DNA of 64,000 bases from Streptomyces sp. Ru72 (GTDB lineage Bacteria > Actinomycetota > Actinomycetes > Streptomycetales > Streptomycetaceae). Positions 1-64,000 of this stretch are shown here, piece by piece. Numbering within the stretch: position 1 is the stretch's first letter; each line of letters begins with the position of its first letter. The translations under genes were made by a program, and so were the position numbers. A model generated the notes under the pieces. The model was given only the letters and a program-made list of their open reading frames with translations. It had not been told where the DNA came from and did no database searches. The stretch covers positions 85,708-149,707 of the forward strand of contig NZ_PQSR01000007.1 in the NCBI RefSeq assembly GCF_002920635.1, read 5' to 3'.

Positions 1-124
1 CGTGGGCGGAGGGGCCGTTCTGATGAGCGGGTTCCGGTACCGGGCGAGGAGGCAGGCGGGCGGGGGCTGCGGGAACCGCCCCTTGGCCCGTTCCTGCCCC
101 GCGGCGCCGGATAGGCTCGGTGTC
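1..124. other. Left-edge flank before ubiX, possible tail of an upstream gene
   Basis: No complete gene is visible here. The third forward frame runs from the edge to two consecutive TGA stops at 21-26, so this could be the last few codons of a gene lying to the left, but too little is present to identify it. A TAGGCT hexamer at 112-117 ends seven bases before the GTG chosen as the ubiX start. It could serve as a -10 box for a leaderless transcript. Confidence 0.3.
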
Positions 125-814
125 GTGAACCCAGCCAAGCCAGGAGAGACGCCGCGTACGCCTTGGATCGTAGGGGTGTCCGGCGCCTCCGGCACCCCGT
201 ATGCCGCCGCCGTGCTGCGCGGACTCCTCGCCGCGGGCGAGAGCGTCGACCTCGTCGTCTCCCGTGCCTCGCGGCTCACCCTGCTCGACGAGACCGGGAT
301 CGCCTTCCGGGACGCCCACTGGCGGGAGGACCTGCGCGAGTGGCTGGGACGGGGCGCCGACGGAAAGCCCGGGACGTTCGTGGTCGACGTCGACGGGGAC
401 CGCGTGCGGCACTGGAGCGCCGGTGACCTGGCCGCAGGGCCGTCCTCAGGGTCGTACCCGTCGAAGGGCATGCTGATCGTGCCCGCGTCCACGGCGTGTG
501 TGGCGGGGGTCGCGCTCGGGTTGTCCAAGGACCTGTTGCAGCGGGCCGCGAGCGTCACGCTCAAGGAGGGACGGCGCCTGGTCGTCGCCGTGCGGGAGAC
601 CCCGCTGGCCGGGCAGACCCTCAAGCAGCTGGTGGCGCTGGACGAGGCGGGCGCGGTGGTGCTGCCCGCGTCACCGGCGTTCTACGCGGGGGCCACGCAC
701 ATCCAGGACCTGGTGGACTTCGTCGCGGGGCGGGTGCTGGACGCGGCGGGGGTGCCGCACCGGCTGTACCGCCGCTGGGAGGGCGAACTCGGCGGTTCCC
801 GGCCCGTCCGGTGA
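125..814 (+). CDS. ubiX: UbiX-family flavin prenyltransferase
   Basis: A 229-residue protein of the UbiX/Pad1 family, which attaches a dimethylallyl group to FMN. The prenylated FMN made is the cofactor of UbiD-type decarboxylases. The flavin-binding loop VGVSGASGTPY lies at residues 16-26, followed by the conserved VPAS segment and the C-terminal PASPAFY motif. An open frame reaches the left edge, but similarity to the family begins just after the GTG at 125, giving a normal length. No Shine-Dalgarno sequence precedes this GTG; TAGGCT ends seven bases upstream, suggesting a leaderless message. It sits close to mqnE, so the likely client is the UbiD-like enzyme of late futalosine-pathway menaquinone synthesis, which is outside the window. 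Family assignment is secure; the client is inferred. Confidence 0.9.
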   Translation: MNPAKPGETPRTPWIVGVSGASGTPYAAAVLRGLLAAGESVDLVVSRASRLTLLDETGIAFRDAHWREDLREWLGRGADGKPGTFVVDVDGDRVRHWSAGDLAAGPSSGSYPSKGMLIVPASTACVAGVALGLSKDLLQRAASVTLKEGRRLVVAVRETPLAGQTLKQLVALDEAGAVVLPASPAFYAGATHIQDLVDFVAGRVLDAAGVPHRLYRRWEGELGGSRPVR

Positions 815-917
815 CCGTCTGCCCCCATGAGCACCAGGCAGCAGCACAGCACCACTCATCACTTCAGGAACTCTGCAGATCTCTCATCGGATCTCTTCAT
901 CGGAAGGCTTCGATCGC

Positions 918-1373
918 ATGGACGCGGTGGACAGGCAGCTCATTCAGGCCCTGAGGGAGAACGGCCGGGCCTCCTACGCGGAGTTGGGGCGCCTCGTCGG
1001 CCTGTCGGGACCGAGCGTCACCGACCGCATCAACCGCCTGGAGGCGGCGGGCGTCATCACGGGTTACCGCGCCACGGTGAACGCCGCCTCGCTCGGCCTC
1101 GGAGTGACCGCCCTCATCGGCATCTCGCTCTCCGACGCCGCCGACCACGAGGACGTGGCGCGCCGGCTGAAGGACCTGCCCGAGATCGAGGACTGCTGGT
1201 TCATCGCCGGCGACGACTCCTTCATGCTCAAGGTGCGGGCGACGGACGTCGACGGCCTGGAGAAGATCATCCGTCGGCTGTCGGGCACCCAGGGCGTCTC
1301 CCGGACCCGTACCACGATCGTGCTGTCGACGAAGTGGGAGAACAGGGTCGGGGACCTGCCGGAAGAGGCGTAG
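918..1373 (+). CDS. Lrp/AsnC-family transcriptional regulator
   Basis: A 151-residue Lrp/AsnC regulator. The N-terminal third is the family winged helix-turn-helix (starts MDAVDRQLIQALRENGR, recognition helix near LSGPSVTDRINRL). The C-terminal half is a RAM (Lrp ligand-binding) domain that usually binds an amino acid or other small ligand and drives octamer formation. GGAAGG lies upstream of the ATG. It stands between ubiX and mqnE in the same direction, 41 bases before mqnE, so it may control the adjacent menaquinone genes. The ligand cannot be told from sequence. Confidence 0.9.
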   Translation: MDAVDRQLIQALRENGRASYAELGRLVGLSGPSVTDRINRLEAAGVITGYRATVNAASLGLGVTALIGISLSDAADHEDVARRLKDLPEIEDCWFIAGDDSFMLKVRATDVDGLEKIIRRLSGTQGVSRTRTTIVLSTKWENRVGDLPEEA

Positions 1374-1414
1374 GTCTACGGTTGACGGAGTCTGTCTCAG
1401 AAAGAGGTATCCGC

Positions 1415-2578
1415 ATGGACGTCGGGCTCAAGCGCGAGCTGGAGGACAAGGTCCGCTCCGGTGAGCGGCTGACCCGTGAGGACGGCATCGCGCTGTACGA
1501 GTCGGACGACCTGGCCTGGCTGGGCGGCCTCGCGCACGAGGTGCGGACGCGTAAGAACGGTGACGTCGTGCACTTCAACGTCAACCGCCACCTCAACATG
1601 ACCAACGTGTGCACCGCGTCCTGCGCCTACTGCTCCTTCCAGCGCAAGCCGGGTGAGAAGGACGCGTACACGATGCGCATCGAGGAGGCGGTGAAGCTCG
1701 CCAAGGCGATGGAGTCGGAGAACCTCACCGAGCTGCACATCGTCAACGGCCTGCACCCGAACCTGCCGTGGCGCTACTACCCGCGGTCGCTGCGCGAGCT
1801 GAAGAAGGCGCTGCCGAACGTGTCGCTGAAGGCGTTCACGGCGACGGAGATCCACCACTTCGAGACGATCTCCGGTCTTTCGGCCTCCGAGATCCTGGAC
1901 GAGCTGATCGACGCCGGTCTGGAGTCGCTGACCGGTGGCGGCGCGGAGATCTTCGACTGGGAGGTCCGGCAGCACATCGTCGACCACCGGACCCACTGGG
2001 AGGACTGGTCGCGCATCCACCGCCTGGCGCACGAGAAGGGTCTGAAGACCCCGTGCACCATGCTGTACGGCCACATCGAGGAGCCGCGCCACCGCGTGGA
2101 CCACGTGCTGCGCCTGCGCGAGCTCCAGGACGAGACCGGCGGCTTCCAGGTCTTCATCCCGCTGCGCTACCAGCACGACTTCGTGGACATGAAGGACGGC
2201 AAGATCCGCAACCGTCTCCAGGCCCACACGCAGATGGCGACGGGCGCGGAGGCCCTGAAGACGTTCGCCGTCTCACGCCTGCTCTTCGACAACGTCCCGC
2301 ACGTCAAGGTCTTCTGGGTGATGCACGGCGTCCAGACCGCGCAACTGGCCCTCCAGCACGGAGCGGACGACATGGACGGCTCGGTCGTCGAGTACAAGAT
2401 CACGCACGACGCGGACGACTTCGGCACGCCGAACAAGCTGACCCGCGAGGACCTGCTGGAGCTGATCCGCGACGCCGGGTTCCGGCCGGTGGAGCGGAAC
2501 ACGCGGTACGAGATCATCCGGGAGTACGAGGGCCCGGACCCGGCGCGGCGGGAACAGCCGCAGCCGATGAGGGTGTGA
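1415..2578 (+). CDS. mqnE: Aminofutalosine synthase MqnE (radical SAM)
   Basis: A 387-residue radical SAM enzyme. MqnE joins 3-[(1-carboxyvinyl)oxy]benzoate, the MqnA product, to S-adenosylmethionine to give aminofutalosine. The CxxxCxxC cluster motif is at Cys66, Cys70 and Cys73 (CTASCAYC). The segment NRHLNMTNVC before it and GGGAEIFDWEVR later are typical of the MqnE/MqnC/CofH group. MqnE rather than MqnC is chosen because a separate, clearer MqnC lies at 15.3 kb and this copy has the MqnE-type N-terminus. AAAGAGG precedes the ATG. A GNAT gene overlaps its last four bases. Confidence 0.93.
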   Translation: MDVGLKRELEDKVRSGERLTREDGIALYESDDLAWLGGLAHEVRTRKNGDVVHFNVNRHLNMTNVCTASCAYCSFQRKPGEKDAYTMRIEEAVKLAKAMESENLTELHIVNGLHPNLPWRYYPRSLRELKKALPNVSLKAFTATEIHHFETISGLSASEILDELIDAGLESLTGGGAEIFDWEVRQHIVDHRTHWEDWSRIHRLAHEKGLKTPCTMLYGHIEEPRHRVDHVLRLRELQDETGGFQVFIPLRYQHDFVDMKDGKIRNRLQAHTQMATGAEALKTFAVSRLLFDNVPHVKVFWVMHGVQTAQLALQHGADDMDGSVVEYKITHDADDFGTPNKLTREDLLELIRDAGFRPVERNTRYEIIREYEGPDPARREQPQPMRV

Positions 2579-3111
2579 CCCGGCCGGTGGCTCTCGATTT
2601 CACGCTCGACCCCGCCATGACCCCTGCCCTCCGCGACGGGATCCTCGGCCTCTGGGTCGATGTGACCAACGCCGGGGGAGCGGTGGGGTTCGTGGCGCCG
2701 GTCACCCCGGACGCGATACGCCCCGAGCTGCTGAAGCACCTGATGGCCATGAGCGAGGGGCGCAGCCGGCTGCTCGTCGGGCACGACGATGACGGGCGGG
2801 TGGCCGCGACCGCGTTCCTCACCTTCAACACGCACCGCCTGATGACCCACTGGATCTGGCTCTACACGGTCATGGTCCACCCGCGGCACCAGGGCAAGGG
2901 CTACGGCCGTGACCTGCTGGCCGCCGCCGCGGACGCGGCCTGCGGTCTGGAGGGCATAGAGGCGATACGGCTCACCTGCCGCGGCGGCCTCGGCCTGGAG
3001 CGGTTCTACGGCTCCTGCGGCTACAAGGAGGTCGGCCGGGTCCCTGGGGCGATCCGGGTGGCCCCCGGGGACGACCGCGACGACGTCACCATGCTGCTGC
3101 CTCTGGGGTGA
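2575..3111 (+). CDS. GNAT-family N-acetyltransferase
   Basis: A 178-residue GNAT acetyltransferase. The acetyl-CoA motif A is visible as VHPRHQGKGYGRDLL, followed by the usual LTCRGGLGLERFYGSCGYKE region, where a side-chain or peptide substrate is positioned. The GTG start at 2575 overlaps the mqnE stop by four bases, implying translational coupling. A second in-frame GTG at 2587 is an alternative. The substrate is unknown, and its link to menaquinone is positional only. Confidence 0.82.
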   Translation: MTRPVALDFTLDPAMTPALRDGILGLWVDVTNAGGAVGFVAPVTPDAIRPELLKHLMAMSEGRSRLLVGHDDDGRVAATAFLTFNTHRLMTHWIWLYTVMVHPRHQGKGYGRDLLAAAADAACGLEGIEAIRLTCRGGLGLERFYGSCGYKEVGRVPGAIRVAPGDDRDDVTMLLPLG

Positions 3112-3217
3112 GCGGGGTCGCGCGCACCCCACTGCAAGATCGGGTGCCCGGCGTGCTTCACTGGACGGTGCCCTTTGGGAACGTTCGGAACGGATCGGAA
3201 CGGAAGAGTGGATTGAG

Positions 3218-3517
3218 ATGCTCCGATACACGCTGATGCGCCTCGGCATCCTCGCGGGCTGCCTCGTGGTCGTCTGGGGCCTCGTCTACTCGGGCATCGC
3301 CCCGCGCGGCCTCGGCGCCTCCAACGGCCTGTGGATCGTCATGCTGGCCCTGGTGATCTCGGCGCCGATCAGCTTCGTGGTGCTGCGCAAGGAGCGGGAC
3401 CGGGCGTCGGTGCAGATCGTGCAGCGGGTGGACCGTATGAAGGCGAACCTCGAGGCCAACCGCAGCCAGGAGGACGTGGCCGACGACACGGCACGGGCGC
3501 AGGGGCAGACTTCCTGA
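3218..3517 (+). CDS. DUF4229 small membrane protein
   Basis: A 99-residue protein with two transmembrane helices (about residues 7-25 and 36-53) and a charged C-terminal tail (LRKERDRASVQIVQRVDR onward). It matches the actinobacterial DUF4229 family, whose function is not known. GGAACGG and GGAAGAG stretches precede the ATG. It follows the mqnE-GNAT pair after a 106-base gap and may be transcribed separately. Confidence 0.75.
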   Translation: MLRYTLMRLGILAGCLVVVWGLVYSGIAPRGLGASNGLWIVMLALVISAPISFVVLRKERDRASVQIVQRVDRMKANLEANRSQEDVADDTARAQGQTS

Positions 3518-3543
3518 AAGCGCGCGTCACAGTGGGCCGACCG

Positions 3544-3723
3544 TAGGGTCTTTCGTCTGGATCAGGACGGGCTCGCGGGGCCTGGCACGCACTCCCCCAC
3601 TGCCTTGACGGCGCCGGCGGCGTTGTCGTCGGTCGCCGACTCCCCCACGCTCGGACACGCTCGCGCGGGGGCACCCCCATGGCCCCGCTCCCTGATCCGG
3701 CCTGACCCAAACGAAAGACCCTA
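3544..3723. repeat. 180-bp element bounded by 13-bp perfect inverted repeats
   Basis: TAGGGTCTTTCGT at 3544-3556 is the exact reverse complement of ACGAAAGACCCTA at 3711-3723. Similarity continues imperfectly inward (GGATCAGG near 3559-3566 against CCTGATCC at 3691-3698). The element fills most of the gap between the DUF4229 gene and the tetR-like gene and contains a second palindromic repeat at 3640-3679. There is no coding potential, so it looks like a non-autonomous repeat unit. I recall similar ends in other Streptomyces intergenic regions but cannot verify that here. Confidence 0.6.
3640..3679. repeat. Short palindromic repeat, copy 1 (intergenic)
   Basis: A C-run arm (CTCCCCCACGCTCG) and a G-run/C-run arm (GCGGGGGCACCCCCA) flank a GCTCG-rich centre. 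It shares its plan with the copies at 4176, 4550 and 58401: CTCCCCC and GGGGG/CCCCC outer blocks around a GCTCGAGCG-like core. It is nested in the 180-bp inverted-repeat element. Confidence 0.5.
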
Positions 3724-3734
3724 GTCTTGCCCGC

Positions 3735-4424
3735 ATGGGTTCCGTGAAGACCAAGCGGATGCCGCGGGCCGTGCGGGAGCAGCAGATGCTCGACGCCGCC
3801 GTGAAGACCTTCGGGCAGCGCGGCTACATGGCCGCCTCCATGGACGAGATCGCCGAACTCGCCGGTGTGTCCAAGCCGTTGGTGTACCTGTACCTGAACT
3901 CCAAGGAATCTCTCTTCAGCGCCTGCATCCGCCGCGAGGCCGCCGCCCTCGTCGAGGCGGTCCGTTCGGGCGTCCGGCCCGGGACCGGCGCCGACCGCCA
4001 GCTCTGGGAAGGGCTCCAGGCCTTCTTCACGCACACCGCGCGGAACCCGGACGGCTGGGCCGTCCTGCACCTCCAGGCCCGTACGCACGGGGAACCCTTC
4101 GCCGCCGAGGTGGCCGCGATGCGCGAGGAGATCGTCGCGTTCGTCACCCGGCTCATCGCCGCCGCGGCCCGTGACGGGGGTACCCGCTGCTCTCACGGAG
4201 TCGGGAGCTTGGGGGATCATGACGACCCGGACCTGTCCGAACACGAGGTCGCCGGGCTCGCCGAGGCCCTGGTCGGGGCCGCCGAGTCGCTCGCTGCCTG
4301 GGCCAACGTCACGCCCGGTGTCTCCGCCCGCCAGGCCGCGGCGACCCTGATGAACTTCGCCTGGGCCGGGCTGGGCAACCTCATGGAAGGGCGGCCCTGG
4401 ACACCACCGATCACGGTCTCCTGA
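3735..4424 (+). CDS. TetR-family transcriptional regulator
   Basis: A 229-residue TetR regulator. The N-terminal DNA-binding domain is clear (MLDAAVKTFGQRGYMAASMDEIAELAGVSKPLVYLYL, roughly residues 18-54, with the typical KESLF that follows). The rest is the variable ligand-binding domain. Residues 148-161 are encoded by a palindromic repeat inserted in frame. TAGTCT ends seven bases before the ATG and there is no Shine-Dalgarno sequence, so the message may be leaderless. It faces the fabG-maoC operon tail to tail, and that operon has TetR-style operators, so it is the nearest candidate regulator of fatty-acid genes. This last point is inference. Confidence 0.88.
   Translation: MGSVKTKRMPRAVREQQMLDAAVKTFGQRGYMAASMDEIAELAGVSKPLVYLYLNSKESLFSACIRREAAALVEAVRSGVRPGTGADRQLWEGLQAFFTHTARNPDGWAVLHLQARTHGEPFAAEVAAMREEIVAFVTRLIAAAARDGGTRCSHGVGSLGDHDDPDLSEHEVAGLAEALVGAAESLAAWANVTPGVSARQAAATLMNFAWAGLGNLMEGRPWTPPITVS
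4176..4215. repeat. Short palindromic repeat, copy 2 (inside tetR-like gene)
   Basis: GGGGGTACCC, then a GCTC...GAGC core and GAGCTTGGGGGA. It lies in frame in the TetR coding sequence, adding about 14 glycine/serine-rich residues (codons 148-161) between helices of the ligand-binding domain. Confidence 0.55.
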
Positions 4425-4508
4425 AGGACCGGCTCGGACGATCACGCGGGCGTGGGCCGACGGCCGCCCCGCTGTGCGGACTGCTCGTCCGCCGGGTGGC
4501 GTGACGCC

Positions 4509-5381
4509 TCAGGCGGCGAGCGGGAGCACCCGTCCCTCCACGTGCACCTTCCCCCGCTCTCCCCTTCGCTCGAGCGGGTGCGCCCCCGTCCCGCTCCGCA
4601 GCTCGAACCGCCCGTGTCCGTCCGCCGCGTAGGTCACCGTCCCCGGCAGCGGCACCGGAGCCCGGAACTCGGCCCGCACCCGCACCGCCTCCGGCGCCCT
4701 GTGCGCGGCGAGACAGCGGGCCACCGTCCACATGCCGTGCGCGATGGGCCGTGGGAACCCGAACAGGCGGGCGGTGAACGGGTACATGTGGATGGGGTTG
4801 CGGTCGCCGGACACGGTGCCGTAGCGCCGGCCGACGTCTCCGGCCAGGTGCCACTCGGCGACGGCGGGCAGGGGCGTGTGTTCCGCTCGCTCGGCGGGAC
4901 TCCCCGCGGTGCGGTGCCGTGCCAGATACGTGCTCGTCGACTCCCACAGGACGTCCTCGCCGCCCCGCACCTCGGTGACCACCGATGCCTCGGTCCCGCG
5001 CCGGTGCGGCGCCAGCCCGCCGATGTGCACGGCCAGTTCGTACTCCCCGGCGACCGCCGGCGCCCGGTACCGGGTGATCTCGATCGAGGTGTGGACGAGG
5101 CCGAGCAGCGGCAGCGGGAAGCCCCACTCGCTCATCAGCCGCATGGCCAGCGGGAAGCCCAGCACATGCGGATAGGTCAGCGGCAGTGCGTCGTCGCCGG
5201 TCGCGAATCCGCACACGCGCTCGTACGCCGCGAGCCGCGCGAGGTCGATGCGCAGCGCGGGCAGGACGAGCCGGTCGCGGGGGAAGTCGGTGTCCGGACG
5301 GGGGCGTTTGAAGGGGGACAGCAGGGCGCCGCGGGCCAGGAGCGGAGCGAGCGCGGGGGGCCCGGTGAGGACGACGGACAT
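4509..5381 (-). CDS. MaoC-family hydratase/dehydratase
   Basis: A 290-residue protein with a C-terminal MaoC hot-dog domain. The hydratase-2 type motif GDRNPIHMYPFTARLFGF carries the Asp/Asn-His catalytic arrangement, followed by IAHGMW. The N-terminal half looks like a second, degenerate hot-dog half, as in two-domain actinobacterial enoyl hydratases. Its substrate class would be 2-enoyl-CoA or 3-hydroxyacyl-CoA/ACP. The ATG at 5381 overlaps the fabG stop by one base (TGATG); a GTG one codon earlier is an alternative. A palindromic repeat encodes about residues 265-278 near the C-terminus. Together with FabG it forms a reductase-dehydratase pair. Confidence 0.88.
   Translation of the reverse strand: MSVVLTGPPALAPLLARGALLSPFKRPRPDTDFPRDRLVLPALRIDLARLAAYERVCGFATGDDALPLTYPHVLGFPLAMRLMSEWGFPLPLLGLVHTSIEITRYRAPAVAGEYELAVHIGGLAPHRRGTEASVVTEVRGGEDVLWESTSTYLARHRTAGSPAERAEHTPLPAVAEWHLAGDVGRRYGTVSGDRNPIHMYPFTARLFGFPRPIAHGMWTVARCLAAHRAPEAVRVRAEFRAPVPLPGTVTYAADGHGRFELRSGTGAHPLERRGERGKVHVEGRVLPLAA
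4550..4587. repeat. Short palindromic repeat, copy 3 (inside maoC-like gene)
   Basis: CCCGCTC at 4553-4559 pairs with GAGCGGG at 4572-4578 around a TCGCTCGAGCG centre, flanked by C-runs. It sits in the 3' end of the MaoC coding sequence, translated on the minus strand as a charged stretch containing PLERRGERGK. Confidence 0.55.
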
Positions 5382-6682
5382 CACGCCCCCAGCAGGCTCT
5401 GGCCGCAGACGCGAACGACCTGCCCGTTGACCGCGCCCGACGCCGGGTGCGCGAGCCAGGCCGTGGTCTCGGCGACGTCTGCCGGAAGACCGCCCTGCGC
5501 AAGGGAGTTCATCCGGCGCCCCGCCTCACGGATGAACAGCGGTATAGCGGCCGTCATCCTCGTCTCGACGAACCCGGGCGCGACCGCGTTCACCGTCACT
5601 CCGTGCTCGGCGAGCGCACGCGGCGCGAGGGAGCGGACCAGGCCGACGACGCCCGCCTTGGCGGCGCCGTAGTTCGTCTGTCCGGCGTTTCCGGCGAGCC
5701 CCGCGATCGACGCGGTGGCGACGATGCGCCCACCAGGCTTGATCGTCCCGGCCTTCAGCAGCGCGTCCGTCGTCCGCAGCACGCTCGCCAGATTGACGTC
5801 GAGGACCGGACTCCAGTGCTCCACGGGCATGTTGACCAGGCGCCGGTCGCGGGTGATCCCCGCGTTGTGGATCAGCACGTCCAGGCCGTCCGGGAGTGCG
5901 GAGGCGATGCGCTCACCCGCGTCGGCGGCGGTGATGTCGAGCGAGAGGGCCCTGCCGCCGAGCCGTTCGGCGACCGACCGGGCCTCCTGCGCGGCCCGCG
6001 GTACGTCGAGTACGACGACCCGGGCTCCGTCCCTGGCCAGCGTCTCGGCGACCGCCTCGCCGATGCCCCGGGCGGCGCCGGTGACGAGGGCGGTGCGGCC
6101 GGCGAGGGGGCGGTCCCAGTCGGCGCCGACCTCCGCGGAGGTTCCCACCACGATCAACTGGCCGCTGACGTAGGCGGACTTGGGGGAGAGGAGAAAGCGC
6201 AGGGTCGACTCGGCGGCGGCGGCGTCCGTCAGCCGGACGAGGTTCACGGTCCGCCCGCGTCCGATCTCCTTGGCGAGGGAGCGCACGAACCCCTCCAGCG
6301 CCTGCTGGGCCGCGGCCTGGTGGTGGTCGGCGGGGTCGAGGGGCGCACCCAGGACGACGACCCGGCCGCTGCTCGTGACCGACCGCACCACGGGGTGGAG
6401 CGCCGCGTGCACCTCGGCGAGCGAGCCGACGTCCCGCACGCCGGTGGCGTCGAGGACGACGGCGGCGGGGTCGTCCCGGCCGGGTGTGAGCCCCGTCCGG
6501 CCGAGAACGGGAGCGAGGTCCAGGCCGGACCTGCCGGCCGTGAGGTGGAGCAGCGGGCCGGACAGGGCCGGCCGCTCGGGCGACCAGCGCTGCAGGGGCG
6601 CCGGCTGCGGCAGCCCCAGGCGGCGGGTCAGGAAGCGGCCGGGCGCGGTGCCGGCGAAGCGCAGATAACGGTCGGTCGTCAT
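5381..6682 (-). CDS. Long-form 3-oxoacyl-ACP/CoA reductase (FabG4-like)
   Basis: A 433-residue SDR protein with two Rossmann halves. Residues 1-190 form a degenerate N-terminal domain without a nucleotide motif. Residues 195-433 are a complete classical SDR: TGAARGIG at 201-208, NAG at 273-275, Ser325 and the Tyr338-xxx-Lys342 catalytic pair (YGAAK). The layout matches the high-molecular-weight FabG4 type of actinobacteria, NADH-dependent reductases acting on 3-oxoacyl-CoA or ACP. It is the first gene of a two-gene operon with maoC, translationally coupled. Tandem inverted repeats lie 25-53 bases upstream of the ATG. Confidence 0.9.
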   Translation of the reverse strand: MTTDRYLRFAGTAPGRFLTRRLGLPQPAPLQRWSPERPALSGPLLHLTAGRSGLDLAPVLGRTGLTPGRDDPAAVVLDATGVRDVGSLAEVHAALHPVVRSVTSSGRVVVLGAPLDPADHHQAAAQQALEGFVRSLAKEIGRGRTVNLVRLTDAAAAESTLRFLLSPKSAYVSGQLIVVGTSAEVGADWDRPLAGRTALVTGAARGIGEAVAETLARDGARVVVLDVPRAAQEARSVAERLGGRALSLDITAADAGERIASALPDGLDVLIHNAGITRDRRLVNMPVEHWSPVLDVNLASVLRTTDALLKAGTIKPGGRIVATASIAGLAGNAGQTNYGAAKAGVVGLVRSLAPRALAEHGVTVNAVAPGFVETRMTAAIPLFIREAGRRMNSLAQGGLPADVAETTAWLAHPASGAVNGQVVRVCGQSLLGA

Positions 6683-6706
6683 GGCAGCTCCCTGCTCGTC
6701 CAGTGC

Positions 6707-6735
6707 TTACTCCAGAGTAAGGTTACCCGCGGTAA
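6707..6735. promoter_or_regulatory. Two adjacent inverted repeats, probable TetR-type operator of fabG-maoC
   Basis: TTACTC-CA-GAGTAA at 6707-6720 is a perfect 6-bp inverted repeat with a two-base centre. TTACC-CGC-GGTAA at 6723-6735 is a 5-bp inverted repeat with a three-base centre. They are two bases apart, upstream of fabG on its minus strand, and both share TTAC/GTAA ends. Length and symmetry suit a dimeric TetR or similar repressor. The TetR gene at 3735 is the nearest candidate. No experimental link is known to me. Confidence 0.6.
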
Positions 6736-6963
6736 GGCTGCGTCACCGGTGACCCTGACGGCACGTCAAACCCATGGGCGAGTCCTGCACAGCCCCGTCC
6801 CCGGACCCTCCCCGAACCCGCACAGAGCCCCCACGCGGGCGCCGTACGATCGCGGTCCTAACCGGCGGTAACAGCGAGCCGCTGCCGCGGGTGAACATCT
6901 CGGTACGCACCGCGCGTACCTATGCAGCACAGCAGTGTGTAGCTGCAGGCCCCAGGAGCTGCC

Positions 6964-8898
6964 ATGCCCATCTCGTACTCGTCCGCGCCCGTGCCCGCCC
7001 CCGTCGACCTCGACCACGACGGCCGCCCGGTGCTCGTGGAGCCGGAGACCCGGCGGCTGAACGGGGAGGTCCGGGAGGCCTACGTGCCGCCGCTGGTGCC
7101 GCCGGTGACCCACGGCTCGCTGGCCGACCTGCCGTTCGAGAACGCGAGCGAGGCGCCCGGCCACCGGGTGCTCAGCCGCCGGGACGCGGACGGCGGCTGG
7201 ACGGATGTGACGGCGGCCCAGTTCGCCGACCAGGTGCTGGCCCTGGCGAAGGGACTGATCTCCGAGGGCCTGATGCCGGGCGACCGGATCGCGGTCATGG
7301 CGCGCACGATCTACGAGTGGACGCTGCTGGACTTCGCGGCCTGGGCGGCCGGCCTGGTCACGGTCCCCGTCTACCCCACCTCCTCGGTGATCCAGATCCG
7401 TTGGATCCTCCAGGACTCCGGCGCGGTGGCCCTGATCACGGAGACGGTCGGCCAGGCTTCGGCCATCGGCCCGGAACGCCACCGCCTGCCCGACCTGCGC
7501 CACGCCTGGGTGATCGAGAAGGGGCACGTGGAGCGGCTGGCCGAGCTGGGCGCGGCGGTCCCCGACCAGGAGGTGACCGTCCGCCGGGGCGTGCTCGGCC
7601 CGGACACCCTCGCCACCCTCGTCTACACCTCGGGCACGACCGGCCGTCCCAAGGGGTGCGCGCTGACACACGGCAACTTCCTTGCGGAGGTGGACAACGC
7701 GACCCGGCTCCTCTACCCGGTCTTCCACGCCAGGACGAGCGAGGAGCCGTCGACGCTGCTGTTCCTGCCGCTGTCGCACGTCTTCGGCCGTATGGTCGCG
7801 GTCGCCTGCATCCGCGCACGGGTACGGCTCGGGCACGCGCCCAGCCTGAAGGCGGAGGACCTGCTGGCCGACCTGGCGAGTTTCCGGCCGACCTTCCTGC
7901 TGGTCATCCCGTACATGCTGGAGAAGGTCTTCAACAACGCCCGGGCGGCGGCCGAGCGCGGCGGCCGGGGAGCGCTGTTCGACCGCGCGGTCTCGGTGGC
8001 CCGCCGCTACGGCGAGGCGCTGGAGGCCCGGCAGCACGGCACCGGCCCCGGCCCGAGCCGCGCCCTGAAGGCGGCCCGCGCCTTCTACGACCCGCTCGTC
8101 TACCGCCGCATCCGCGGCGCCCTGGGCGGCCGGCTCCGCCACGTGATCAGCGGCGGCTCCCCGCTGGGCGTCCCCCTCGCCGCCTTCTACGCGGGCGCAG
8201 GCATCGAGATCTTCGAGGGCTACGGCCTGACGGAGTCGACCGGCGCGGCCACCGTCACGCCTCCTCTCAAGCCCCGGCTGGGCACGGTGGGCTGGCCGCT
8301 GCCCGGCACCCGGGTGCGGATCGCGGCGGACGGCGAGGTGCTGCTCTCCGGCGGGCAGGTCTTCCGCGGCTACTGGGAACCGCACGCGGGCGGCGTCGTC
8401 CCGGCCACCCCCGACGGCTGGTTCCCGACGGGCGACATCGGCCGCCTGGACGACGAGGGCTACCTCACGATCACGGGCCGGAAGAAGGAGATCCTGATCA
8501 CCGCGGGCGGCAAGAACGTGGCGCCCGCCCCGCTGGAGAACTGGCTGCGCTCCCACCCCCTGATCTCGCAGTGCCTGGTCGTCGGCGACGGCCGCCCCTA
8601 TGTCTCCGCCCTCCTCACGCTCGACGTGGACGGCATCACCCACTGGCGCCGGATGAACGGCAAGCATCCCGTCCCGCCGGAGCTGCTGGTGGGGGACGCA
8701 GAGCTCGACGCGGTCCTGCAGCGCGCGGTGGACGAGGCCAACAAACTCGTCTCCCGGCCCGAGTCGATCCGCCGCTTCACGGTCCTGCCCGTGGACTTCA
8801 CCGAGGAGGCCGGGCATCTGACGCCGTCGATGAAGCTGCGCCGCGAGGCGATCATGCGGGACTTCGCCCGGGAGGTGGAGGAGCTGTACGCGCAGTAG
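6964..8898 (+). CDS. AMP-dependent long-chain acyl-CoA synthetase
   Basis: A 644-residue ANL-superfamily ligase that activates a fatty acid to acyl-AMP and then acyl-CoA. The P-loop motif YTSGTTGRPKG is at residues 221-231. Further on are EGYGLTEST, the A8-type PTGDIGRLDDEGYLTITGRK hinge and the GGKNVAPAPLE lysine region. AGGAGC precedes the ATG. It is divergent from fabG-maoC across a 281-base gap that contains the fabG operators, fitting a shared lipid theme. The C-terminal adenylation subdomain and length are normal for long-chain enzymes. Confidence 0.9.
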   Translation: MPISYSSAPVPAPVDLDHDGRPVLVEPETRRLNGEVREAYVPPLVPPVTHGSLADLPFENASEAPGHRVLSRRDADGGWTDVTAAQFADQVLALAKGLISEGLMPGDRIAVMARTIYEWTLLDFAAWAAGLVTVPVYPTSSVIQIRWILQDSGAVALITETVGQASAIGPERHRLPDLRHAWVIEKGHVERLAELGAAVPDQEVTVRRGVLGPDTLATLVYTSGTTGRPKGCALTHGNFLAEVDNATRLLYPVFHARTSEEPSTLLFLPLSHVFGRMVAVACIRARVRLGHAPSLKAEDLLADLASFRPTFLLVIPYMLEKVFNNARAAAERGGRGALFDRAVSVARRYGEALEARQHGTGPGPSRALKAARAFYDPLVYRRIRGALGGRLRHVISGGSPLGVPLAAFYAGAGIEIFEGYGLTESTGAATVTPPLKPRLGTVGWPLPGTRVRIAADGEVLLSGGQVFRGYWEPHAGGVVPATPDGWFPTGDIGRLDDEGYLTITGRKKEILITAGGKNVAPAPLENWLRSHPLISQCLVVGDGRPYVSALLTLDVDGITHWRRMNGKHPVPPELLVGDAELDAVLQRAVDEANKLVSRPESIRRFTVLPVDFTEEAGHLTPSMKLRREAIMRDFAREVEELYAQ

Positions 8899-9042
8899 GG
8901 CCCGTGCGTCACGCCCCGCCGGCGACGGATTCACCCGTTCGAGAACGCCACTAGCCCACCTGGCCGCAGGCGGCGGCCGTGCTGGCGGCGGTCCGGGGCC
9001 CCCCGTGCTTCCATCGCGTCCAGAGGCGTCGAGGAGGCTCAC

Positions 9043-10050
9043 ATGATGGCCGATGATCCACAGCAGGACACCCACGCCCGATCGGGTGCACCCCGGCGGC
9101 GCGTGCTGGCCGCGGCCGCCGCGCTGGCGCCCGTGCTGGCCGCCGCGCACACCGCCCCCGCCCGTGCCCTGCCCGCCGCGGGGGACCACGGACACCGGGA
9201 CGGGCCGGTCAGTCCGGTGCGCACCGGCCTCGCGGACTGGGCGGACGTGGCCAAGGCGCTGGGCCGCGGCGGCGACATGAAGCGCGACCTGATGTACCAC
9301 ACGGGCCTGCCGCGCCGGGACCTGTCGGTGATCTCCGAGGGCGTCCTCGTCAAACCCGAACTCGCCCTGGGCTCCCACGTGTCCTTCGTCCGCTACGCCG
9401 ACGGCAGCACGATGACGATGGGCGACCTGGTGGTCACCGAGCGGGAACTGCAGCCGTTCCTCGACGTCCTCCAGCAGCACCGGATCGCGGTGACCGCGCT
9501 CCACAAGCACCTGCTCTCCCAGATGCCCGACATCTGGTGGGTGCACGTCCACGCGCACGGCCACGACCCGGTGACCGTGGCCCGCGGGCTGCGCGCGGCG
9601 TTCGACCGTACCGGCACCCCGCCCCCGCAGCGTCCCGCACCGTCCGGCCACACCCTGGACACCGCGGGCATCGACGCGGCGCTGGGCGTCAAGGGAACCT
9701 ACGACGACGGGGTCTACAAGAGCCTCTTCATCCGCCGCGAGACCATCACCGAGGGCGGCATGGCGCTGCCGCCGGGCCTGGGGTCGACCACCGCCTTCAA
9801 CTGGCAGCCACTGGGCGGCGGCCGGGTGGCGATCAGCGGCGACGTGGCGATGGTCGCCGAGGAGGTCCAGAACGTCCTCGCGGCCCTCAGGCGCGCCAAG
9901 ACCCAGCTGGTCGAGCTGCACAACCACGGGCTGAGGGACGAACCCCGCCTGTTCTTCACCCACTTCTGGGCCGTCGGGGACGCCGTCACGCTGGCCCGGG
10001 GCCTGCGCCCCGCGGTGGACGCCACCAACGCGGCTCCGGCCGGCGCTTGA
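9043..10050 (+). CDS. Exported DUF1259 protein
   Basis: A 335-residue protein with an arginine-led export signal (RRRVLAAAAALAPVLAAAHTA, ending near ALPAA) followed by two related DUF1259 halves. Each half contains a pattern like LHKHLLSQMPDIWWVHVHAHG or LHNHGLRDEPRLFFTHFWA. The histidine-rich pairs suggest metal binding, but the function of DUF1259 is not established. GAGGAGG lies before the start; ATG codons at 9043 and 9046 are both possible. Its downstream neighbour in the same direction is a cytochrome P450, 72 bases away. Confidence 0.75.
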   Translation: MMADDPQQDTHARSGAPRRRVLAAAAALAPVLAAAHTAPARALPAAGDHGHRDGPVSPVRTGLADWADVAKALGRGGDMKRDLMYHTGLPRRDLSVISEGVLVKPELALGSHVSFVRYADGSTMTMGDLVVTERELQPFLDVLQQHRIAVTALHKHLLSQMPDIWWVHVHAHGHDPVTVARGLRAAFDRTGTPPPQRPAPSGHTLDTAGIDAALGVKGTYDDGVYKSLFIRRETITEGGMALPPGLGSTTAFNWQPLGGGRVAISGDVAMVAEEVQNVLAALRRAKTQLVELHNHGLRDEPRLFFTHFWAVGDAVTLARGLRPAVDATNAAPAGA

Positions 10051-10122
10051 AGAGACGTCATCCCCCCGCTTCCGGTACCGCCGGGGGCCAAGCAGAGCAC
10101 GTGGACGAGGGAGAACCCCGCG

Positions 10123-11328
10123 ATGACCCAGAGCACCGAGCCCATGATGTGCCCGTTCGACTTCAGCGAGGGTCTGGAGTTCGATCCCGCGCTCGCGGAG
10201 CTGATGGCCCGCGATTCCATCACCCGTATCCGGCTGCCGTACGGCGACGGCGCCGCCTGGCTGATCACCGACTTCGAGGGCGTACGGCAGGTGACCACCG
10301 ACCAGCGGTTCAGCCGGGCGGCGATCATGGGCCACGACTATCCGCGGCTGACCCCGGAGCCCATCGTCTCCCCGGAGTCCATCAACGTGATGGACCCGCC
10401 GCACAGCAGCCGCCTGCGCCGCCTGGCGTCCCAGGGCTTCGCCCGGGGACACGTGGAGCGGATGCGGCAGCGGATCGTCCGGCTGGCCGACACCCTGCTG
10501 GAGGAGATGGCCGAGCAGGGGCCGCCCGCGGACCTCGTCCAGCACCTGTCCAACCAGCTCCCGCAGCAGACCATCTACGACGTCCTCGGCATCCCCCGCG
10601 AGGACTGGGCGCGGATGCAGGAGTACGCGCACCAGTTGCTCGAGACCGGGCCGGACAGCCGCGAGACCGCCGCGAACGCCAAGGCCGCGCTGCGCTCCTA
10701 CTTCCTGGAGCAGGTCGAGCAGCGGCGGCGCACACCCGGGAACGACCTGATCAGCGCGCTGGCCGCGGCCAAGGACGGCGACGACGTCCTCGACGACGAG
10801 GAACTGGCGGTCATGGCGCTGACGCTGGTGCTCAGCGGGCAGGACACCGCCACCTGCCAGATCAGCGACATCTGCTACCTGCTGCTGACCCGGCCGGAGC
10901 TGATGGAACACCTCAGGAGCCGTCCGGAGTCCCTCACCGACGTCATCAACGAGCTGCTCCGCTACATCCCGTTCCGCAAGGGGGTCGGCATCCCCCGGGT
11001 GGCGCTGGAGGACGTCGAGATGGACGGCGTACGCATCCGCAAGGGCGACTTCGTCCACGTGTCGTACCTGACGGCGAACCGTGACCCGAAGCGCTACCCG
11101 GACCCGGACGTCATCGACCCGGAGCGGCCGCCCATGCCTCATATGACGTTCGGCTGGGGCGGCCACCGCTGCATCGCCGTACCGCTGGCCATGGCGGAGC
11201 TGGAGGTGGCCATCGGGCGCCTGGTGGAACGGTTCCCGACGCTGCGGCTCGCCGTGCCGGCGGAGGAGATCCGCTGGGACACGGAAACGATCCGCCGCTT
11301 TCCGCTGGAGCTGCCGGTGACCTGGTGA
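10123..11328 (+). CDS. Cytochrome P450
   Basis: A 401-residue soluble bacterial P450. The haem loop FGWGGHRCIAVPLA has its ligand at Cys350. The I-helix oxygen-activation motif is SGQDTA, and the K-helix ExxR appears as ELLR. No ferredoxin gene is adjacent, so it must borrow redox partners from elsewhere. It follows the DUF1259 gene and is convergent with azlD (15-base gap). Actinobacterial P450s oxidise diverse small molecules and the substrate cannot be predicted. Confidence 0.92.
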   Translation: MTQSTEPMMCPFDFSEGLEFDPALAELMARDSITRIRLPYGDGAAWLITDFEGVRQVTTDQRFSRAAIMGHDYPRLTPEPIVSPESINVMDPPHSSRLRRLASQGFARGHVERMRQRIVRLADTLLEEMAEQGPPADLVQHLSNQLPQQTIYDVLGIPREDWARMQEYAHQLLETGPDSRETAANAKAALRSYFLEQVEQRRRTPGNDLISALAAAKDGDDVLDDEELAVMALTLVLSGQDTATCQISDICYLLLTRPELMEHLRSRPESLTDVINELLRYIPFRKGVGIPRVALEDVEMDGVRIRKGDFVHVSYLTANRDPKRYPDPDVIDPERPPMPHMTFGWGGHRCIAVPLAMAELEVAIGRLVERFPTLRLAVPAEEIRWDTETIRRFPLELPVTW

Positions 11329-11343
11329 GGCGCGGCCGGGCGG

Positions 11344-11658
11344 TCAGGCCACCCCGGCCGCCCGCAGCAGGGCCGTCGTGGCCGCCGCGCCCAGCACGAC
11401 GACCACGAACGGCGCCCGTCGCCACGCCAGACCCACGGCCACCAGGACCCCGGCCGGGCGCGCCCACCCGGCGAAGGCGCCCGACTCGGTGAGCGCGCCC
11501 GTCGCCAGCAGCGCGACCAGCAGCACCACAGCTCCCGCCGACAGCAACCGCTGGACCCGGCCGGGGAGTTCGACTCGGCCGTGCAGCAGCGGACCCGCCA
11601 GCCGGAAGGCGTACGTCCCCACGGCCAGCGCCACGATCGCGGCGAACGTCGCCCTCAT
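11344..11658 (-). CDS. azlD: AzlD-family branched-chain amino acid exporter small subunit
   Basis: A 104-residue integral membrane protein with about three or four hydrophobic helices (MRATFAAIVALAVGTYAFRL at the start, VVVVLGAAATTALL at the end). AzlD pairs with AzlC to export branched-chain amino acids and analogues. Its ATG overlaps the azlC stop by four bases, so the two are co-translated. Confidence 0.85.
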   Translation of the reverse strand: MRATFAAIVALAVGTYAFRLAGPLLHGRVELPGRVQRLLSAGAVVLLVALLATGALTESGAFAGWARPAGVLVAVGLAWRRAPFVVVVLGAAATTALLRAAGVA

Positions 11659-12371
11659 GCCTGCCTCCCCGAGCCCTGTCGGCCCAGCGCGAGCAGCCCT
11701 GCCAGTGCCAGCAGCACCGGCAGCCCGGCCGGCACGAACGGTGTCACCGCGAGGGCCACCGCGCCACCCGCCAGTGCCGCCCGCCGTACTCCCGCGTCGT
11801 CCCGTACGGATGGCAAAACCAGCGCCGCCAGAACGGCGGGGAAGGCGGCGTCCAGCCCGAAGGCGCCGGTGTCGCCGAGCGCGCTCCCGGCGAGGGCCCC
11901 GCCGAACACGCTCAGGTTCCACACCGCGTACATCCCGATCCCGGAGACCCAGAAGGCCGCGCGGCGCCGGGCCGGGTCCCGCTGGGCCAGGGCGAAGGCC
12001 GCCGTCTCGTCGGTCACCAGATGAGCGCCCAGGAACCGCGTCGCGCGCCCCCGGCCGCCCAGCACGTCCGCCACCGCGAGGCTGAAGGCCGCCGTGCGTG
12101 TGTTCAGCAGCAGGCCCGTCGCCGCCGCGGCCAAGGGGCCGCCCCCGGCGAGCAGGATCCCCACCGCGCTGAACTGAGCGGAGCCCGCGTACACCACCAG
12201 CGACATCACCACGGGCACCCACACCGGCAGCCCGCCCGCGACCGCGATCGCTCCGAACGACACGCCGACCACCCCGCTGGCGAGGCAGACGAGGGAGACG
12301 TCCCGGAGCAGGGCCCGGTCCACGGTCGTCGGCAAGGGGAGGACATCGGGTGTTCGGAACGGCGAACGCAT
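11655..12371 (-). CDS. azlC: AzlC-family branched-chain amino acid exporter large subunit
   Basis: A 238-residue polytopic membrane protein. The family signature LASGVVGVSFGAIAVAGGLP and VYAGSAQFSAVGILLAGGGP regions are clear, with roughly seven helices. It forms the AzlCD exporter with the next gene. The ATG at 12371 has AGGAA five bases upstream and is preferred to an upstream in-frame TTG. The divergent XRE-cupin regulator starts 70 bases away, probably its controller. Confidence 0.88.
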   Translation of the reverse strand: MRSPFRTPDVLPLPTTVDRALLRDVSLVCLASGVVGVSFGAIAVAGGLPVWVPVVMSLVVYAGSAQFSAVGILLAGGGPLAAAATGLLLNTRTAAFSLAVADVLGGRGRATRFLGAHLVTDETAAFALAQRDPARRRAAFWVSGIGMYAVWNLSVFGGALAGSALGDTGAFGLDAAFPAVLAALVLPSVRDDAGVRRAALAGGAVALAVTPFVPAGLPVLLALAGLLALGRQGSGRQA

Positions 12372-12399
12372 GTTTCCTACAATGGACAACAGCCTCTCT

Positions 12400-12415
12400 G
12401 TTCGTCAAGGCGAAC
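12400..12415. promoter_or_regulatory. Inverted repeat between azlC and its divergent regulator
   Basis: GTTCG-TCAAGG-CGAAC is a 5-bp inverted repeat with a six-base centre in the 69-base divergent gap. Further GCGAAC/GTTCG words occur at 12363-12367 and 12431-12435. A binding site for the XRE-cupin protein is plausible but unproved. Confidence 0.4.
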
Positions 12416-12440
12416 GAGCGTACCGACGGAGCGAACATTG

Positions 12441-13016
12441 ATGACCGACGACACCGCCGCCCCACCGCCCCGCCTCCCGCTTGACTGGATCGCCACCGCC
12501 CTGCGCCGTGAGCGCACGCGTGCCGGGCTCTCCCTCTCCGAGCTGGCCAAGCGCGCAGGCATCGCCAAGTCCACGCTGTCCCAGCTGGAGGCGGCGGGCG
12601 GCAATCCCAGCGTGGAGACCCTGTGGGCGCTGGGGGTCGCCCTCGGCGTGCCGTTCAGCGCGCTGGTCGAACCGCCCGCCCCGGCCGTTCAGGTGATCCG
12701 CGCGGGCCAGGGGCCGACCGTGCACTCGGAGCAGGCCGGCTACGCGGCGACCCTGCTGTCCGCGAGCCCGCCCGGCGCGCGCCGGGATCTCTACCACATC
12801 CGACTGGACCCGGGAGTCGCGCGGGTGTCGGAACCCCATATTCCGGGCAGTGTGGAGCACTTGGTCGTGAGTGAGGGGCGGGTTCTCGCCGGGCCGCGCG
12901 GTGAGGAAGTGGAGCTGGGCCCCGGGGACTACATGGCGTTCCGCGGCGACGTCGCCCATTCGTACGAGGCGCTGGCACCCGGGAGCGCCTTCGTGCTCGT
13001 CATGCAGCACGTGTGA
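12441..13016 (+). CDS. XRE-family regulator with cupin domain
   Basis: A 191-residue two-domain regulator. An XRE helix-turn-helix lies at about residues 17-70 (RTRAGLSLSELAKRAGIAKSTLSQLEAAGGNPSVETL). A C-terminal cupin barrel covers residues 110-190, with GSVEHLVVSEGRVLAG and ELGPGDYMAFRGDVAHSYEA. Such proteins sense small ligands through the cupin. Divergent orientation to azlCD, with a shared 69-base promoter gap, suggests it controls the exporter. It ends in a strong hairpin at 13085. Confidence 0.88.
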   Translation: MTDDTAAPPPRLPLDWIATALRRERTRAGLSLSELAKRAGIAKSTLSQLEAAGGNPSVETLWALGVALGVPFSALVEPPAPAVQVIRAGQGPTVHSEQAGYAATLLSASPPGARRDLYHIRLDPGVARVSEPHIPGSVEHLVVSEGRVLAGPRGEEVELGPGDYMAFRGDVAHSYEALAPGSAFVLVMQHV

Positions 13017-13084
13017 GTGCGCCGAGGCTCTTGTGGGAAAGACCGGCGCATCCCGGAGAATTCGCGAAGAATTCACCGAAAGGC

Positions 13085-13117
13085 AGGAGCCCCGCCGCCG
13101 AATGGCGCGGGGCTCCT
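13085..13117. terminator. Rho-independent-type hairpin between xre-cupin and cold-shock genes
   Basis: AGGAGCCCCGC at 13085-13095 pairs with GCGGGGCTCCT at 13107-13117, an 11-bp stem with an 11-base loop followed by TGG. There is no long U-tract, as is usual in Streptomyces. It lies between convergent genes and may serve both. Confidence 0.7.
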
Positions 13118-13157
13118 TGGGTACTGCTCTCAGTTCTGGATCAGGGACTCAGCGATC

Positions 13158-13361
13158 TCAGATCGCGGTGACGTTCTCCGCCTGCGGGCCCTTCGGGCCC
13201 TGCGTCACGTCGAAGGAGACCTGCTGGTTCTCCTCGAGGGAACGGAAGCCGTTCGCGTTGATCGCGGAGTAGTGGACGAAGACGTCCGGGCCGCCGCCTT
13301 CCTGGGCGATGAAGCCAAAGCCCTTCTCGGCGTTGAACCACTTCACGGTTCCGGTAGCCAT
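13158..13361 (-). CDS. Cold-shock protein (CspA/ScoF family)
   Basis: A 67-residue single CSD-fold RNA chaperone. RNP1 is KGFGFI at residues 13-18, RNP2 is VFVHYSAI, and the ending is ENVTAI. It binds single-stranded RNA and DNA and melts mRNA structure. AAGGAGG sits four bases before the ATG. It has a roughly 150-base leader with repeated ACTGCA words. Streptomyces carry several such paralogues, often highly expressed without cold. Confidence 0.95.
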
Positions 13362-13546
13362 AAGCCCTCCTTGGGCCCAAAGGGTTGCCCTGCTCCAGAA
13401 CTGCAAGTGTGAAAACGGAACCGCTGCACAACTGCATATGTCTGAAAACGACGAGAGCCCGCGGTCACATGCTCCGCAGGCTCTGTACTGCAAGGAAACC
13501 AAACTGCAACTTGCTGTGAGCCTAGCACGCGGGCAGGGAAAAGCAA
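13362..13546 (-). promoter_or_regulatory. Promoter and long 5' leader of the cold-shock gene
   Basis: On the minus strand a candidate -35 TTGCTT (13541-13546) and -10 TAGGCT (13519-13524) are separated by 16 bases, placing the start of transcription near 13511 and giving a leader of about 150 bases. The leader holds four TGCAGT words (forward ACTGCA at 13400, 13431, 13487 and 13503) and a hairpin with GAGCC/GGCTC ends at 13455-13483. Long structured leaders are a hallmark of csp genes. Confidence 0.5.
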
Positions 13547-13639
13547 TAGAGGTCAAGATCACGTCACCCGTACGTTTGAATGCTCCGGGAACCCTTGACA
13601 ACGGGGGTCGGGGACGGTGGCCTACGGGGCGGGGGCTAG

Positions 13640-14497
<858 letters not shown>

Positions 14498-14530
14498 GGG
14501 AGTTGTCCGCTCCGTCCCTACGCTGTCCGG

Positions 14531-15256
14531 GTGGATCTGGACCTCTGGGCGGCCGTCGGCGCCGCGGTGTGGGGTGCGGCGGCCGGCGTGCTGGTGCCCC
14601 GTGCCGCGTACCGGCTGTCCGTCGAGCCCGGGCAGCAGTGGCGGGACCGGTGCCCGGACGGGCATCCGATCGGCGGATGGGTCGGACGGGCGCGGTGTGC
14701 GGACGGGCGGCGGTACGGCCCCGCGGCCGTGCTCGTGGGCGCGGTCACCGCGCTGGTGTGCGCGGTGCTCGCGCTCGCCACCGGCACGCGCCCGGAGCTG
14801 GCCGTGTGGCTGCTGCTCGCCCCCGTCGGCGTCCTGCTGACCCTCGTGGACTTCCGGGTGCAGCGCCTGCCGGACGTCCTGACCCTGCCGCTGGCCTGTG
14901 CCGCCCCCGCCCTGCTGGGGCTGGCCGCGCTGGCGCCCGAGCACGCGGGACGGTGGCGCACCGCACTGCTCGGCGCGCTCGTGCTGGGCGGCGCCTACTT
15001 CCTGCTGTTCCTCCTCAACCCGCACGGCCTCGGCTTCGGGGACGTCAAGCTGGCGCCCGGGCTCGGGGCGGTGCTCGGCTGGTACGGCTGGGGGACCGTG
15101 GTGCTCGGGACCTTCGCAGGGTTCCTGTTCGGGGGGCTGTACGGGCTCGGGCTCGTCCTCGCCCGGCGCGCCGGGCGGCGTACGACGATCCCGTTCGGGC
15201 CGTTCCTCATCGCGGGCGCGTTCGTCGGGCTGGTCATCGGTGCGTACGCGGCCTGA
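14531..15256 (+). CDS. A24-family prepilin-type peptidase
   Basis: A 241-residue membrane aspartic peptidase, about six or seven helices. The two catalytic aspartates are Asp107 (LLTLVDFRVQRLPD) and Asp171 in the GFGD motif (168-171). Two cysteines at 41 and 56 sit in the N-terminal cytoplasmic loop, where full prepilin peptidases have a zinc-binding CxxC pair; here the arrangement is reduced. No pilin or secretion ATPase gene is nearby, so the substrate is unclear. TACGCT ends six bases before the GTG, again leaderless-like. Confidence 0.85.
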   Translation: MDLDLWAAVGAAVWGAAAGVLVPRAAYRLSVEPGQQWRDRCPDGHPIGGWVGRARCADGRRYGPAAVLVGAVTALVCAVLALATGTRPELAVWLLLAPVGVLLTLVDFRVQRLPDVLTLPLACAAPALLGLAALAPEHAGRWRTALLGALVLGGAYFLLFLLNPHGLGFGDVKLAPGLGAVLGWYGWGTVVLGTFAGFLFGGLYGLGLVLARRAGRRTTIPFGPFLIAGAFVGLVIGAYAA

Positions 15257-15345
15257 CGTCGGTCCTGCAAAAGCGCTGGCGTAGGCTGGTTCGGTCCGTT
15301 CGCGACCCTTACGTGTCCGTCCATCCCCCGCCGAAAGGGAGCCCG

Positions 15346-16560
15346 GTGACCGAGAAGGCCGACCTCACGTCCATTGATGTCACAGCCGTGCTCGACCGTG
15401 CCGCCGCCGGTGGGCGGATCACCCCCGAGGAAGCGCTCGTCCTCTACCGCGAGGCGCCGCTGCACGCGCTGGGCGCCGCGGCCGACGCTGTGCGCCGCCG
15501 CAAGTACGCCGGGATCGAGCACATCGCGACGTACATCATCGAGCGCAACATCAACTACACGAACGTGTGTGTGACGGCGTGCAAGTTCTGCGCCTTCTAC
15601 GCGGCCCCCAAGGACACGGAGAAGGGCTGGACGCGCGACCTCGACGACATCCTGCGCCGCTGCGCCGAGACCGTCGAACTCGGCGGCACCCAGATCATGT
15701 TCCAGGGCGGCCACCACCCCGACTACGGCGTCGAGTACTACGAGCGGCACTTCCGCGCCATCAAGGAGGCGTTCCCCCAGCTGGTCATCCACAGCCTGGG
15801 GGCCTCCGAGGTGGAGCACATGGCCCGTATCTCGGGCGTGTCCGTGGAGGAGGCCATCTCCCGCATCCACGCCGCCGGGCTCGACTCCTTCGCCGGTGCC
15901 GGTGCCGAACTGCTGCCCGAGCGGCCGCGCAAGGCGATCGCCCCGCTGAAGGAGAGCGGCGAGCGCTGGCTGGAGATCATGGAGACCGCGCACCGGCTGG
16001 GCGTGGAGTCGACCTCCACCATGCTGATGGGTACGGGCGAGACGAACGCCGAGCGCATCGAGCACCTGCGGATGATCCGCGACGTGCAGGACCGCACGGG
16101 CGGGTTCCGGGCGTTCATCCCGTACACCTACCAACCCGAGAACAACCACCTGAAGGGCCGCACCCAGGCGACCATCTTCGAGTACCTGCGGATGATCGCG
16201 GTCGCCCGCCTCTTCCTCGACAACGTCCGGCACATCCAGGGTTCCTGGCTGACCACCGGCAAGGACGTCGGCCAACTGACCCTGCACTACGGCGCCGACG
16301 ACCTCGGCTCGATCATGCTCGAGGAGAACGTCGTCTCCTCGGCCGGCGCCAAGCACCGCTCCAACCGCATGGAGATCATCGACCTGATCCGGAAGGCGGG
16401 GCGCGTCCCGGCCCAGCGGTCGACGACGTACGAGCACCTCGTGGTCCACGACGACCCGGCGAACGACCCGGTCGACGACCGCGTGATGTCCCACATCTCC
16501 TCCACGGCCATCGAGGGCGGCACGGCCCACCCGGAGTTGAAGCTCCTGGCCTCCAACTAG
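15346..16560 (+). CDS. mqnC: Cyclic dehypoxanthine futalosine synthase MqnC
   Basis: A 404-residue radical SAM enzyme that cyclises dehypoxanthine futalosine in the futalosine pathway. The cluster cysteines are Cys75, Cys79 and Cys82 (CVTACKFC). Other family marks are GGTQIMFQGGHHPDYG, FAGAGAELLPERPR and YTYQPENN. An open frame continues far upstream but has no similarity there. The GTG at 15346 follows AAAGGGAG. The small amidohydrolase-like gene starts eight bases after its stop. Confidence 0.94.
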   Translation: MTEKADLTSIDVTAVLDRAAAGGRITPEEALVLYREAPLHALGAAADAVRRRKYAGIEHIATYIIERNINYTNVCVTACKFCAFYAAPKDTEKGWTRDLDDILRRCAETVELGGTQIMFQGGHHPDYGVEYYERHFRAIKEAFPQLVIHSLGASEVEHMARISGVSVEEAISRIHAAGLDSFAGAGAELLPERPRKAIAPLKESGERWLEIMETAHRLGVESTSTMLMGTGETNAERIEHLRMIRDVQDRTGGFRAFIPYTYQPENNHLKGRTQATIFEYLRMIAVARLFLDNVRHIQGSWLTTGKDVGQLTLHYGADDLGSIMLEENVVSSAGAKHRSNRMEIIDLIRKAGRVPAQRSTTYEHLVVHDDPANDPVDDRVMSHISSTAIEGGTAHPELKLLASN

Positions 16561-16567
16561 GGCGCGC

Positions 16568-17017
16568 ATGCTGACGATCCACACTGCGGACGAGGTCCGG
16601 GTGGCATGGGACGCCGAACCCGTCGAGGACGGTGCCGTCGCCGTCGAGGGCACCCGGATCGCCGCGGTGGGGCCCCTCGCCGCACTCCAGGAGCGGTTCC
16701 CGGGCGCCCGCGTACGCCGCTGGCCCGGCACCCTCGGCCCCGCCCTCGTGCACGAGGGCCCGCTGCCGGAAGCGCCCACACCGCGCGAACGCGTGCACGC
16801 GGTGCTGAAGCTGGGCGCGGTGGCCGTACTGGAGCAGCACGCGGGCACGCCCGAACTGCGGGCCGCCGCCGAGCGCAACGACGTCGTGGTGCTGCCGGGC
16901 GCCCGCCCGGCAGGCGCGCTCGTCGAGACCGGCCGCGCCGACCTCGCCGTCTTCGGCGAGGCGGGCGCCTGCCTGGCCACGGTCTGCGCGGGGCGTCTGG
17001 TGCACCGTAGGCGCTGA
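16568..17017 (+). CDS. Amidohydrolase-like protein lacking the catalytic barrel
   Basis: A 149-residue protein. The N-terminus (EDGAVAVEGTRIAAVGP) and C-terminus (GRADLAVFGEAGACLATVCAGRLVHRR) match the two halves of the beta-sandwich that flanks the barrel in amidohydrolases such as imidazolonepropionase. The barrel itself is nearly gone. The position where HxH metal ligands should follow a PG motif reads WPGTLGPALVHEGPL. It is therefore unlikely to be a working metallohydrolase by itself. It starts eight bases after mqnC, so it is co-transcribed with it. A structural or regulatory partner in the menaquinone pathway is possible; I do not assign a function. Confidence 0.65.
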   Translation: MLTIHTADEVRVAWDAEPVEDGAVAVEGTRIAAVGPLAALQERFPGARVRRWPGTLGPALVHEGPLPEAPTPRERVHAVLKLGAVAVLEQHAGTPELRAAAERNDVVVLPGARPAGALVETGRADLAVFGEAGACLATVCAGRLVHRRR

Positions 17018-17096
17018 GTCAGCCGGTTCAGGACACGCCCTGCGGTGGGCACCGGCCGGGCACGGTCGGCTCAGGCCCTCCTGACACAATGGTCCC

Positions 17097-17792
17097 GTGA
17101 CCCGCGCATCCCTGGACAAGCAGCCGCACGAAGTCGCCTCCATGTTCGACGACGTGGCGGAACGGTACGACCTGACGAACGACGTGCTGTCGCTCGGGCA
17201 GGCACGGCTGTGGCGCAAGGAGGTCGCGAAGGCGGTCGACGCGCGCCCCGCGCAGAAGGTCCTGGACCTCGCGGCGGGCACCGCGACCTCGTCGCTCCCC
17301 TTCACGCGGACCGGTGCGTACGTCGTCCCGTGCGACTTCTCGCTCGGGATGCTCCAGGTCGGAAAGAAGCGGCACCCCTGGATGCCGCTCACCGCCGGCG
17401 ACGCGACGAGGCTGCCGTTCAAGGACGACACCTTCGACGCCGTCACCATCTCCTTCGGGCTGCGCAACGTGCACGACACGGACGCCGCGCTGCGCGAGCT
17501 GTACCGGGTGACCAAGCCCGGCGGACGGGTCGTGATCTGCGAGTTCTCGCATCCCACGTGGGCGCCGTTCCGCACGGTCTACACCGAGTACCTGATGCGC
17601 GCGCTGCCGCCGGTGGCCCGCGCGGTGTCGTCCAACCCCGACGCGTACGTCTACCTCGCCGAGTCCATCCGTGCCTGGCCCGACCAGCCGGCCCTCGCCG
17701 AGCGGCTGCGCGAGGCGGGCTGGTCCAAGGTGGCATGGCGGAACCTCACCGGCGGGATCGTGGCCCTGCACCGGGGCTTCAAGCAGGACTGA
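17097..17792 (+). CDS. menG: Demethylmenaquinone methyltransferase
   Basis: A 231-residue UbiE/MenG-family methyltransferase, the last ring step of menaquinone synthesis. The family signature [17 protein letters not shown] is at residues 24-40 and the SAM-binding motif [10 protein letters not shown] at 55-64. The later [11 protein letters not shown] and [11 protein letters not shown] signatures are present. The GTG start has no Shine-Dalgarno sequence, but CACAAT ends six bases upstream. Its last 14 bases overlap the convergent PASTA gene. Confidence 0.95.
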
Positions 17793-18129
17793 CCGCGTAC
17801 GGGTCGCCCGGCTCGTCCAGCTCGCGCTGCATTCCGCCCCTGGGCGGTGGCGGCACGCGCGGTTCGCGCACGCCCGCTCCTCCGCCGCCCTCGCCCTCGC
17901 CGAGGTCGAACCAGACGGTGACGACGGCGCCGCGCGGCACCTCGGCGCCGGGCTGCGGGTACTGCCGTACGACGTAGTCGACGACGGTGTCGTGGAAGTC
18001 GGGCCGGTCGGGCGCGGCGAGCAGGACGCCCTGCTGCTTGGCGGCCTCGCGCGCGTCCATCGCCATCAGACCGATCAGCCGCGGCACGCGCACTTCGGGT
18101 GTTTCGGGTGGTATAGGCACAGATGTCAC
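17779..18129 (-). CDS. Small single-PASTA-domain protein
   Basis: A 116-residue protein with one PASTA domain (about residues 12-75, with [22 protein letters not shown] and a later [15 protein letters not shown]). A glycine/proline-rich tail follows. PASTA domains usually sit outside the cell on Ser/Thr kinases or penicillin-binding proteins and sense peptidoglycan. Here there is no kinase, membrane helix or signal peptide, which is odd. GTG at 18129 is chosen; an open frame extends to 18207 but that part looks non-coding. It overlaps menG convergently by 14 bases. Confidence 0.65.
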
Positions 18130-18213
18130 CCCCAGCGGTACTGGAAGGGTAACCGGCCGGGGGTACCACCCGGAAGCGCCAGGTGTCTTTCTGTGACAGT
18201 CGATCACCCACGG

Positions 18214-18720
18214 TCACAGATCGAGGCGGTAGCAGTGGCCCTTCCGCTGCGACGTCGGCGTCACGTAGGTCTCCGCGAGGCGCATCCCCAGCCGCTGCGT
18301 GACCGCGATGGACCGCGCGTTGCGGGCGTCCACCATGGCCACCACGCTGCGCACACCCGCCGCCCGCACGCGCTCCAGGGTCATCCCGGCGGCCGCCGTC
18401 ACATACCCCTTTCCCCAGTGCGCCCGCGCGAGCCGCCAGCCGATCTCGATCTCGCCCCTGGGACCCCACTCGCGCGGCCACGGCTGAGCGCCCGTGAAGC
18501 CGATGACCTCCCCTGACTCGTCGAGCACGCTCCACAGACAGAAGCCGTACTCGGCGTCGTGCCGGCGCTGGCGCGCGGTGAGCTCCTCGTAGACGGACAG
18601 CTCGGCGGCCTTGCCGCCGTGGAACTCCATGACCTCGGGGTCGGCGAACACCCGGTGCCAGGCGAAGGCGTCCTCGTCGGTGGGGACGCGCAGCCGTACG
18701 TCGGGGAGAGCTCGGTTCAT
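18214..18720 (-). CDS. GNAT acetyltransferase, RimJ/RimL type
   Basis: A 168-residue GNAT protein. The acetyl-CoA-binding segment is EIGWRLARAHWGKGYVTAAAG, with GFTGAQPW before it and ARNARSIAVTQRLGMRLAETY after, as in RimJ/RimL enzymes. Substrates of this subgroup include ribosomal protein N-termini, but also small amines, so the target is uncertain. The menJ-like gene is divergent. Confidence 0.85.
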   Translation of the reverse strand: MNRALPDVRLRVPTDEDAFAWHRVFADPEVMEFHGGKAAELSVYEELTARQRRHDAEYGFCLWSVLDESGEVIGFTGAQPWPREWGPRGEIEIGWRLARAHWGKGYVTAAAGMTLERVRAAGVRSVVAMVDARNARSIAVTQRLGMRLAETYVTPTSQRKGHCYRLDL

Positions 18721-18878
18721 GGGGGCAGCCCTTCAGCCGGGAGGTCGGTGACGCTGAATAGACTGCCCATGTCCAGTGCCCGTCAGCACGCTGTTTCGGC
18801 CGCGGTTTGCCCGTGGCCTTCTCGCTGCCCGCGGCAGGCGCTGGTGTTGTCGTCGTCGAGCCTTGGGGAGAACCCGCC

Positions 18879-20168
18879 GTGACCGAGCCCCAGCCCCTTA
18901 CCGAACACACCGCCGATGTGATCGTCGTCGGGGCCGGGCCAGCCGGTTCCACCACCGCGTACTACCTCGCGAAGGCGGGCCTGGACGTCCTGCTGCTGGA
19001 GAAGACCGCGTTCCCGCGCGAGAAGGTGTGCGGTGACGGCCTGACGCCGCGCGCGACCAAGCAGCTCGTCGCGATGGGCATCGACATCTCCGAAGAGGCC
19101 GGCTGGCTGCGCAACAAGGGGCTGCGCATCATCGGAGGCGGGGTGCGGCTCCAGCTCGACTGGCCGGATCTCGCCTCCTACCCGGACTACGGACTGGTCC
19201 GCAAGCGCGACGACTTCGACGAGCAGCTGGCCCGGCAGGCGCAGAAGGCGGGTGCGCGGCTGTACGAGCGCTGCAATGTGGGCGCCCCGATCGTCGACGA
19301 CCGCACCGGCCGTATCACCGGCGTGCACGCCAAGCTGGGCGACGAGAAGCGCGAGGTCACCTTCCACGCGCCGCTCGTGGTCGCGGCGGACGGCAACTCC
19401 TCGCGGCTGTCGCTGGGGATGGGCCTGCACCGCCGCGAGGACCGCCCCATGGGCGTCGCGGTCCGTACGTACTTCACGTCCCCGCGCCACGACGACGACT
19501 ACCTGGAGTCCTGGCTGGAGCTGTGGGACCGGCGCGGCGGCCAGGAGCGGCTGCTGCCCGGCTACGGCTGGATCTTCGGCATGGGCGACGGGACGAGCAA
19601 CGTCGGCCTGGGCGTGCTGAACACCTCGGAGTCCTTCAAGGAGCTGGACTGGCGCGAGGTGCTCAAGGCCTGGTGTGCCTCGATGCCCCAGGACTGGGGC
19701 TACACCCCCGAGAACATGACCGGCCCGATCCGCGGTGCCGCCCTCCCCATGGCCTTCAACCGCCAGCCGCACTACACCAAGGGCCTGTTGCTCGTCGGCG
19801 ACGCGGGCGGCCTGGTGAACCCCTTCAACGGCGAGGGCATCGCCTACGCCATGGAGTCCGGCCACATCGCGGCCGACGTCATCGTCCAGGCCCTGGCCCG
19901 CGCGACCCCCGGCCAGCGCGAACTCGCCCTGCAGAACTACCCGAAGATCCTGAAGGACACCTACGGCGGCTACTACACGCTGGGCCGCGCCTTCGTGAAG
20001 CTGATCGGCAACCCGAAGGTGATGAAGATCGCGACCCAGCGCGGCCTCACGCACCCCGTGCTCATGAAGTTCACCCTGAAGATGCTCGCCAACCTCACCG
20101 ACCCGACGGGCGGCGACGCCATGGACCGGATCATCAACGGGCTGAGCAAGGTGGCTCCACGTTCGTGA
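18879..20168 (+). CDS. Geranylgeranyl-reductase-family flavoprotein, MenJ-like
   Basis: A 429-residue FAD oxidoreductase. The dinucleotide motif VVGAGPAGSTT is at residues 17-27, then CGDGLTPRA, and the late GDAGGLVNPFNGEGIAYAMESG FAD motif typical of geranylgeranyl reductases. The mycobacterial homologue MenJ saturates one isoprene unit of menaquinone. The neighbours mqnC and menG make the same role likely here, since Streptomyces make partly saturated menaquinones. The GTG at 18879 follows GGGGAG and is preferred to an upstream ATG at 18807. The role is inferred from family and context. Confidence 0.82.
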   Translation: MTEPQPLTEHTADVIVVGAGPAGSTTAYYLAKAGLDVLLLEKTAFPREKVCGDGLTPRATKQLVAMGIDISEEAGWLRNKGLRIIGGGVRLQLDWPDLASYPDYGLVRKRDDFDEQLARQAQKAGARLYERCNVGAPIVDDRTGRITGVHAKLGDEKREVTFHAPLVVAADGNSSRLSLGMGLHRREDRPMGVAVRTYFTSPRHDDDYLESWLELWDRRGGQERLLPGYGWIFGMGDGTSNVGLGVLNTSESFKELDWREVLKAWCASMPQDWGYTPENMTGPIRGAALPMAFNRQPHYTKGLLLVGDAGGLVNPFNGEGIAYAMESGHIAADVIVQALARATPGQRELALQNYPKILKDTYGGYYTLGRAFVKLIGNPKVMKIATQRGLTHPVLMKFTLKMLANLTDPTGGDAMDRIINGLSKVAPRS

Positions 20169-20175
20169 TCGCGAA

Positions 20176-20220
20176 GCGGCCCCCTTTCCACCTCCCGCCG
20201 GGACGTGGAAAGGGGGCCGC
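20176..20220. terminator. Strong hairpin after the MenJ-like gene
   Basis: GCGGCCCCCTTTCCAC at 20176-20191 pairs perfectly with GTGGAAAGGGGGCCGC at 20205-20220, a 16-bp stem with a 13-base loop, beginning seven bases after the stop codon. Confidence 0.85.
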
Positions 20221-20248
20221 GGTCACTCCGTGACGCCGGGCGTGCCGG

Positions 20249-20350
20249 TCAGTGCCGCTCGGGGCGGCGGCGCTTCACACGGAACAGGACGAAGCCGGCG
20301 GCGAGGAGCACCGCGGCGGTGGCAGCAGCGGCCGCGCGTCGGCGTGTTCG
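20249..20350 (-). pseudogene. Remnant encoding a membrane-anchor tail
   Basis: Read on the minus strand, the frame ending at the TGA at 20249-20251 gives an alanine-rich hydrophobic helix (AAAAATAAVLLAAGFVLFRV) followed by KRRRPERH, the form of a C-terminal membrane anchor as in sortase or extracellular proteins. The frame is closed upstream by an in-frame TAG (20351-20353) and has no plausible start. It looks like the surviving 3' end of a lost gene. A chance reading of GC-rich DNA is possible. Confidence 0.3.
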
Positions 20351-20365
20351 CTACCGTGGCCACCC

Positions 20366-20920
20366 ATGACCACCTCCGCGGATCACGGCACGGACCCGAC
20401 GCGGCACCCGGAGCTTCTCGCGTGGCTGCACGGGCGCCGGCAGGCCTTCGACCAGTGGGCGCAGCAGGCCGGCGCCGACCGGCTCGACTTCAGCCCCGAC
20501 TCCCTGAACGAACTCGAAAACCTTCTCCGCGAGACGTTCCAGTCGGATGCGGAGCTCCGTGCCCAGCGGCTCGACCCGTTCGTTCAGGGCGCCGTCTGGT
20601 ACCTCGGGGAAGTGATCTGCCGCACCAAGGGCATGGTGTGGAAGTTCGAGCGCGATGTCGACGCGGCCGACACGGCTGCGATGCCGCCTCTGTTCGGTCC
20701 GGACGCACCGCCGGGCACTGTCGACACTCCGTGTGTCAGCTTCCTGGAGGACGGCCCCGAGCGGGGCCTGTACCCGCTGAACATCCTGTGCCGCACGCTC
20801 ATCGACAAGGACGAGCTGGGTGAGCCGGTCGACGAGCACCTGGTCGACGCCCTCGCAGACGACTACCTCGATGACGAGTTCGACGAGGACGAGTTCGACG
20901 AGGACGCCGGCGACGACTAG
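20366..20920 (+). CDS. Hypothetical protein with acidic tail
   Basis: A 184-residue cytosolic protein that I do not recognise as a named family. It has a central tryptophan-containing region (FVQGAVWYLGEVICRTKGMVWKFERD). The tail is highly acidic (residues 165-184 rich in Asp and Glu, containing DEFDEDEFDEDAGDD). Nothing suggests export or membrane insertion. TACCGT ends eight bases before the ATG, consistent with a very short leader. The upstream boundary is set at the ATG at 20366. Confidence 0.7.
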   Translation: MTTSADHGTDPTRHPELLAWLHGRRQAFDQWAQQAGADRLDFSPDSLNELENLLRETFQSDAELRAQRLDPFVQGAVWYLGEVICRTKGMVWKFERDVDAADTAAMPPLFGPDAPPGTVDTPCVSFLEDGPERGLYPLNILCRTLIDKDELGEPVDEHLVDALADDYLDDEFDEDEFDEDAGDD

Positions 20921-21088
20921 GGCCTGTTCCCGCGCCGGGCCTCGGGCGCGAGCGGCGGACACGAGCCGACGAGCCTGCCCTGGACGAGATCGCTCGGCAT
21001 CGCTGTGTCTCCTTTGTTGTGAGGATGCTGTGGCGGCGGGAAATCGGGCTTCCGGCCTGCCGGAGTCCCTCCCTACTCTCCGGGACTC

Positions 21089-22900
21089 ATGACAAAAGAA
21101 AACGCGCAGCAGCCACAGCAGAACACCGGTCCCACCCGCAGAACGTTCCTCGCGGGCGCCGGGGGAGTGGCGGGCGCACTCGCCTTACGGCCGGGCGGCA
21201 GCGCCCGCGCCGCCGCCCGCAAGCACGTCGCCGTTCTCGGCGGCGGTGTCTCGGGGCTCAGCGCCGCCCAGGAACTCGCCGAGCGCGGCTATGCCGTCAC
21301 CGTCTACGAGTACTACGACGTCCTCGGCGGCAAGGCCCGCTCCATGGACGTGCCAAATACGGGGAGCGGTGGCCGCAGAGCGCTGCCCGGCGAGCACGGC
21401 TTCCGGTTCTTCCCCGGTTTCTACCGGAATCTGCCGGACACCATGCGCCGCATCCCCTTCCCCGGCAATGCGAACGGCGTGCACGACAACCTGCGCAACG
21501 GCACCGAGGAGTTGTTCGCCCGCAGTTCCGGCCGCCCCGACCTGCACTTCCCCCTGCGCCGGGTCACGACCCCGCCGGCCCCCGGCGACATCACCCCGTC
21601 CTGGCTCCGCGACCAGATCCTGTCCGTACTGGACCTGGGCACCCACCTCCCCGCCCACGAGGCCGCCTACTTCGCCGACCGCCTCCTGGTCCACCTCACC
21701 AGCTGCGACGCCCGCCGCGAGGACCAGTGGGAGAAGACGTCCTGGTGGGAGTTCATCCGGGCCGAGGAGATGAGCGCGGAGTACCAGACCGTCCTCGGCA
21801 TCGGCCAGACCCGCAACCTCGTCGCCACGCGCGCGGAGGTGGCCTCCACGCGCACGGTCGGCCGCGTCATCATCGAGGCCCTCATCCTGTGGGGCCTGCT
21901 CGGGCGCGGCCTGGACGGCGACGCCGACATCGACCGCGTCCTCAACGCCCCGACCAGCGAGGCCTGGATCGACCCCTGGGCGGCACACCTGCGCTCCCTC
22001 GGCGTCGAGTTCGTGCTGGGCACCGAGGTCCGTGAGGTGGGTTACGCGGGCGGGCGCGTCACCGGTGTGAGGGTCGCCGCGCGCGACGGCGGCGACGAGC
22101 GCACGGTCACCGCCGACCACTACGTCTCCGCGATGCCCGTCGAGCACGCCCGCCGCACCTGGGGCGCGGCCCTGCGCGCCGCCGACCCGCAGCTCGCCCG
22201 GTGCGACGCGCTCAAGACGGACTGGATGACCGGGGTGCAGTTCTATCTGCGCACGCCCACGCCCGTCGTCCACGGGCACATCAACTGCCTGGACTCACCC
22301 TGGTCGGTGACCGGCATCGGGCAGGCGCAGTTCTGGGACGTACGGGACTTCTCACGGGACTACGGCGACGGCCAGGCCCGGGACTGCCTGTCCGCGATCA
22401 TCTCGGAGTGGGACAAGCCCGGCATCCTGTACGGCAAGACGGCCCGCGAGTGCACCAAGGAGGAGATCGTCGCCGAGCTGTGGGCCCAGCTGAAGGACGG
22501 ACTCAACGACTCCGGGAAGACCACGCTGAGGGACGAGGACCGCCTGGGCTGGTTCATGGACCCGGCGGTGACCGGTCTCGGCGGCCCCGACCCGCAGAAC
22601 CGCGAGCCGCTCCTCATCCATCCCACGGGCACGCTGTACAACCGCCCCTCGGCGAGGACCGCGGTACCGAATTTCTTCCTCGCGGGCGACTACGTCCGGA
22701 CGGATGTGGACCTGGCGACGATGGAGGGTGCCAACGAGTCGGCGCGTAGGGCCGTCAACGCACTGCTGGACGCGGACGGCGCGGACGCCGAGCGGTGCCG
22801 GATCTGGGAGCTGTACCGCCCGCCGGAGCTGGAGCCCCTCAAGCGGGTCGACGAGGTGCGTCACCGGCTCGGCCTGCCGAACACGTTCGACGTGGGGTGA
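21089..22900 (+). CDS. Tat-exported FAD-dependent oxidoreductase (phytoene desaturase/HpnE-like), TTA codon
   Basis: A 603-residue flavoprotein. The twin-arginine signal TRRTFLAGAGGVAG covers residues 16-29 and ends near ARA. A dinucleotide motif VAVLGGGVSGLSAAQELAERG follows directly, and the amine-oxidase/desaturase C-terminal FAD motif is FFLAGDYVRTDVDLATMEGA. It resembles hydroxysqualene dehydroxylase and phytoene-desaturase-type proteins, but an exported member probably has another substrate. Codon 33 (21185-21187) is TTA, the only in-frame TTA noticed in the window, so translation should depend on the bldA leucyl tRNA. TACTCT lies nine bases before the ATG. Confidence 0.85.
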   Translation: MTKENAQQPQQNTGPTRRTFLAGAGGVAGALALRPGGSARAAARKHVAVLGGGVSGLSAAQELAERGYAVTVYEYYDVLGGKARSMDVPNTGSGGRRALPGEHGFRFFPGFYRNLPDTMRRIPFPGNANGVHDNLRNGTEELFARSSGRPDLHFPLRRVTTPPAPGDITPSWLRDQILSVLDLGTHLPAHEAAYFADRLLVHLTSCDARREDQWEKTSWWEFIRAEEMSAEYQTVLGIGQTRNLVATRAEVASTRTVGRVIIEALILWGLLGRGLDGDADIDRVLNAPTSEAWIDPWAAHLRSLGVEFVLGTEVREVGYAGGRVTGVRVAARDGGDERTVTADHYVSAMPVEHARRTWGAALRAADPQLARCDALKTDWMTGVQFYLRTPTPVVHGHINCLDSPWSVTGIGQAQFWDVRDFSRDYGDGQARDCLSAIISEWDKPGILYGKTARECTKEEIVAELWAQLKDGLNDSGKTTLRDEDRLGWFMDPAVTGLGGPDPQNREPLLIHPTGTLYNRPSARTAVPNFFLAGDYVRTDVDLATMEGANESARRAVNALLDADGADAERCRIWELYRPPELEPLKRVDEVRHRLGLPNTFDVG

Positions 22901-22926
22901 GCGGAGCCGACCGGTGACGAGCCGGG

Positions 22927-22957
22927 AGGGCCGCCGCCTCGAACGGGCGACGGCCCT
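22927..22957. terminator. Hairpin between the FAD oxidoreductase and NlpC/P60 genes
   Basis: AGGGCCG and an inner CGCC pair with GGCG and CGGCCCT across a short loop, a 12-bp stem with one mismatch. The two genes are convergent, so it may stop transcription from both sides. Confidence 0.6.
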
Positions 22958-22987
22958 GCAATCCCCGTACCGCTTACGACAGCTCGG

Positions 22988-23791
22988 TCAGAGCACGCGG
23001 ACCGCGCCGGACGGCGGGTCGTAGGACAGCGGGTGCTCTCCGACGCCGCTGGAGGGGTTCTGCGCGCCGACGAACATGCCGTCGCCCACGTACACCGCGA
23101 CATGGTAGGCGCTGCCCGCGCCGCCCCAGTACAGGATGTCCCCGGGCTGCAGGTTGCTCAGCGAGACCTGGGTTCCGGACGTCGACTGGTCCTGGGAGAC
23201 CCGCGGAAGGTTGATGCCGACCTGCTTGAAGGCCGTCTGCACCAGGCCGGAGCAGTCGTACGCCGACGGACCGGTGGCGCCGGAGACGTACGCCTTGCCG
23301 ATCTGCGCCTTGACGAAGGCGACGACCGCCGCGGCCGAACCGGTGGCCGTGGAGGAGCCCGTCGAGGTGCTGGTCGCGGCGGCGAGGACGGTCCGCTCGG
23401 CGCTGCGCGAGGCGGCCTCCGCCTGCTTGCGCTCCGCCTCGGCCTTCCGCTTGGCCTCGGCCTCCTTCTTCTTGGCCTCCGCGAGGTCCGCCTTCGCCTG
23501 CTTCGCGGCGTTCGCGGCGGCCGCGTCGCGCTCGACCTGCAGCTGGTAGTTGGCCGCGGCCTGCTGGGTGGCCGCCGCGGACTGTGCGACCTGCGTGGCC
23601 ACGTCGGCCGTGAGGGTCGGCAGCTCGAGCGTCTGGGTCACCGGCTCTGCGGCGTCGGCCGATGCCGCCGAGGCTCCGGCCACGGCCAGGGTGCTGAGGA
23701 CACCACCGGCAACTCCGGCCCGCATCGCGATGGTCGACGCGCTGCGGTTGCGGGGCTTCCGGTGGCTGCGTATGTGAGCGGTGTGGGACAT
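22988..23791 (-). CDS. Secreted NlpC/P60 peptidoglycan endopeptidase
   Basis: A 267-residue C40-family cysteine peptidase that cuts peptide stems of peptidoglycan. An N-terminal export signal (ending near ASAASADAAEP) is followed by an Ala/Lys/Glu-rich coiled coil (about residues 70-135), a Ser/Thr linker and the catalytic domain. Cys180 lies in SAYDCSGLVQ and His230 in SAYHVAVYVG. The coiled-coil-plus-NlpC arrangement resembles RipA-type hydrolases. The ATG at 23791 is chosen; an ATG at 23821 with GAAGG just before it is a serious alternative. Transcription is away from nuoA across a 750-base gap. Confidence 0.9.
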   Translation of the reverse strand: MSHTAHIRSHRKPRNRSASTIAMRAGVAGGVLSTLAVAGASAASADAAEPVTQTLELPTLTADVATQVAQSAAATQQAAANYQLQVERDAAAANAAKQAKADLAEAKKKEAEAKRKAEAERKQAEAASRSAERTVLAAATSTSTGSSTATGSAAAVVAFVKAQIGKAYVSGATGPSAYDCSGLVQTAFKQVGINLPRVSQDQSTSGTQVSLSNLQPGDILYWGGAGSAYHVAVYVGDGMFVGAQNPSSGVGEHPLSYDPPSGAVRVL

Positions 23792-23848
23792 GGGGACAAG
23801 CGGTACCAGGGACTCCTCCATACCTTCAAGAAACGTGTGGTCCGCCAC

Positions 23849-24451
23849 AGTTGTTCAATCGGCGGCCTGAATCCCGGGCGTGTCATTCTTTATTGACGCC
23901 GTAACGGGCAAAGCGGACAGTGGTGATCAAGCCTGTGATCATGGGCTTTCGTCGTTACGTCCCGAATTGCTCCCGACCTACCACTGGTTGGGGCGGATGG
24001 CCAAGCCCGCTTTATTGAACGCTCCCATGGATGTGGCGCAGGTCACGGAACGGTCACTGTCGCGGGGGCGTCTCGCGCGTGCAGCGGTGCCCTCGGTCCG
24101 TGCGCCTGCCCTGCCGCTTGTGAATGCATGCACCTCTGTGCGCGAAGCCGCCCCTCTGCTCGTGAACGCGTGCACACGTCCACATTCGTCCCCGCTCCTC
24201 CCTCTGATGTGTGAACGAGCTCCTTTAGCAAGGGATCTGGTCCAGCGCCAATTTGCTTTGAACGCTTGCCCTTTGATAATGCAAGACCGCCGCGACCAGC
24301 GGAAACGAGCGAAAATGTCACCTCTTGGTGATCACTCGACTGCTTCGCGTACGTAGATCACCGCTCATCCGACTTCATGATCGTTCGCCTGGTGGTGGAG
24401 ATCACAAAGTACGTGCTGACCCCCGTGTCGCAGATCACACACCCGCGGGCA
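23849..24451. other. Long non-coding stretch between the NlpC/P60 gene and nuoA
   Basis: About 600 bases without a convincing gene; base composition is lower in GC than the neighbours. It must hold the leader and promoter of the NlpC/P60 gene. Read on the minus strand, GTAACG and CGTTAC (forward 23900-23905 and 23953-23958) could close a large stem-loop, with TGATCA palindromes inside. I looked for a ydaO-type c-di-AMP aptamer, common before Streptomyces cell-wall hydrolases, and did not find its conserved blocks. Repeated GTGAAYGC words occur near 24120-24175. Confidence 0.6.
24120..24175. repeat. Direct repeat GTGAAYGCRTGCAC
   Basis: GTGAATGCATGCAC at 24120-24133 and GTGAACGCGTGCAC at 24162-24175 differ at two of 14 positions and start 42 bases apart, an even multiple of the helical turn. 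Related words GTGAACGA (24211 region) and TTGAACGC (24258 and 24015 regions) occur nearby. The spacing suits a regulator bound on one face of DNA. Confidence 0.4.
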
Positions 24452-24490
24452 TAAGATGCACGGCAGTTGGGCTTGTGACCTGCTTCACAT
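24452..24490 (+). promoter_or_regulatory. Probable nuo promoter -10 and Rex operator
   Basis: TTGTGACCTGCTTCACAT at 24473-24490 matches the Rex operator TTGTGAA-N4-TTCACAA at 12 of 14 fixed positions. Rex is the NADH/NAD-sensing repressor that in Streptomyces controls respiratory genes including the nuo operon. TAAGAT at 24452-24457 is a good -10 hexamer just upstream, which would put the operator within the first 30 transcribed bases. No clear -35 is seen. Low NADH would keep Rex bound and the operon off. Confidence 0.75.
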
Positions 24491-24596
24491 GTCCGCGATC
24501 TTCGCTGGGGCGAGCGGGGCTTTCGGGACATGTGGGACGGATGTGAGCTCAGCGCAACCGCCAGCAGTCAGTGCCGACTGAGAGGAGCGAGGAGCG

Positions 24597-24956
24597 GTGA
24601 ACGCGTATGCGCCCATCCTCGTACTGGGAGCCCTCGGGGCAGGCTTTGCGATCTTCTCCGTGGTCATGGCCACGCTGATCGGTCCGAAGCGGTACAACCG
24701 CGCCAAGCTCGAGGCCTACGAGTGCGGTATCGAGCCGACCCCCACGCCGGCCGGCGGCGGGCGCTTCCCGATCAAGTACTACCTGACGGCGATGCTCTTC
24801 ATCGTCTTCGACATCGAGATCGTCTTCCTCTACCCCTGGGCCGTCACCTTCGACGCCCTGGGGATCTTCGGGCTCGTGGAGATGCTGCTCTTCGTGCTCA
24901 CCGTCTTCGTCGCGTACGCGTACGTATGGCGGCGCGGCGGCCTGGAATGGGACTGA
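24597..24956 (+). CDS. nuoA: NADH-quinone oxidoreductase subunit A
   Basis: A 119-residue membrane subunit of complex I with three helices. The conserved loop [11 protein letters not shown] and the [13 protein letters not shown] helix are present. It helps form the quinone-entry region. GTG start with GAGGAGCG upstream. First of fourteen nuo genes in standard A-to-N order. Confidence 0.97.
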
Positions 24957-24969
24957 GGGGCCTTACGTC

Positions 24970-25520
<551 letters not shown>

Positions 25521-25524
<4 letters not shown>

Positions 25525-26285
25525 CCGACGCGAACGGCACCCACGCGGCGAACGGCTCCGCGAACGGGGTCAACCCCGAGAAGGACCTCGGCGCCGCCAA
25601 CCTCCCCGGCCGGCGGGGCGAGGGCGGCGAGGAGATCCGCGTCCAGCGCGGCATGTTCGGGGCCGACAACGGCGGCGACACCTCCGGCTACGGCGGCCTG
25701 GTCCGCTCCATCCGCCTCCCGGGCGCGGCCACCCGCCCCTACGGTGGCTGGTTCGACGAGGTCGCCGACGAACTGGAGGGCGCCCTGGAGGAGCAGGGCC
25801 TCGTCCCCGAGAACGCCATCGAGAAGACCGTCGTCGACCGCGGCGAGCTGACGTTCCACATCGAACGCGAGTACCTTCTCGCCGTCGCCCAGACCCTGCG
25901 CGACGACCCGGCGCTCCGCTTCGAGCTGTGCACGGGTGTGAGCGGAGTGCACTACCCCGGCGACAAGGGGCGCGAGCTGCACGCCGTCTACCACCTGCGC
26001 TCGATCACCCACAACCGGCTGATCCGCCTGGAGGTCAGCGCCCCCGACGCCGACCCGCACATCCCGTCGCTCGTCTCCGTCTATCCCACGAACGACTGGC
26101 ACGAGCGCGAGACGTACGACTTCTTCGGCCTGGTCTTCGACGGCCACCCGGCGCTGACGCGGATCATGATGCCGGACGACTGGCAGGGCCATCCGCAGCG
26201 CAAGGACTACCCCCTCGGCGGCATCCCCGTCGAGTACAAGGGCGCCCAGATCCCGGCTCCGGACCAGCGGAGGTCGTACTCATGA
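25521..26285 (+). CDS. nuoC: NADH-quinone oxidoreductase subunit C
   Basis: A 254-residue 30-kDa-type subunit of the connecting arm, separate from NuoD. A variable N-terminal 60 residues precede the domain; the signature is [20 protein letters not shown], with RKDYPLGG at the end. It overlaps nuoB and nuoD by four bases each. Confidence 0.96.
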
Positions 26286-27613
26286 GCACGCACACCCCGT
26301 CGTCAGCCTCCGCGCGCGAGACCACCGAGGGCACCGTCTACACGGTCACCGGCGGTGACTGGGACGAGGTCGTCGAGTCCGTGTCCCGCGCCGACGACGA
26401 GCGCCTGATCGTCAACATGGGCCCGCAGCACCCGTCCACGCACGGCGTGCTGAGGCTCATCCTGGAGATCGAGGGCGAGACGGTCACCGAGGCCCGTTGC
26501 GGTATCGGCTACCTGCACACCGGCATCGAGAAGAACCTCGAGTACCGCACGTGGACGCAGGGCACCACGTTCGTGACGCGCATGGACTACCTGACGCCGT
26601 TCTTCAACGAGACGGCGTACTGCCTCGCTGTGGAGAAGCTCCTCGGCATCGAGGACCAGGTTCCCGACCGCGCCTCGGTCATCCGGGTGCTCCTGATGGA
26701 GCTGAACAGGCTCTCCTCCCACCTGGTGTGCATCGCCACCGGCGGCATGGAGCTCGGCGCCACCACGATCATGATCTACGGCTTCCGCGACCGGGAGATG
26801 ATCCTCGACATCTACGAGCTGATCACCGGCCTGCGGATGAACCACGCCTACGTCCGCCCCGGCGGACTCGCCCAGGACCTGCCGCCGGGCGCCGTGGACC
26901 AGATCCGCGAGTTCGTGAAGAAGATGAAGAAGAACTTCCCGGAGTACGACAAGCTCGCCACTGGGAACCCCATCTTCAAGGCCCGTATGCAGGACATCGG
27001 CTACCTGGACCTGGCCGGCTGCATGGCCCTGGGCGCAACCGGCCCGATCCTGCGCTCGGCCGGCCTGCCGCACGACCTGCGCAAGGCACAGCCCTACTGC
27101 GGCTACGAGACGTACGACTTCGACGTCCCGACCGCCGACACCTGCGACGCCTACGGACGCTTCCTCGTCCGCCTGGAGGAGATGCGCCAGTCGGTCAGGA
27201 TCATCGAGCAGTGCCTGGACCGGCTGCAGCCCGGCCCGGTCATGGTCGCCGACAAGAAGATCGCCTGGCCCGCCCAGCTCGCCCTGGGACCGGACGGGCT
27301 CGGCAACTCCCTGGACCACATCAAGAAGATCATGGGCACCTCGATGGAGGCCCTCATCCATCACTTCAAGCTGGTGACCGAGGGCTTCCGCGTCCCGCCG
27401 GGACAGGCGTACGCGGCGGTCGAGTCGCCCAAGGGCGAGCTCGGCGTGCACGTCGTGTCCGACGGCGGCACCCGCCCCTACCGGGTCCACTTCCGCGACC
27501 CGTCCTTCACCAACCTGCAGGCCATGGCGGCGATGTGCGAGGGCGGCCAGGTCGCCGACGTCATCGTCGCCGTCGCGTCCATCGACCCCGTGATGGGAGG
27601 CGTCGACCGGTGA
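26282..27613 (+). CDS. nuoD: NADH-quinone oxidoreductase subunit D
   Basis: A 443-residue 49-kDa-type subunit that forms the quinone pocket with NuoB. The [14 protein letters not shown] motif and the [16 protein letters not shown] segment supply pocket residues, and the C-terminus ends [11 protein letters not shown] as in the family. The first 35 residues are a non-conserved extension. The start is set at the ATG overlapping nuoC. Confidence 0.97.
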
Positions 27614-28485
27614 CCACCTCTTCTTCTCAGCGGGGCGTCAGCCTGGGCATGCCCGAACTGCCCGCGCCCGACTACCCGGACGACGTGCGGGCCCGGCTGG
27701 AGCGGGACGCGCACGAGATCATCGCCCGCTATCCGGACTCCCGGTCCGCCCTCCTGCCGCTGCTGCACCTGGTGCAGTCGGAGGAGGGCCATGTCACGCG
27801 TACCGGGATGCGGTTCTGCGCCGAGGTGCTGGGCCTGACCACAGCCGAGGTCAGCGCGGTCGCCACCTTCTACACCATGTACCGGCGGCGGCCCTCCGGT
27901 GACTACCAGGTGGGTGTCTGCACCAACACCCTGTGCGCCGTCATGGGCGGCGACGCCATCTTCGAGGCCCTCCAGGAGCACCTGGGCGTCGGCAACGGCG
28001 AGACCACCGACGACGGCAAGGTCACTCTGGAGCACATCGAGTGCAACGCGGCCTGCGACTTCGCGCCGGTCGTGATGGTCAACTGGGAGTTCTTCGACAA
28101 CCAGACCCCCGAGACGGCCAGGCGCCTCGTCGACGACCTGCGCGCGGGACGGCAGGTCGCTCCCACCCGCGGCGCCCCCCTGTGCACCTTCAAGGAGACC
28201 GCCCGGATGCTGGCCGGCTTCCCCGACGAACGGGACGGGGCCGTCGAGGCCACCGGCAGCGCGGGTCCGGCCTCCCTGGTCGGGCTGCGGCTGGCCAAGG
28301 GCGAGTCCCCCGCCGCGCGCGTGGTGCACCCACGGGACGGCGGGCCGCACGACGAGGCCGGGGACACGGCCGTGCACCAGCCGTCGCCGGCCGAGCACCT
28401 CAGCTCGCACGACGCGCCGCAGGACACATCGGCCTCCGACCCGGCCCACCCGGCCGGGCCCGTAGCCGACGAGGGAGGGCAGTGA
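27610..28485 (+). CDS. nuoE: NADH-quinone oxidoreductase subunit E, C-terminally extended
   Basis: A 291-residue subunit with a thioredoxin-like 2Fe-2S domain (cluster N1a). The ligands are Cys104, Cys109, Cys145 and Cys149. The conserved core ends near residue 205. The remaining 85 or so residues are low-complexity, rich in Ala, Pro, His and Asp, and not part of the family domain. GTG start overlapping nuoD. The stop overlaps the nuoF ATG by one base. Confidence 0.96.
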
Positions 28486-29834
28486 TGACCTTGGCACCCG
28501 AGCTCAACGAAACCAGCCCCGAGAAGCTGCTCGTGCCCGTGCTGTCGGCCTTCTGGGACGAGGAGAGGTCCTGGACGCTTGACGTCTACCGCAGGCACGA
28601 CGGCTACGAGGGGCTCCGCAAGGCGCTCGCCATGTCGCCGGACGAAGTGATCGCGTACGTCAAGGACTCCGGACTGCGCGGGCGCGGCGGCGCGGGGTTC
28701 CCCACGGGAATGAAGTGGCAGTTCATTCCCCAGGGTGACGGCAAGCCTCACTATCTGGTTGTCAACGCCGACGAATCGGAGCCCGGAACCTGCAAGGACA
28801 TCCCGCTCCTCTTCGCGAACCCGCACAGCCTCATCGAGGGCATCGTCATCGCGTGCTACGCCATCAGGTCCTCGCACGCCTTCATCTATCTGCGTGGTGA
28901 AGTCGTCCCCGTGCTGCGGCGGTTGCACTCGGCCGTGCGCGAGGCCTACGCGGCGGGCTACCTCGGCGAGAACATCCTGGGCAGCGGGCTCGATCTCGAT
29001 GTCACCGTGCACGCGGGCGCGGGCGCGTACATCTGCGGTGAGGAGACCGCACTGCTCGACTCGCTCGAAGGCCGCCGTGGTCAACCGCGGCTCCGTCCCC
29101 CCTTCCCCGCGGTCGCGGGCCTCTACGCGTGCCCGACTGTCGTGAACAACGTCGAGTCGATCGCGTCGGTTCCCGCGATCCTGAACCGGGGCAAGGAATG
29201 GTTCCGGTCGATGGGCAGCGACAAGTCGCCGGGCTTCACGCTGTACTCGCTCAGCGGCCATGTGGCCAACCCCGGCCAGTACGAGGCCCCGCTCGGCATC
29301 ACGTTGCGCCAGCTCCTCGACATGAGCGGCGGTATGCGGCCCGGCCACCGGCTGAAGTTCTGGACGCCGGGCGGCTCGTCCACACCGATGTTCACCGAGG
29401 AGCACCTCGACGTCGCGCTGGACTACGAGAACGTGGGCGCCGCCGGGTCCATGCTCGGCACCAAGGCCCTGCAGTGCTTCGACGAGACGACCTGCGTGGT
29501 GCGGGCCGTGACCCGCTGGACGGAGTTCTACGCCCACGAGTCCTGCGGCAAGTGCACGCCCTGCCGGGAGGGCACCTACTGGCTCGTGCAGCTGCTGCGG
29601 GACATCGAGGCGGGCAAGGGCGTCATGTCCGACCTCGACAAGCTCGCCGACATCGCCGACAACATCAACGGCAAGTCCTTCTGCGCCCTCGGCGACGGCG
29701 CCGCCTCGCCGATCTTCTCCTCCCTCAAGTACTTCCGCGAGGAGTACGAGGACCACATCACGGGCCGGGGCTGCCCCTTCGACCCGGCCAAGTCCACGGC
29801 CTGGGCGGACAAGCCCGCGGAGGTGAACGCATGA
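28485..29834 (+). CDS. nuoF: NADH-quinone oxidoreductase subunit F
   Basis: A 449-residue subunit that binds NADH, FMN and cluster N3. The NADH/FMN glycine motif [10 protein letters not shown] is at residues 66-75, the second motif is [16 protein letters not shown], and the cluster ligands lie in [13 protein letters not shown] and the later [10 protein letters not shown]. It is the entry point of electrons. A GTG one codon earlier is possible, but the ATG coupled to nuoE (TGATG) is preferred. Confidence 0.97.
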
Positions 29835-32335
29835 CTGTGACCACCAGCGCTCCCTCAGGCGGGGGAGAGGCGGCGGTCCCGCCGGAGGACCTCGTCACGC
29901 TGACGATCGACGGCGTCGAGATCAGCGTGCCCAAGGGCACCCTGGTCATCCGCGCCGCCGAGCAGCTCGGCATCGAGATCCCCCGCTTCTGCGACCACCC
30001 CCTGCTCGACCCGGCCGGCGCCTGCCGCCAGTGCATCGTCGAGGTCGAGGGCCAGCGCAAGCCCATGGCGTCCTGCACCATCACGTGCACGGACGGGATG
30101 GTCGTGAAGACGCACCTCACCTCGCCCGTCGCCGAGAAGGCCCAGAAGGGTGTGATGGAGCTCCTGCTCATCAACCACCCGCTGGACTGCCCCGTCTGCG
30201 ACAAGGGCGGCGAGTGCCCGCTGCAGAACCAGGCGATGTCGCACGGCAACGCCGAGTCCCGCTTCGACGGCAGGAAGCGGACGTACGAGAAGCCGGTCCC
30301 GATCTCCACGCAGGTGCTGCTCGACCGCGAGCGGTGCGTGCTGTGCGCCCGCTGCACCCGGTTCTCCAACCAGATCGCGGGCGACCCGATGATCGAGCTG
30401 CTGGAGCGGGGCGCACTGCAGCAGGTCGGCACCGGAGAGGGCGACCCCTTCGAGTCGTACTTCTCCGGGAACACCATCCAGATCTGCCCGGTCGGCGCGT
30501 TGACCTCGGCGGCGTACCGCTTCCGCTCCCGCCCCTTCGACCTGGTCTCGTCCCCCTCCGTATGCGAGCACTGCTCCGGGGGCTGCGCGACCCGCACCGA
30601 CCACCGGCGCGGCAAGGTCATGCGGCGGCTGGCCGCCTACGACCCCGAGGTCAACGAGGAGTGGATCTGCGACAAGGGGCGGTTCGCGTTCCGGTACGCG
30701 CAGATGAAGGACCGGCTCGATGTGCCGCTGGTGCGGCGCGAGAGCGGTGAGCTGGAGCCCGCGTCCTGGCCCGAGGCGCTCGACGTCGCCGCCCGGGGGC
30801 TGCTCGCCGCGCGGGGCCGGGCCGGAGTGCTCACCGGCGGCCGGCTCACCTTGGAGGACGCCTACGCGTACAGCAAGTTCGCGCGCGTGGCGCTCGACAC
30901 GAACGACATCGACTTCCGTGCGCGTGTGCTCAGCGGCGAGGAGGCCGACTTCCTGGCCGCCCGGATCGCCGGACGCGGCCGCGACCTCGACGGTACGGGC
31001 GTCACGTACACCTCCCTGGAGAAGGCGCCCGCCGTCCTGCTCGTCGGGTTCGAGTCCGAGGAGGAGGCGCCCGGCGTCTTCCTGCGGCTGCGCAAGGCGT
31101 GGCGCAAGCACGGTCAGCAGGTGTTCGCCCTCGCCACGCACGCCACCCGGGGCCTGGAGAAGGCCGGGGGGACCCTGCTGCCGGCCGCGCACGGGACCGA
31201 GACCGAGTGGCTGGACGCGCTGGCCGGACGGGTCGGACTGGAGGAGGACGGCGTACGTGCCGCGGAGGCGCTGCGCACCGAGGGCGCCGTGATCGTCGTC
31301 GGTGAACGCCTCGCCGCCGTGGCCGGCGGTCTCACCGCCGCCGTCCGCACCGCGGCCGCCACCGGCGCCCGGCTGGTGTGGATCCCGCGCCGGGCCGGGG
31401 AGCGCGGCGCGGTCGAGGCGGGCGCGCTGCCCTCGCTGCTGCCGGGCGGGCGTCCGGCCACCGACCCGCGCGCGCGGGAGGAGGTCGCCGCCGCCTGGGG
31501 CCTTGCCGACCTCCCGCACCGCTACGGCCGGGACACGGGCCAGATCGTCGAGGCCGCGGCCACCGGCGAACTGCGTGCCCTGGTCGTCGCCGGCGTCGAG
31601 GTCGCCGACCTGCCCGACCCGGCACGCGCGCGTGAGGCACTGTCCGAGGTGGACTTCCTGGTCTCCCTGGAACTGCGGCCCAGCGAGGTCACCGAACGCG
31701 CGGACGTGGTGCTGCCGGTCGCGGCGGTCGCCGAGAAGGCCGGCACGTTCCTCAACTGGGAGGGCAGGGCCCGCCTCTTCGAGGCCTCCCTCAAGCCCGA
31801 CCAGATGACCCGCCCGCTGATGCCGACCGACGCGCGCGTCCTGCAGATGCTCGCCGACGCGATGGACGTGCACCTGGGGCTGCCCGATCTGCGCACGATC
31901 CGCGTGGAGCTGGACCGCCTCGGCGCCTGGGACGGTCCGCGGGCCGCCAACCCCCTGGAGATCGGCGGACAGCTGCCCCGCCCGGCCGCCGGGGAGGCCG
32001 TGCTCGCAGGCCACCGGCTGCTGCTCGACCAGGGCCGCCTCCAGGACGGCGACGAGGCGCTGGCCGGCACGCGGCACGCGGCACGCGCGCGTGTGTCCGC
32101 CGCCACCGCCGCCGAGGCCGGCGTCAAGAACGGTGACCTGCTGGCCGTACGCGGGCCGTCCGGAACCGTCGAACTGCCGCTGCAGATCACCGAGATGCCC
32201 GACCGCGTGGTCTGGCTCCCGATGAACTCCACGGGCGGCGGCGTCCCCTCCGACACCGGGGCGCAGCCCGGCACCCTCGTCCGCATCGGCCCGGCGACGC
32301 CCGCCGCCGAAGCCCCCAAGGAGGTGGAGGCATGA
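29831..32335 (+). CDS. nuoG: NADH-quinone oxidoreductase subunit G
   Basis: An 834-residue iron-sulfur subunit. N-terminal ligands: 2Fe-2S cluster N1b at Cys54, Cys65, Cys68 and Cys82; His116-Cys120-Cys123-Cys129 for N5; CVLCARC with the distant CPVGA for N4. An extra CEHCSGGC...C set matches the off-pathway N7 cluster of some bacteria. The rest is a molybdopterin-oxidoreductase-like domain that no longer binds molybdenum. Confidence 0.96.
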
Positions 32336-33696
32336 GCCCGTACCTCGCCGCTGAAGACCTCTCCATGTTCGGCCGCGACCCCTGGTGGCTGGTCGTCGTC
32401 AAGGCGGTGTTCTGCTTCGCCTTCCTGATGGTGACCGTGCTCTTCTCGATCGTCTGGGAGCGCAAGGTCGTCGCCTGGATGCAGCTGCGCATCGGCCCCA
32501 ACCGGCACGGCCCCTGGGGCATGCTCCAGTCGCTCGCCGACGGCGTGAAGCTGATGCTGAAGGAAGACCTCATCGTCAAGCGCGCGGACAAGGTGGTCTA
32601 CATCCTCGCGCCGATCGTCGCGGCCATCCCGGCCTTCATGGCGATCGCGGTGATCCCCTTCGGGCCCGCCGGAAACGAGATCTCGATCTTCGGCCATCGC
32701 ACCACGATGCAGCTCACCGACCTGCCGATCGCGATGCTCTACATCCTCGCGGTCGCGTCGGTCGGCATCTACGGCATCGTGCTGGCGGGCTGGAGCTCCG
32801 GCTCCACCTACCCGCTCCTGGGCGGCCTGCGCTCCTGCGCGCAGATGATCTCGTACGAGATCGCCATGGGCGCCGCCTTCGCCTCCGTGTTCCTCTACTC
32901 GGGGTCGATGTCGACGTCGAGGATCGTCGAGGCGCAGCACGACCGCTGGTACATCCTGCTGCTGCCGGTGTCCTTCATCATCTACATCGTCACGATGGTC
33001 GGCGAGACCAACCGCGCCCCCTTCGACATGCCGGAGTCCGAGGGCGACCTGGTGGGCGGCTTCAACACCGAGTACTCGTCGATCAAGTTCGCGATGTTCA
33101 TGCTCGCCGAGTACGTCAACATGGTGACGGTCTCGGCCGTGTCCACCACCCTCTTCCTGGGCGGCTGGCGCGCCCCGTGGCCGATCAGCACGTTCTGGGA
33201 GGGCGCGAACCACGGCTGGTGGCCGTTGCTCTGGTTCGTCATCAAGGTGCAGCTGCTGCTGTTCTTCTTCATCTGGCTGCGCGGCACGCTCCCGCGCGTC
33301 CGCTACGACCAGCTGATGAAGCTCGGCTGGAAGGTCCTCATCCCGGTCTCCGTGGTCTGGCTGATGCTCGTCGCGACCGTGAGGGCGCTTCGCAACGAGA
33401 ACTACGGTTTCGCCGACATCGCGCTGTACGTCGCGGGCGGAGTCCTCGCACTGCTCCTGGTGTCGTTCGTCATCGACATGTTCCGCGCGAAGGCCAAGGA
33501 GGCCGAGCAGCCCGCCGAGGAACCCGCCGCCTTCGACCCGATGGCCGGGGGATTCCCCGTGCCGCCGCTGCCGGGGCAGACGCTGCCGCCGGTGCCGAGG
33601 CGCCGCTCGCGCCGGGAGCGGGAGCTCATTGTCAGTGGTGGTCCCGACACTGTGAGTGACGGATCTTCGGATGGAAAGGAGGCGTCCGATGGCTGA
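32332..33696 (+). CDS. nuoH: NADH-quinone oxidoreductase subunit H, C-terminally extended
   Basis: A 454-residue membrane subunit with eight helices that shapes the quinone tunnel. Signatures are [21 protein letters not shown] and [25 protein letters not shown]. About 75 cytoplasmic residues beyond the last helix (rich in Pro, Arg and Ser) exceed the usual length of around 330-400. Its last eight bases overlap nuoI, whose Shine-Dalgarno AAAGGAGG lies inside this tail. Confidence 0.96.
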
Positions 33697-34330
33697 CGAG
33701 CCCAAGGACACCAAGCCGGGTCTCCAGAACCCGGTGGCCGGCTTCGGCGTGACCTTCAAGGCCATGTTCAAGAAGCGGCTCACCGAGCAGTACCCGGAGC
33801 AGAAGAAGACCACGGCTCCGCGGTTCCACGGCCGGCACCAGCTCAACCGCCATCCGGACGGCCTGGAGAAGTGCGTCGGCTGTGAACTGTGCGCCTGGGC
33901 GTGTCCCGCCGACGCGATCTACGTCGAGGGTGCGGACAACACGGACGAGGAGCGCTACTCCCCGGGCGAGCGGTACGGGCGGGTCTACCAGATCAACTAC
34001 GCCCGCTGCATCCTGTGCGGCCTGTGCATCGAGGCGTGCCCCACGCGCGCGCTGACGATGACCAACGAGTTCGAGCTGGCCGACTCCAGCCGCGCCAACC
34101 TCATCTACACCAAGGAGCAACTGCTCGCCGGCCTCGAAGAGGGCATGGTCGACACGCCCCACGCCATCTACCCGGGAATGGACGAGCAGGACTACTACCG
34201 GGGCCTGGTGACGGAGGCCGCGCCCGGCACGGTGCGCCAGGTCGCCGTCTCGAAGGGCGAGGTACCGCAGGAGGCCGTCTCCACCTTCGGCGAGGGCGAG
34301 CCGGCGTCGAAGAAGGTGATCGGCGGATGA
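33689..34330 (+). CDS. nuoI: NADH-quinone oxidoreductase subunit I
   Basis: A 213-residue ferredoxin-like subunit with clusters N6a and N6b. Ligands: Cys62, 65, 68 and 72 ([11 protein letters not shown]) and Cys107, 110, 113 and 117 ([11 protein letters not shown]). It passes electrons from NuoG to NuoB. The ATG at 33689 is preceded by AAAGGAGG; an upstream GTG frame is less likely. A C-terminal 40-residue tail is non-conserved. Confidence 0.96.
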
Positions 34331-35166
34331 CTGATCTCGCGGCCTACTCCACCTCCACCGGAGAGGCCTTCCAGTTCTGGGTCCTCGGCACCGTCGCGGT
34401 GCTCGGCGCCCTCGGCACCGTCTTCATGAAGAAGGCCGTGCACAGCGCGCTGTGCCTCGCGGGCACCATGATCGTCCTGGCGGTGTTCTACCTCGCCAAC
34501 GGCGCCTATTTCCTGGGGATCGTGCAGATCGTCGTCTACACCGGCGCGATCATGATGCTGTTCCTGTTCGTGGTGATGCTCGTCGGCGTCACCGCGGCGG
34601 ACTCCCTGAAGGAGACCATCAAGGGGCAGCGCTGGCTGGCCCTCCTGTGCGGGCTCGGCTTCGGCATCCTGCTGTTCGCGGGCATCGCCAACGCGTCCCT
34701 GAAGGACTTCGCCGGCACCGGCAAGGCGAACGCGGGCGGCAATGTGGAGGGTCTGGCGGCCCTCATCTTCACCAAGTACGTGTTCGCCTTCGAAATCACC
34801 GGTGCCCTGCTGATCACGGCCGCCGTCGGCGCCATGGTGCTCACCCACCGCGAGCGCACCGAGCGCGCCCGCACCCAGCGCGAACTCTCCGAGCAGCGCG
34901 TACGGGAGGGCAAGCACGTTCCGCCGCTGCCGGCCCCCGGCGTCTACGCCCGGCACAACGCGGTGGACATCGCGGGCCTCCTGCCGGACGGCACCCCGTC
35001 CGAGCTGACCGTCAACAAGACGCTGCGCGCCCGCGGGCAGATCCGTGACGTCTCCGAGGAGGCGATCAGCGATCTCAAGGCCCTGGAACAGCGCGCCGCC
35101 GAGCGCCTCGAGCGCACCGAGGAGAAGCGGCCGTCGCTCAAGAGGACCGAGGAGGCGTCGAAGTGA
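34327..35166 (+). CDS. nuoJ: NADH-quinone oxidoreductase subunit J, C-terminally extended
   Basis: A 279-residue membrane subunit with five helices (the third, [22 protein letters not shown], holds the pi-bulge). Residues from about 190 on form a long charged cytosolic tail containing many Arg and Glu. This is about 100 residues longer than Escherichia coli NuoJ. ATG start coupled to nuoI. Confidence 0.95.
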
Positions 35167-35462
35167 ACCCGGTCAACTACCTGTATCTCGCGGCCCTGTT
35201 GTTCACGATCGGCGCCACCGGCGTACTGATCCGGCGCAACGCGATCGTGGTGTTCATGTGCATCGAGCTGATGCTCAACGCGTGCAACCTCGCGTTCGTC
35301 ACCTTCTCCCGGATGCACGGCAATCTCGACGGCCAGATCATCGCCTTCTTCACGATGGTCGTCGCCGCCGCGGAGGTCGTCGTCGGGCTCGCGATCATCG
35401 TGTCGCTGTTCCGTACCCGCCATTCGGCCTCGGTCGACGACGCCAGCCTGATGAAGCTGTAA
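35163..35462 (+). CDS. nuoK: NADH-quinone oxidoreductase subunit K
   Basis: A 99-residue three-helix subunit (MrpC-like) of the proton-pumping arm. Buried glutamates appear in [14 protein letters not shown] and in [16 protein letters not shown] start overlaps nuoJ by four bases. The C-terminus ends with DDASLMKL. Confidence 0.96.
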
Positions 35463-35477
35463 GGGGTCGGGAGAATC

Positions 35478-37424
<1,947 letters not shown>

Positions 37425-37429
37425 TAGCG

Positions 37430-39001
37430 ATGTCCTTTCCCCTGCTGACAGCGACGGCGGTGCTCCCGGCCGTGGGGGCGATCGCCACGGCCGCGGTCCC
37501 CGCCGCGCAGCGCACCGCCGCCAAGTGGCTGGCGCTGGTCGTCTCGCTCGCCACGCTCGCGCTCGCCGCGGTGATCGCGTTCCGCTTCGAACCGGGCGGC
37601 GCCCGGTACCAGTTCACCGAGTCCCACCCCTGGATCAAGGACTTCGGGGTGCGGTACGAGTTGGGCGTGGACGGCATCGCGGTGGCGCTCATCGCGCTGA
37701 CCGCGCTGCTGATCCCATTCGTGATCCTGGCGGGCTGGCACGACGCCGACCCGCTGGAGACCGGAAGCCGGCGCTGGCGGCCGACGCAGGGCTTCTTCGC
37801 CCTGATCCTGGCCGTCGAGGCGATGGTGATCATCTCGTTCGAGGCCACCGACGTCTTCGTCTTCTACATCTTCTTCGAAGCCATGCTCATCCCGATGTAC
37901 TTCCTCATCGGCGGCTTCGGGGACCGCGCCCACGAGCAGGGCGAGAAGGCGGCGTCCACGCAACGGTCGTACGCCGCCGTGAAGTTCCTCCTCTACAACC
38001 TGGCCGGCGGCCTGATCATGCTGGCCGCGGTGATCGGCCTGTATGTACAGGCGGGCAACTTCTCCCTCCCGGAGATCGTGCAGGCGCGGGCGAACGGCTC
38101 GCTGCACATGGCGACCAGCACCGAACGCTGGTTGTTCCTCGGTTTCTTCTTCGCCTTCGCGGTGAAGGCGCCGCTGTGGCCGCTGCACACCTGGCTGCCC
38201 AACGCCATGGGGGAGGCCACCGCCCCCGTCGCCGTGCTGATCACGGCGGTCGTCGACAAGGTGGGCACGTTCGCGATGCTGCGCTTCTGCCTCCAGCTGT
38301 TCCCGGAGGCGAGCAAGTGGGCGACACCGGTCATCCTCGTCCTGGCCCTGATCAGCATCCTGTACGGGGCGCTGCTCGCGGTCGGCCAGCGGGACATCAA
38401 GCGGCTGGTGGCCTACGCGTCGATCTCGCACTTCGGCTTCATCATCATGGGCATCTTCGCCATGACCAGCCAGGGCCAGTCCGGGGCGACTCTGTACATG
38501 GTCAACCACGGCATCTCGACGGCCGCCTGGATGCTGGTGGCGGGCTTCCTGATCTCGCGCCGCGGCTCGCGTCTGATCGCGGGGTACGGGGGCGTGCAGA
38601 AGGTGGCGCCGGTGCTCGCCGGCACGTTCCTGATCGGCGGCCTGGCGACGCTGTCCCTGCCGGGGCTCGCGCCGTTCGTGAGTGAGTTCCTGGTGCTGGT
38701 CGGCACGTTCACGCGCCATCCGGTGATCGGCATCATCGCCACCTTCGGCATCGTCCTCGCCGCGCTCTACACCCTCGTCCTGTACCAGCGGACGATGACG
38801 GGCCCGGTGAAGGCGGAGGTCGCGACGATGCCGGACCTGCGGGTCCGCGAGCTCGTGGTGGTCGTCCCGCTGATCGCGTTGCTGATCTTCCTGGGTGTCT
38901 ATCCGAAGCCGGTCACCGACCTGGTCAACCCGGCGGTCCAGCACACCATGTCCGACGTACACCAGACCGATCCCAAGCCCGCAGTGGAGGCGGCCAAGTG
39001 A
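37430..39001 (+). CDS. nuoM: NADH-quinone oxidoreductase subunit M
   Basis: A 523-residue antiporter-like subunit of about fourteen helices. It shows FYIFFEAMLIPMYFLIGGFG, PLHTWLPNAMGEATAPVAVL and the lysine-containing QRDIKRLVAYASISHFGFI. ATG start five bases after nuoL. It overlaps nuoN by four bases. Confidence 0.96.
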   Translation: MSFPLLTATAVLPAVGAIATAAVPAAQRTAAKWLALVVSLATLALAAVIAFRFEPGGARYQFTESHPWIKDFGVRYELGVDGIAVALIALTALLIPFVILAGWHDADPLETGSRRWRPTQGFFALILAVEAMVIISFEATDVFVFYIFFEAMLIPMYFLIGGFGDRAHEQGEKAASTQRSYAAVKFLLYNLAGGLIMLAAVIGLYVQAGNFSLPEIVQARANGSLHMATSTERWLFLGFFFAFAVKAPLWPLHTWLPNAMGEATAPVAVLITAVVDKVGTFAMLRFCLQLFPEASKWATPVILVLALISILYGALLAVGQRDIKRLVAYASISHFGFIIMGIFAMTSQGQSGATLYMVNHGISTAAWMLVAGFLISRRGSRLIAGYGGVQKVAPVLAGTFLIGGLATLSLPGLAPFVSEFLVLVGTFTRHPVIGIIATFGIVLAALYTLVLYQRTMTGPVKAEVATMPDLRVRELVVVVPLIALLIFLGVYPKPVTDLVNPAVQHTMSDVHQTDPKPAVEAAK

Positions 39002-40647
39002 GCGCAACAGCCGTCCACAGCCTGTGGACAACCGCGGCCGACCCGATCGCGAAGATCCAGGCGCCGAAGATCGAATACGGGCAGTTGTCACCGACCCTGA
39101 TCGTCATCGGTGCGGCACTCGTCGGGGTGCTGATCGAGGCGTTCCTGCCGCGCAAGTCCCGTTATTACGCACAGGTGTTCGTGTCCGTTGTCGCACTCGC
39201 CGCCGCGTTCGCCGCGGTGGTGGCGCTAGCCGCCGACGGATACGGCACCACCAAGGCCCATATCGCGGCGATGGGCGCGCTCGCGGTCGACGGACCGTCC
39301 CTGTTCCTGCAGGGCACCATCCTTCTCGCGGGCCTGCTGGGCGTGTTCACCTTCGCCGAGCGCCGCCTCGACCCGGAGGCGCACGGCAACCGGGTCGACT
39401 CGTTCGCCGCGCAGGCCGCGTCCGTGCCGGGCAGCGAGAGCGAGAAGGCCGCCGTCAAGGCGGGTTTCACGACGACGGAGGCGTTCCCGCTGCTGCTGTT
39501 CGCGGTCGGCGGGATGCTGGTCTTCCCCTCGGCGAACGACCTGCTGACCCTCTTCGTCGCCCTGGAGGTCTTCTCGCTGCCGCTGTACCTGCTGTGCGCG
39601 CTCGCCCGGCGCAAGCGGCTCATGTCGCAGGAGGCCGCGGTCAAGTACTTCCTGCTCGGCGCCTTCGCCTCCGCCTTCACCCTGTTCGGCATCGCCCTGC
39701 TGTACGGCTACGCGGGCTCGGTGTCGTACGCGAGGATCTCGCAGGTCGTCGACGGCACGGTCACGAACGTCGACCCGGCGCTCGCCAACACCATGGGCAA
39801 CGACGCGCTGCTGCTCGTCGGCGCCGCGATGATCGTGATGGGCCTGCTGTTCAAGGTGGCCGCGGTGCCGTTCCACATGTGGACACCGGACGTGTACCAG
39901 GGCGCGCCGACACCCGTGACCGGTTTCATGGCGGCGGCGACCAAGGTGGCGGCGTTCGGCGCGCTGCTGCGGCTGCTGTACGTGGTGCTGCCGGGCATGC
40001 GCTGGGACTGGCGGCCGGTGATGTGGGCGATCGCGATCGTCACCATGCTGGGCGGCGCGATCGTTGCGATCACGCAGACCGACATCAAGCGGATGCTGGC
40101 GTATTCGTCGATCGCGCACGCCGGGTTCATCCTCGCGGGTGTGATCGCGACCACGCGGAGCGGCGTGTCCTCTGTCCTCTTCTACCTGGCCGCGTACTCG
40201 TTCGTGACGATCGGTGCCTTCGCGGTCGTCACCCTCGTCCGCGACGCGGGCGGCGAGGCGACGCACCTGTCCAAGTGGGCCGGGCTCGGCCGCAGGTCCC
40301 CGCTGGTGGCGGCCGTCTTCGCGGTGTTCCTGCTGGCCTTCGCGGGCATCCCGCTGACCTCGGGCTTCGCCGGGAAGTTCGCGGTGTTCAAGGCGGCGGC
40401 GGAAGGCGGGGCGATCCCGCTGGTCGTGATCGGTGTGATCTCGTCCGCCGTGGCGGCGTTCTTCTACATCCGGGTGATCGTCCTGATGTTCTTCAGCGAA
40501 CCTCGCCCGGAGGGCCCGACGGTGGCGGTCCCGTCCCCGCTGACGACGACGGCGATCGGGCTCGGCGTGGCGGTCACCGTGGCGCTGGGCGTGGCACCGC
40601 AGTACTTCCTGGACCTGGCGAGCCAGGCGGGGGTGTTCGTCCGCTGA
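38998..40647 (+). CDS. nuoN: NADH-quinone oxidoreductase subunit N
   Basis: A 549-residue antiporter-like subunit, the last of the operon. Signatures include LFVALEVFSLPLYLLCALAR, FHMWTPDVYQGAPTPVTGFM and TDIKRMLAYSSIAHAGFIL. GTG start coupled to nuoM. It is somewhat longer than the enterobacterial protein, with an insertion of about 30 residues (near 120-150). A hairpin follows at 40670. Confidence 0.96.
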   Translation: MSATAVHSLWTTAADPIAKIQAPKIEYGQLSPTLIVIGAALVGVLIEAFLPRKSRYYAQVFVSVVALAAAFAAVVALAADGYGTTKAHIAAMGALAVDGPSLFLQGTILLAGLLGVFTFAERRLDPEAHGNRVDSFAAQAASVPGSESEKAAVKAGFTTTEAFPLLLFAVGGMLVFPSANDLLTLFVALEVFSLPLYLLCALARRKRLMSQEAAVKYFLLGAFASAFTLFGIALLYGYAGSVSYARISQVVDGTVTNVDPALANTMGNDALLLVGAAMIVMGLLFKVAAVPFHMWTPDVYQGAPTPVTGFMAAATKVAAFGALLRLLYVVLPGMRWDWRPVMWAIAIVTMLGGAIVAITQTDIKRMLAYSSIAHAGFILAGVIATTRSGVSSVLFYLAAYSFVTIGAFAVVTLVRDAGGEATHLSKWAGLGRRSPLVAAVFAVFLLAFAGIPLTSGFAGKFAVFKAAAEGGAIPLVVIGVISSAVAAFFYIRVIVLMFFSEPRPEGPTVAVPSPLTTTAIGLGVAVTVALGVAPQYFLDLASQAGVFVR

Positions 40648-40669
40648 GGCGCCCGCGCCGGTTGCGCGA

Positions 40670-40702
40670 CGGCCCGGCACCCGCTCGGGGGGTGCCGGGC
40701 CG
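40670..40702. terminator. Hairpin terminator after nuoN
   Basis: CGGCCCGGCACCC at 40670-40682 pairs with GGGTGCCGGGCCG at 40690-40702, a 13-bp stem with a seven-base loop, between nuoN and the convergent Uma2 gene. Confidence 0.85.
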
Positions 40703-40716
40703 TGTGCTGCTCGGGT

Positions 40717-41319
40717 CTACTGCTTGTCGGTGTGACGCGTCCTGATCTGGGTGAGGTCCAGGTCCACGGGGAACGGAACATCCATCTTCATCCGCTCCCG
40801 GAAGATCCCCACGCTGGTGTACGTGCCCGTGGTCGGCTCCAGCTCGAAGGCGTGCACGGCCGCGCGGCCCTTCTCGTTCTCGACGCGCCAGTAGTGGGGG
40901 ATCTTGGCCCGGGCGTACTTCAGGGGCTTGGTCTCGCGGTCCCGGGAGACGGAGTCCTCCGAGACGACCTCGATGGCCAGGACGACGGCCTCTGCCGGGA
41001 AGCGAGTCTGCTCCGGGTCCTCCACCACGTCTCCGTGCACCACCACCACGTCGGGTTCGGGCCGGTTCTGGTTGTCGAGATCGATGGTGAACTCGCGGAA
41101 CACCTCGAGGTCCGCAGGCGCCAGCGACTGGAGCTGCCACTTGAAGAAGTCGATGGCACGCTCGTGAAAGATGGTCTGCGGACTCACGAAGACCAGGCTC
41201 CCGTCGATCAGTTCCGTGTGCGGGGGCAGATTCGGAAGCCGGTCCAGGTCGTCGGCGGTCCAGCCGCCCTCCGGCGGGATCGGCCAGGTGGGCGTGGACG
41301 CCTTCGGTGCGACGCTCAT
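40717..41319 (-). CDS. Uma2-family (DUF820) endonuclease-like protein
   Basis: A 200-residue PD-(D/E)XK-fold protein of the Uma2 family. The nuclease-like core is visible as RPEPDVVVVHG and EAVVLAIEVVSEDSVSRDRETKPLKYA, containing Asp, Glu and Lys positions of the fold, followed by IPHYWRVE. Biological roles are mostly unknown, and Streptomyces carry many paralogues. The ATG at 41319 has GGGAG upstream; an ATG four codons earlier is possible. Convergent to nuoN and divergent from recQ. Confidence 0.85.
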   Translation of the reverse strand: MSVAPKASTPTWPIPPEGGWTADDLDRLPNLPPHTELIDGSLVFVSPQTIFHERAIDFFKWQLQSLAPADLEVFREFTIDLDNQNRPEPDVVVVHGDVVEDPEQTRFPAEAVVLAIEVVSEDSVSRDRETKPLKYARAKIPHYWRVENEKGRAAVHAFELEPTTGTYTSVGIFRERMKMDVPFPVDLDLTQIRTRHTDKQ

Positions 41320-41516
41320 GAGTGCTCCCATGGGACGGAGTCTCGCCGGTCCCTTCAGACTATCGACCGGAAACGGGCAGGTCTCCCACGCACGTGTGAA
41401 CGATGGTCGTGTCCTTGACCGAGGCTGGACAGGGCCCTGTGGATAACTCCGGGACTGTCGGCCGTGGCCCCTATCGTGGACGCAGTGGTCGAAGGACGAC
41501 CGACGGGGGACGGGCG

Positions 41517-43508
<1,992 letters not shown>

Positions 43509-43541
43509 GCCGTCCGGCCATGAGCCGCCCCCCGGCCGGGC

Positions 43542-46310
43542 TCACAGCGCACGTGCCGCGTACGCCCTGACGTCCGCGTCCGAGTCCGCGGTGGCCGTGG
43601 CGAGGGCCGCGCGGGCGTCGTGCGCGTCGCTGTGCCGGGTCAGCGCCAGGACGGCTGCCTTCCGGACGTCCGCATTGGGATCGGCCAGGGCCTTGGCGAG
43701 GGCGGGGACCGCCACCTCGAGGTCGGCGGCGGCGAGCGCGGCGGCGGCACCGGCGCGGACTTGCCAGGCAGAGTCGGACAGGGCGGCCGTGGCGCGGTCG
43801 GCGAGTGGTGGCGGGCAGCCGACGGCGGCGAGTGCGCCGTAGGCGGCCGCACGGACCAGCGCGTCGGGGTCGCCGGTGAGGTCGGCGAGTGCGGACAGGA
43901 CCCCGTCCGCTCCGGCGGTCGCCCCGCCATCGGGGTCTGCCCGGCCCACCGTGCCGAGGGCCTTGGCGAGCGCCACGCGGACCTCGCGGGACGGGTCGGT
44001 GGTCGCCGCGCGCACCAGCGGTGCGACCGCGTCGACGGAGACGAGCGCGCGCACGGCCTCGATACGGACCGTCGTGTCGGAGTCGGCGAGAGCCTCCGCG
44101 AACAGATCGGCGTCGCCCAGCCGCAGCGCCCGCAGGACGTCCAGCGCGGCGGCGCGGACGACGGGGTCGGGCTCGGACAGGGCAGCGGCGAGGCGGTCGC
44201 GGAGGGCCGGCTCGGGTGGCAGCGTCTCCACGAGTTCGCGCAGGGAGGCGGCCGCGGCGGCGCGCACGTCGGCGTCCGTGTCGCTGAGCAGGGCCGCGAG
44301 TGCCGGGCCGGTGCCGTGCGGCAGGGTCTCGGTCAGCACCGTGACGGCGGTGCGGCGGACGGAGGGGTCGGGATCGTCCAAGTAGGGCCGCAGCGCGGTG
44401 AGTTCGGGTTGCTCCTCCGCCAGGGCGAGGAGTTCCAGCAGGCGGGGTGACGTCGGCGCGTCATGGCCGGTGACGGGGCGGACGGCCGCGTCGCCCGCCG
44501 TGGGCCGACCCCGCACCGCGGTGGGCGCCACCTCCCGTGCCCCGGCCGTCGCCACCTGCTCCGGACGCACCTCGCCGAGCGCCCGGGAGGCACCGCCCAC
44601 AGGGGCGAAGCCCTCCACCGGAACCAGATAGGGAGCCACGGGACGTGCCGTGAACTCCATCGCGCCAGAGGGGGACTTGTGCAGATCGAGATGGTGGAAC
44701 CAGGACGCGTCGTCGCGTTCCGGATGGTCGAGGCGGTCGTGGTAGAGGCCCCAGCGGGACTCCGTGCGGGCCAGGGAGGCGCGGGCCGCCATCTCCGCGC
44801 AGTCGCGGATGAAGGTCACCTCCGCGCAACGCATCAGCTCGTGCGGCGTCCGGGCGCCCATGGAGGCGATGTCGGCGCGCATCCGCTCGAACGCCTCCAG
44901 CGCCAGGGACAGCCGGGCGCCGGCCTTCGGCGGGGCCACGTAGTCGTTCACGAAGCGGCGCAGCTTGTACTCGACCTGGGGCTGCGGCGGGCCGTCCGGG
45001 TTGCGCAGCGGGCGGTAGATCAGCTCGTGTGCCTCACGGAGCTGGTCCTGCGGCAACGCGCCCTCGTAGGCCTGGTACTGCGCGGCGTCCTCACCGGCCA
45101 GCTCGCCGAACACGAACGCGCCGATCATGTAGTTGTGCGGCACACAGGCCAGGTCGCCGGCGGCGTACAGGCGGGGGACCGTCGTCCGGGCGTGGTCGTC
45201 GACGCGGACGCCCGAGGCCGAGTGGCCGCCGCACAGGCCGATCTCCGAGATGTGCATCTCCACGTCGTGGGTGCGGTAGTCGTGGCCGCGGCCCGCGTGG
45301 AAGGTGCCGCGCGTCGGGCGTTCCGTCGAGTGCAGGATCGACTCCAGCGCCGAGATCGACTCCTCCGGAAGATGGCTCAGCTTGAGGTACACCGGGCCCC
45401 GGTCCGAGGCCACCTCCTCCGCGAACTCCGCCATCATCTGCCCCGACCAGTAGTCGGAGTCGACGAAGCGTTCGCCGTGCCGGTTGACCTGGTAGCCGCC
45501 GAAGGGGTTGGCGACGTAGGCGCAGGCCGGGCCGTTGTAGTCCTTGATCAGCGGGTTGATCTGGAAGCACTCGATGCCGGTCAGCTCGGCGCCCGCGTGG
45601 TAGGCCATCGCGTAGCCGTCGCCGGCGTTCGTCGGGTTCTCGTAGGTGCCGTACAGGTAGCCGGAGGCGGGCAGACCGAGGCGGCCGCAGGCGCCCGTCG
45701 CCAGGATCACCGCGCCCGCGCGGACCACCACGAACCGGCCCGTACGGGTGTGGAAGCCCGCCGCGCCCACGGCCCGGCCCCCGGACGTCAGCACCCTGAC
45801 CGGCATCACGCGGTTCTCGATCCGGATCCGTTCCCGCATCTCGCGCCGCCGCAGCTGCCGGTACAGGACCTTCTTGACGTCCTTGCCCTCGGGCATCGGC
45901 AGGACGTAGGAGCCGGACCGGTGCACCTGGCGGACCGCGTACTCGCCGTGCTCGTCCTTCTCGAACTTCACCCCGTACGACTCCAGGCGCCTCACCATGG
46001 CGAAGCCGCGGGTCGCGGTCTGCCGGACGGTGGACTGGTCGACGATGCCGTCGTTGGCGCGGGTGATCTCGGCGACGTAGTCGTCGGGCTCGGCGCGGCC
46101 CGGGATGACCGCGTTGTTGACGCCGTCCATTCCCATGGCGAGCGCGCCGGAGTGCCGGACGTGCGCCTTCTCCAGCAGCAGCACGTCCGCGCCGCGCTCG
46201 GCGGCCGTCAGCGCCGCCATGGTGCCGGCCGTGCCGCCGCCGATCACGAGCACGTCGCAGGAGAGTTCTTCCGCATCGGTGAGGGCGGGGATCTCCATGG
46301 GGGTGTCCAC
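43542..46310 (-). CDS. AprA-like FAD oxidoreductase fused to HEAT-repeat tail
   Basis: A 922-residue fusion. Residues 1-560 form a fumarate reductase/AprA-type flavoprotein: FAD glycine motif VIGGGTAGTMAAL near residue 22, then KAHVRHSGALAMGMDGVNNAV, which follows the AprA pattern (RSGAxAxGLxxIN). AHPRLYAAGD-type C-terminal FAD segment (VPRLYAAGDLACVP) also present. Residues from about 620 to the end are eight or nine HEAT repeats with the DxDxxVRxxAxxxL pattern. AprA is the alpha subunit of adenylylsulfate reductase; an AprB-like ferredoxin gene lies in the same operon. GTG at 46310 chosen; ATG at 46298 is possible. Last gene of a six-gene unit; reaction unknown. Confidence 0.85.
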   Translation of the reverse strand: MDTPMEIPALTDAEELSCDVLVIGGGTAGTMAALTAAERGADVLLLEKAHVRHSGALAMGMDGVNNAVIPGRAEPDDYVAEITRANDGIVDQSTVRQTATRGFAMVRRLESYGVKFEKDEHGEYAVRQVHRSGSYVLPMPEGKDVKKVLYRQLRRREMRERIRIENRVMPVRVLTSGGRAVGAAGFHTRTGRFVVVRAGAVILATGACGRLGLPASGYLYGTYENPTNAGDGYAMAYHAGAELTGIECFQINPLIKDYNGPACAYVANPFGGYQVNRHGERFVDSDYWSGQMMAEFAEEVASDRGPVYLKLSHLPEESISALESILHSTERPTRGTFHAGRGHDYRTHDVEMHISEIGLCGGHSASGVRVDDHARTTVPRLYAAGDLACVPHNYMIGAFVFGELAGEDAAQYQAYEGALPQDQLREAHELIYRPLRNPDGPPQPQVEYKLRRFVNDYVAPPKAGARLSLALEAFERMRADIASMGARTPHELMRCAEVTFIRDCAEMAARASLARTESRWGLYHDRLDHPERDDASWFHHLDLHKSPSGAMEFTARPVAPYLVPVEGFAPVGGASRALGEVRPEQVATAGAREVAPTAVRGRPTAGDAAVRPVTGHDAPTSPRLLELLALAEEQPELTALRPYLDDPDPSVRRTAVTVLTETLPHGTGPALAALLSDTDADVRAAAAASLRELVETLPPEPALRDRLAAALSEPDPVVRAAALDVLRALRLGDADLFAEALADSDTTVRIEAVRALVSVDAVAPLVRAATTDPSREVRVALAKALGTVGRADPDGGATAGADGVLSALADLTGDPDALVRAAAYGALAAVGCPPPLADRATAALSDSAWQVRAGAAAALAAADLEVAVPALAKALADPNADVRKAAVLALTRHSDAHDARAALATATADSDADVRAYAARAL

Positions 46311-46330
46311 CAGGGTTGCCTTTCCCGTGT

Positions 46331-47098
46331 TCAGGAACCGAGTGAGGTGAGGACGTCGCGGCGCAGGGCACGCCGGGCCGCATCGTCGTGCGCGGTACGG
46401 TCGCGCGGGCGCGGTACGTCCCGTACGGCGAGGAGCCGGCCCCTGCCGAGCAGCGCCACGCGGTCGCCCAGGTTCAGGGCCTCGTCCACGTCGTGGGTGA
46501 CGAAGACGACGGTCGCGCCCGTGCCGCGCAGCACCTCCACCAGCAGGTCCTGCATGCCGGCGCGGGTCTGGGCGTCGAGGGCGCCGAAGGGTTCGTCCAT
46601 CAGGACGGCGCGCGGGTCGGCCGCGAGGGCGCGCGCCAGTTGTGCGCGCTGGCGCTGCCCCCCGGAGACGCGGTGGGGCAGGTGCCGTGCCTGGTCGGCC
46701 AGTCGGACCCGGTCCAGCCAGGCCTCGGCCTGGGTACGGCGTTGGGCACGCGGTACGCCCTTGATGGCCAGCGGCAGTTCGATGTTCGCCCGCAGGGTGC
46801 GCCAGGGGAGCAGGGCGTCCTCCTGGAAGACCAGCGCACGGTCGGCGGCGGGACCGTTCAGGGGGCGGCCGTCCTGTTCCACCGTCCCGGCCAGCGTGGG
46901 CAGGAGTCCGGCCAGCGTCCGCAGCAGGGTCGACTTGCCGCACCCGGAGGGGCCGACGACGGTGAGGATCTCTCCGGAGGCGATGTCCAGGTCGACGCCC
47001 TCCACGGCGGGCGCGCCCGGGCGGCCGAGCGCGGCTGCCCGCAGGGTGAGCCGGGCACCGGTCCGGGACGCTGTCCGGACGTCAGACGAGCTGGTCAT
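46331..47098 (-). CDS. ABC transporter ATPase, sulfonate/nitrate/taurine type
   Basis: A 255-residue nucleotide-binding subunit of the SsuB/TauB group. Walker A VVGPSGCGKSTLLR, signature VSGGQRQRAQLARAL, Walker B RAVLMDEPFGALD and the H-loop FVTHDVDEAL are all present. Its start overlaps the permease gene by 17 bases. It powers uptake of the ligand bound by the lipoprotein at 47942. Family membership does not fix the substrate. Confidence 0.92.
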   Translation of the reverse strand: MTSSSDVRTASRTGARLTLRAAALGRPGAPAVEGVDLDIASGEILTVVGPSGCGKSTLLRTLAGLLPTLAGTVEQDGRPLNGPAADRALVFQEDALLPWRTLRANIELPLAIKGVPRAQRRTQAEAWLDRVRLADQARHLPHRVSGGQRQRAQLARALAADPRAVLMDEPFGALDAQTRAGMQDLLVEVLRGTGATVVFVTHDVDEALNLGDRVALLGRGRLLAVRDVPRPRDRTAHDDAARRALRRDVLTSLGS

Positions 47099-47945
47099 CG
47101 GGTACCTCCCGCACGGGCTCGGGGCTGCTCGGGACGGGAGCGGGGGCGGTGCCTCGCACCCGGGGGACGCGGTCCGCGGCGGCGTACGACGTCCGGGGCA
47201 GCCAGCGCGTCAGACGGCGGCCCAGCAGTTCCACCGCTGTGGACGTCACCCAGCCCAGTACGCCGATGGTGACCATGCCGACGAAGACGCCCGGGTAGTC
47301 GACGACCGTGTAGTCCTGCCAGGTGCGGTAGCCGACGCCGTACTGCCCGGAGATCATTTCGGCGGAGATCACACAGATCCACGACACGCCGATCCCGACC
47401 GACAGACCGCCGAAGATGCCGGGCAGCGCGCCCGGCAGGACCACCGACCCGAGGACCCGCCACCGGCCGCCGCCCATGGTCCGCACCGCCTCCTCCCACA
47501 CGGGGGTCAGCGCGCGGACCGCGTGCCGGGTGGAGACCAGCACGGGGAAGAAGGCCGCCGTGCAGGTGATGAACACGATGCCCTGCTCGTTGTTGGGGAA
47601 GAGGAGGATGGCCACGGGGACCAGCGCGATCGCCGGGATCGGGCGGACCACCTCCAGCAGCGGGCCGAGCAGGTCCTCGGCGAGGCGGGAGCGGGCCACG
47701 AGCACGCCGGTGGCCACACCCAGGACCGCCGCCAGCAGGAAACCGGTGAGGATACGGGTCAGGCTGTCGGCCAGATCCGTCCAGTAGTCACCGCCGGAAA
47801 GCCGGTCGGCGAACGCGCGGGCCACCTCGGTGACGGTGGGGAACTGCGAGAAACGCAGCCACACGTCGATCTTCAGGCTGGTCAGCAGCTGCCACAGGCC
47901 GAGGGCGGCGGCCAGGGACGCCACCCGCAGCGCGTACCGGCTCAC
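47082..47945 (-). CDS. ABC transporter permease, SsuC/TauC type
   Basis: A 287-residue inner-membrane permease of about six helices. The ATPase-coupling EAA loop is VWEEAVRTMGGGRWRVLGSVVLPGALPG. The GTG start overlaps the solute-binding gene by four bases (GTGA). The last 40 residues form a proline-rich cytoplasmic tail overlapping the ATPase start. Confidence 0.9.
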   Translation of the reverse strand: MSRYALRVASLAAALGLWQLLTSLKIDVWLRFSQFPTVTEVARAFADRLSGGDYWTDLADSLTRILTGFLLAAVLGVATGVLVARSRLAEDLLGPLLEVVRPIPAIALVPVAILLFPNNEQGIVFITCTAAFFPVLVSTRHAVRALTPVWEEAVRTMGGGRWRVLGSVVLPGALPGIFGGLSVGIGVSWICVISAEMISGQYGVGYRTWQDYTVVDYPGVFVGMVTIGVLGWVTSTAVELLGRRLTRWLPRTSYAAADRVPRVRGTAPAPVPSSPEPVREVPDDQLV

Positions 47946-49285
47946 GACGCCCGTCCCAGCGCGTCGGCGTACGTGACGGCACGTGCCCCCGGGTGCGCGC
48001 CGATGTACGCCTGCGCGGTGGCCGGTGCGACGAAGGGGAGCAGACGGCTGCCGTCCGCCACCCACACCGCCTTGTCGGCGAACCACAGGGTGCCGGTGGT
48101 GGCGTCGGGCACGTACGCGGCCCGGATGTCCGAGCGGTGCTGCGCCACGTACTTCAGCAGCTCATCGGGGGCCTTGAAGGTCCGTGTGGTCTCCGCGCCC
48201 TTGGACCACACCTCGCTCGCGGCCGGCGGAGGAGTCGCGGCGAGATCCTTCGTGTACGTCGAGCCGAGTGCCTTCTTCGCGTACTGGTCGTCGACGAAGG
48301 AGTCCACGTCGATGTCGCCGGTCAGCTTGGCGGACTTCAGGATCGACACGTCCTGCTTCAGCGCGGACACCAACTGCGGCTTGACGGCCGGGTCGAAGGT
48401 GGAGATGCCGTGGGCGCCGTTGTAGAGGTAGACGACCTCGGCGGGCAGGCCGGTGGCCTTGGCGACCTTCTCGGCCGCGGTCACGGGGTGGGCGTTCAGG
48501 TAGTCGGTCGCCTCCGCCTGCGCCTTCAGGAAGGCCCCGAGGACGGCCGGGCGCTGCTGGGCGAAGTCCGCGCGCGCGGTGACGCCGTGGAACGTCGGCA
48601 GGTTCAGCTGCGCACCGTCGTACAACGCCTTCGCCTTGCCCTGGTAGGCGAGCAGGCCCGGCCAGGCCACGAACTGGCTCAGCGCGTCCGCGCTGCCCGC
48701 CGCGAGCGCCGAGGCGCCCACCGCGGGCTGCTGGTTGAGCTTCTCGATGCCCTTGTCCGGGTCGATCCCGGCGCGCTGCAGGGCTCGTACGAGGGTGCCG
48801 TCCGCGGCGGAGCCGACGCTCGTGGAGACCTTCCTGCCCTTCAGGTCCCGCAGGGAGGAGAGCTTCGAATCCGGTGCGGTGACGATGGTGTTGAGGCCGC
48901 CGCGCAGGTTGTAGCCGGTGACGGAGACCAGGTGGGTGGGGCGGCCCAGCTGCCTTCCACGGGCCGCGTTGATGAGGAGCGGGAAGTCGCCCATGGAGCC
49001 GATGTCGATCTTCCCGGCGGTCATCTGGGCGGTGATGGGGGCTCCGGTCGCGTAGTCCTGCCAGACGACCTTGTAGGTGTGGCCGTCGTGCAGGGCGCCC
49101 AGCTGCTGCTCGAAGTAGCCCAGGGAGCGCAGAAGGGTGCCCGCCGTGACGGTGTTGATGGTCTTGGACTGGTAGCCGACGGTGACGGTGATCGTGGAGC
49201 CGGTGCCCGCCCGCGCGCTCGCGCCGCACGCGGCGAGCGGGAGGAGGAGGGCGACCGTGGCGAGGGAGACTGCCGTGCGTTTCAT
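47942..49285 (-). CDS. SsuA-like solute-binding lipoprotein fused to NosL-like domain
   Basis: A 447-residue exported lipoprotein. The lipobox LAAC puts the lipidated Cys at residue 20. Residues 30-330 form a type-2 periplasmic-binding domain of the SsuA/TauA group (TVGYQSKTINTVTAGTLLRS; GKIDIGSMGDFPLL; LKGRKVSTSVGSAADG). Residues from about 355 to the end resemble NosL: FKAPDELLKYVAQH, then YVPDATTGTLWFADKAVWV and a closing GARAVTYADAL. NosL is a copper-binding lipoprotein associated with nitrous oxide reductase, and related domains occur elsewhere. This combination in one polypeptide is unusual. The ligand is unknown. Confidence 0.8.
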   Translation of the reverse strand: MKRTAVSLATVALLLPLAACGASARAGTGSTITVTVGYQSKTINTVTAGTLLRSLGYFEQQLGALHDGHTYKVVWQDYATGAPITAQMTAGKIDIGSMGDFPLLINAARGRQLGRPTHLVSVTGYNLRGGLNTIVTAPDSKLSSLRDLKGRKVSTSVGSAADGTLVRALQRAGIDPDKGIEKLNQQPAVGASALAAGSADALSQFVAWPGLLAYQGKAKALYDGAQLNLPTFHGVTARADFAQQRPAVLGAFLKAQAEATDYLNAHPVTAAEKVAKATGLPAEVVYLYNGAHGISTFDPAVKPQLVSALKQDVSILKSAKLTGDIDVDSFVDDQYAKKALGSTYTKDLAATPPPAASEVWSKGAETTRTFKAPDELLKYVAQHRSDIRAAYVPDATTGTLWFADKAVWVADGSRLLPFVAPATAQAYIGAHPGARAVTYADALGRAS

Positions 49286-49300
49286 GGGAGTTCGGGCCTC

Positions 49301-49528
49301 TCAGCGGAGCAGGTAGGGCATGTTGACCGTGACCGCTCCGGTGGGACAGCGGGCCGCGCACGGTCCGCAGTACCAGCACTCGTCGACGTGCATGTACGCC
49401 TTGCCGGTGCTCTCGTCGATGGCGAGGGAGTCCAGCGGGCACATGTCCACGCACAGGGTGCAGCCGTCGATGCACTTCGACTCGTCGATGGTCACGGGCA
49501 CGTCGGCCCGCTGGGGCGCCAAGGGCAT
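49301..49528 (-). CDS. Two-cluster 4Fe-4S ferredoxin, AprB-like
   Basis: A 75-residue protein with eight cluster cysteines: Cys19, 23, 26 and 30 (CxxxCxxCxxxC) and Cys51, 54, 57 and 61 (CxxCxxCxxxC). The spacing in the first set and the phrase AYMHVDECWYCGPC resemble the beta subunit of adenylylsulfate reductase (AYxxxPDMCWECYSC). It lacks the long AprB C-terminal tail that wraps the alpha subunit. It lies 15 bases before the lipoprotein gene in the same operon and is the natural electron partner of the AprA-like protein. Confidence 0.85.
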   Translation of the reverse strand: MPLAPQRADVPVTIDESKCIDGCTLCVDMCPLDSLAIDESTGKAYMHVDECWYCGPCAARCPTGAVTVNMPYLLR

Positions 49529-49580
49529 GGCTGTCTCCAGGAAGGTGCCCGGACAGGGCGGAAGGGGGGGCGAACAGGGG

Positions 49581-50372
49581 TTACAGGGACCGGTGCAGCA
49601 GACCGCTCATGGTGATGCGGTCGCCGCGGAAGCGGATGAACTCCAGGTCGACGGGCCGGCCGTCGGCGAGGTGGGTGAGGCGTTCCAGCATCAGTACGGC
49701 GGCACCGCGGGGGGCCTGGAGCACGGCGGAGGAGTGGGCGTCCGCGTTCACGGCTTCCAGGGTGATCTCGGCGTGGCCGAGGCGTTGGCCGGTGGTGGCT
49801 TCCAGGAGGCGGAAGACGTCGGTGTTCTCCAGGTCGGCGTCGAGGAGGGCGGTGCCGATGTCGAGCAGGATGTAGGTCAGGTCCAGGGAGAGGGGGAGGC
49901 CGTTCAATCTGCGCAGGCGTTCGATGTAGAGGACGTCGGCGCCGGGTTGGACGTGCAGGCGCTCCGCCACGGGGGCGGGTGCGGGAGCGGGGCCCAGAGT
50001 GCGGACCTCGTTGGTGACGCGGCCGTGTTCGTGCAGGGTTTCCGCCAGGCCCATCAGCCGGTCCAGTCCATGAGGGTACTTGCGGGCGGCGACGATCGTG
50101 CCGACTCCCGGCAGCCGGTCCACCAGGCCCTCGGCGCGGAGGAGGTCGAGGGCCTGGCGGACGGTGTTGCGGGAGGCGCCGTAGTCGGTGCCGAGGGTGG
50201 TTTCGTGCGGGAGCGTGCCGTCCGGGAAGCCGCCGGTGAGGATCTGGTGGCGGAGGAGATCGGCAAGCTGCCTGGCCTGGTCCGCACGCAGCCGACGACG
50301 CGTGCGGTGGGCGGCGACGGTGGTCGCGGCGCCCTGACCGGCGTGGTCTCGGATGCGGTCGGTGGGTGGCAT
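49581..50372 (-). CDS. GntR/HutC-family regulator with UTRA domain
   Basis: A 263-residue regulator. The winged helix-turn-helix (LADLLRHQILTGGFPDGTLPHETTLGTDYGASRNTVRQAL) occupies about residues 30-80. The rest is a UTRA ligand domain (VLYIERLRRLNGLPLSLDLTYI). It is the first gene before the ferredoxin-transporter-flavoprotein unit, in the same direction, and probably its ligand-responsive repressor. ATG at 50372 taken; ATG at 50384 is an alternative. Confidence 0.88.
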   Translation of the reverse strand: MPPTDRIRDHAGQGAATTVAAHRTRRRLRADQARQLADLLRHQILTGGFPDGTLPHETTLGTDYGASRNTVRQALDLLRAEGLVDRLPGVGTIVAARKYPHGLDRLMGLAETLHEHGRVTNEVRTLGPAPAPAPVAERLHVQPGADVLYIERLRRLNGLPLSLDLTYILLDIGTALLDADLENTDVFRLLEATTGQRLGHAEITLEAVNADAHSSAVLQAPRGAAVLMLERLTHLADGRPVDLEFIRFRGDRITMSGLLHRSL

Positions 50373-50519
50373 GTTCTGAACCATACCGAGGCGGTAGGGA
50401 AAGCTGTGTTGCCGCATTGTTGCGCCATGTGCCGGGGCGTCACGTATGCCGCTGACCTGGGGTTTCGCTGGGCGATGGGGCAAGATCTGCCACTGCCGGG
50501 TGAGCGGGCGAGGCGGTGG

Positions 50520-51740
50520 CTACGACAGGGTGGTCGGCACCACCCGCCCCGTCACCTCCCCGAGACCCACCCGCGTCCCACCCGGGCCCGGCGCCCACGC
50601 GGTCAGTGTCACCACGTCCCCGTCCTCCAGGAACGTCCGTTTCCCGTCCGGAAGTTCGAGAGGGTCCCGACCGTTCCACGTCAGCTCCAGCAGTGAGCCG
50701 CGTTCGCGCTCCGTCGGGCCGCTCACCGTGCCGGAGCCGTAGAGGTCGCCGGTGCGCAGGGACGCGCCGTTCACCGTCATGTGCGCCAGCTGCTGGGCCG
50801 CCGTCCAGTACATGGTGGAGAACGGCGGCTCGGAGACGACATGGCCGTTGATCGCGACGGAGATGCGCAGGTCGTAGCCCCCCGGTTCCTCCTGTGAGTC
50901 GTCCAGGTACGGCAGCAGCGGATGCGTGCGCTCGGGCGGGGCCACCCGCGCCTCCTCCAGCGCGTCCAGCGGGGTGATCCACGCCGAGACGGACGTGGCG
51001 AACGACTTGCCGAGGAACGGCCCGAGCGGCACGTACTCCCAGGCCTGGATGTCCCGCGCCGACCAGTCGTTGAGCAGGCAGAGCCCGAACACGTGGTCGC
51101 GGAAGGCCGTGAGCGGCACCGGCCGCCCCAGCCGCGACGGCGCGCCCACCACGAAGCCCACCTCCGCCTCGATGTCCAGACGGACCGAGGGCCCGAACAC
51201 CGGTGCCGGGTCGGCGGGCGCCTTGCGCTGTCCCGACGGCCGCACGACATCCGTGCCCGACACCACCACCGTGCCGGACCGGCCGTGGTAGCCGATCGGC
51301 AGATGCTTCCAGTTGGGGGTCAGGGAGTCCGCCGCGTCCGGGCGGAAGATCTGCCCGACGTTTCGGGCGTGGTTCTCGGAGGCGTAGAAGTCGACGTAGT
51401 CCGCGACCTCGAAGGGCAGGTGCAGCGTCACCTCGGAGAGCGGGTGCAGCAGCGGCTCCACGGTCTCCCGGTGCGCGGGCACCGTCACCCACGCCGTCAG
51501 CGCCCGCCGCACATCCGACCAGGTGGTGCGGCCCGCGGCCAGCAGCGGGTTCAGGGACGGACGCGCCAGCAGGGAGGCGTACGGGGAGCCGAGCGCCGTG
51601 GCCGCCGTGCCCGCATCGAGCACGTGGTCGCCCAGGCGGACGCCGACGCGCCGCTCGTCGGAACCGGCGGGGGAGAAGACGCCGTAGGGGAGGTTGTGCG
51701 GACCGAAGGGGTCGCCCTCGGGGACGTCGAAGGGGGGCAT
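50520..51740 (-). CDS. fahA: Fumarylacetoacetase
   Basis: A 406-residue FAH that splits fumarylacetoacetate into fumarate and acetoacetate, the last step of tyrosine and homogentisate breakdown. The N-terminal SH3-like domain (FGPHNLPYGVFSP) is followed by the catalytic domain: DFYASENHARNVG with the catalytic His, the acidic metal ligands in RLDIEAEVGFVVG, LLNDWSARDIQAWEYVPLGPFLGKSF, and the late GSGTVSGP. Length is normal. It is divergent from the ATP-grasp gene; no other tyrosine catabolic gene is in the window. Confidence 0.94.
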   Translation of the reverse strand: MPPFDVPEGDPFGPHNLPYGVFSPAGSDERRVGVRLGDHVLDAGTAATALGSPYASLLARPSLNPLLAAGRTTWSDVRRALTAWVTVPAHRETVEPLLHPLSEVTLHLPFEVADYVDFYASENHARNVGQIFRPDAADSLTPNWKHLPIGYHGRSGTVVVSGTDVVRPSGQRKAPADPAPVFGPSVRLDIEAEVGFVVGAPSRLGRPVPLTAFRDHVFGLCLLNDWSARDIQAWEYVPLGPFLGKSFATSVSAWITPLDALEEARVAPPERTHPLLPYLDDSQEEPGGYDLRISVAINGHVVSEPPFSTMYWTAAQQLAHMTVNGASLRTGDLYGSGTVSGPTERERGSLLELTWNGRDPLELPDGKRTFLEDGDVVTLTAWAPGPGGTRVGLGEVTGRVVPTTLS

Positions 51741-51884
51741 GGGATGCTGCCTCGCTTTCGTGCACTTCGGGTGTGCCGTGCATGGGGGTGCGTTCCAGTG
51801 CGTTCCATGTGGTCGCCGCACACGTTACGGGTGAGTCATCTGTCTTGGGCAGTGTCTAAAGAGTTTGCAATGTCCGTATTGGTC

Positions 51885-51914
51885 TTGTCGGAGGGGGTAA
51901 TTCCGGCTTAGCGT
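51885..51914 (+). promoter_or_regulatory. Candidate promoter of the ATP-grasp/monooxygenase pair
   Basis: TTGTCG at 51885-51890 and TAGCGT at 51909-51914, 18 bases apart, form a reasonable sigma-70-like pair in the 221-base gap from fahA. Transcription would begin about 40 bases before the GTG at 51962, which has AGGGGGG upstream. Consensus match is moderate. Confidence 0.4.
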
Positions 51915-51961
51915 CCTTTGGGGGACACGGACGGGGTGGGTCCGGTCCGTAGGGGGGACGC

Positions 51962-53239
51962 GTGGGGGGACCCGTGGCCAGGAGCACCGGCGGTGTGCCG
52001 TTCGACGCGGACCGCGACGTGCCGGGGCTCATCGTGAAGTTCGGCGACTATCCGCTGCACCACGGCGGGGTCGGCGCGATCCGCAGCCTGGGCCGGCTCG
52101 GCATACCGATGTATGCGATCACGGAGGACCGCTACACGCCGGCCGCGGCCTCCCGCTATCTGCGGCGCGCCTTCGTGTGGCCGACCACCGGGACCGAGGA
52201 ACCGGAGCGGCTCGTGGAGGGCCTGCTGCGCGTCGGGCGCCGTATCGGCCGGCCGACGGTCCTCGTTCCGACCGACGAGGAGGCAGCGGTCCTGATCGCG
52301 GAGCACCAGGACGCCCTCGCCGGGCACTTCCTGTTCCCGAAGGTGGACGGGGGACTCCCGCGCCGCCTCGCCAGCAAGCAGGGCCTGCACGAACTGTGCG
52401 TGGAACACGGCATCCCCAGCCCCCGGGCCGCCTTCCCGCAGTCCTACGACGACATCCAGCGCTTCGCCGACAAGGCGCGCTTCCCGCTCGTGGCGAAGAA
52501 TCGCGAGGCGTTCGTGCGTCGCGAACGGCCCGCGGTGGGCGGCACCACGAAGATCGCCACCCGGGAGGGGCTGCTCAGGCTCGCGCGCGACTGGGGCGAG
52601 CGGCCGGGCGTGATCCTCCAGGAGTACCTGCCCCGTGAGCAGGCCGAGGACTGGATCGTGCACGCCTATTTCGACCAGGACTCCACCCCGCTCGCCCTGT
52701 TCACCGGCGTCAAGGTGCGCTCCTGGCCGCCCCACGCGGGCATGACGGCGAACGCGTACGTCGTCGACAACCCGGAACTCGCCGATCTCGCCGCACGTTT
52801 CATCAAACAGATCGGCTTCACCGGCATCGTCGACCTCGACCTGCGCTTCGACCGGCGCGACGAACAGTACAAACTGCTCGACTTCAATCCGCGCATGGGC
52901 GCCCAGTTCCGGCTGTTCGAGAACGAGTCGGGGGTGGACGTCGTCCGCGCCATGCACCTGGACCTGACCGGCCGCACCGTACCGGAGGGGGAACAGCGCG
53001 CGGGCCACCGGTACATCGTGGAGAACATCGACCTGCCCGCCCTGCTCGCCTACCGCCGCAGCGGCTACACGACACCGCACGCACCGGCCCGGGCGAGCGG
53101 TACGGAACTGGCCTGGTTCGCGGGCGACGACCCACTGCCGTTCGTCACGATGCTCGCGCGCTTCGTGCGGCCGGGCGCGAAGCACCTTTATCAGCTGTGG
53201 CGGACCAACCGCCGCGGCAGCACGACCCGTACGTCGTAG
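51962..53239 (+). CDS. ATP-grasp carboxylate-amine ligase-like protein
   Basis: A 425-residue ATP-grasp protein (CarB/PurK-like fold). The N-terminal pre-ATP-grasp domain (GAIRSLGRLGIPMYAITED) is followed by ATP-binding segments FPLVAKNREAF and VILQEYLPRE, and the metal site DLDLRFDRRDEQYKLLDFNPRMGAQ with Asp, Glu and Asn ligands. Such enzymes join a carboxylate to an amine through an acyl-phosphate. The FAD monooxygenase-like gene follows 74 bases later, so the pair may make a small amide. Product unknown. Confidence 0.82.
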   Translation: MGGPVARSTGGVPFDADRDVPGLIVKFGDYPLHHGGVGAIRSLGRLGIPMYAITEDRYTPAAASRYLRRAFVWPTTGTEEPERLVEGLLRVGRRIGRPTVLVPTDEEAAVLIAEHQDALAGHFLFPKVDGGLPRRLASKQGLHELCVEHGIPSPRAAFPQSYDDIQRFADKARFPLVAKNREAFVRRERPAVGGTTKIATREGLLRLARDWGERPGVILQEYLPREQAEDWIVHAYFDQDSTPLALFTGVKVRSWPPHAGMTANAYVVDNPELADLAARFIKQIGFTGIVDLDLRFDRRDEQYKLLDFNPRMGAQFRLFENESGVDVVRAMHLDLTGRTVPEGEQRAGHRYIVENIDLPALLAYRRSGYTTPHAPARASGTELAWFAGDDPLPFVTMLARFVRPGAKHLYQLWRTNRRGSTTRTS

Positions 53240-53272
53240 GCGTACGACCGGTACGTCGCAGGCGTACCCGCT
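53229..53272. repeat. Two tandem 22-bp repeats spanning the ATP-grasp stop codon
   Basis: The unit beginning GTACGTCGTAGGCGTAC at 53229 is repeated from 53251 with a T-to-C change at the ninth base and a few changes at the end. The stop TAG of the ATP-grasp gene lies inside the first unit, where the second unit has CAG. Confidence 0.7.
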
Positions 53273-53313
53273 CCACCACGAAGTAGGCACATGGCGTCCT
53301 GGGGAGGGACTTC

Positions 53314-54516
53314 GTGATTCAACCGGTAGCAGTCATCGGTGCCGGGCCTTTCGGCCTGTCCACCGCCGCCCATCTGCGCGGGCGCGGTATCCCGGTCCGC
53401 GTCTTCGGCGAGCCCATGGTCAGCTGGCGTGACAGCATGCCCGCGGGCATGCTCCTGAAGTCCACTCCGGCCGCCTCGAACATCGACGCGCCCCAGCGCG
53501 GCCACACCCTGGCCGACTACTGTGACGCGGCGGGCATCCAGCGGCTGGTGACGGACGAGGACATCATCCCGGTCGAGACGTTCATCGCGTACGGGGAGTG
53601 GTTCCAGCAGAAGCTGGTGCCCGAGCTGGAGCGGGTCCGTGTGGTCTCCGTGGACCGCCGCAAGGGCGGTGGCTTCGATCTCAAGCTGGACTCGGGCGAG
53701 TCGTTCACCGCTCGGGCGGTCGTGGTGGCGACCGGCCTGTCGGGCCTCGCCCACCTCCCGCCGGAGCTGGCCGCCGCGGCAGCCGACGGCCCCACGCCCA
53801 CCGGCCCGGTCTCGCACAGCTCCCAGCACCATGACCTCAGCAGGTTCTCCGGCAAGGAGCTGCTGGTCGTCGGCGCCGGCCAGTCGGCGCTGGAGACGGC
53901 GGCGCTTGCGGCCGAGGCGGGCGCACGGGTGCGCGTGGTGGCGCGCGGGCAGGGCAGGGTCGCTTTCGGCGCACCCCCGTGGGACCAGCCGAAGCTGCGC
54001 CCCGAGTCGCCCTTCGGCCGTGCCTGGTCCCTGTGGGCGCTGAGCTACTACCCCCACCCGTACCGCTTCCTGCCCGCCCAGACCCGCCACTACCTGGTGC
54101 GCCGTGTCCTCGGCCCGCTCGGCGCGTGGTGGCTGCGAGACCGCTTCCAGGAGAACGTGCAGGTGCGTGAGGTCGTCGGCATCCTCGGTGCGTCTGTGGC
54201 GGACGGCAGCCCGGCCCTGACGGTCCGGACCCACACGGGCCGCACGGAGGAGATGACCGCGGACCACGTCATCGCCGCGACCGGCTACCGCGTGGACATC
54301 TCCGCGATGGGCTTCCTGGGACATGAGCTGCGTACGCGCCTGGCGGTGAGCCGGGGCACCCCGAGGCTCGGCGCGGGCTATGTGTCCTCGGTCCCCGGCC
54401 TGTACTTCACGGGCCTGCCGGCGGCGGCCTCCTACGGACCGGTGATGCGGTTCGTCTGTGGCACGGAGTTCGCCTCGCCTCGCCTGGCCAAGCACCTGGC
54501 GACGGCCCACGGCTGA
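53314..54516 (+). CDS. FAD/NAD(P)-binding monooxygenase-like protein
   Basis: A 400-residue two-nucleotide-fold flavoprotein related to flavin monooxygenases and amine N-hydroxylases. The FAD motif VIGAGPFGLST is at residues 7-17, the NAD(P) motif VVGAGQSALET near residue 187, and the ATGY motif (VIAATGYRVDIS) near 320. GTG start after GGGAGG. It probably hydroxylates a small substrate that the ATP-grasp partner makes or uses. The hairpin at 54541 ends the unit. Confidence 0.82.
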   Translation: MIQPVAVIGAGPFGLSTAAHLRGRGIPVRVFGEPMVSWRDSMPAGMLLKSTPAASNIDAPQRGHTLADYCDAAGIQRLVTDEDIIPVETFIAYGEWFQQKLVPELERVRVVSVDRRKGGGFDLKLDSGESFTARAVVVATGLSGLAHLPPELAAAAADGPTPTGPVSHSSQHHDLSRFSGKELLVVGAGQSALETAALAAEAGARVRVVARGQGRVAFGAPPWDQPKLRPESPFGRAWSLWALSYYPHPYRFLPAQTRHYLVRRVLGPLGAWWLRDRFQENVQVREVVGILGASVADGSPALTVRTHTGRTEEMTADHVIAATGYRVDISAMGFLGHELRTRLAVSRGTPRLGAGYVSSVPGLYFTGLPAAASYGPVMRFVCGTEFASPRLAKHLATAHG

Positions 54517-54540
54517 CCCCGGCCGGCCAACGGACCACCG

Positions 54541-54569
54541 CGTGGCCCTTCCCCCTCGGAAGGGCCACG
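54541..54569. terminator. Hairpin terminator after the monooxygenase-like gene
   Basis: CGTGGCCCTTCC at 54541-54552 pairs with GGAAGGGCCACG at 54558-54569, a 12-bp perfect stem with a five-base loop. Confidence 0.85.
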
Positions 54570-54731
54570 GTCGTCGGGCCGGATGCCGACCGGTGCCCGG
54601 CAGGGCGCATGGGGGTCGGCCGTGGGACAGCGCCGGGTCGGCCGCGGGTCATCGGCCGGTTCACGACGGGTGGCCGGACGTCGGCTGGTTCGCGGTGAGT
54701 CGTGGGGGTGTTCCATCCGTATTCTCTGATC

Positions 54732-55544
54732 ATGGCCGCACCCCTCGCATATTCACTCATCGCCACTGACCTGGACGGGACGCTGCTGCGCGGTGACGAC
54801 ACGCTCTCCGACCGGTCGAGGGACGCGCTGGCGCGGGCCACCGCGGCCGGCGCGCGGCACCTCGTGGTGACGGGGCGTCCGGCCCCCAGGGTGCGGCCGC
54901 TGCTCGACGACCTGGGCGGCAGGGGGCTCGCGGTGTGCGGTCAGGGCGCGCAGGTGTACGACGCCGGCGCGGACCGGTTGCTGTCTTCCGTCACCCTCGA
55001 CCGGGAGTTGGCCGAGACCGCGCTCGGCAAGATCGAGGCCGAGGTGGGGCAGGTGTACGCGGCCGTAGACCAGGACGGCGTGGACGGGCTCACGCTCATC
55101 GAACCCGGATACCGGATGCCGCACCCCACGCTGCCCGCGGTGCGGGTCCAACGGCGCGACGACCTGTGGTGCGCGCCCATCAGCAAGGTGCTGCTGCGCC
55201 ATCACGCCCTGACCGACGACGAGTTGGCGACGGCGGCGCGTGGCGCGGTCGGTTCGCTGGCGACGGTCACCATGTCCGGGCCCGGCACGGTCGAACTCCA
55301 GCCATGCGGCATCACCAAGGCGACGGGGCTCGCGCTCGCCGCCGAGTACCTGGGCCTGGGGCCGTCCCAGACCATCGCGTTCGGCGACATGCCGAACGAC
55401 ATCCCGATGTTCGACTGGGCCGCGCACGGCGTCGCCATGGCGAACGCCCACCCCGAACTCAAGGCGGTCGCCGACGAGATCACGAAGTCGAACGAGGACG
55501 ACGGCATCGCCGTCGTCCTCGAACGACTCTTCAGGGGCCGCTAG
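54732..55544 (+). CDS. HAD-superfamily phosphatase (Cof type)
   Basis: A 270-residue haloacid dehalogenase-fold hydrolase. The nucleophile motif is TDLDGTLL (Asp13 and Asp15), motif II is VVTGRPAPR, a Lys lies in CGITKATGL, and motif IV is IAFGDMPNDIPMF. The large C2B cap is typical of Cof/YidA sugar-phosphate phosphatases. The ATG at 54732 is preceded six bases upstream by TATTCT and lacks a Shine-Dalgarno sequence, suggesting a leaderless message; an upstream GTG at 54702 is less likely. Substrate unknown. Confidence 0.88.
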   Translation: MAAPLAYSLIATDLDGTLLRGDDTLSDRSRDALARATAAGARHLVVTGRPAPRVRPLLDDLGGRGLAVCGQGAQVYDAGADRLLSSVTLDRELAETALGKIEAEVGQVYAAVDQDGVDGLTLIEPGYRMPHPTLPAVRVQRRDDLWCAPISKVLLRHHALTDDELATAARGAVGSLATVTMSGPGTVELQPCGITKATGLALAAEYLGLGPSQTIAFGDMPNDIPMFDWAAHGVAMANAHPELKAVADEITKSNEDDGIAVVLERLFRGR

Positions 55545-55581
55545 CCCTCGGCTTCAGCCTCGGCACGCACGGCGCACGACG

Positions 55582-56097
55582 TCAGTACGCGCTGTGGACG
55601 TTGTCGATGGAGCCGTACCGGTGGGCGGCGTAGTTGCACGCGGCCGTGATGTTCGCCACCGGGTCGTAGATGTTCCAGGACGTGCCCGGCACGTGGTACG
55701 CGCGGAAGGTCGGGTCGATGACCTGGAGGAGGCCCTTGGACGGGATGCCCATCCGGGCGTTGGAGTCCCAGAGGTTGATGGCGGACGGGTTGCCGGACGA
55801 CTCACGCATCACGTTGCGGTAGATGCCGTAGTAGGAGCCGGGGATCCCGTGCTGCCGCATGACGACCAGCGACTGGCGGATCCAGCTGTCGAGGTTTCCG
55901 GCGCGCGTCGTCACGGTCTTGGCGGCGGCGGTCGTGGTCGTCGCGGAGGTGGGGGTCGCGGCGGAAGCGCTGGTCGCGCCCAGGACCGGAAGGGCCAGAA
56001 CGGCGGCACCCGTCCCCGCGACAGCGAGGGCACGGGTGAGGCGCGCGGCCTTGGAGCGGCGGTCCCGACGGCGTGCGGGCAGGGCGAAAGCGGGCAT
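55582..56097 (-). CDS. Secreted lytic transglycosylase-like protein
   Basis: A 171-residue exported protein. The signal peptide has a basic start (ARRRDRRSKAARLTR) and a hydrophobic core ending near ATSASAA at residue 47. The mature part is a short SLT-type lysozyme fold: RESSGNPSAINLWD holds the catalytic Glu, then SKGLLQVIDPTF and the closing NITAACNYAAHRYGS. It would cleave peptidoglycan glycans. GGAGAGGA precedes the ATG. A c-di-AMP riboswitch lies directly upstream, the arrangement known for Streptomyces cell-wall hydrolases. Confidence 0.9.
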   Translation of the reverse strand: MPAFALPARRRDRRSKAARLTRALAVAGTGAAVLALPVLGATSASAATPTSATTTTAAAKTVTTRAGNLDSWIRQSLVVMRQHGIPGSYYGIYRNVMRESSGNPSAINLWDSNARMGIPSKGLLQVIDPTFRAYHVPGTSWNIYDPVANITAACNYAAHRYGSIDNVHSAY

Positions 56098-56109
56098 GTC
56101 GTAGTCCTC

Positions 56110-56300
56110 TCCGGCGCCTGCGAGGTGAGCTGTCGGGTTCGGGCTGGGAGGTGCCCGGCCGTGTCCTCGGTGTCGAGGAATCGGCTTCACCCCAAGCCGT
56201 TCCGGCGCTGTGTCCGGTCCGGCGACTTACCTGGGTCCCCCGCTCCTGCCGTGGTGGTCAATGGATCGCGGGCGGCGGCAGGATTCGGCGGTCCGTCCGG
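56110..56300 (-). promoter_or_regulatory. ydaO-yuaA c-di-AMP riboswitch
   Basis: The conserved blocks of the ydaO aptamer appear in order on the minus strand: CCGCCGAATCC (56281-56291), GCGGGGGACCCAGGT (around 56228-56243), CTTGGGGTGAAGCCG (around 56183-56197) and a closing pseudoknot-side region with GGGCACC and CGAACCCGAC. This class binds cyclic di-AMP, and in Streptomyces it precedes resuscitation-promoting factor and other cell-wall hydrolase genes, turning them off at high ligand. It ends about 15 bases before the ATG of the transglycosylase-like gene. Edges are approximate. Confidence 0.85.
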
Positions 56301-56540
56301 ATCGATTGGGAAGGTATGCGAGAGCACATGTCGGGAACAAGCCTGGAAGTCACACTCCGAGGTAAATGACGTTGAAAGGCGGGAATAAGGGATGTGATCC
56401 ATTTTGTTGAACAGGGTTCAACTTGGCAGAGGCAAAGGGGAAGTTGGGATTCCGCATGCTTCACGCCCCGCCCTGCGGTGCGTGAGCTAATTCACTCGCC
56501 TCCTCCTTGATCGTCATCCCTAATTCGGGACCCTCAAGCG

Positions 56541-56615
56541 GCAATTCGGACAAAAGGCTCGGGCGTCGCCTTCCAGTGGCGGGTTTTGGGAGGGCGAATT
56601 AGAGCAATTCGGACA
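56541..56615. repeat. Direct repeat GCAATTCGGACA
   Basis: GCAATTCGGACA occurs exactly at 56541-56552 and 56604-56615, starts 63 bases apart (six helical turns). AATTCGG also occurs at 56522-56528 and ATTCGG at 56618-56623. The AT-rich words stand out from the surrounding GC-rich DNA and might be protein-binding sites. Confidence 0.45.
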
Positions 56616-56823
56616 TCATTCGGGTCTGTGTGAATCCCCGTCTCCGGGTCGGAGATGTGGCCGACGTCACTCGTCATGCCCTGCAGATCTGTACGCGCGC
56701 GCGGCCCGGGATTTCGGGCGTCCCTGTCGGGGCCGGGTGTGGCCCGGCCGGGTGATGGTGTCGAGTGGGGCCGCCGGGGGCCGTGTGGCCCCTGCGGAGG
56801 CCTTCGGGGCGCCGGGCTGCCCC

Positions 56824-56886
56824 GGGGCCGGGACGCGAGGGGGTGTTTCCGGGGCCGGGATGCGAGGGGGTGTTTCCGGGGTCGGT
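56824..56886. repeat. 27-bp tandem repeat, about 2.3 copies
   Basis: GGGGCCGGGACGCGAGG begins the first unit at 56824; the next unit begins at 56851 and differs at one base (GACGCG to GATGCG). A third partial unit starts at 56878. Both full units end in GGGTGTTTCC. Copy number may vary between strains. Confidence 0.8.
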
Positions 56887-57171
56887 GCGCGTCGCCGGCC
56901 ACCGGGAGGGGCAGCTTTCCGCTATGTCGCTCCCAACCCGCTCCTATCACCTGATCAAGAACATGCCTCTCGCGATCCGATACGGCCCGGCCTGGAACAG
57001 CGGGCACTCGTGGTGATCGAAACCTGACCGGATACGCTGACTTGAGTGATGGCGGCGACAGATCGACAAACTCGGTGAGCCGAGTCGTCCTGACGACGTC
57101 ATCGATCAAGTGACCGACCTCGATACCGACCGTGTGATCGTCAGCAGACGTCAGCAGACAGGAGACCTCAC

Positions 57172-58182
57172 GTGACCGTCGTCGGGCCGTTCGGGCTGAG
57201 CGTGCGGGACCAGGCTCTGGAAGCCGATGTCCAGGCCGGATTGGCCGCTGTCGAGGAGGGGCTGCTCGACGCCACGAAGAGCGAGGTGCCCTTCATCACC
57301 GAGGCCGCGCAGCACCTGGTGCGCGCGGGCGGGAAGCGGTTCCGGCCGCTGCTCGTCATGCTCGCGGCACAGTTCGGCGACCCGTACGCGCCGGGGGTCG
57401 TCCCCTCGGCCGTGGTCGTGGAGCTCACCCACCTCGCCACGCTGTACCACGACGACGTGATGGACGAGGCCGAGGTGCGGCGCGGGGTGGCCAGCGCGAA
57501 CAGCCGCTGGGGCAACTCGGTGGCGGTCCTCACCGGCGACTTCCTGTTCGCCCGCGCGTCCCACATCCTGGCCGACCTCGGCCCGGAGGCGGTCCGTATC
57601 CAGGCGGAGGCGTTCGAGCGGCTCGTCACCGGCCAGATCCTGGAGACGGCGGGCCCGCGGGACGGCCGTGACCCGGTGGACCACTACCTCGACGTCCTCT
57701 CCGGCAAGACGGGCTCCCTGGTGGCGGTGGCGTGCCGCTTCGGCGCGATGATGTCGGGCGCCGACGAGACGGTCGTGGACGTGCTGACGCAGTACGGCGA
57801 GCGTCTCGGCGTGGCGTTCCAGCTGGCCGACGACGTCCTGGACATCGCCTCCGACTCCCACGAGTCCGGCAAGACGCCGGGGACGGACCTGCGCGAGGGC
57901 ATCGCGACCCTCCCGGTCCTGCGCCTGCGCGAGCGCGCCCAGCGGCACGGGCTGCCGGAGGACGTCGCCCTGTGCGAGCTGCTGGACTCCGACCTCACGG
58001 ACGACGCCCGCCACGCCGACGCCCTCGCCCGCCTCAGGGTCCACCCCGCTCTCGAGCAGGCCCGCCGCGACGCCGTCCGCTACGCGCAGGACGCCCGCTC
58101 GGCCCTGGCCCCGCTGCCGGACTGCGGCGCGAAGGCGGCCCTGACGGAGATGTGCGACGCGGTGGTGCACCGGGCAGGGTGA
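57172..58182 (+). CDS. Long-chain polyprenyl diphosphate synthase
   Basis: A 336-residue trans-isoprenyl synthase that extends farnesyl-type primers with isopentenyl diphosphate. The first aspartate-rich motif is DDVMD at residues 94-98 and the second DDVLD at 220-224; GGKRFRP at 53-59 binds isopentenyl diphosphate. Small residues precede the first motif (HLATLYHDD), fitting a long product such as the octa- or nonaprenyl chain of menaquinone. GTG start after GGAGA. Given the menaquinone genes nearby, side-chain supply is the likely role. Confidence 0.9.
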   Translation: MTVVGPFGLSVRDQALEADVQAGLAAVEEGLLDATKSEVPFITEAAQHLVRAGGKRFRPLLVMLAAQFGDPYAPGVVPSAVVVELTHLATLYHDDVMDEAEVRRGVASANSRWGNSVAVLTGDFLFARASHILADLGPEAVRIQAEAFERLVTGQILETAGPRDGRDPVDHYLDVLSGKTGSLVAVACRFGAMMSGADETVVDVLTQYGERLGVAFQLADDVLDIASDSHESGKTPGTDLREGIATLPVLRLRERAQRHGLPEDVALCELLDSDLTDDARHADALARLRVHPALEQARRDAVRYAQDARSALAPLPDCGAKAALTEMCDAVVHRAG

Positions 58183-58400
58183 CGCGCCACGCGCCCCTGA
58201 GCCCCGCGCCTTACGTGTGCCACGTCACACGCTTTCCGGTGTGCCCTGACGACCCCTACGGGTGGGACGCCGTGCCCCGCCCTTCATGTCATACCCCAGA
58301 CGTACGCGGAGTTGGCCCCGCGGTCTGACGCTTCCCTCCCGGTGATTTGGTCATATGGAGAGGACCACCTCACAGGAGTCCGGGTGAAAATGGCGGCGCA
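58183..58400. other. Intergenic region upstream of the LolA-like gene
   Basis: No gene is visible in this part of a 313-base gap between the polyprenyl synthase and LolA-like genes. Short start-like words (ATATGGAGAGG, CAGGAGTCCGGGTG near 58353-58387) do not open a sustained frame of recognisable protein. It presumably contains the promoter of the LolA-ABC operon. Confidence 0.5.
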
Positions 58401-58449
58401 GGGGGTGGGCGCACCTCCCTGCTCGAGCGAAGTCGAGAGCTCGGGGGAG
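58401..58449. repeat. Short palindromic repeat, copy 4 (upstream of LolA-like gene)
   Basis: CTCCCTGCTCGAGCGAAG with GCTCGA at 58421-58426 pairs with TCGAGAGC at 58433-58440, bounded by a GGGGG block at 58401 and CTCGGGGGAG at 58440-58449. This is the fullest copy of the repeat family in the window and ends 46 bases before the ATG of the LolA-like gene. Confidence 0.65.
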
Positions 58450-58495
58450 AGTGCACAGACAGCAGGCCGCCGCCGACGACGGAGGTAAGGCACAC

Positions 58496-59731
58496 ATGGC
58501 ACCGTACGAATCCGACGACAGCACACCCGCCGGGGAGGTCGAGGACGTACGCGACGGGCGGCGCAGGGCCGCGCGGTACGTCGTCCCGGTCACGGTCGTG
58601 GGCGTGGCGGCGGCGACCATCGGGCTCGTCCCGGCGTTCGCCGGTTCCGGGGACCCCGACCTGCCGAAGATCAGCGCGCAGCAGCTCATCGAGAAGATCG
58701 CCAAGTCGGACGTCCAGCAGATGTCCGGCACGGTGACGATCAGCACGGACCTGGGCCTGCCCGACCTGGGCGGCCTCCAGGACAGCCTGGCCTCGGGCGC
58801 GCTCTCCCAGGGCGAGAAGGGCAAGGGCGACTCGGCCGCCGACCCGAGTTCCAAGCTGCTGGAGCTGGCCTCCGGGACCCACACCGTGCGGGTCGCCGCC
58901 GACGGCCAGGACAAGCAGAAGCTCTCGCTCATCGAGAAGGCCGCCGAGTACAGCGTCATCCGCAACGGCGACCAGGTGTGGGCGTACGACAGCGCCTCCA
59001 ACCAGGCGTACCACGCGACCGGCGCGGGCGAGCACAAGAGCGGCGAGGCGGCGCCGAAGGACGTGCCCGCCACCCCCAGGGACTTCGCCGATCAGGCCCT
59101 GAAGGCGGCCGACAAGACCACCTCCGTGACGGTCGACGGCACGGCCCAGGTCGCGGGCCGGGACGCCTACAAGCTGGTCATCCGGCCGAAGCAGTCGGGT
59201 ACGACGGTCGGCGCGATCAGCATCGCGGTGGACGCCAGGACCGGGCTGCCGCTGAAGTTCACGCTGACCCCGGCGAAGGGCGGCGCGGCGGTGCTGGACG
59301 TGGGCTTCACCCAGGTCTCGTTCGCCAAGCCGGCCGCGTCGACGTTCGACTTCACGCCGCCCAAGGGCACGAAGGTCACCCAGGGCGACGACCTGAAGGC
59401 CGGGCACGAGGAGGCCGGGCGCGGGGCGCGGCACAAGGACACCGGGGGAACGCCCTGGGGCAGCTCGTCGAAGACCATCGGCGAGGGCTGGAACGCGATC
59501 TACGTGTTCGACACCGGCGGCAAGGGCGGCGTGCCGTCCGGATCGCCGTCCGGCGAGGGCGCGGCCTCCGGCTTCCTGAACTCGCTCGGCGACCACGTCA
59601 CCGGCAAGTTCGGCTCGGGCACGGTCTTCTCCACCCGCCTGGTCAATGCCCTGATCACGGACAACGGCAAGGTGTACGCGGGCGCGGTCACCAAGGACGC
59701 GCTGGTGAAGGCGGCGAACGCGGGGAAGTGA
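58496..59731 (+). CDS. LolA-like outer lipoprotein-sorting-type protein, membrane-anchored
   Basis: A 411-residue protein with one N-terminal membrane helix (about residues 28-50, RYVVPVTVVGVAAATIGLVPAF) and a large external part. It contains the LolA/DUF2092-like region (QQLIEKIAKSDVQQMSGTVTIST; later GRDAYKLVIRP and VDARTGLPLKF). In actinobacteria such proteins are thought to handle lipids or lipoproteins outside the membrane. GGAGGTAAGG precedes the ATG. The ABC ATPase and permease follow, 40 bases on, so they may form one lipid-handling system. Confidence 0.82.
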   Translation: MAPYESDDSTPAGEVEDVRDGRRRAARYVVPVTVVGVAAATIGLVPAFAGSGDPDLPKISAQQLIEKIAKSDVQQMSGTVTISTDLGLPDLGGLQDSLASGALSQGEKGKGDSAADPSSKLLELASGTHTVRVAADGQDKQKLSLIEKAAEYSVIRNGDQVWAYDSASNQAYHATGAGEHKSGEAAPKDVPATPRDFADQALKAADKTTSVTVDGTAQVAGRDAYKLVIRPKQSGTTVGAISIAVDARTGLPLKFTLTPAKGGAAVLDVGFTQVSFAKPAASTFDFTPPKGTKVTQGDDLKAGHEEAGRGARHKDTGGTPWGSSSKTIGEGWNAIYVFDTGGKGGVPSGSPSGEGAASGFLNSLGDHVTGKFGSGTVFSTRLVNALITDNGKVYAGAVTKDALVKAANAGK

Positions 59732-59771
59732 CCCCCGTACGGCGTACGGACGAAGGGGAGCAGGAGAGCCC

Positions 59772-60770
59772 ATGGAGGAACTGCCCGCCGTGGAAGCGGA
59801 GTCGAAGGACTCACCGGTGCGGGCGGCGAGCGACCCTCACGCCCCGGTCATCGCCACCCGCGCCCTCACCAAGCGCTACCGCGGCGGGCAGCTCGCCGTG
59901 GACGGGCTCGATCTGACCGTCCCGGCGGGCAGTGTCTTCGGCTTCCTCGGGCCGAACGGCTCCGGCAAGACCACCACCATCCGCATGCTGATGGGGCTGA
60001 TCGAGCCCACCTCGGGCTCGGCGCGCGTGCTGGGGCAGCCCATGCCCCGGGCCACGCGCGCCGTGCTCCCGCACGTGGGCGCCCTCATCGAGGGCCCGGC
60101 GCTCTACGGCTTCCTCTCCGGCCGGGACAACCTCCTGCGCTACGACGCCGCCGATCCGACCGCCGACCCGCGCACCCGGCGGACGCGTGTCGCGGCCGCC
60201 CTGGACCGGGTCGGGCTCACCGCCGCCGCGGGCAAGAAGGCGAAGGCGTACTCCCTGGGGATGAAGCAGCGCCTCGGTCTCGCCGCCGCCCTGCTCCAGC
60301 CCCGCAGGCTCCTCGTCCTGGACGAGCCGACCAACGGCCTCGACCCGCAGGGCATGCGGGAGATCCGCGCCCTGGTCAGGGAACTGGCCTCCGACGGGAC
60401 GACCGTCTTCCTCTCCTCCCACCTGCTGGACGAGATCGAGCAGGTCTGCACGCACGCGGCGGTGATGGCGCAGGGCCGGCTGATCGCGCAGGGCGCGGTC
60501 GGAGACCTGGTGGCCGGGGCGCGCGGACGTCTCGTCGTGACCACCCCGGACGTCACCGAAGCGGCACGCGTCCTGAAGGAACAGGGCGTGGCCGATGTGG
60601 CGGTGGAGGAGAACCGGGTGACGGCCGAGCCGCCGGAGGGGGAACTTTCCGATGTGAACACCGCGTTGGTCACGGCGGGAGTCCGTGTACGCGGCTTCGG
60701 CGTCGAACGTGCCTCCCTGGAGGACGCGTTCGTGGCGCTGACGGGGGAGGGGTTCGATGTCGCAGGCTGA
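59772..60770 (+). CDS. ABC-2-type exporter ATPase
   Basis: A 332-residue ATPase of the drug/lipid-export type. Walker A GPNGSGKTTT, signature YSLGMKQRLGLA, Walker B LLVLDEPTNGLDPQG and the H-loop SSHLLDE are clear. A C-terminal regulatory segment of about 70 residues follows, as in DrrA/YxlF proteins. It overlaps the permease gene by 14 bases. Fold type implies export. Confidence 0.92.
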   Translation: MEELPAVEAESKDSPVRAASDPHAPVIATRALTKRYRGGQLAVDGLDLTVPAGSVFGFLGPNGSGKTTTIRMLMGLIEPTSGSARVLGQPMPRATRAVLPHVGALIEGPALYGFLSGRDNLLRYDAADPTADPRTRRTRVAAALDRVGLTAAAGKKAKAYSLGMKQRLGLAAALLQPRRLLVLDEPTNGLDPQGMREIRALVRELASDGTTVFLSSHLLDEIEQVCTHAAVMAQGRLIAQGAVGDLVAGARGRLVVTTPDVTEAARVLKEQGVADVAVEENRVTAEPPEGELSDVNTALVTAGVRVRGFGVERASLEDAFVALTGEGFDVAG

Positions 60771-61632
60771 GCCGGCCGGCGTGCTGCGCCGGACGAGCCC
60801 GCTGTGGACCTTCGGGCTGCTGCGCAGCGAACTGGTGACCACGTTCCGGCGCTGGCGCACGCTCGCCCTGCTGGCCGTGCTCGCCGCCGTGCCGATCCTG
60901 GTCGGGATCGCCGTGAAGATCGAGACGAGCGACGCCTCCGGCGGCCGGGGCGGGGGCGGTGGCCCCGCGTTCATCACGCAGATCACCAACAACGGCCTGT
61001 TTTTGGTGTTCACCGCGCTCGCCGCGACGCTCCCGTTCTTCCTGCCGATGGCGATCGGCGTCATCGCGGGCGACGCGATCGCGGGCGAGGCGAACTCCGG
61101 CACCCTGCGCTACCTGCTGGTCGCCCCCGCGGGCCGTACCCGCCTGTTGCTCACCAAGTACGCCACGACGATCGCCTTCTGCCTGATCGCCACGCTCGTC
61201 GTGGCCGTCTCGGCGCTCGCGGTGGGCGCCCTGCTCTTCCCGCTGGGCGACCTGACGACGATCTCCGGTACGCGCATCAGCTTCGCCGAAGGACTCGGCA
61301 GGGCCCTGCTGATCGCGCTGGTCGTCGCCGCGTCCCTGACCGGGGTGGCGGCCCTCGGACTGTTCATCTCCACGCTCACGGGCAGCGGCATCGCGGCGAT
61401 GGCGACGACGGTGGGGCTGCTCATCACGGTCCAGATCATGGACCAGATACCGCAGTTGCACGCGCTCCAGCCGTACTTCTTCTCGCACTACTGGCTGTCC
61501 TTCGCGGACCTGATGCGCGACCCGGTCTACTGGCACGACCTGATACGCAACCTGGGCCTGCAGGCCCTGTACGCGGCGGTCTTCGGCTCGGCGGCGTGGG
61601 CGCGGTTCACGGCGAAGGACATCACGGCGTAG
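60757..61632 (+). CDS. ABC-2-type permease
   Basis: A 291-residue membrane protein with six helices. The N-terminal amphipathic part is LLRSELVTTFRRWRTL and the typical internal motif IAGDAIAGEANSGTLRYLL is present. It pairs with the preceding ATPase, and the LolA-like protein may be the third part. Export substrate unknown. Confidence 0.9.
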   Translation: MSQAEPAGVLRRTSPLWTFGLLRSELVTTFRRWRTLALLAVLAAVPILVGIAVKIETSDASGGRGGGGGPAFITQITNNGLFLVFTALAATLPFFLPMAIGVIAGDAIAGEANSGTLRYLLVAPAGRTRLLLTKYATTIAFCLIATLVVAVSALAVGALLFPLGDLTTISGTRISFAEGLGRALLIALVVAASLTGVAALGLFISTLTGSGIAAMATTVGLLITVQIMDQIPQLHALQPYFFSHYWLSFADLMRDPVYWHDLIRNLGLQALYAAVFGSAAWARFTAKDITA

Positions 61633-61662
61633 GCGGCCGGCGCGACGTCGGCGCGTGTGCGG

Positions 61663-62256
61663 CTACGCGGTGCGCGCCGCCTCGTACGGGAAGCGGGCGA
61701 GCGGCGGCTCCTGCGCGAAGAAGGTCTTCGCGTGCGTCAGCGCCCGAGCGTCGTCGAGGACGTCGCCCGGCCTGCTGCCGTTGCCGAGCAGGACCCCGCC
61801 GAAACGCATGCCCATGTAGGCGGCCGAGTTGTTGAGCGTGCCGACCAGCGGATCGGCGACCGACGGCTCCCGGTCGGCGAGGACGGTGACTCCCCACAGG
61901 GTGCGCCCGGCCATGGTCGCCTTGAAGTCCAGGCCGGGGGTGCGCAGCCACGCGGACCAGTGGTCGAGGTAGCGCTTGGTGGAGGAGGACACGGAGTACC
62001 AGTACAGCGGGGAGACGATCACGATGTCGGTGGCGGCCAGGGTCGCGTCCAGGAGCAGCGCGAGGTCGCCCTCCTCGGGCCGCGAGTGGTCGGCGTCGTG
62101 CCGTAGGTCCTCGAAGTCGGGGAGCGGATGCCGGTCGAGCGAGATCCACTGCTGCTCGACGTCGCCGGGCAACTGCTCGGCGGCCCGGCGCGCGAGCAAC
62201 TCGGTGTTGCCGTCGGTGCGGGCGCTGCCGAGGACGAAGAGGAAGCGGCGGGGCAT
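61663..62256 (-). CDS. NAD(P)H-dependent FMN reductase-like oxidoreductase
   Basis: A 197-residue flavodoxin-fold protein. The phosphate-binding loop is LGSARTDGNTELLARR near residues 8-23; the flavin-contact region is VSPLYWYSVSSSTKRYLDHW. It resembles WrbA/azoreductase/FMN reductase proteins that reduce quinones, azo compounds or FMN. AGGAGGT precedes the ATG. An AT-rich palindromic stretch (ATTAAATGCATGTGCATAA, 62302-62320) lies upstream and may bind a MarR- or HxlR-type regulator. Confidence 0.85.
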   Translation of the reverse strand: MPRRFLFVLGSARTDGNTELLARRAAEQLPGDVEQQWISLDRHPLPDFEDLRHDADHSRPEEGDLALLLDATLAATDIVIVSPLYWYSVSSSTKRYLDHWSAWLRTPGLDFKATMAGRTLWGVTVLADREPSVADPLVGTLNNSAAYMGMRFGGVLLGNGSRPGDVLDDARALTHAKTFFAQEPPLARFPYEAARTA

Positions 62257-62301
62257 GGGGACCTCCTGCACGGGGTACTGGACGGACGACCTATGCGCTT
62301 A

Positions 62302-62320
62302 CATTAAATGCATGTGCATA
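62302..62320. promoter_or_regulatory. AT-rich palindromic site upstream of the FMN-reductase-like gene
   Basis: ATTAAATGCATGTGCATAA contains TGCATGTGCA, with nested TGCA palindromes, plus ACAT/ATGT arms seven bases apart. Its AT content contrasts with the surroundings. It lies about 46 bases upstream of the minus-strand start, where a -10/operator would be expected. Confidence 0.35.
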
Positions 62321-62339
62321 AACTGTCCATCCTCCCCGG

Positions 62340-62882
62340 TCAGCCGCCCCGGCCGGGCCCGAGGTCGAGCAGCAGGGCCATCACGCCCACCAGCGTGGCG
62401 CTGCTGACGATCTCACCGCGTTCGATCATCGCCCGTACCTCCGGCAGCGGGATCCACTCCAGGCGGTCGGACTCGTTGCGCTCGGTCGGCTCGCCGACGC
62501 GCGTGGCGTCGTCCGTGCGGAACACGAAGTGCCGGGAGTCGGTGACACCGGCCGCGGGCTGGGCGCACATCAGCGGCCGCAGCGGGCCCGGGCGCCATCC
62601 GGTCTCCTCCTCGAGTTCGCGCCCTGCCGCCGCGGCGGGCTCCTCGCCGTCCTCGACGAGGCCCATGGGCAGCTCCCAGGCCCATGTGTCGGTGACGAAG
62701 CGGTGCCGCCACATCATGAGCACGCGCTGTTCGCGGTCGACGGCCGCTACGACGGCGACGTCCCGCAGCCGGACCACGTGGTACTCGCAGCGTGTCCCGT
62801 CGGGCTGTTCGACGTCGAGCGCCCGCAGCCGCACCCAGGGTGTCTCGTACAGCGCCCGCTCGCCGTGCACGGTCCAGCGCAT
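62340..62882 (-). CDS. Nudix hydrolase
   Basis: A 180-residue Nudix protein of the ADP-ribose pyrophosphatase-like group. A complete Nudix box, GLVEDGEEPAAAAGRELEEE then TGW, supplies the metal-binding glutamates. It starts two bases after the stop of the upstream gene, so the two are co-transcribed. It cleaves a nucleoside diphosphate linked to another group; the substrate is not predictable. ATG at 62882. Confidence 0.9.
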   Translation of the reverse strand: MRWTVHGERALYETPWVRLRALDVEQPDGTRCEYHVVRLRDVAVVAAVDREQRVLMMWRHRFVTDTWAWELPMGLVEDGEEPAAAAGRELEEETGWRPGPLRPLMCAQPAAGVTDSRHFVFRTDDATRVGEPTERNESDRLEWIPLPEVRAMIERGEIVSSATLVGVMALLLDLGPGRGG

Positions 62883-62884
62883 GC

Positions 62885-63400
62885 TCAGCGCACCCCCGAT
62901 CCGACCAGGCGGGCCAGTCGGTCGCACTCGCGGGGTGGCCGGCCGCCCAGGTCGCCGGTGCGCCAGGCGGGCACCCAGGGCACACGGTGGACGCCGATCA
63001 TCGACTCGATCGCCTTGGCGCGCTGGGCGAGCGGGCGCGGCAGCCGGCCCGGCGCGTCCGCGACCAGGACGACGGCGTCCAGGGCGAGGCCGGGTGGGGC
63101 CGCACCGCGCCGGAAGACGTCGAGGGACTGGAGGACGGCCCCCAGGCCGGTCGCGTGGGTGCGGGCGACCAGCAGCACCGAGGAGGGTTCGTCGTGCTCG
63201 GGACGGGGCCAGCCGCGGCCCGCGTCGAAGCCGCCGAAGACGGTGGCGAGCGTCGAGGTGCCGGCGCCGCCGTGGGTGGCCACCCAGGCGAACCGGCGTG
63301 GGCTCGCGCTGCCGTAGGACGGCGGTCGCGCCCCGTCGACCACCGGCCCGCGGACCCAGATCTCGGGCCCGCCGGGCCCCTGCCGCGCGATCCCCTGCAT
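62885..63400 (-). CDS. Conserved hypothetical protein with degenerate P-loop (DUF6668-like)
   Basis: A 171-residue protein. The segment FAWVATHGGAGTSTLATVFGG resembles the start of a MinD/ParA-type ATPase, but the usual lysine of the Walker motif is missing (GGAGTSTLA). Later parts read LVARTHATGLGAVLQSL, VLVADAPGRLPRPLAQR and VPWVPAWR. I associate this pattern with the actinobacterial family DUF6668, of unknown function, often near secretion- or conjugation-like ATPase genes. ATG at 63400 with GAGAGG upstream. Operon with the Nudix gene. Confidence 0.65.
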   Translation of the reverse strand: MQGIARQGPGGPEIWVRGPVVDGARPPSYGSASPRRFAWVATHGGAGTSTLATVFGGFDAGRGWPRPEHDEPSSVLLVARTHATGLGAVLQSLDVFRRGAAPPGLALDAVVLVADAPGRLPRPLAQRAKAIESMIGVHRVPWVPAWRTGDLGGRPPRECDRLARLVGSGVR

Positions 63401-63545
63401 CGCCTCTCCTCGCTCGCTCCTCGCCCCTCGATCTTCACCCGCGGTGCGCGGGTCCGGTACCGGACCCCAGGTCCTGGGACGAGGCTGTGACGCGGCGGTG
63501 ACGCGGGGACGAGCACGGGGGCGGGAGACTCGAAGGGGTGTGCCG

Positions 63546-63575
63546 TCCGTCCCCGCGCCCAGCGCCGGGGACGGA
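63546..63575. promoter_or_regulatory. Inverted repeat in the divergent gap at the right end
   Basis: TCCGTCCCCG at 63546-63555 pairs with CGGGGACGGA at 63566-63575 across ten bases. It lies in the 253-base gap between the divergent genes at 63400 and 63654. It could be an operator or an mRNA hairpin. Confidence 0.4.
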
Positions 63576-63653
63576 GACGAGGGGAGCCGACGCCGAATGG
63601 AGGCGGAGGACATCGGCGCCTTTCCCCGACCGACCGACCCGAGTGAGGGAACG

Positions 63654-64000
63654 ATGTCTCGACTCAGCCGCGGACAGAAGCGGGGCCGCTCCTTCGCGGA
63701 GGCCGCATCCGACGGGGATACGGGGTCCGGGGTGACGCCGATCGAGGTCCGGGTGCCGTCGGGGGCACGCGACGGGGTGCCGGGCGCGGGGGCGACGGTG
63801 GGCGGGATGCCGGTGGCCGCGGGACCCGGGGAGCCGCTCCAGCAGGCCGTCCTGGACCACCTCCACCGCCTGGCCCGCGCCACGGGCCACCCGGTCCTGG
63901 CCTCGGTGCACGACGAACGGATCGGCTATGTCGTACCGATCCGGGTGCACGTCGACGGCTCCAGCGAGTTCGCGGGGGAGCCGGTCCGGAGGGGGACGGC
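63654..64000 (+). CDS. Hypothetical protein, cut by the right edge
   Basis: The frame is open from the ATG at 63654 to the window end (115 full codons, no stop). GAGTGAGGGAACG precedes the ATG. The N-terminus is basic (MSRLSRGQKRGRSFAEA), then a Gly/Pro/Val-rich stretch (PIEVRVPSGARDG), then a compact part AVLDHLHRLARATGHPVLAS and DERIGYVVPIRVHVDGSSEF. I recognise the pattern from actinobacterial hypothetical proteins that sit beside P-loop ATPases, but no function is known. Confidence 0.65.
   Translation, partial: MSRLSRGQKRGRSFAEAASDGDTGSGVTPIEVRVPSGARDGVPGAGATVGGMPVAAGPGEPLQQAVLDHLHRLARATGHPVLASVHDERIGYVVPIRVHVDGSSEFAGEPVRRGT

Follow-up and report, generated by a model that had tools for sequence, protein, structure and literature searches.

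Six genes on the minus strand, at positions 43542-50384 of the window (the whole 64,000-nucleotide stretch of Streptomyces sp. Ru72 that we analyzed), encode a GntR/UTRA regulator, a 2[4Fe-4S] ferredoxin, a lipoprotein with the SsuA fold, a permease, an ATPase and an AprA-like flavoprotein, with intergenic spacings of 52, 15, -4, -17 and 20 bp as read 5' to 3' from the GntR gene to the flavoprotein gene. Coordinates, strand and protein families agree with a preliminary description of this stretch as a single six-gene unit, and the two motifs quoted there, one from the flavoprotein and one from the ferredoxin, were both found. The regulator (267 residues, 49581..50384, minus strand, as are all features given below; the start may be at 50372) scored above the cut-offs of PF07702 (UTRA) and PF00392 (GntR). 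A simple-consensus scan revealed no promoter or terminator, and no GntR operator emerged from a narrow search for palindromes ahead of the regulator gene in the window and 12 of 77 relatives.

Among 80 loci from actinobacteria (the highest-ranking of at least 588, and hence a sample biased to close relatives), ORF calls recovered the six-gene order, with the GntR gene first, in 73; five of the remaining seven lie at contig ends, L047, one of the seven, gave no GntR match, and in L066 the order was found by tblastn, with the GntR gene split over two frames. Beyond the actinobacteria, 21 records (L089-L094, L096-L105 and L111-L115) were chosen non-randomly, for spread and annotation, from the 54 records of a plasmid collection that matched at E up to 1e-30, and 19 of them were counted, leaving out L103 (a non-member) and L091 (actinobacterial); in the unannotated L092, genes were assigned from ORFs and profiles. 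All 19 carry the flavoprotein and ferredoxin genes, with the HEAT-repeat protein as a separate gene; the ferredoxin gene adjoins that of the flavoprotein in 18 (the exception being L090), and a full transporter set lies in the stretch in 16 (all except L090, L100 and L101), on the opposite strand in L099. A neighborhood survey of this kind had been proposed for deciding whether ferredoxin and transporter belong with the flavoprotein, and linkage was the outcome in the 73 actinobacterial and, for the full transporter, the 16 other loci. Given this recurrence, the six-gene arrangement is more than chance. The family occurs in actinobacteria, proteobacteria and cyanobacteria. The genus count was 10 of 25 genomes, that of the window included.

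The flavoprotein gene (922 residues, 43542..46310, with a GTG start and the next ATG at 46298) encodes a fusion. Residues 1-566 (44613..46310) form the AprA-like FAD part, as judged by NF006131, FAD_binding_2, Succ_DH_flav_C and the tree, while residues ~622-922, with the stop codon (43542..44447), comprise HEAT repeats (PF13646 and PF02985), predicted to be all-helical with pLDDT mostly above 90; the preliminary description had recognized the AprA-like motifs but overlooked this last part of ~300 residues. The protein scored above the cut-offs of NF010374 (1662 vs. 1196 bits) and NF006131 (868 vs. 587 bits), and below those of TIGR02061 for dissimilatory AprA (123.5 vs. 641.75 bits) and NF005331 for PAPS reductase of the MtPAPSR type (268.8 vs. 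557 bits). In the tree, where long branches were flagged as risky and a TcuA row present at first was later dropped for its very long branch, the family forms its own clade of 16 rows (support 100/98) that joins AprA/PAPS reductase at 100/100, apart from SdhA, FrdA and NadB; such a tree had been set as the test of whether the flavoprotein falls among ordinary aspartate or fumarate oxidases, and it falls outside them. In the PDB ranking, the PAPS reductase 8a8o came first (E 2e-57) and AprA next. Foldseek also ranked 8a8o first, a match on a weak basis in that the AlphaFold core was poor (mean pLDDT 65.1, with 24 close relatives in the alignment).

We take AprA Asn74, Trp234, Arg265, Arg317 and His398 (A. 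fulgidus numbering) to be the APS-site residues. In 15 of 15 family members compared, Arg265 is replaced by Leu, Arg317 by Met and Trp234 by Tyr, with Asn74, Lys267 and Asp268 being kept, these last three absent from SdhA-type rows; His398 is retained as well, a feature that is not specific because it is also found in SdhA, FrdA and NadB. Since Arg265, Arg317 and Trp234 are all replaced, the substrate of the flavoprotein is probably other than APS, and loss of the two arginines may signify a different chemistry. Of the dicarboxylate residues of E. coli SdhA (His242, Thr254, Arg286, His354 and Arg399), all 15 members retain His354 alone; they carry other residues in place of His242 and Thr254 and nothing that corresponds to Arg286 and Arg399.

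The ferredoxin (75 residues, 49301..49528), the predicted beta subunit, carries eight cysteines for two [4Fe-4S] clusters and Trp52 within a CWxC motif, all invariant in 17 family ferredoxins and in the PAPS-reductase-like beta subunit of Ilyobacter. Trp52 aligns with Trp42 of 8a8o_C, the residue proposed for electron transfer in PAPS reductase, and the CWxC tryptophan is retained even though the protein fell below the TIGR02060 (AprB) cut-off (36.2 vs. 135.65 bits). The likeness to AprAB drawn in the preliminary description is one of kinship, by tree, PDB ranking and this tryptophan, but not of identity, given the missed cut-offs and replaced residues. From these comparisons, the pair is best read as an uncharacterized branch of the APS-reductase family, likely reducing an imported sulfo compound to sulfite.

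The remaining three genes encode the importer. The permease (287 residues, 47082..47945) and ATPase (255 residues, 46331..47098) scored above the PF00528 and PF00005 cut-offs, respectively; the closest NCBIfam models were SaoP, nitrate, taurine and sulfonate permeases for the former and a taurine-type model for the latter, all below cut-off. The lipoprotein (447 residues, 47942..49285) missed the TIGR01728 (SsuA family) cut-off (130.6 vs. 163.5 bits), and its residues 29-350 adopt the SsuA fold by VIA-align, which covered just that part. These closest models and the fold accord with an importer of the sulfonate/taurine/nitrate kind. Residues 355-447 (47945..48223) make up an extra C-terminal domain with a bbab-bbab pattern, weakly NosL-like, at 17.8 bits vs. 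a PF05573 cut-off of 24; the NosL match was below cut-off in three of four binding proteins, and a weak match was seen in 7 of 27 members.

Around the module, DUF971 genes were found in 11 of 20 loci, Mrp/NBP35 genes in 4, FNR genes in 2, FdxA genes in 3 and TauE/SafE sulfite-exporter genes in 4, with a TSUP gene in a fifth; three of the four TauE loci are cyanobacterial, which makes for few independent cases. At the limits applied, TauE, DUF971 and Mrp gave no matches in the 80 actinobacterial loci or the window. In L118, a pair of the sister type adjoins ATP sulfurylase, cysteine synthase and an SsuA-family binding protein. PADLOC matches were of HEAT and ATPase type only and were taken as unrelated. 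The customary AprAB context is missing from the window's genome, as had been noted for the stretch itself, with DsrA below cut-off (39 vs. 393 bits) and no match to an ATP sulfurylase of the TIGR00339 type.

We favor, at a probability of roughly 0.4, the reading that the operon joins a sulfonate-type importer to an AprAB-like pair by which an imported sulfo compound (R-SO3-) is reduced to sulfite and so serves as a source of sulfur; the substrate, direction and product of the pair we infer. The lipoprotein would bind an organosulfur anion, to be imported by permease and ATPase; electrons would enter the small ferredoxin from a cellular ferredoxin system, through its two [4Fe-4S] clusters, and reach FAD via Trp52, as proposed for PAPS reductase. 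We surmise that the flavin N5 attacks the sulfur within a pocket retaining Asn65 and His363, the counterparts of AprA Asn74 and His398, without the APS-site arginines, that the R group departs, and that the flavin-sulfite adduct frees sulfite for an ordinary sulfite reductase, with the GntR/UTRA protein acting as an effector-responsive repressor. Speaking against this reading, plain sulfonates do not readily give up their C-S bonds to such chemistry; sulfate esters or S-sulfo compounds would be easier. Because the free-standing form of the HEAT part often adjoins DUF971 or Mrp/NBP35 genes, we speculate that this part may serve as a docking or Fe-S loading scaffold.

The alternative that we consider unlikely, yet serious, is that importer and redox pair handle a sulfur-free anion (a nitro compound, an N-oxide or similar), the AprA-like fold having been recruited for another two-electron reaction. 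The replaced arginines and tryptophan would fit, as would an SsuA fold that is common to nitrate-, bicarbonate-, thiamine-precursor- and PQQ-binding proteins, and the Nostoc and Methylocystis loci, which harbor amidase, GNAT and HAD genes in place of sulfur genes; on the other hand, the sister clade is sulfur-specific in rows of known function, the best fold matches of the lipoprotein are sulfonate-binding proteins and sulfite exporters adjoin the module in some loci. Rather improbable is a pair running in reverse, which would join sulfite or a sulfur intermediate oxidatively to an acceptor and hand the electrons to ferredoxin: dissimilatory AprAB is reversible according to excerpts of PMC10322725, but this is an uptake operon with no exporter adjoining it in the window, the nearest relative, PAPS reductase, had no measurable reverse reaction in the excerpted account, and the FNR and FdxA genes near some loci hint at a supply of electrons.

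We give little credence to an AsfAB-type electron chain supplying an arylsulfonate oxygenase. The asf cluster likewise comprises a binding protein, a transporter and a flavin/ferredoxin reductase pair (excerpts of PMC4267179), and AsfA was, from the literature, our first hypothesis for the flavoprotein; it was dropped because the second-chromosome record of C. metallidurans CH34 (NC_007974.2), where excerpts of PMC2864759 place asfRAB, holds no family member, the best score over the whole record, the level at which the comparison was made, being 83.8 bits vs. a cut-off of 587, with its weak flavoproteins all outside the family. A TcuA-like ORF near 793 kb (L095:3508-5067), guessed to be AsfA from gene density, was set aside; two other weak flavoproteins were found in that record. 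The regulator is, moreover, GntR rather than LysR, and the conserved set lacks an oxygenase. A true APS or PAPS reductase for assimilation is very improbable, being favored by phylogeny but opposed by both missed cut-offs, the replaced APS-site residues in 15 of 15 members and a genome without TIGR00339-type ATP sulfurylase. Least credible is an ordinary fumarate reductase, succinate dehydrogenase or aspartate oxidase, for which the database name and a common FAD fold speak, against the 100/100 separation, a single retained SdhA residue of five and the missed cut-offs of those families.

Returning to reductive release of sulfite, a broader reading, which we regard as less likely than not, is a third functional APS-reductase branch in aerobic soil bacteria and cyanobacteria, in which a HEAT-scaffolded flavin/Fe-S pair would reductively cleave imported organosulfur (a sulfonate, sulfate ester or S-sulfo compound) directly to sulfite, needing neither oxygen nor the ATP-expensive activation of sulfate. 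Organic forms make up about 95% of soil sulfur, and the bacterial sulfonate route named in excerpts of PMC4267179 is a monooxygenase system. If true, an APS-reductase-like pair tied to uptake would constitute a reductive route in aerobes, show how the APS-reductase fold acquired new substrates and correct a misleading database name. A bacterial HEAT-repeat protein is also linked here to a definite partner that lends itself to testing, namely an Fe-S enzyme near which genes for Fe-S carriers lie.

As to known systems, the flavoprotein's own family is NF010374 (PRK13800)/NF006131 (PRK08275), named "fumarate reductase/succinate dehydrogenase flavoprotein", a name not borne out by tree and residues; we found no paper on this family among open-licence texts, so that "undescribed", as the module had been called, holds for that literature but not for NCBIfam, where the family is already modeled. 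In SsuABC/TauABC, all three transporter parts are of the same general type and the SsuA fold is shared, but their curated cut-offs were missed here, the lipoprotein has its added C-terminal domain and the conserved six include no SsuD or TauD gene. The asfRABC system differs in its LysR regulator. Dissimilatory AprAB (1jnr, 3gyx) is the same type of heterodimer, with Asn74, Lys267, Asp268 and His398 in common, and differs in its TIGR02061 and TIGR02060 membership, its APS-site residues and its Sat/Dsr context. The closest solved relative is the PAPS reductase of Methanothermococcus thermolithotrophicus (8a8o), likewise an FAD alpha subunit with a small 2[4Fe-4S] beta subunit bearing the CWxC tryptophan, from which the flavoprotein is set apart by ~28% identity, replacement of the Arg265, Arg317 and Trp234 equivalents, a score below NF005331 and the added HEAT part.

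ORF reading and profile searches over 43400-50600 bore out the preliminary description of six same-strand genes, confirming the family of every one. All on the minus strand and in one direction, they encode a GntR/UTRA regulator (49581-50384), a 75-aa ferredoxin (49301-49528), a lipoprotein (47942-49285), a permease (47082-47945), an ATPase (46331-47098) and a 922-aa flavoprotein (43542-46310), with intergenic spacings of 52, 15, -4, -17 and 20 bp. Over its residues 1-600, the flavoprotein shares 93-97% identity with each of the 120 proteins listed, out of 6559 matches; wherever an organism is named among these 120 it is Streptomyces, which makes the host Streptomyces-like. The lipoprotein carries a weakly NosL-like C-terminal extra domain (47945-48223, bbab-bbab) that SsuA does not have. 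Elsewhere in the window, a Uma2-family putative endonuclease gene (40717-41559) overlaps the start of a RecQ-type helicase gene on the opposite strand (41403-43508); a 425-aa ORF (51962-53239), ATP-grasp-like by eye only and without a Pfam hit at an E-value of 1e-8 or below, adjoins a predicted FAD/NAD oxidoreductase (53314-54516).

The flavoprotein exceeds the cut-offs of two models, NF010374 (1662 bits, cut-off 1196) and NF006131 (868 bits, cut-off 587), both named fumarate reductase/succinate dehydrogenase flavoprotein subunit, and falls short of those of the AprA model (123.5 vs. 641.75 bits) and the PAPS-reductase-type NF005331 (268.8 vs. 557 bits). Among solved structures, the alpha subunit of the Methanothermococcus thermolithotrophicus PAPS reductase ranks first (E 2e-57), with AprA second (5e-30). 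In a 26-row tree, the flavoprotein family (16 rows) formed a single clade (support 100/98) that joined AprA/PAPS reductase (100/100), apart from SdhA, FrdA and NadB, in keeping with the AprA-like assignment first proposed. Family support was 95/95 with two rows fewer, and the fork of the family did not resolve when a very long TcuA branch was included; because the tree software warns of long branches that meet, we regard the join to AprA/PAPS reductase as likely, not certain.

We aligned 15 family members with two AprA, two PAPS-reductase-type and several SdhA-type rows, and read the residues by their roles in AprA and SdhA. Asn74, Lys267, Asp268 and His398 of Archaeoglobus fulgidus AprA are retained in all 15 members (N65, K256, D257 and H363 in the window); the first three group the family with AprA/PAPS reductase, apart from the SdhA-type rows, while His398 is common to all rows, SdhA-type included. 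Among the SdhA residues inspected, the sole survivor is His354. Arg265, Arg317 and Trp234 of AprA, retained in all four AprA and PAPS-reductase-type rows, are replaced in 15/15 members (Leu254, Met292 and Tyr223 in the window). An invariant basic stretch directly before His363 (Arg334, His338, Arg341, Arg346) is a candidate anion site. In PMC10322725, PAPS reductase is described as retaining the catalytic residues of APS reductase, with the sulfur attacked by flavin N5. Since the catalytic set is kept just in part, the substrate of the flavoprotein is probably new and its chemistry could differ from that of APS/PAPS reductase.

Each of the 17 family ferredoxins compared, like the PAPS-reductase-like beta subunit of Ilyobacter polytropus, keeps all eight cysteines and the tryptophan of the CWxC motif; this tryptophan corresponds to Trp42 of PAPS reductase, proposed for electron transfer (PMC10322725). 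The window ferredoxin is shorter than the PAPS-reductase-like beta subunit, and its terminal PYLLR tail is shared across the family. The Ilyobacter pair lies on a plasmid (L103:5303-10634) in the order cysC, alpha, beta, cysD and a GTP-binding protein gene.

Overlooked in the preliminary description were HEAT repeats at flavoprotein residues ~622-922. This part is present in 77/77 complete actinobacterial flavoprotein ORFs, whereas non-actinobacterial flavoproteins are ~550-590 aa and HEAT is a gene of its own in 19/19 loci; HEAT is therefore a partner, fused in the surveyed actinobacterial loci and free elsewhere. One genome from the taxonomic order to which the window belongs (G025, locus L110) has flavoprotein and HEAT protein as separate ORFs (L110:7378-10019), a natural unfused counterpart of the fusion.

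The proposed linkage of transporter and ferredoxin to the flavoprotein recurs in other genomes. At least 588 actinobacterial loci matched, and the best 80 were compared: by ORF calls, the six-gene order of the window is repeated in 73; five of the exceptions lie at contig ends (L057, L076, L079, L080, L087), L047 has no GntR match, and L066 has the same order by tblastn, with the GntR gene split over two frames. In 19 loci from plasmid records, spanning Betaproteobacteria, rhizobia and other Alphaproteobacteria, Acidithiobacillus, Acinetobacter and cyanobacteria, the ferredoxin gene adjoins the flavoprotein gene in 18, and a complete binding protein-permease-ATPase set lies within the stretch in 16. 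Presence is patchy: 14/41 genomes in the relatives survey, 10/25 within the genus (own genome included) and 8/296 above cut-off across the phylum. The module is a real and recurring one: an APS-reductase-family branch tied to uptake that is apparently uncharacterised.

The sister group, too, is found next to an SsuA-type transporter. A below-cut-off match of the phylum survey, from a 1.8-Mb genome (G272), proved to be an APS/PAPS-reductase-type pair (NF005331, 812 bits) in a compact sulfur-assimilation cluster (L118:5829-15443) with ATP sulfurylase, a sulfite-reductase-like gene, cysteine synthase and a transporter whose binding protein scores above the SsuA-family cut-off. Across the 19 non-actinobacterial loci plus L110, TauE/SafE sulfite-exporter matches were found in four (L096, L097, L098 and L111; three cyanobacteria and one betaproteobacterium), with a TSUP gene in L102; FNR (2/20) and FdxA (3/20) neighbours suggest electron supply. 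Mrp/NBP35 matched in 4/20 and DUF971 in 11/20; of the latter proteins, six contain a CxCxxC motif, which PMC7980591 reports in the Fe-S scaffold HCF101, calling DUF971 function elusive. Counter to these clues, TauE, DUF971 and Mrp gave no match in the 80 actinobacterial loci or the window at the limits used, which may miss distant homologues. In Nostoc (L090:8031-15440), genes for a HAD hydrolase, a methyltransferase, GNAT and VOC-family proteins lie scattered between those of the module and may give a hint of what kind of compound is imported.

Of the roles considered, we rank first, tentatively and with a probability of roughly 0.4, the reduction of an imported sulfo compound to sulfite, a reading that infers substrate, direction and product alike. 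No paper describing the module was found in the open-licence library searched. The published arylsulfonate cluster asf resembles it as described (PMC4267179); asfRAB is placed on the second chromosome of Cupriavidus metallidurans CH34 (PMC2864759). That chromosome record, searched whole, holds no family member; we therefore reject the identification of the flavoprotein with AsfA, which is a different protein.
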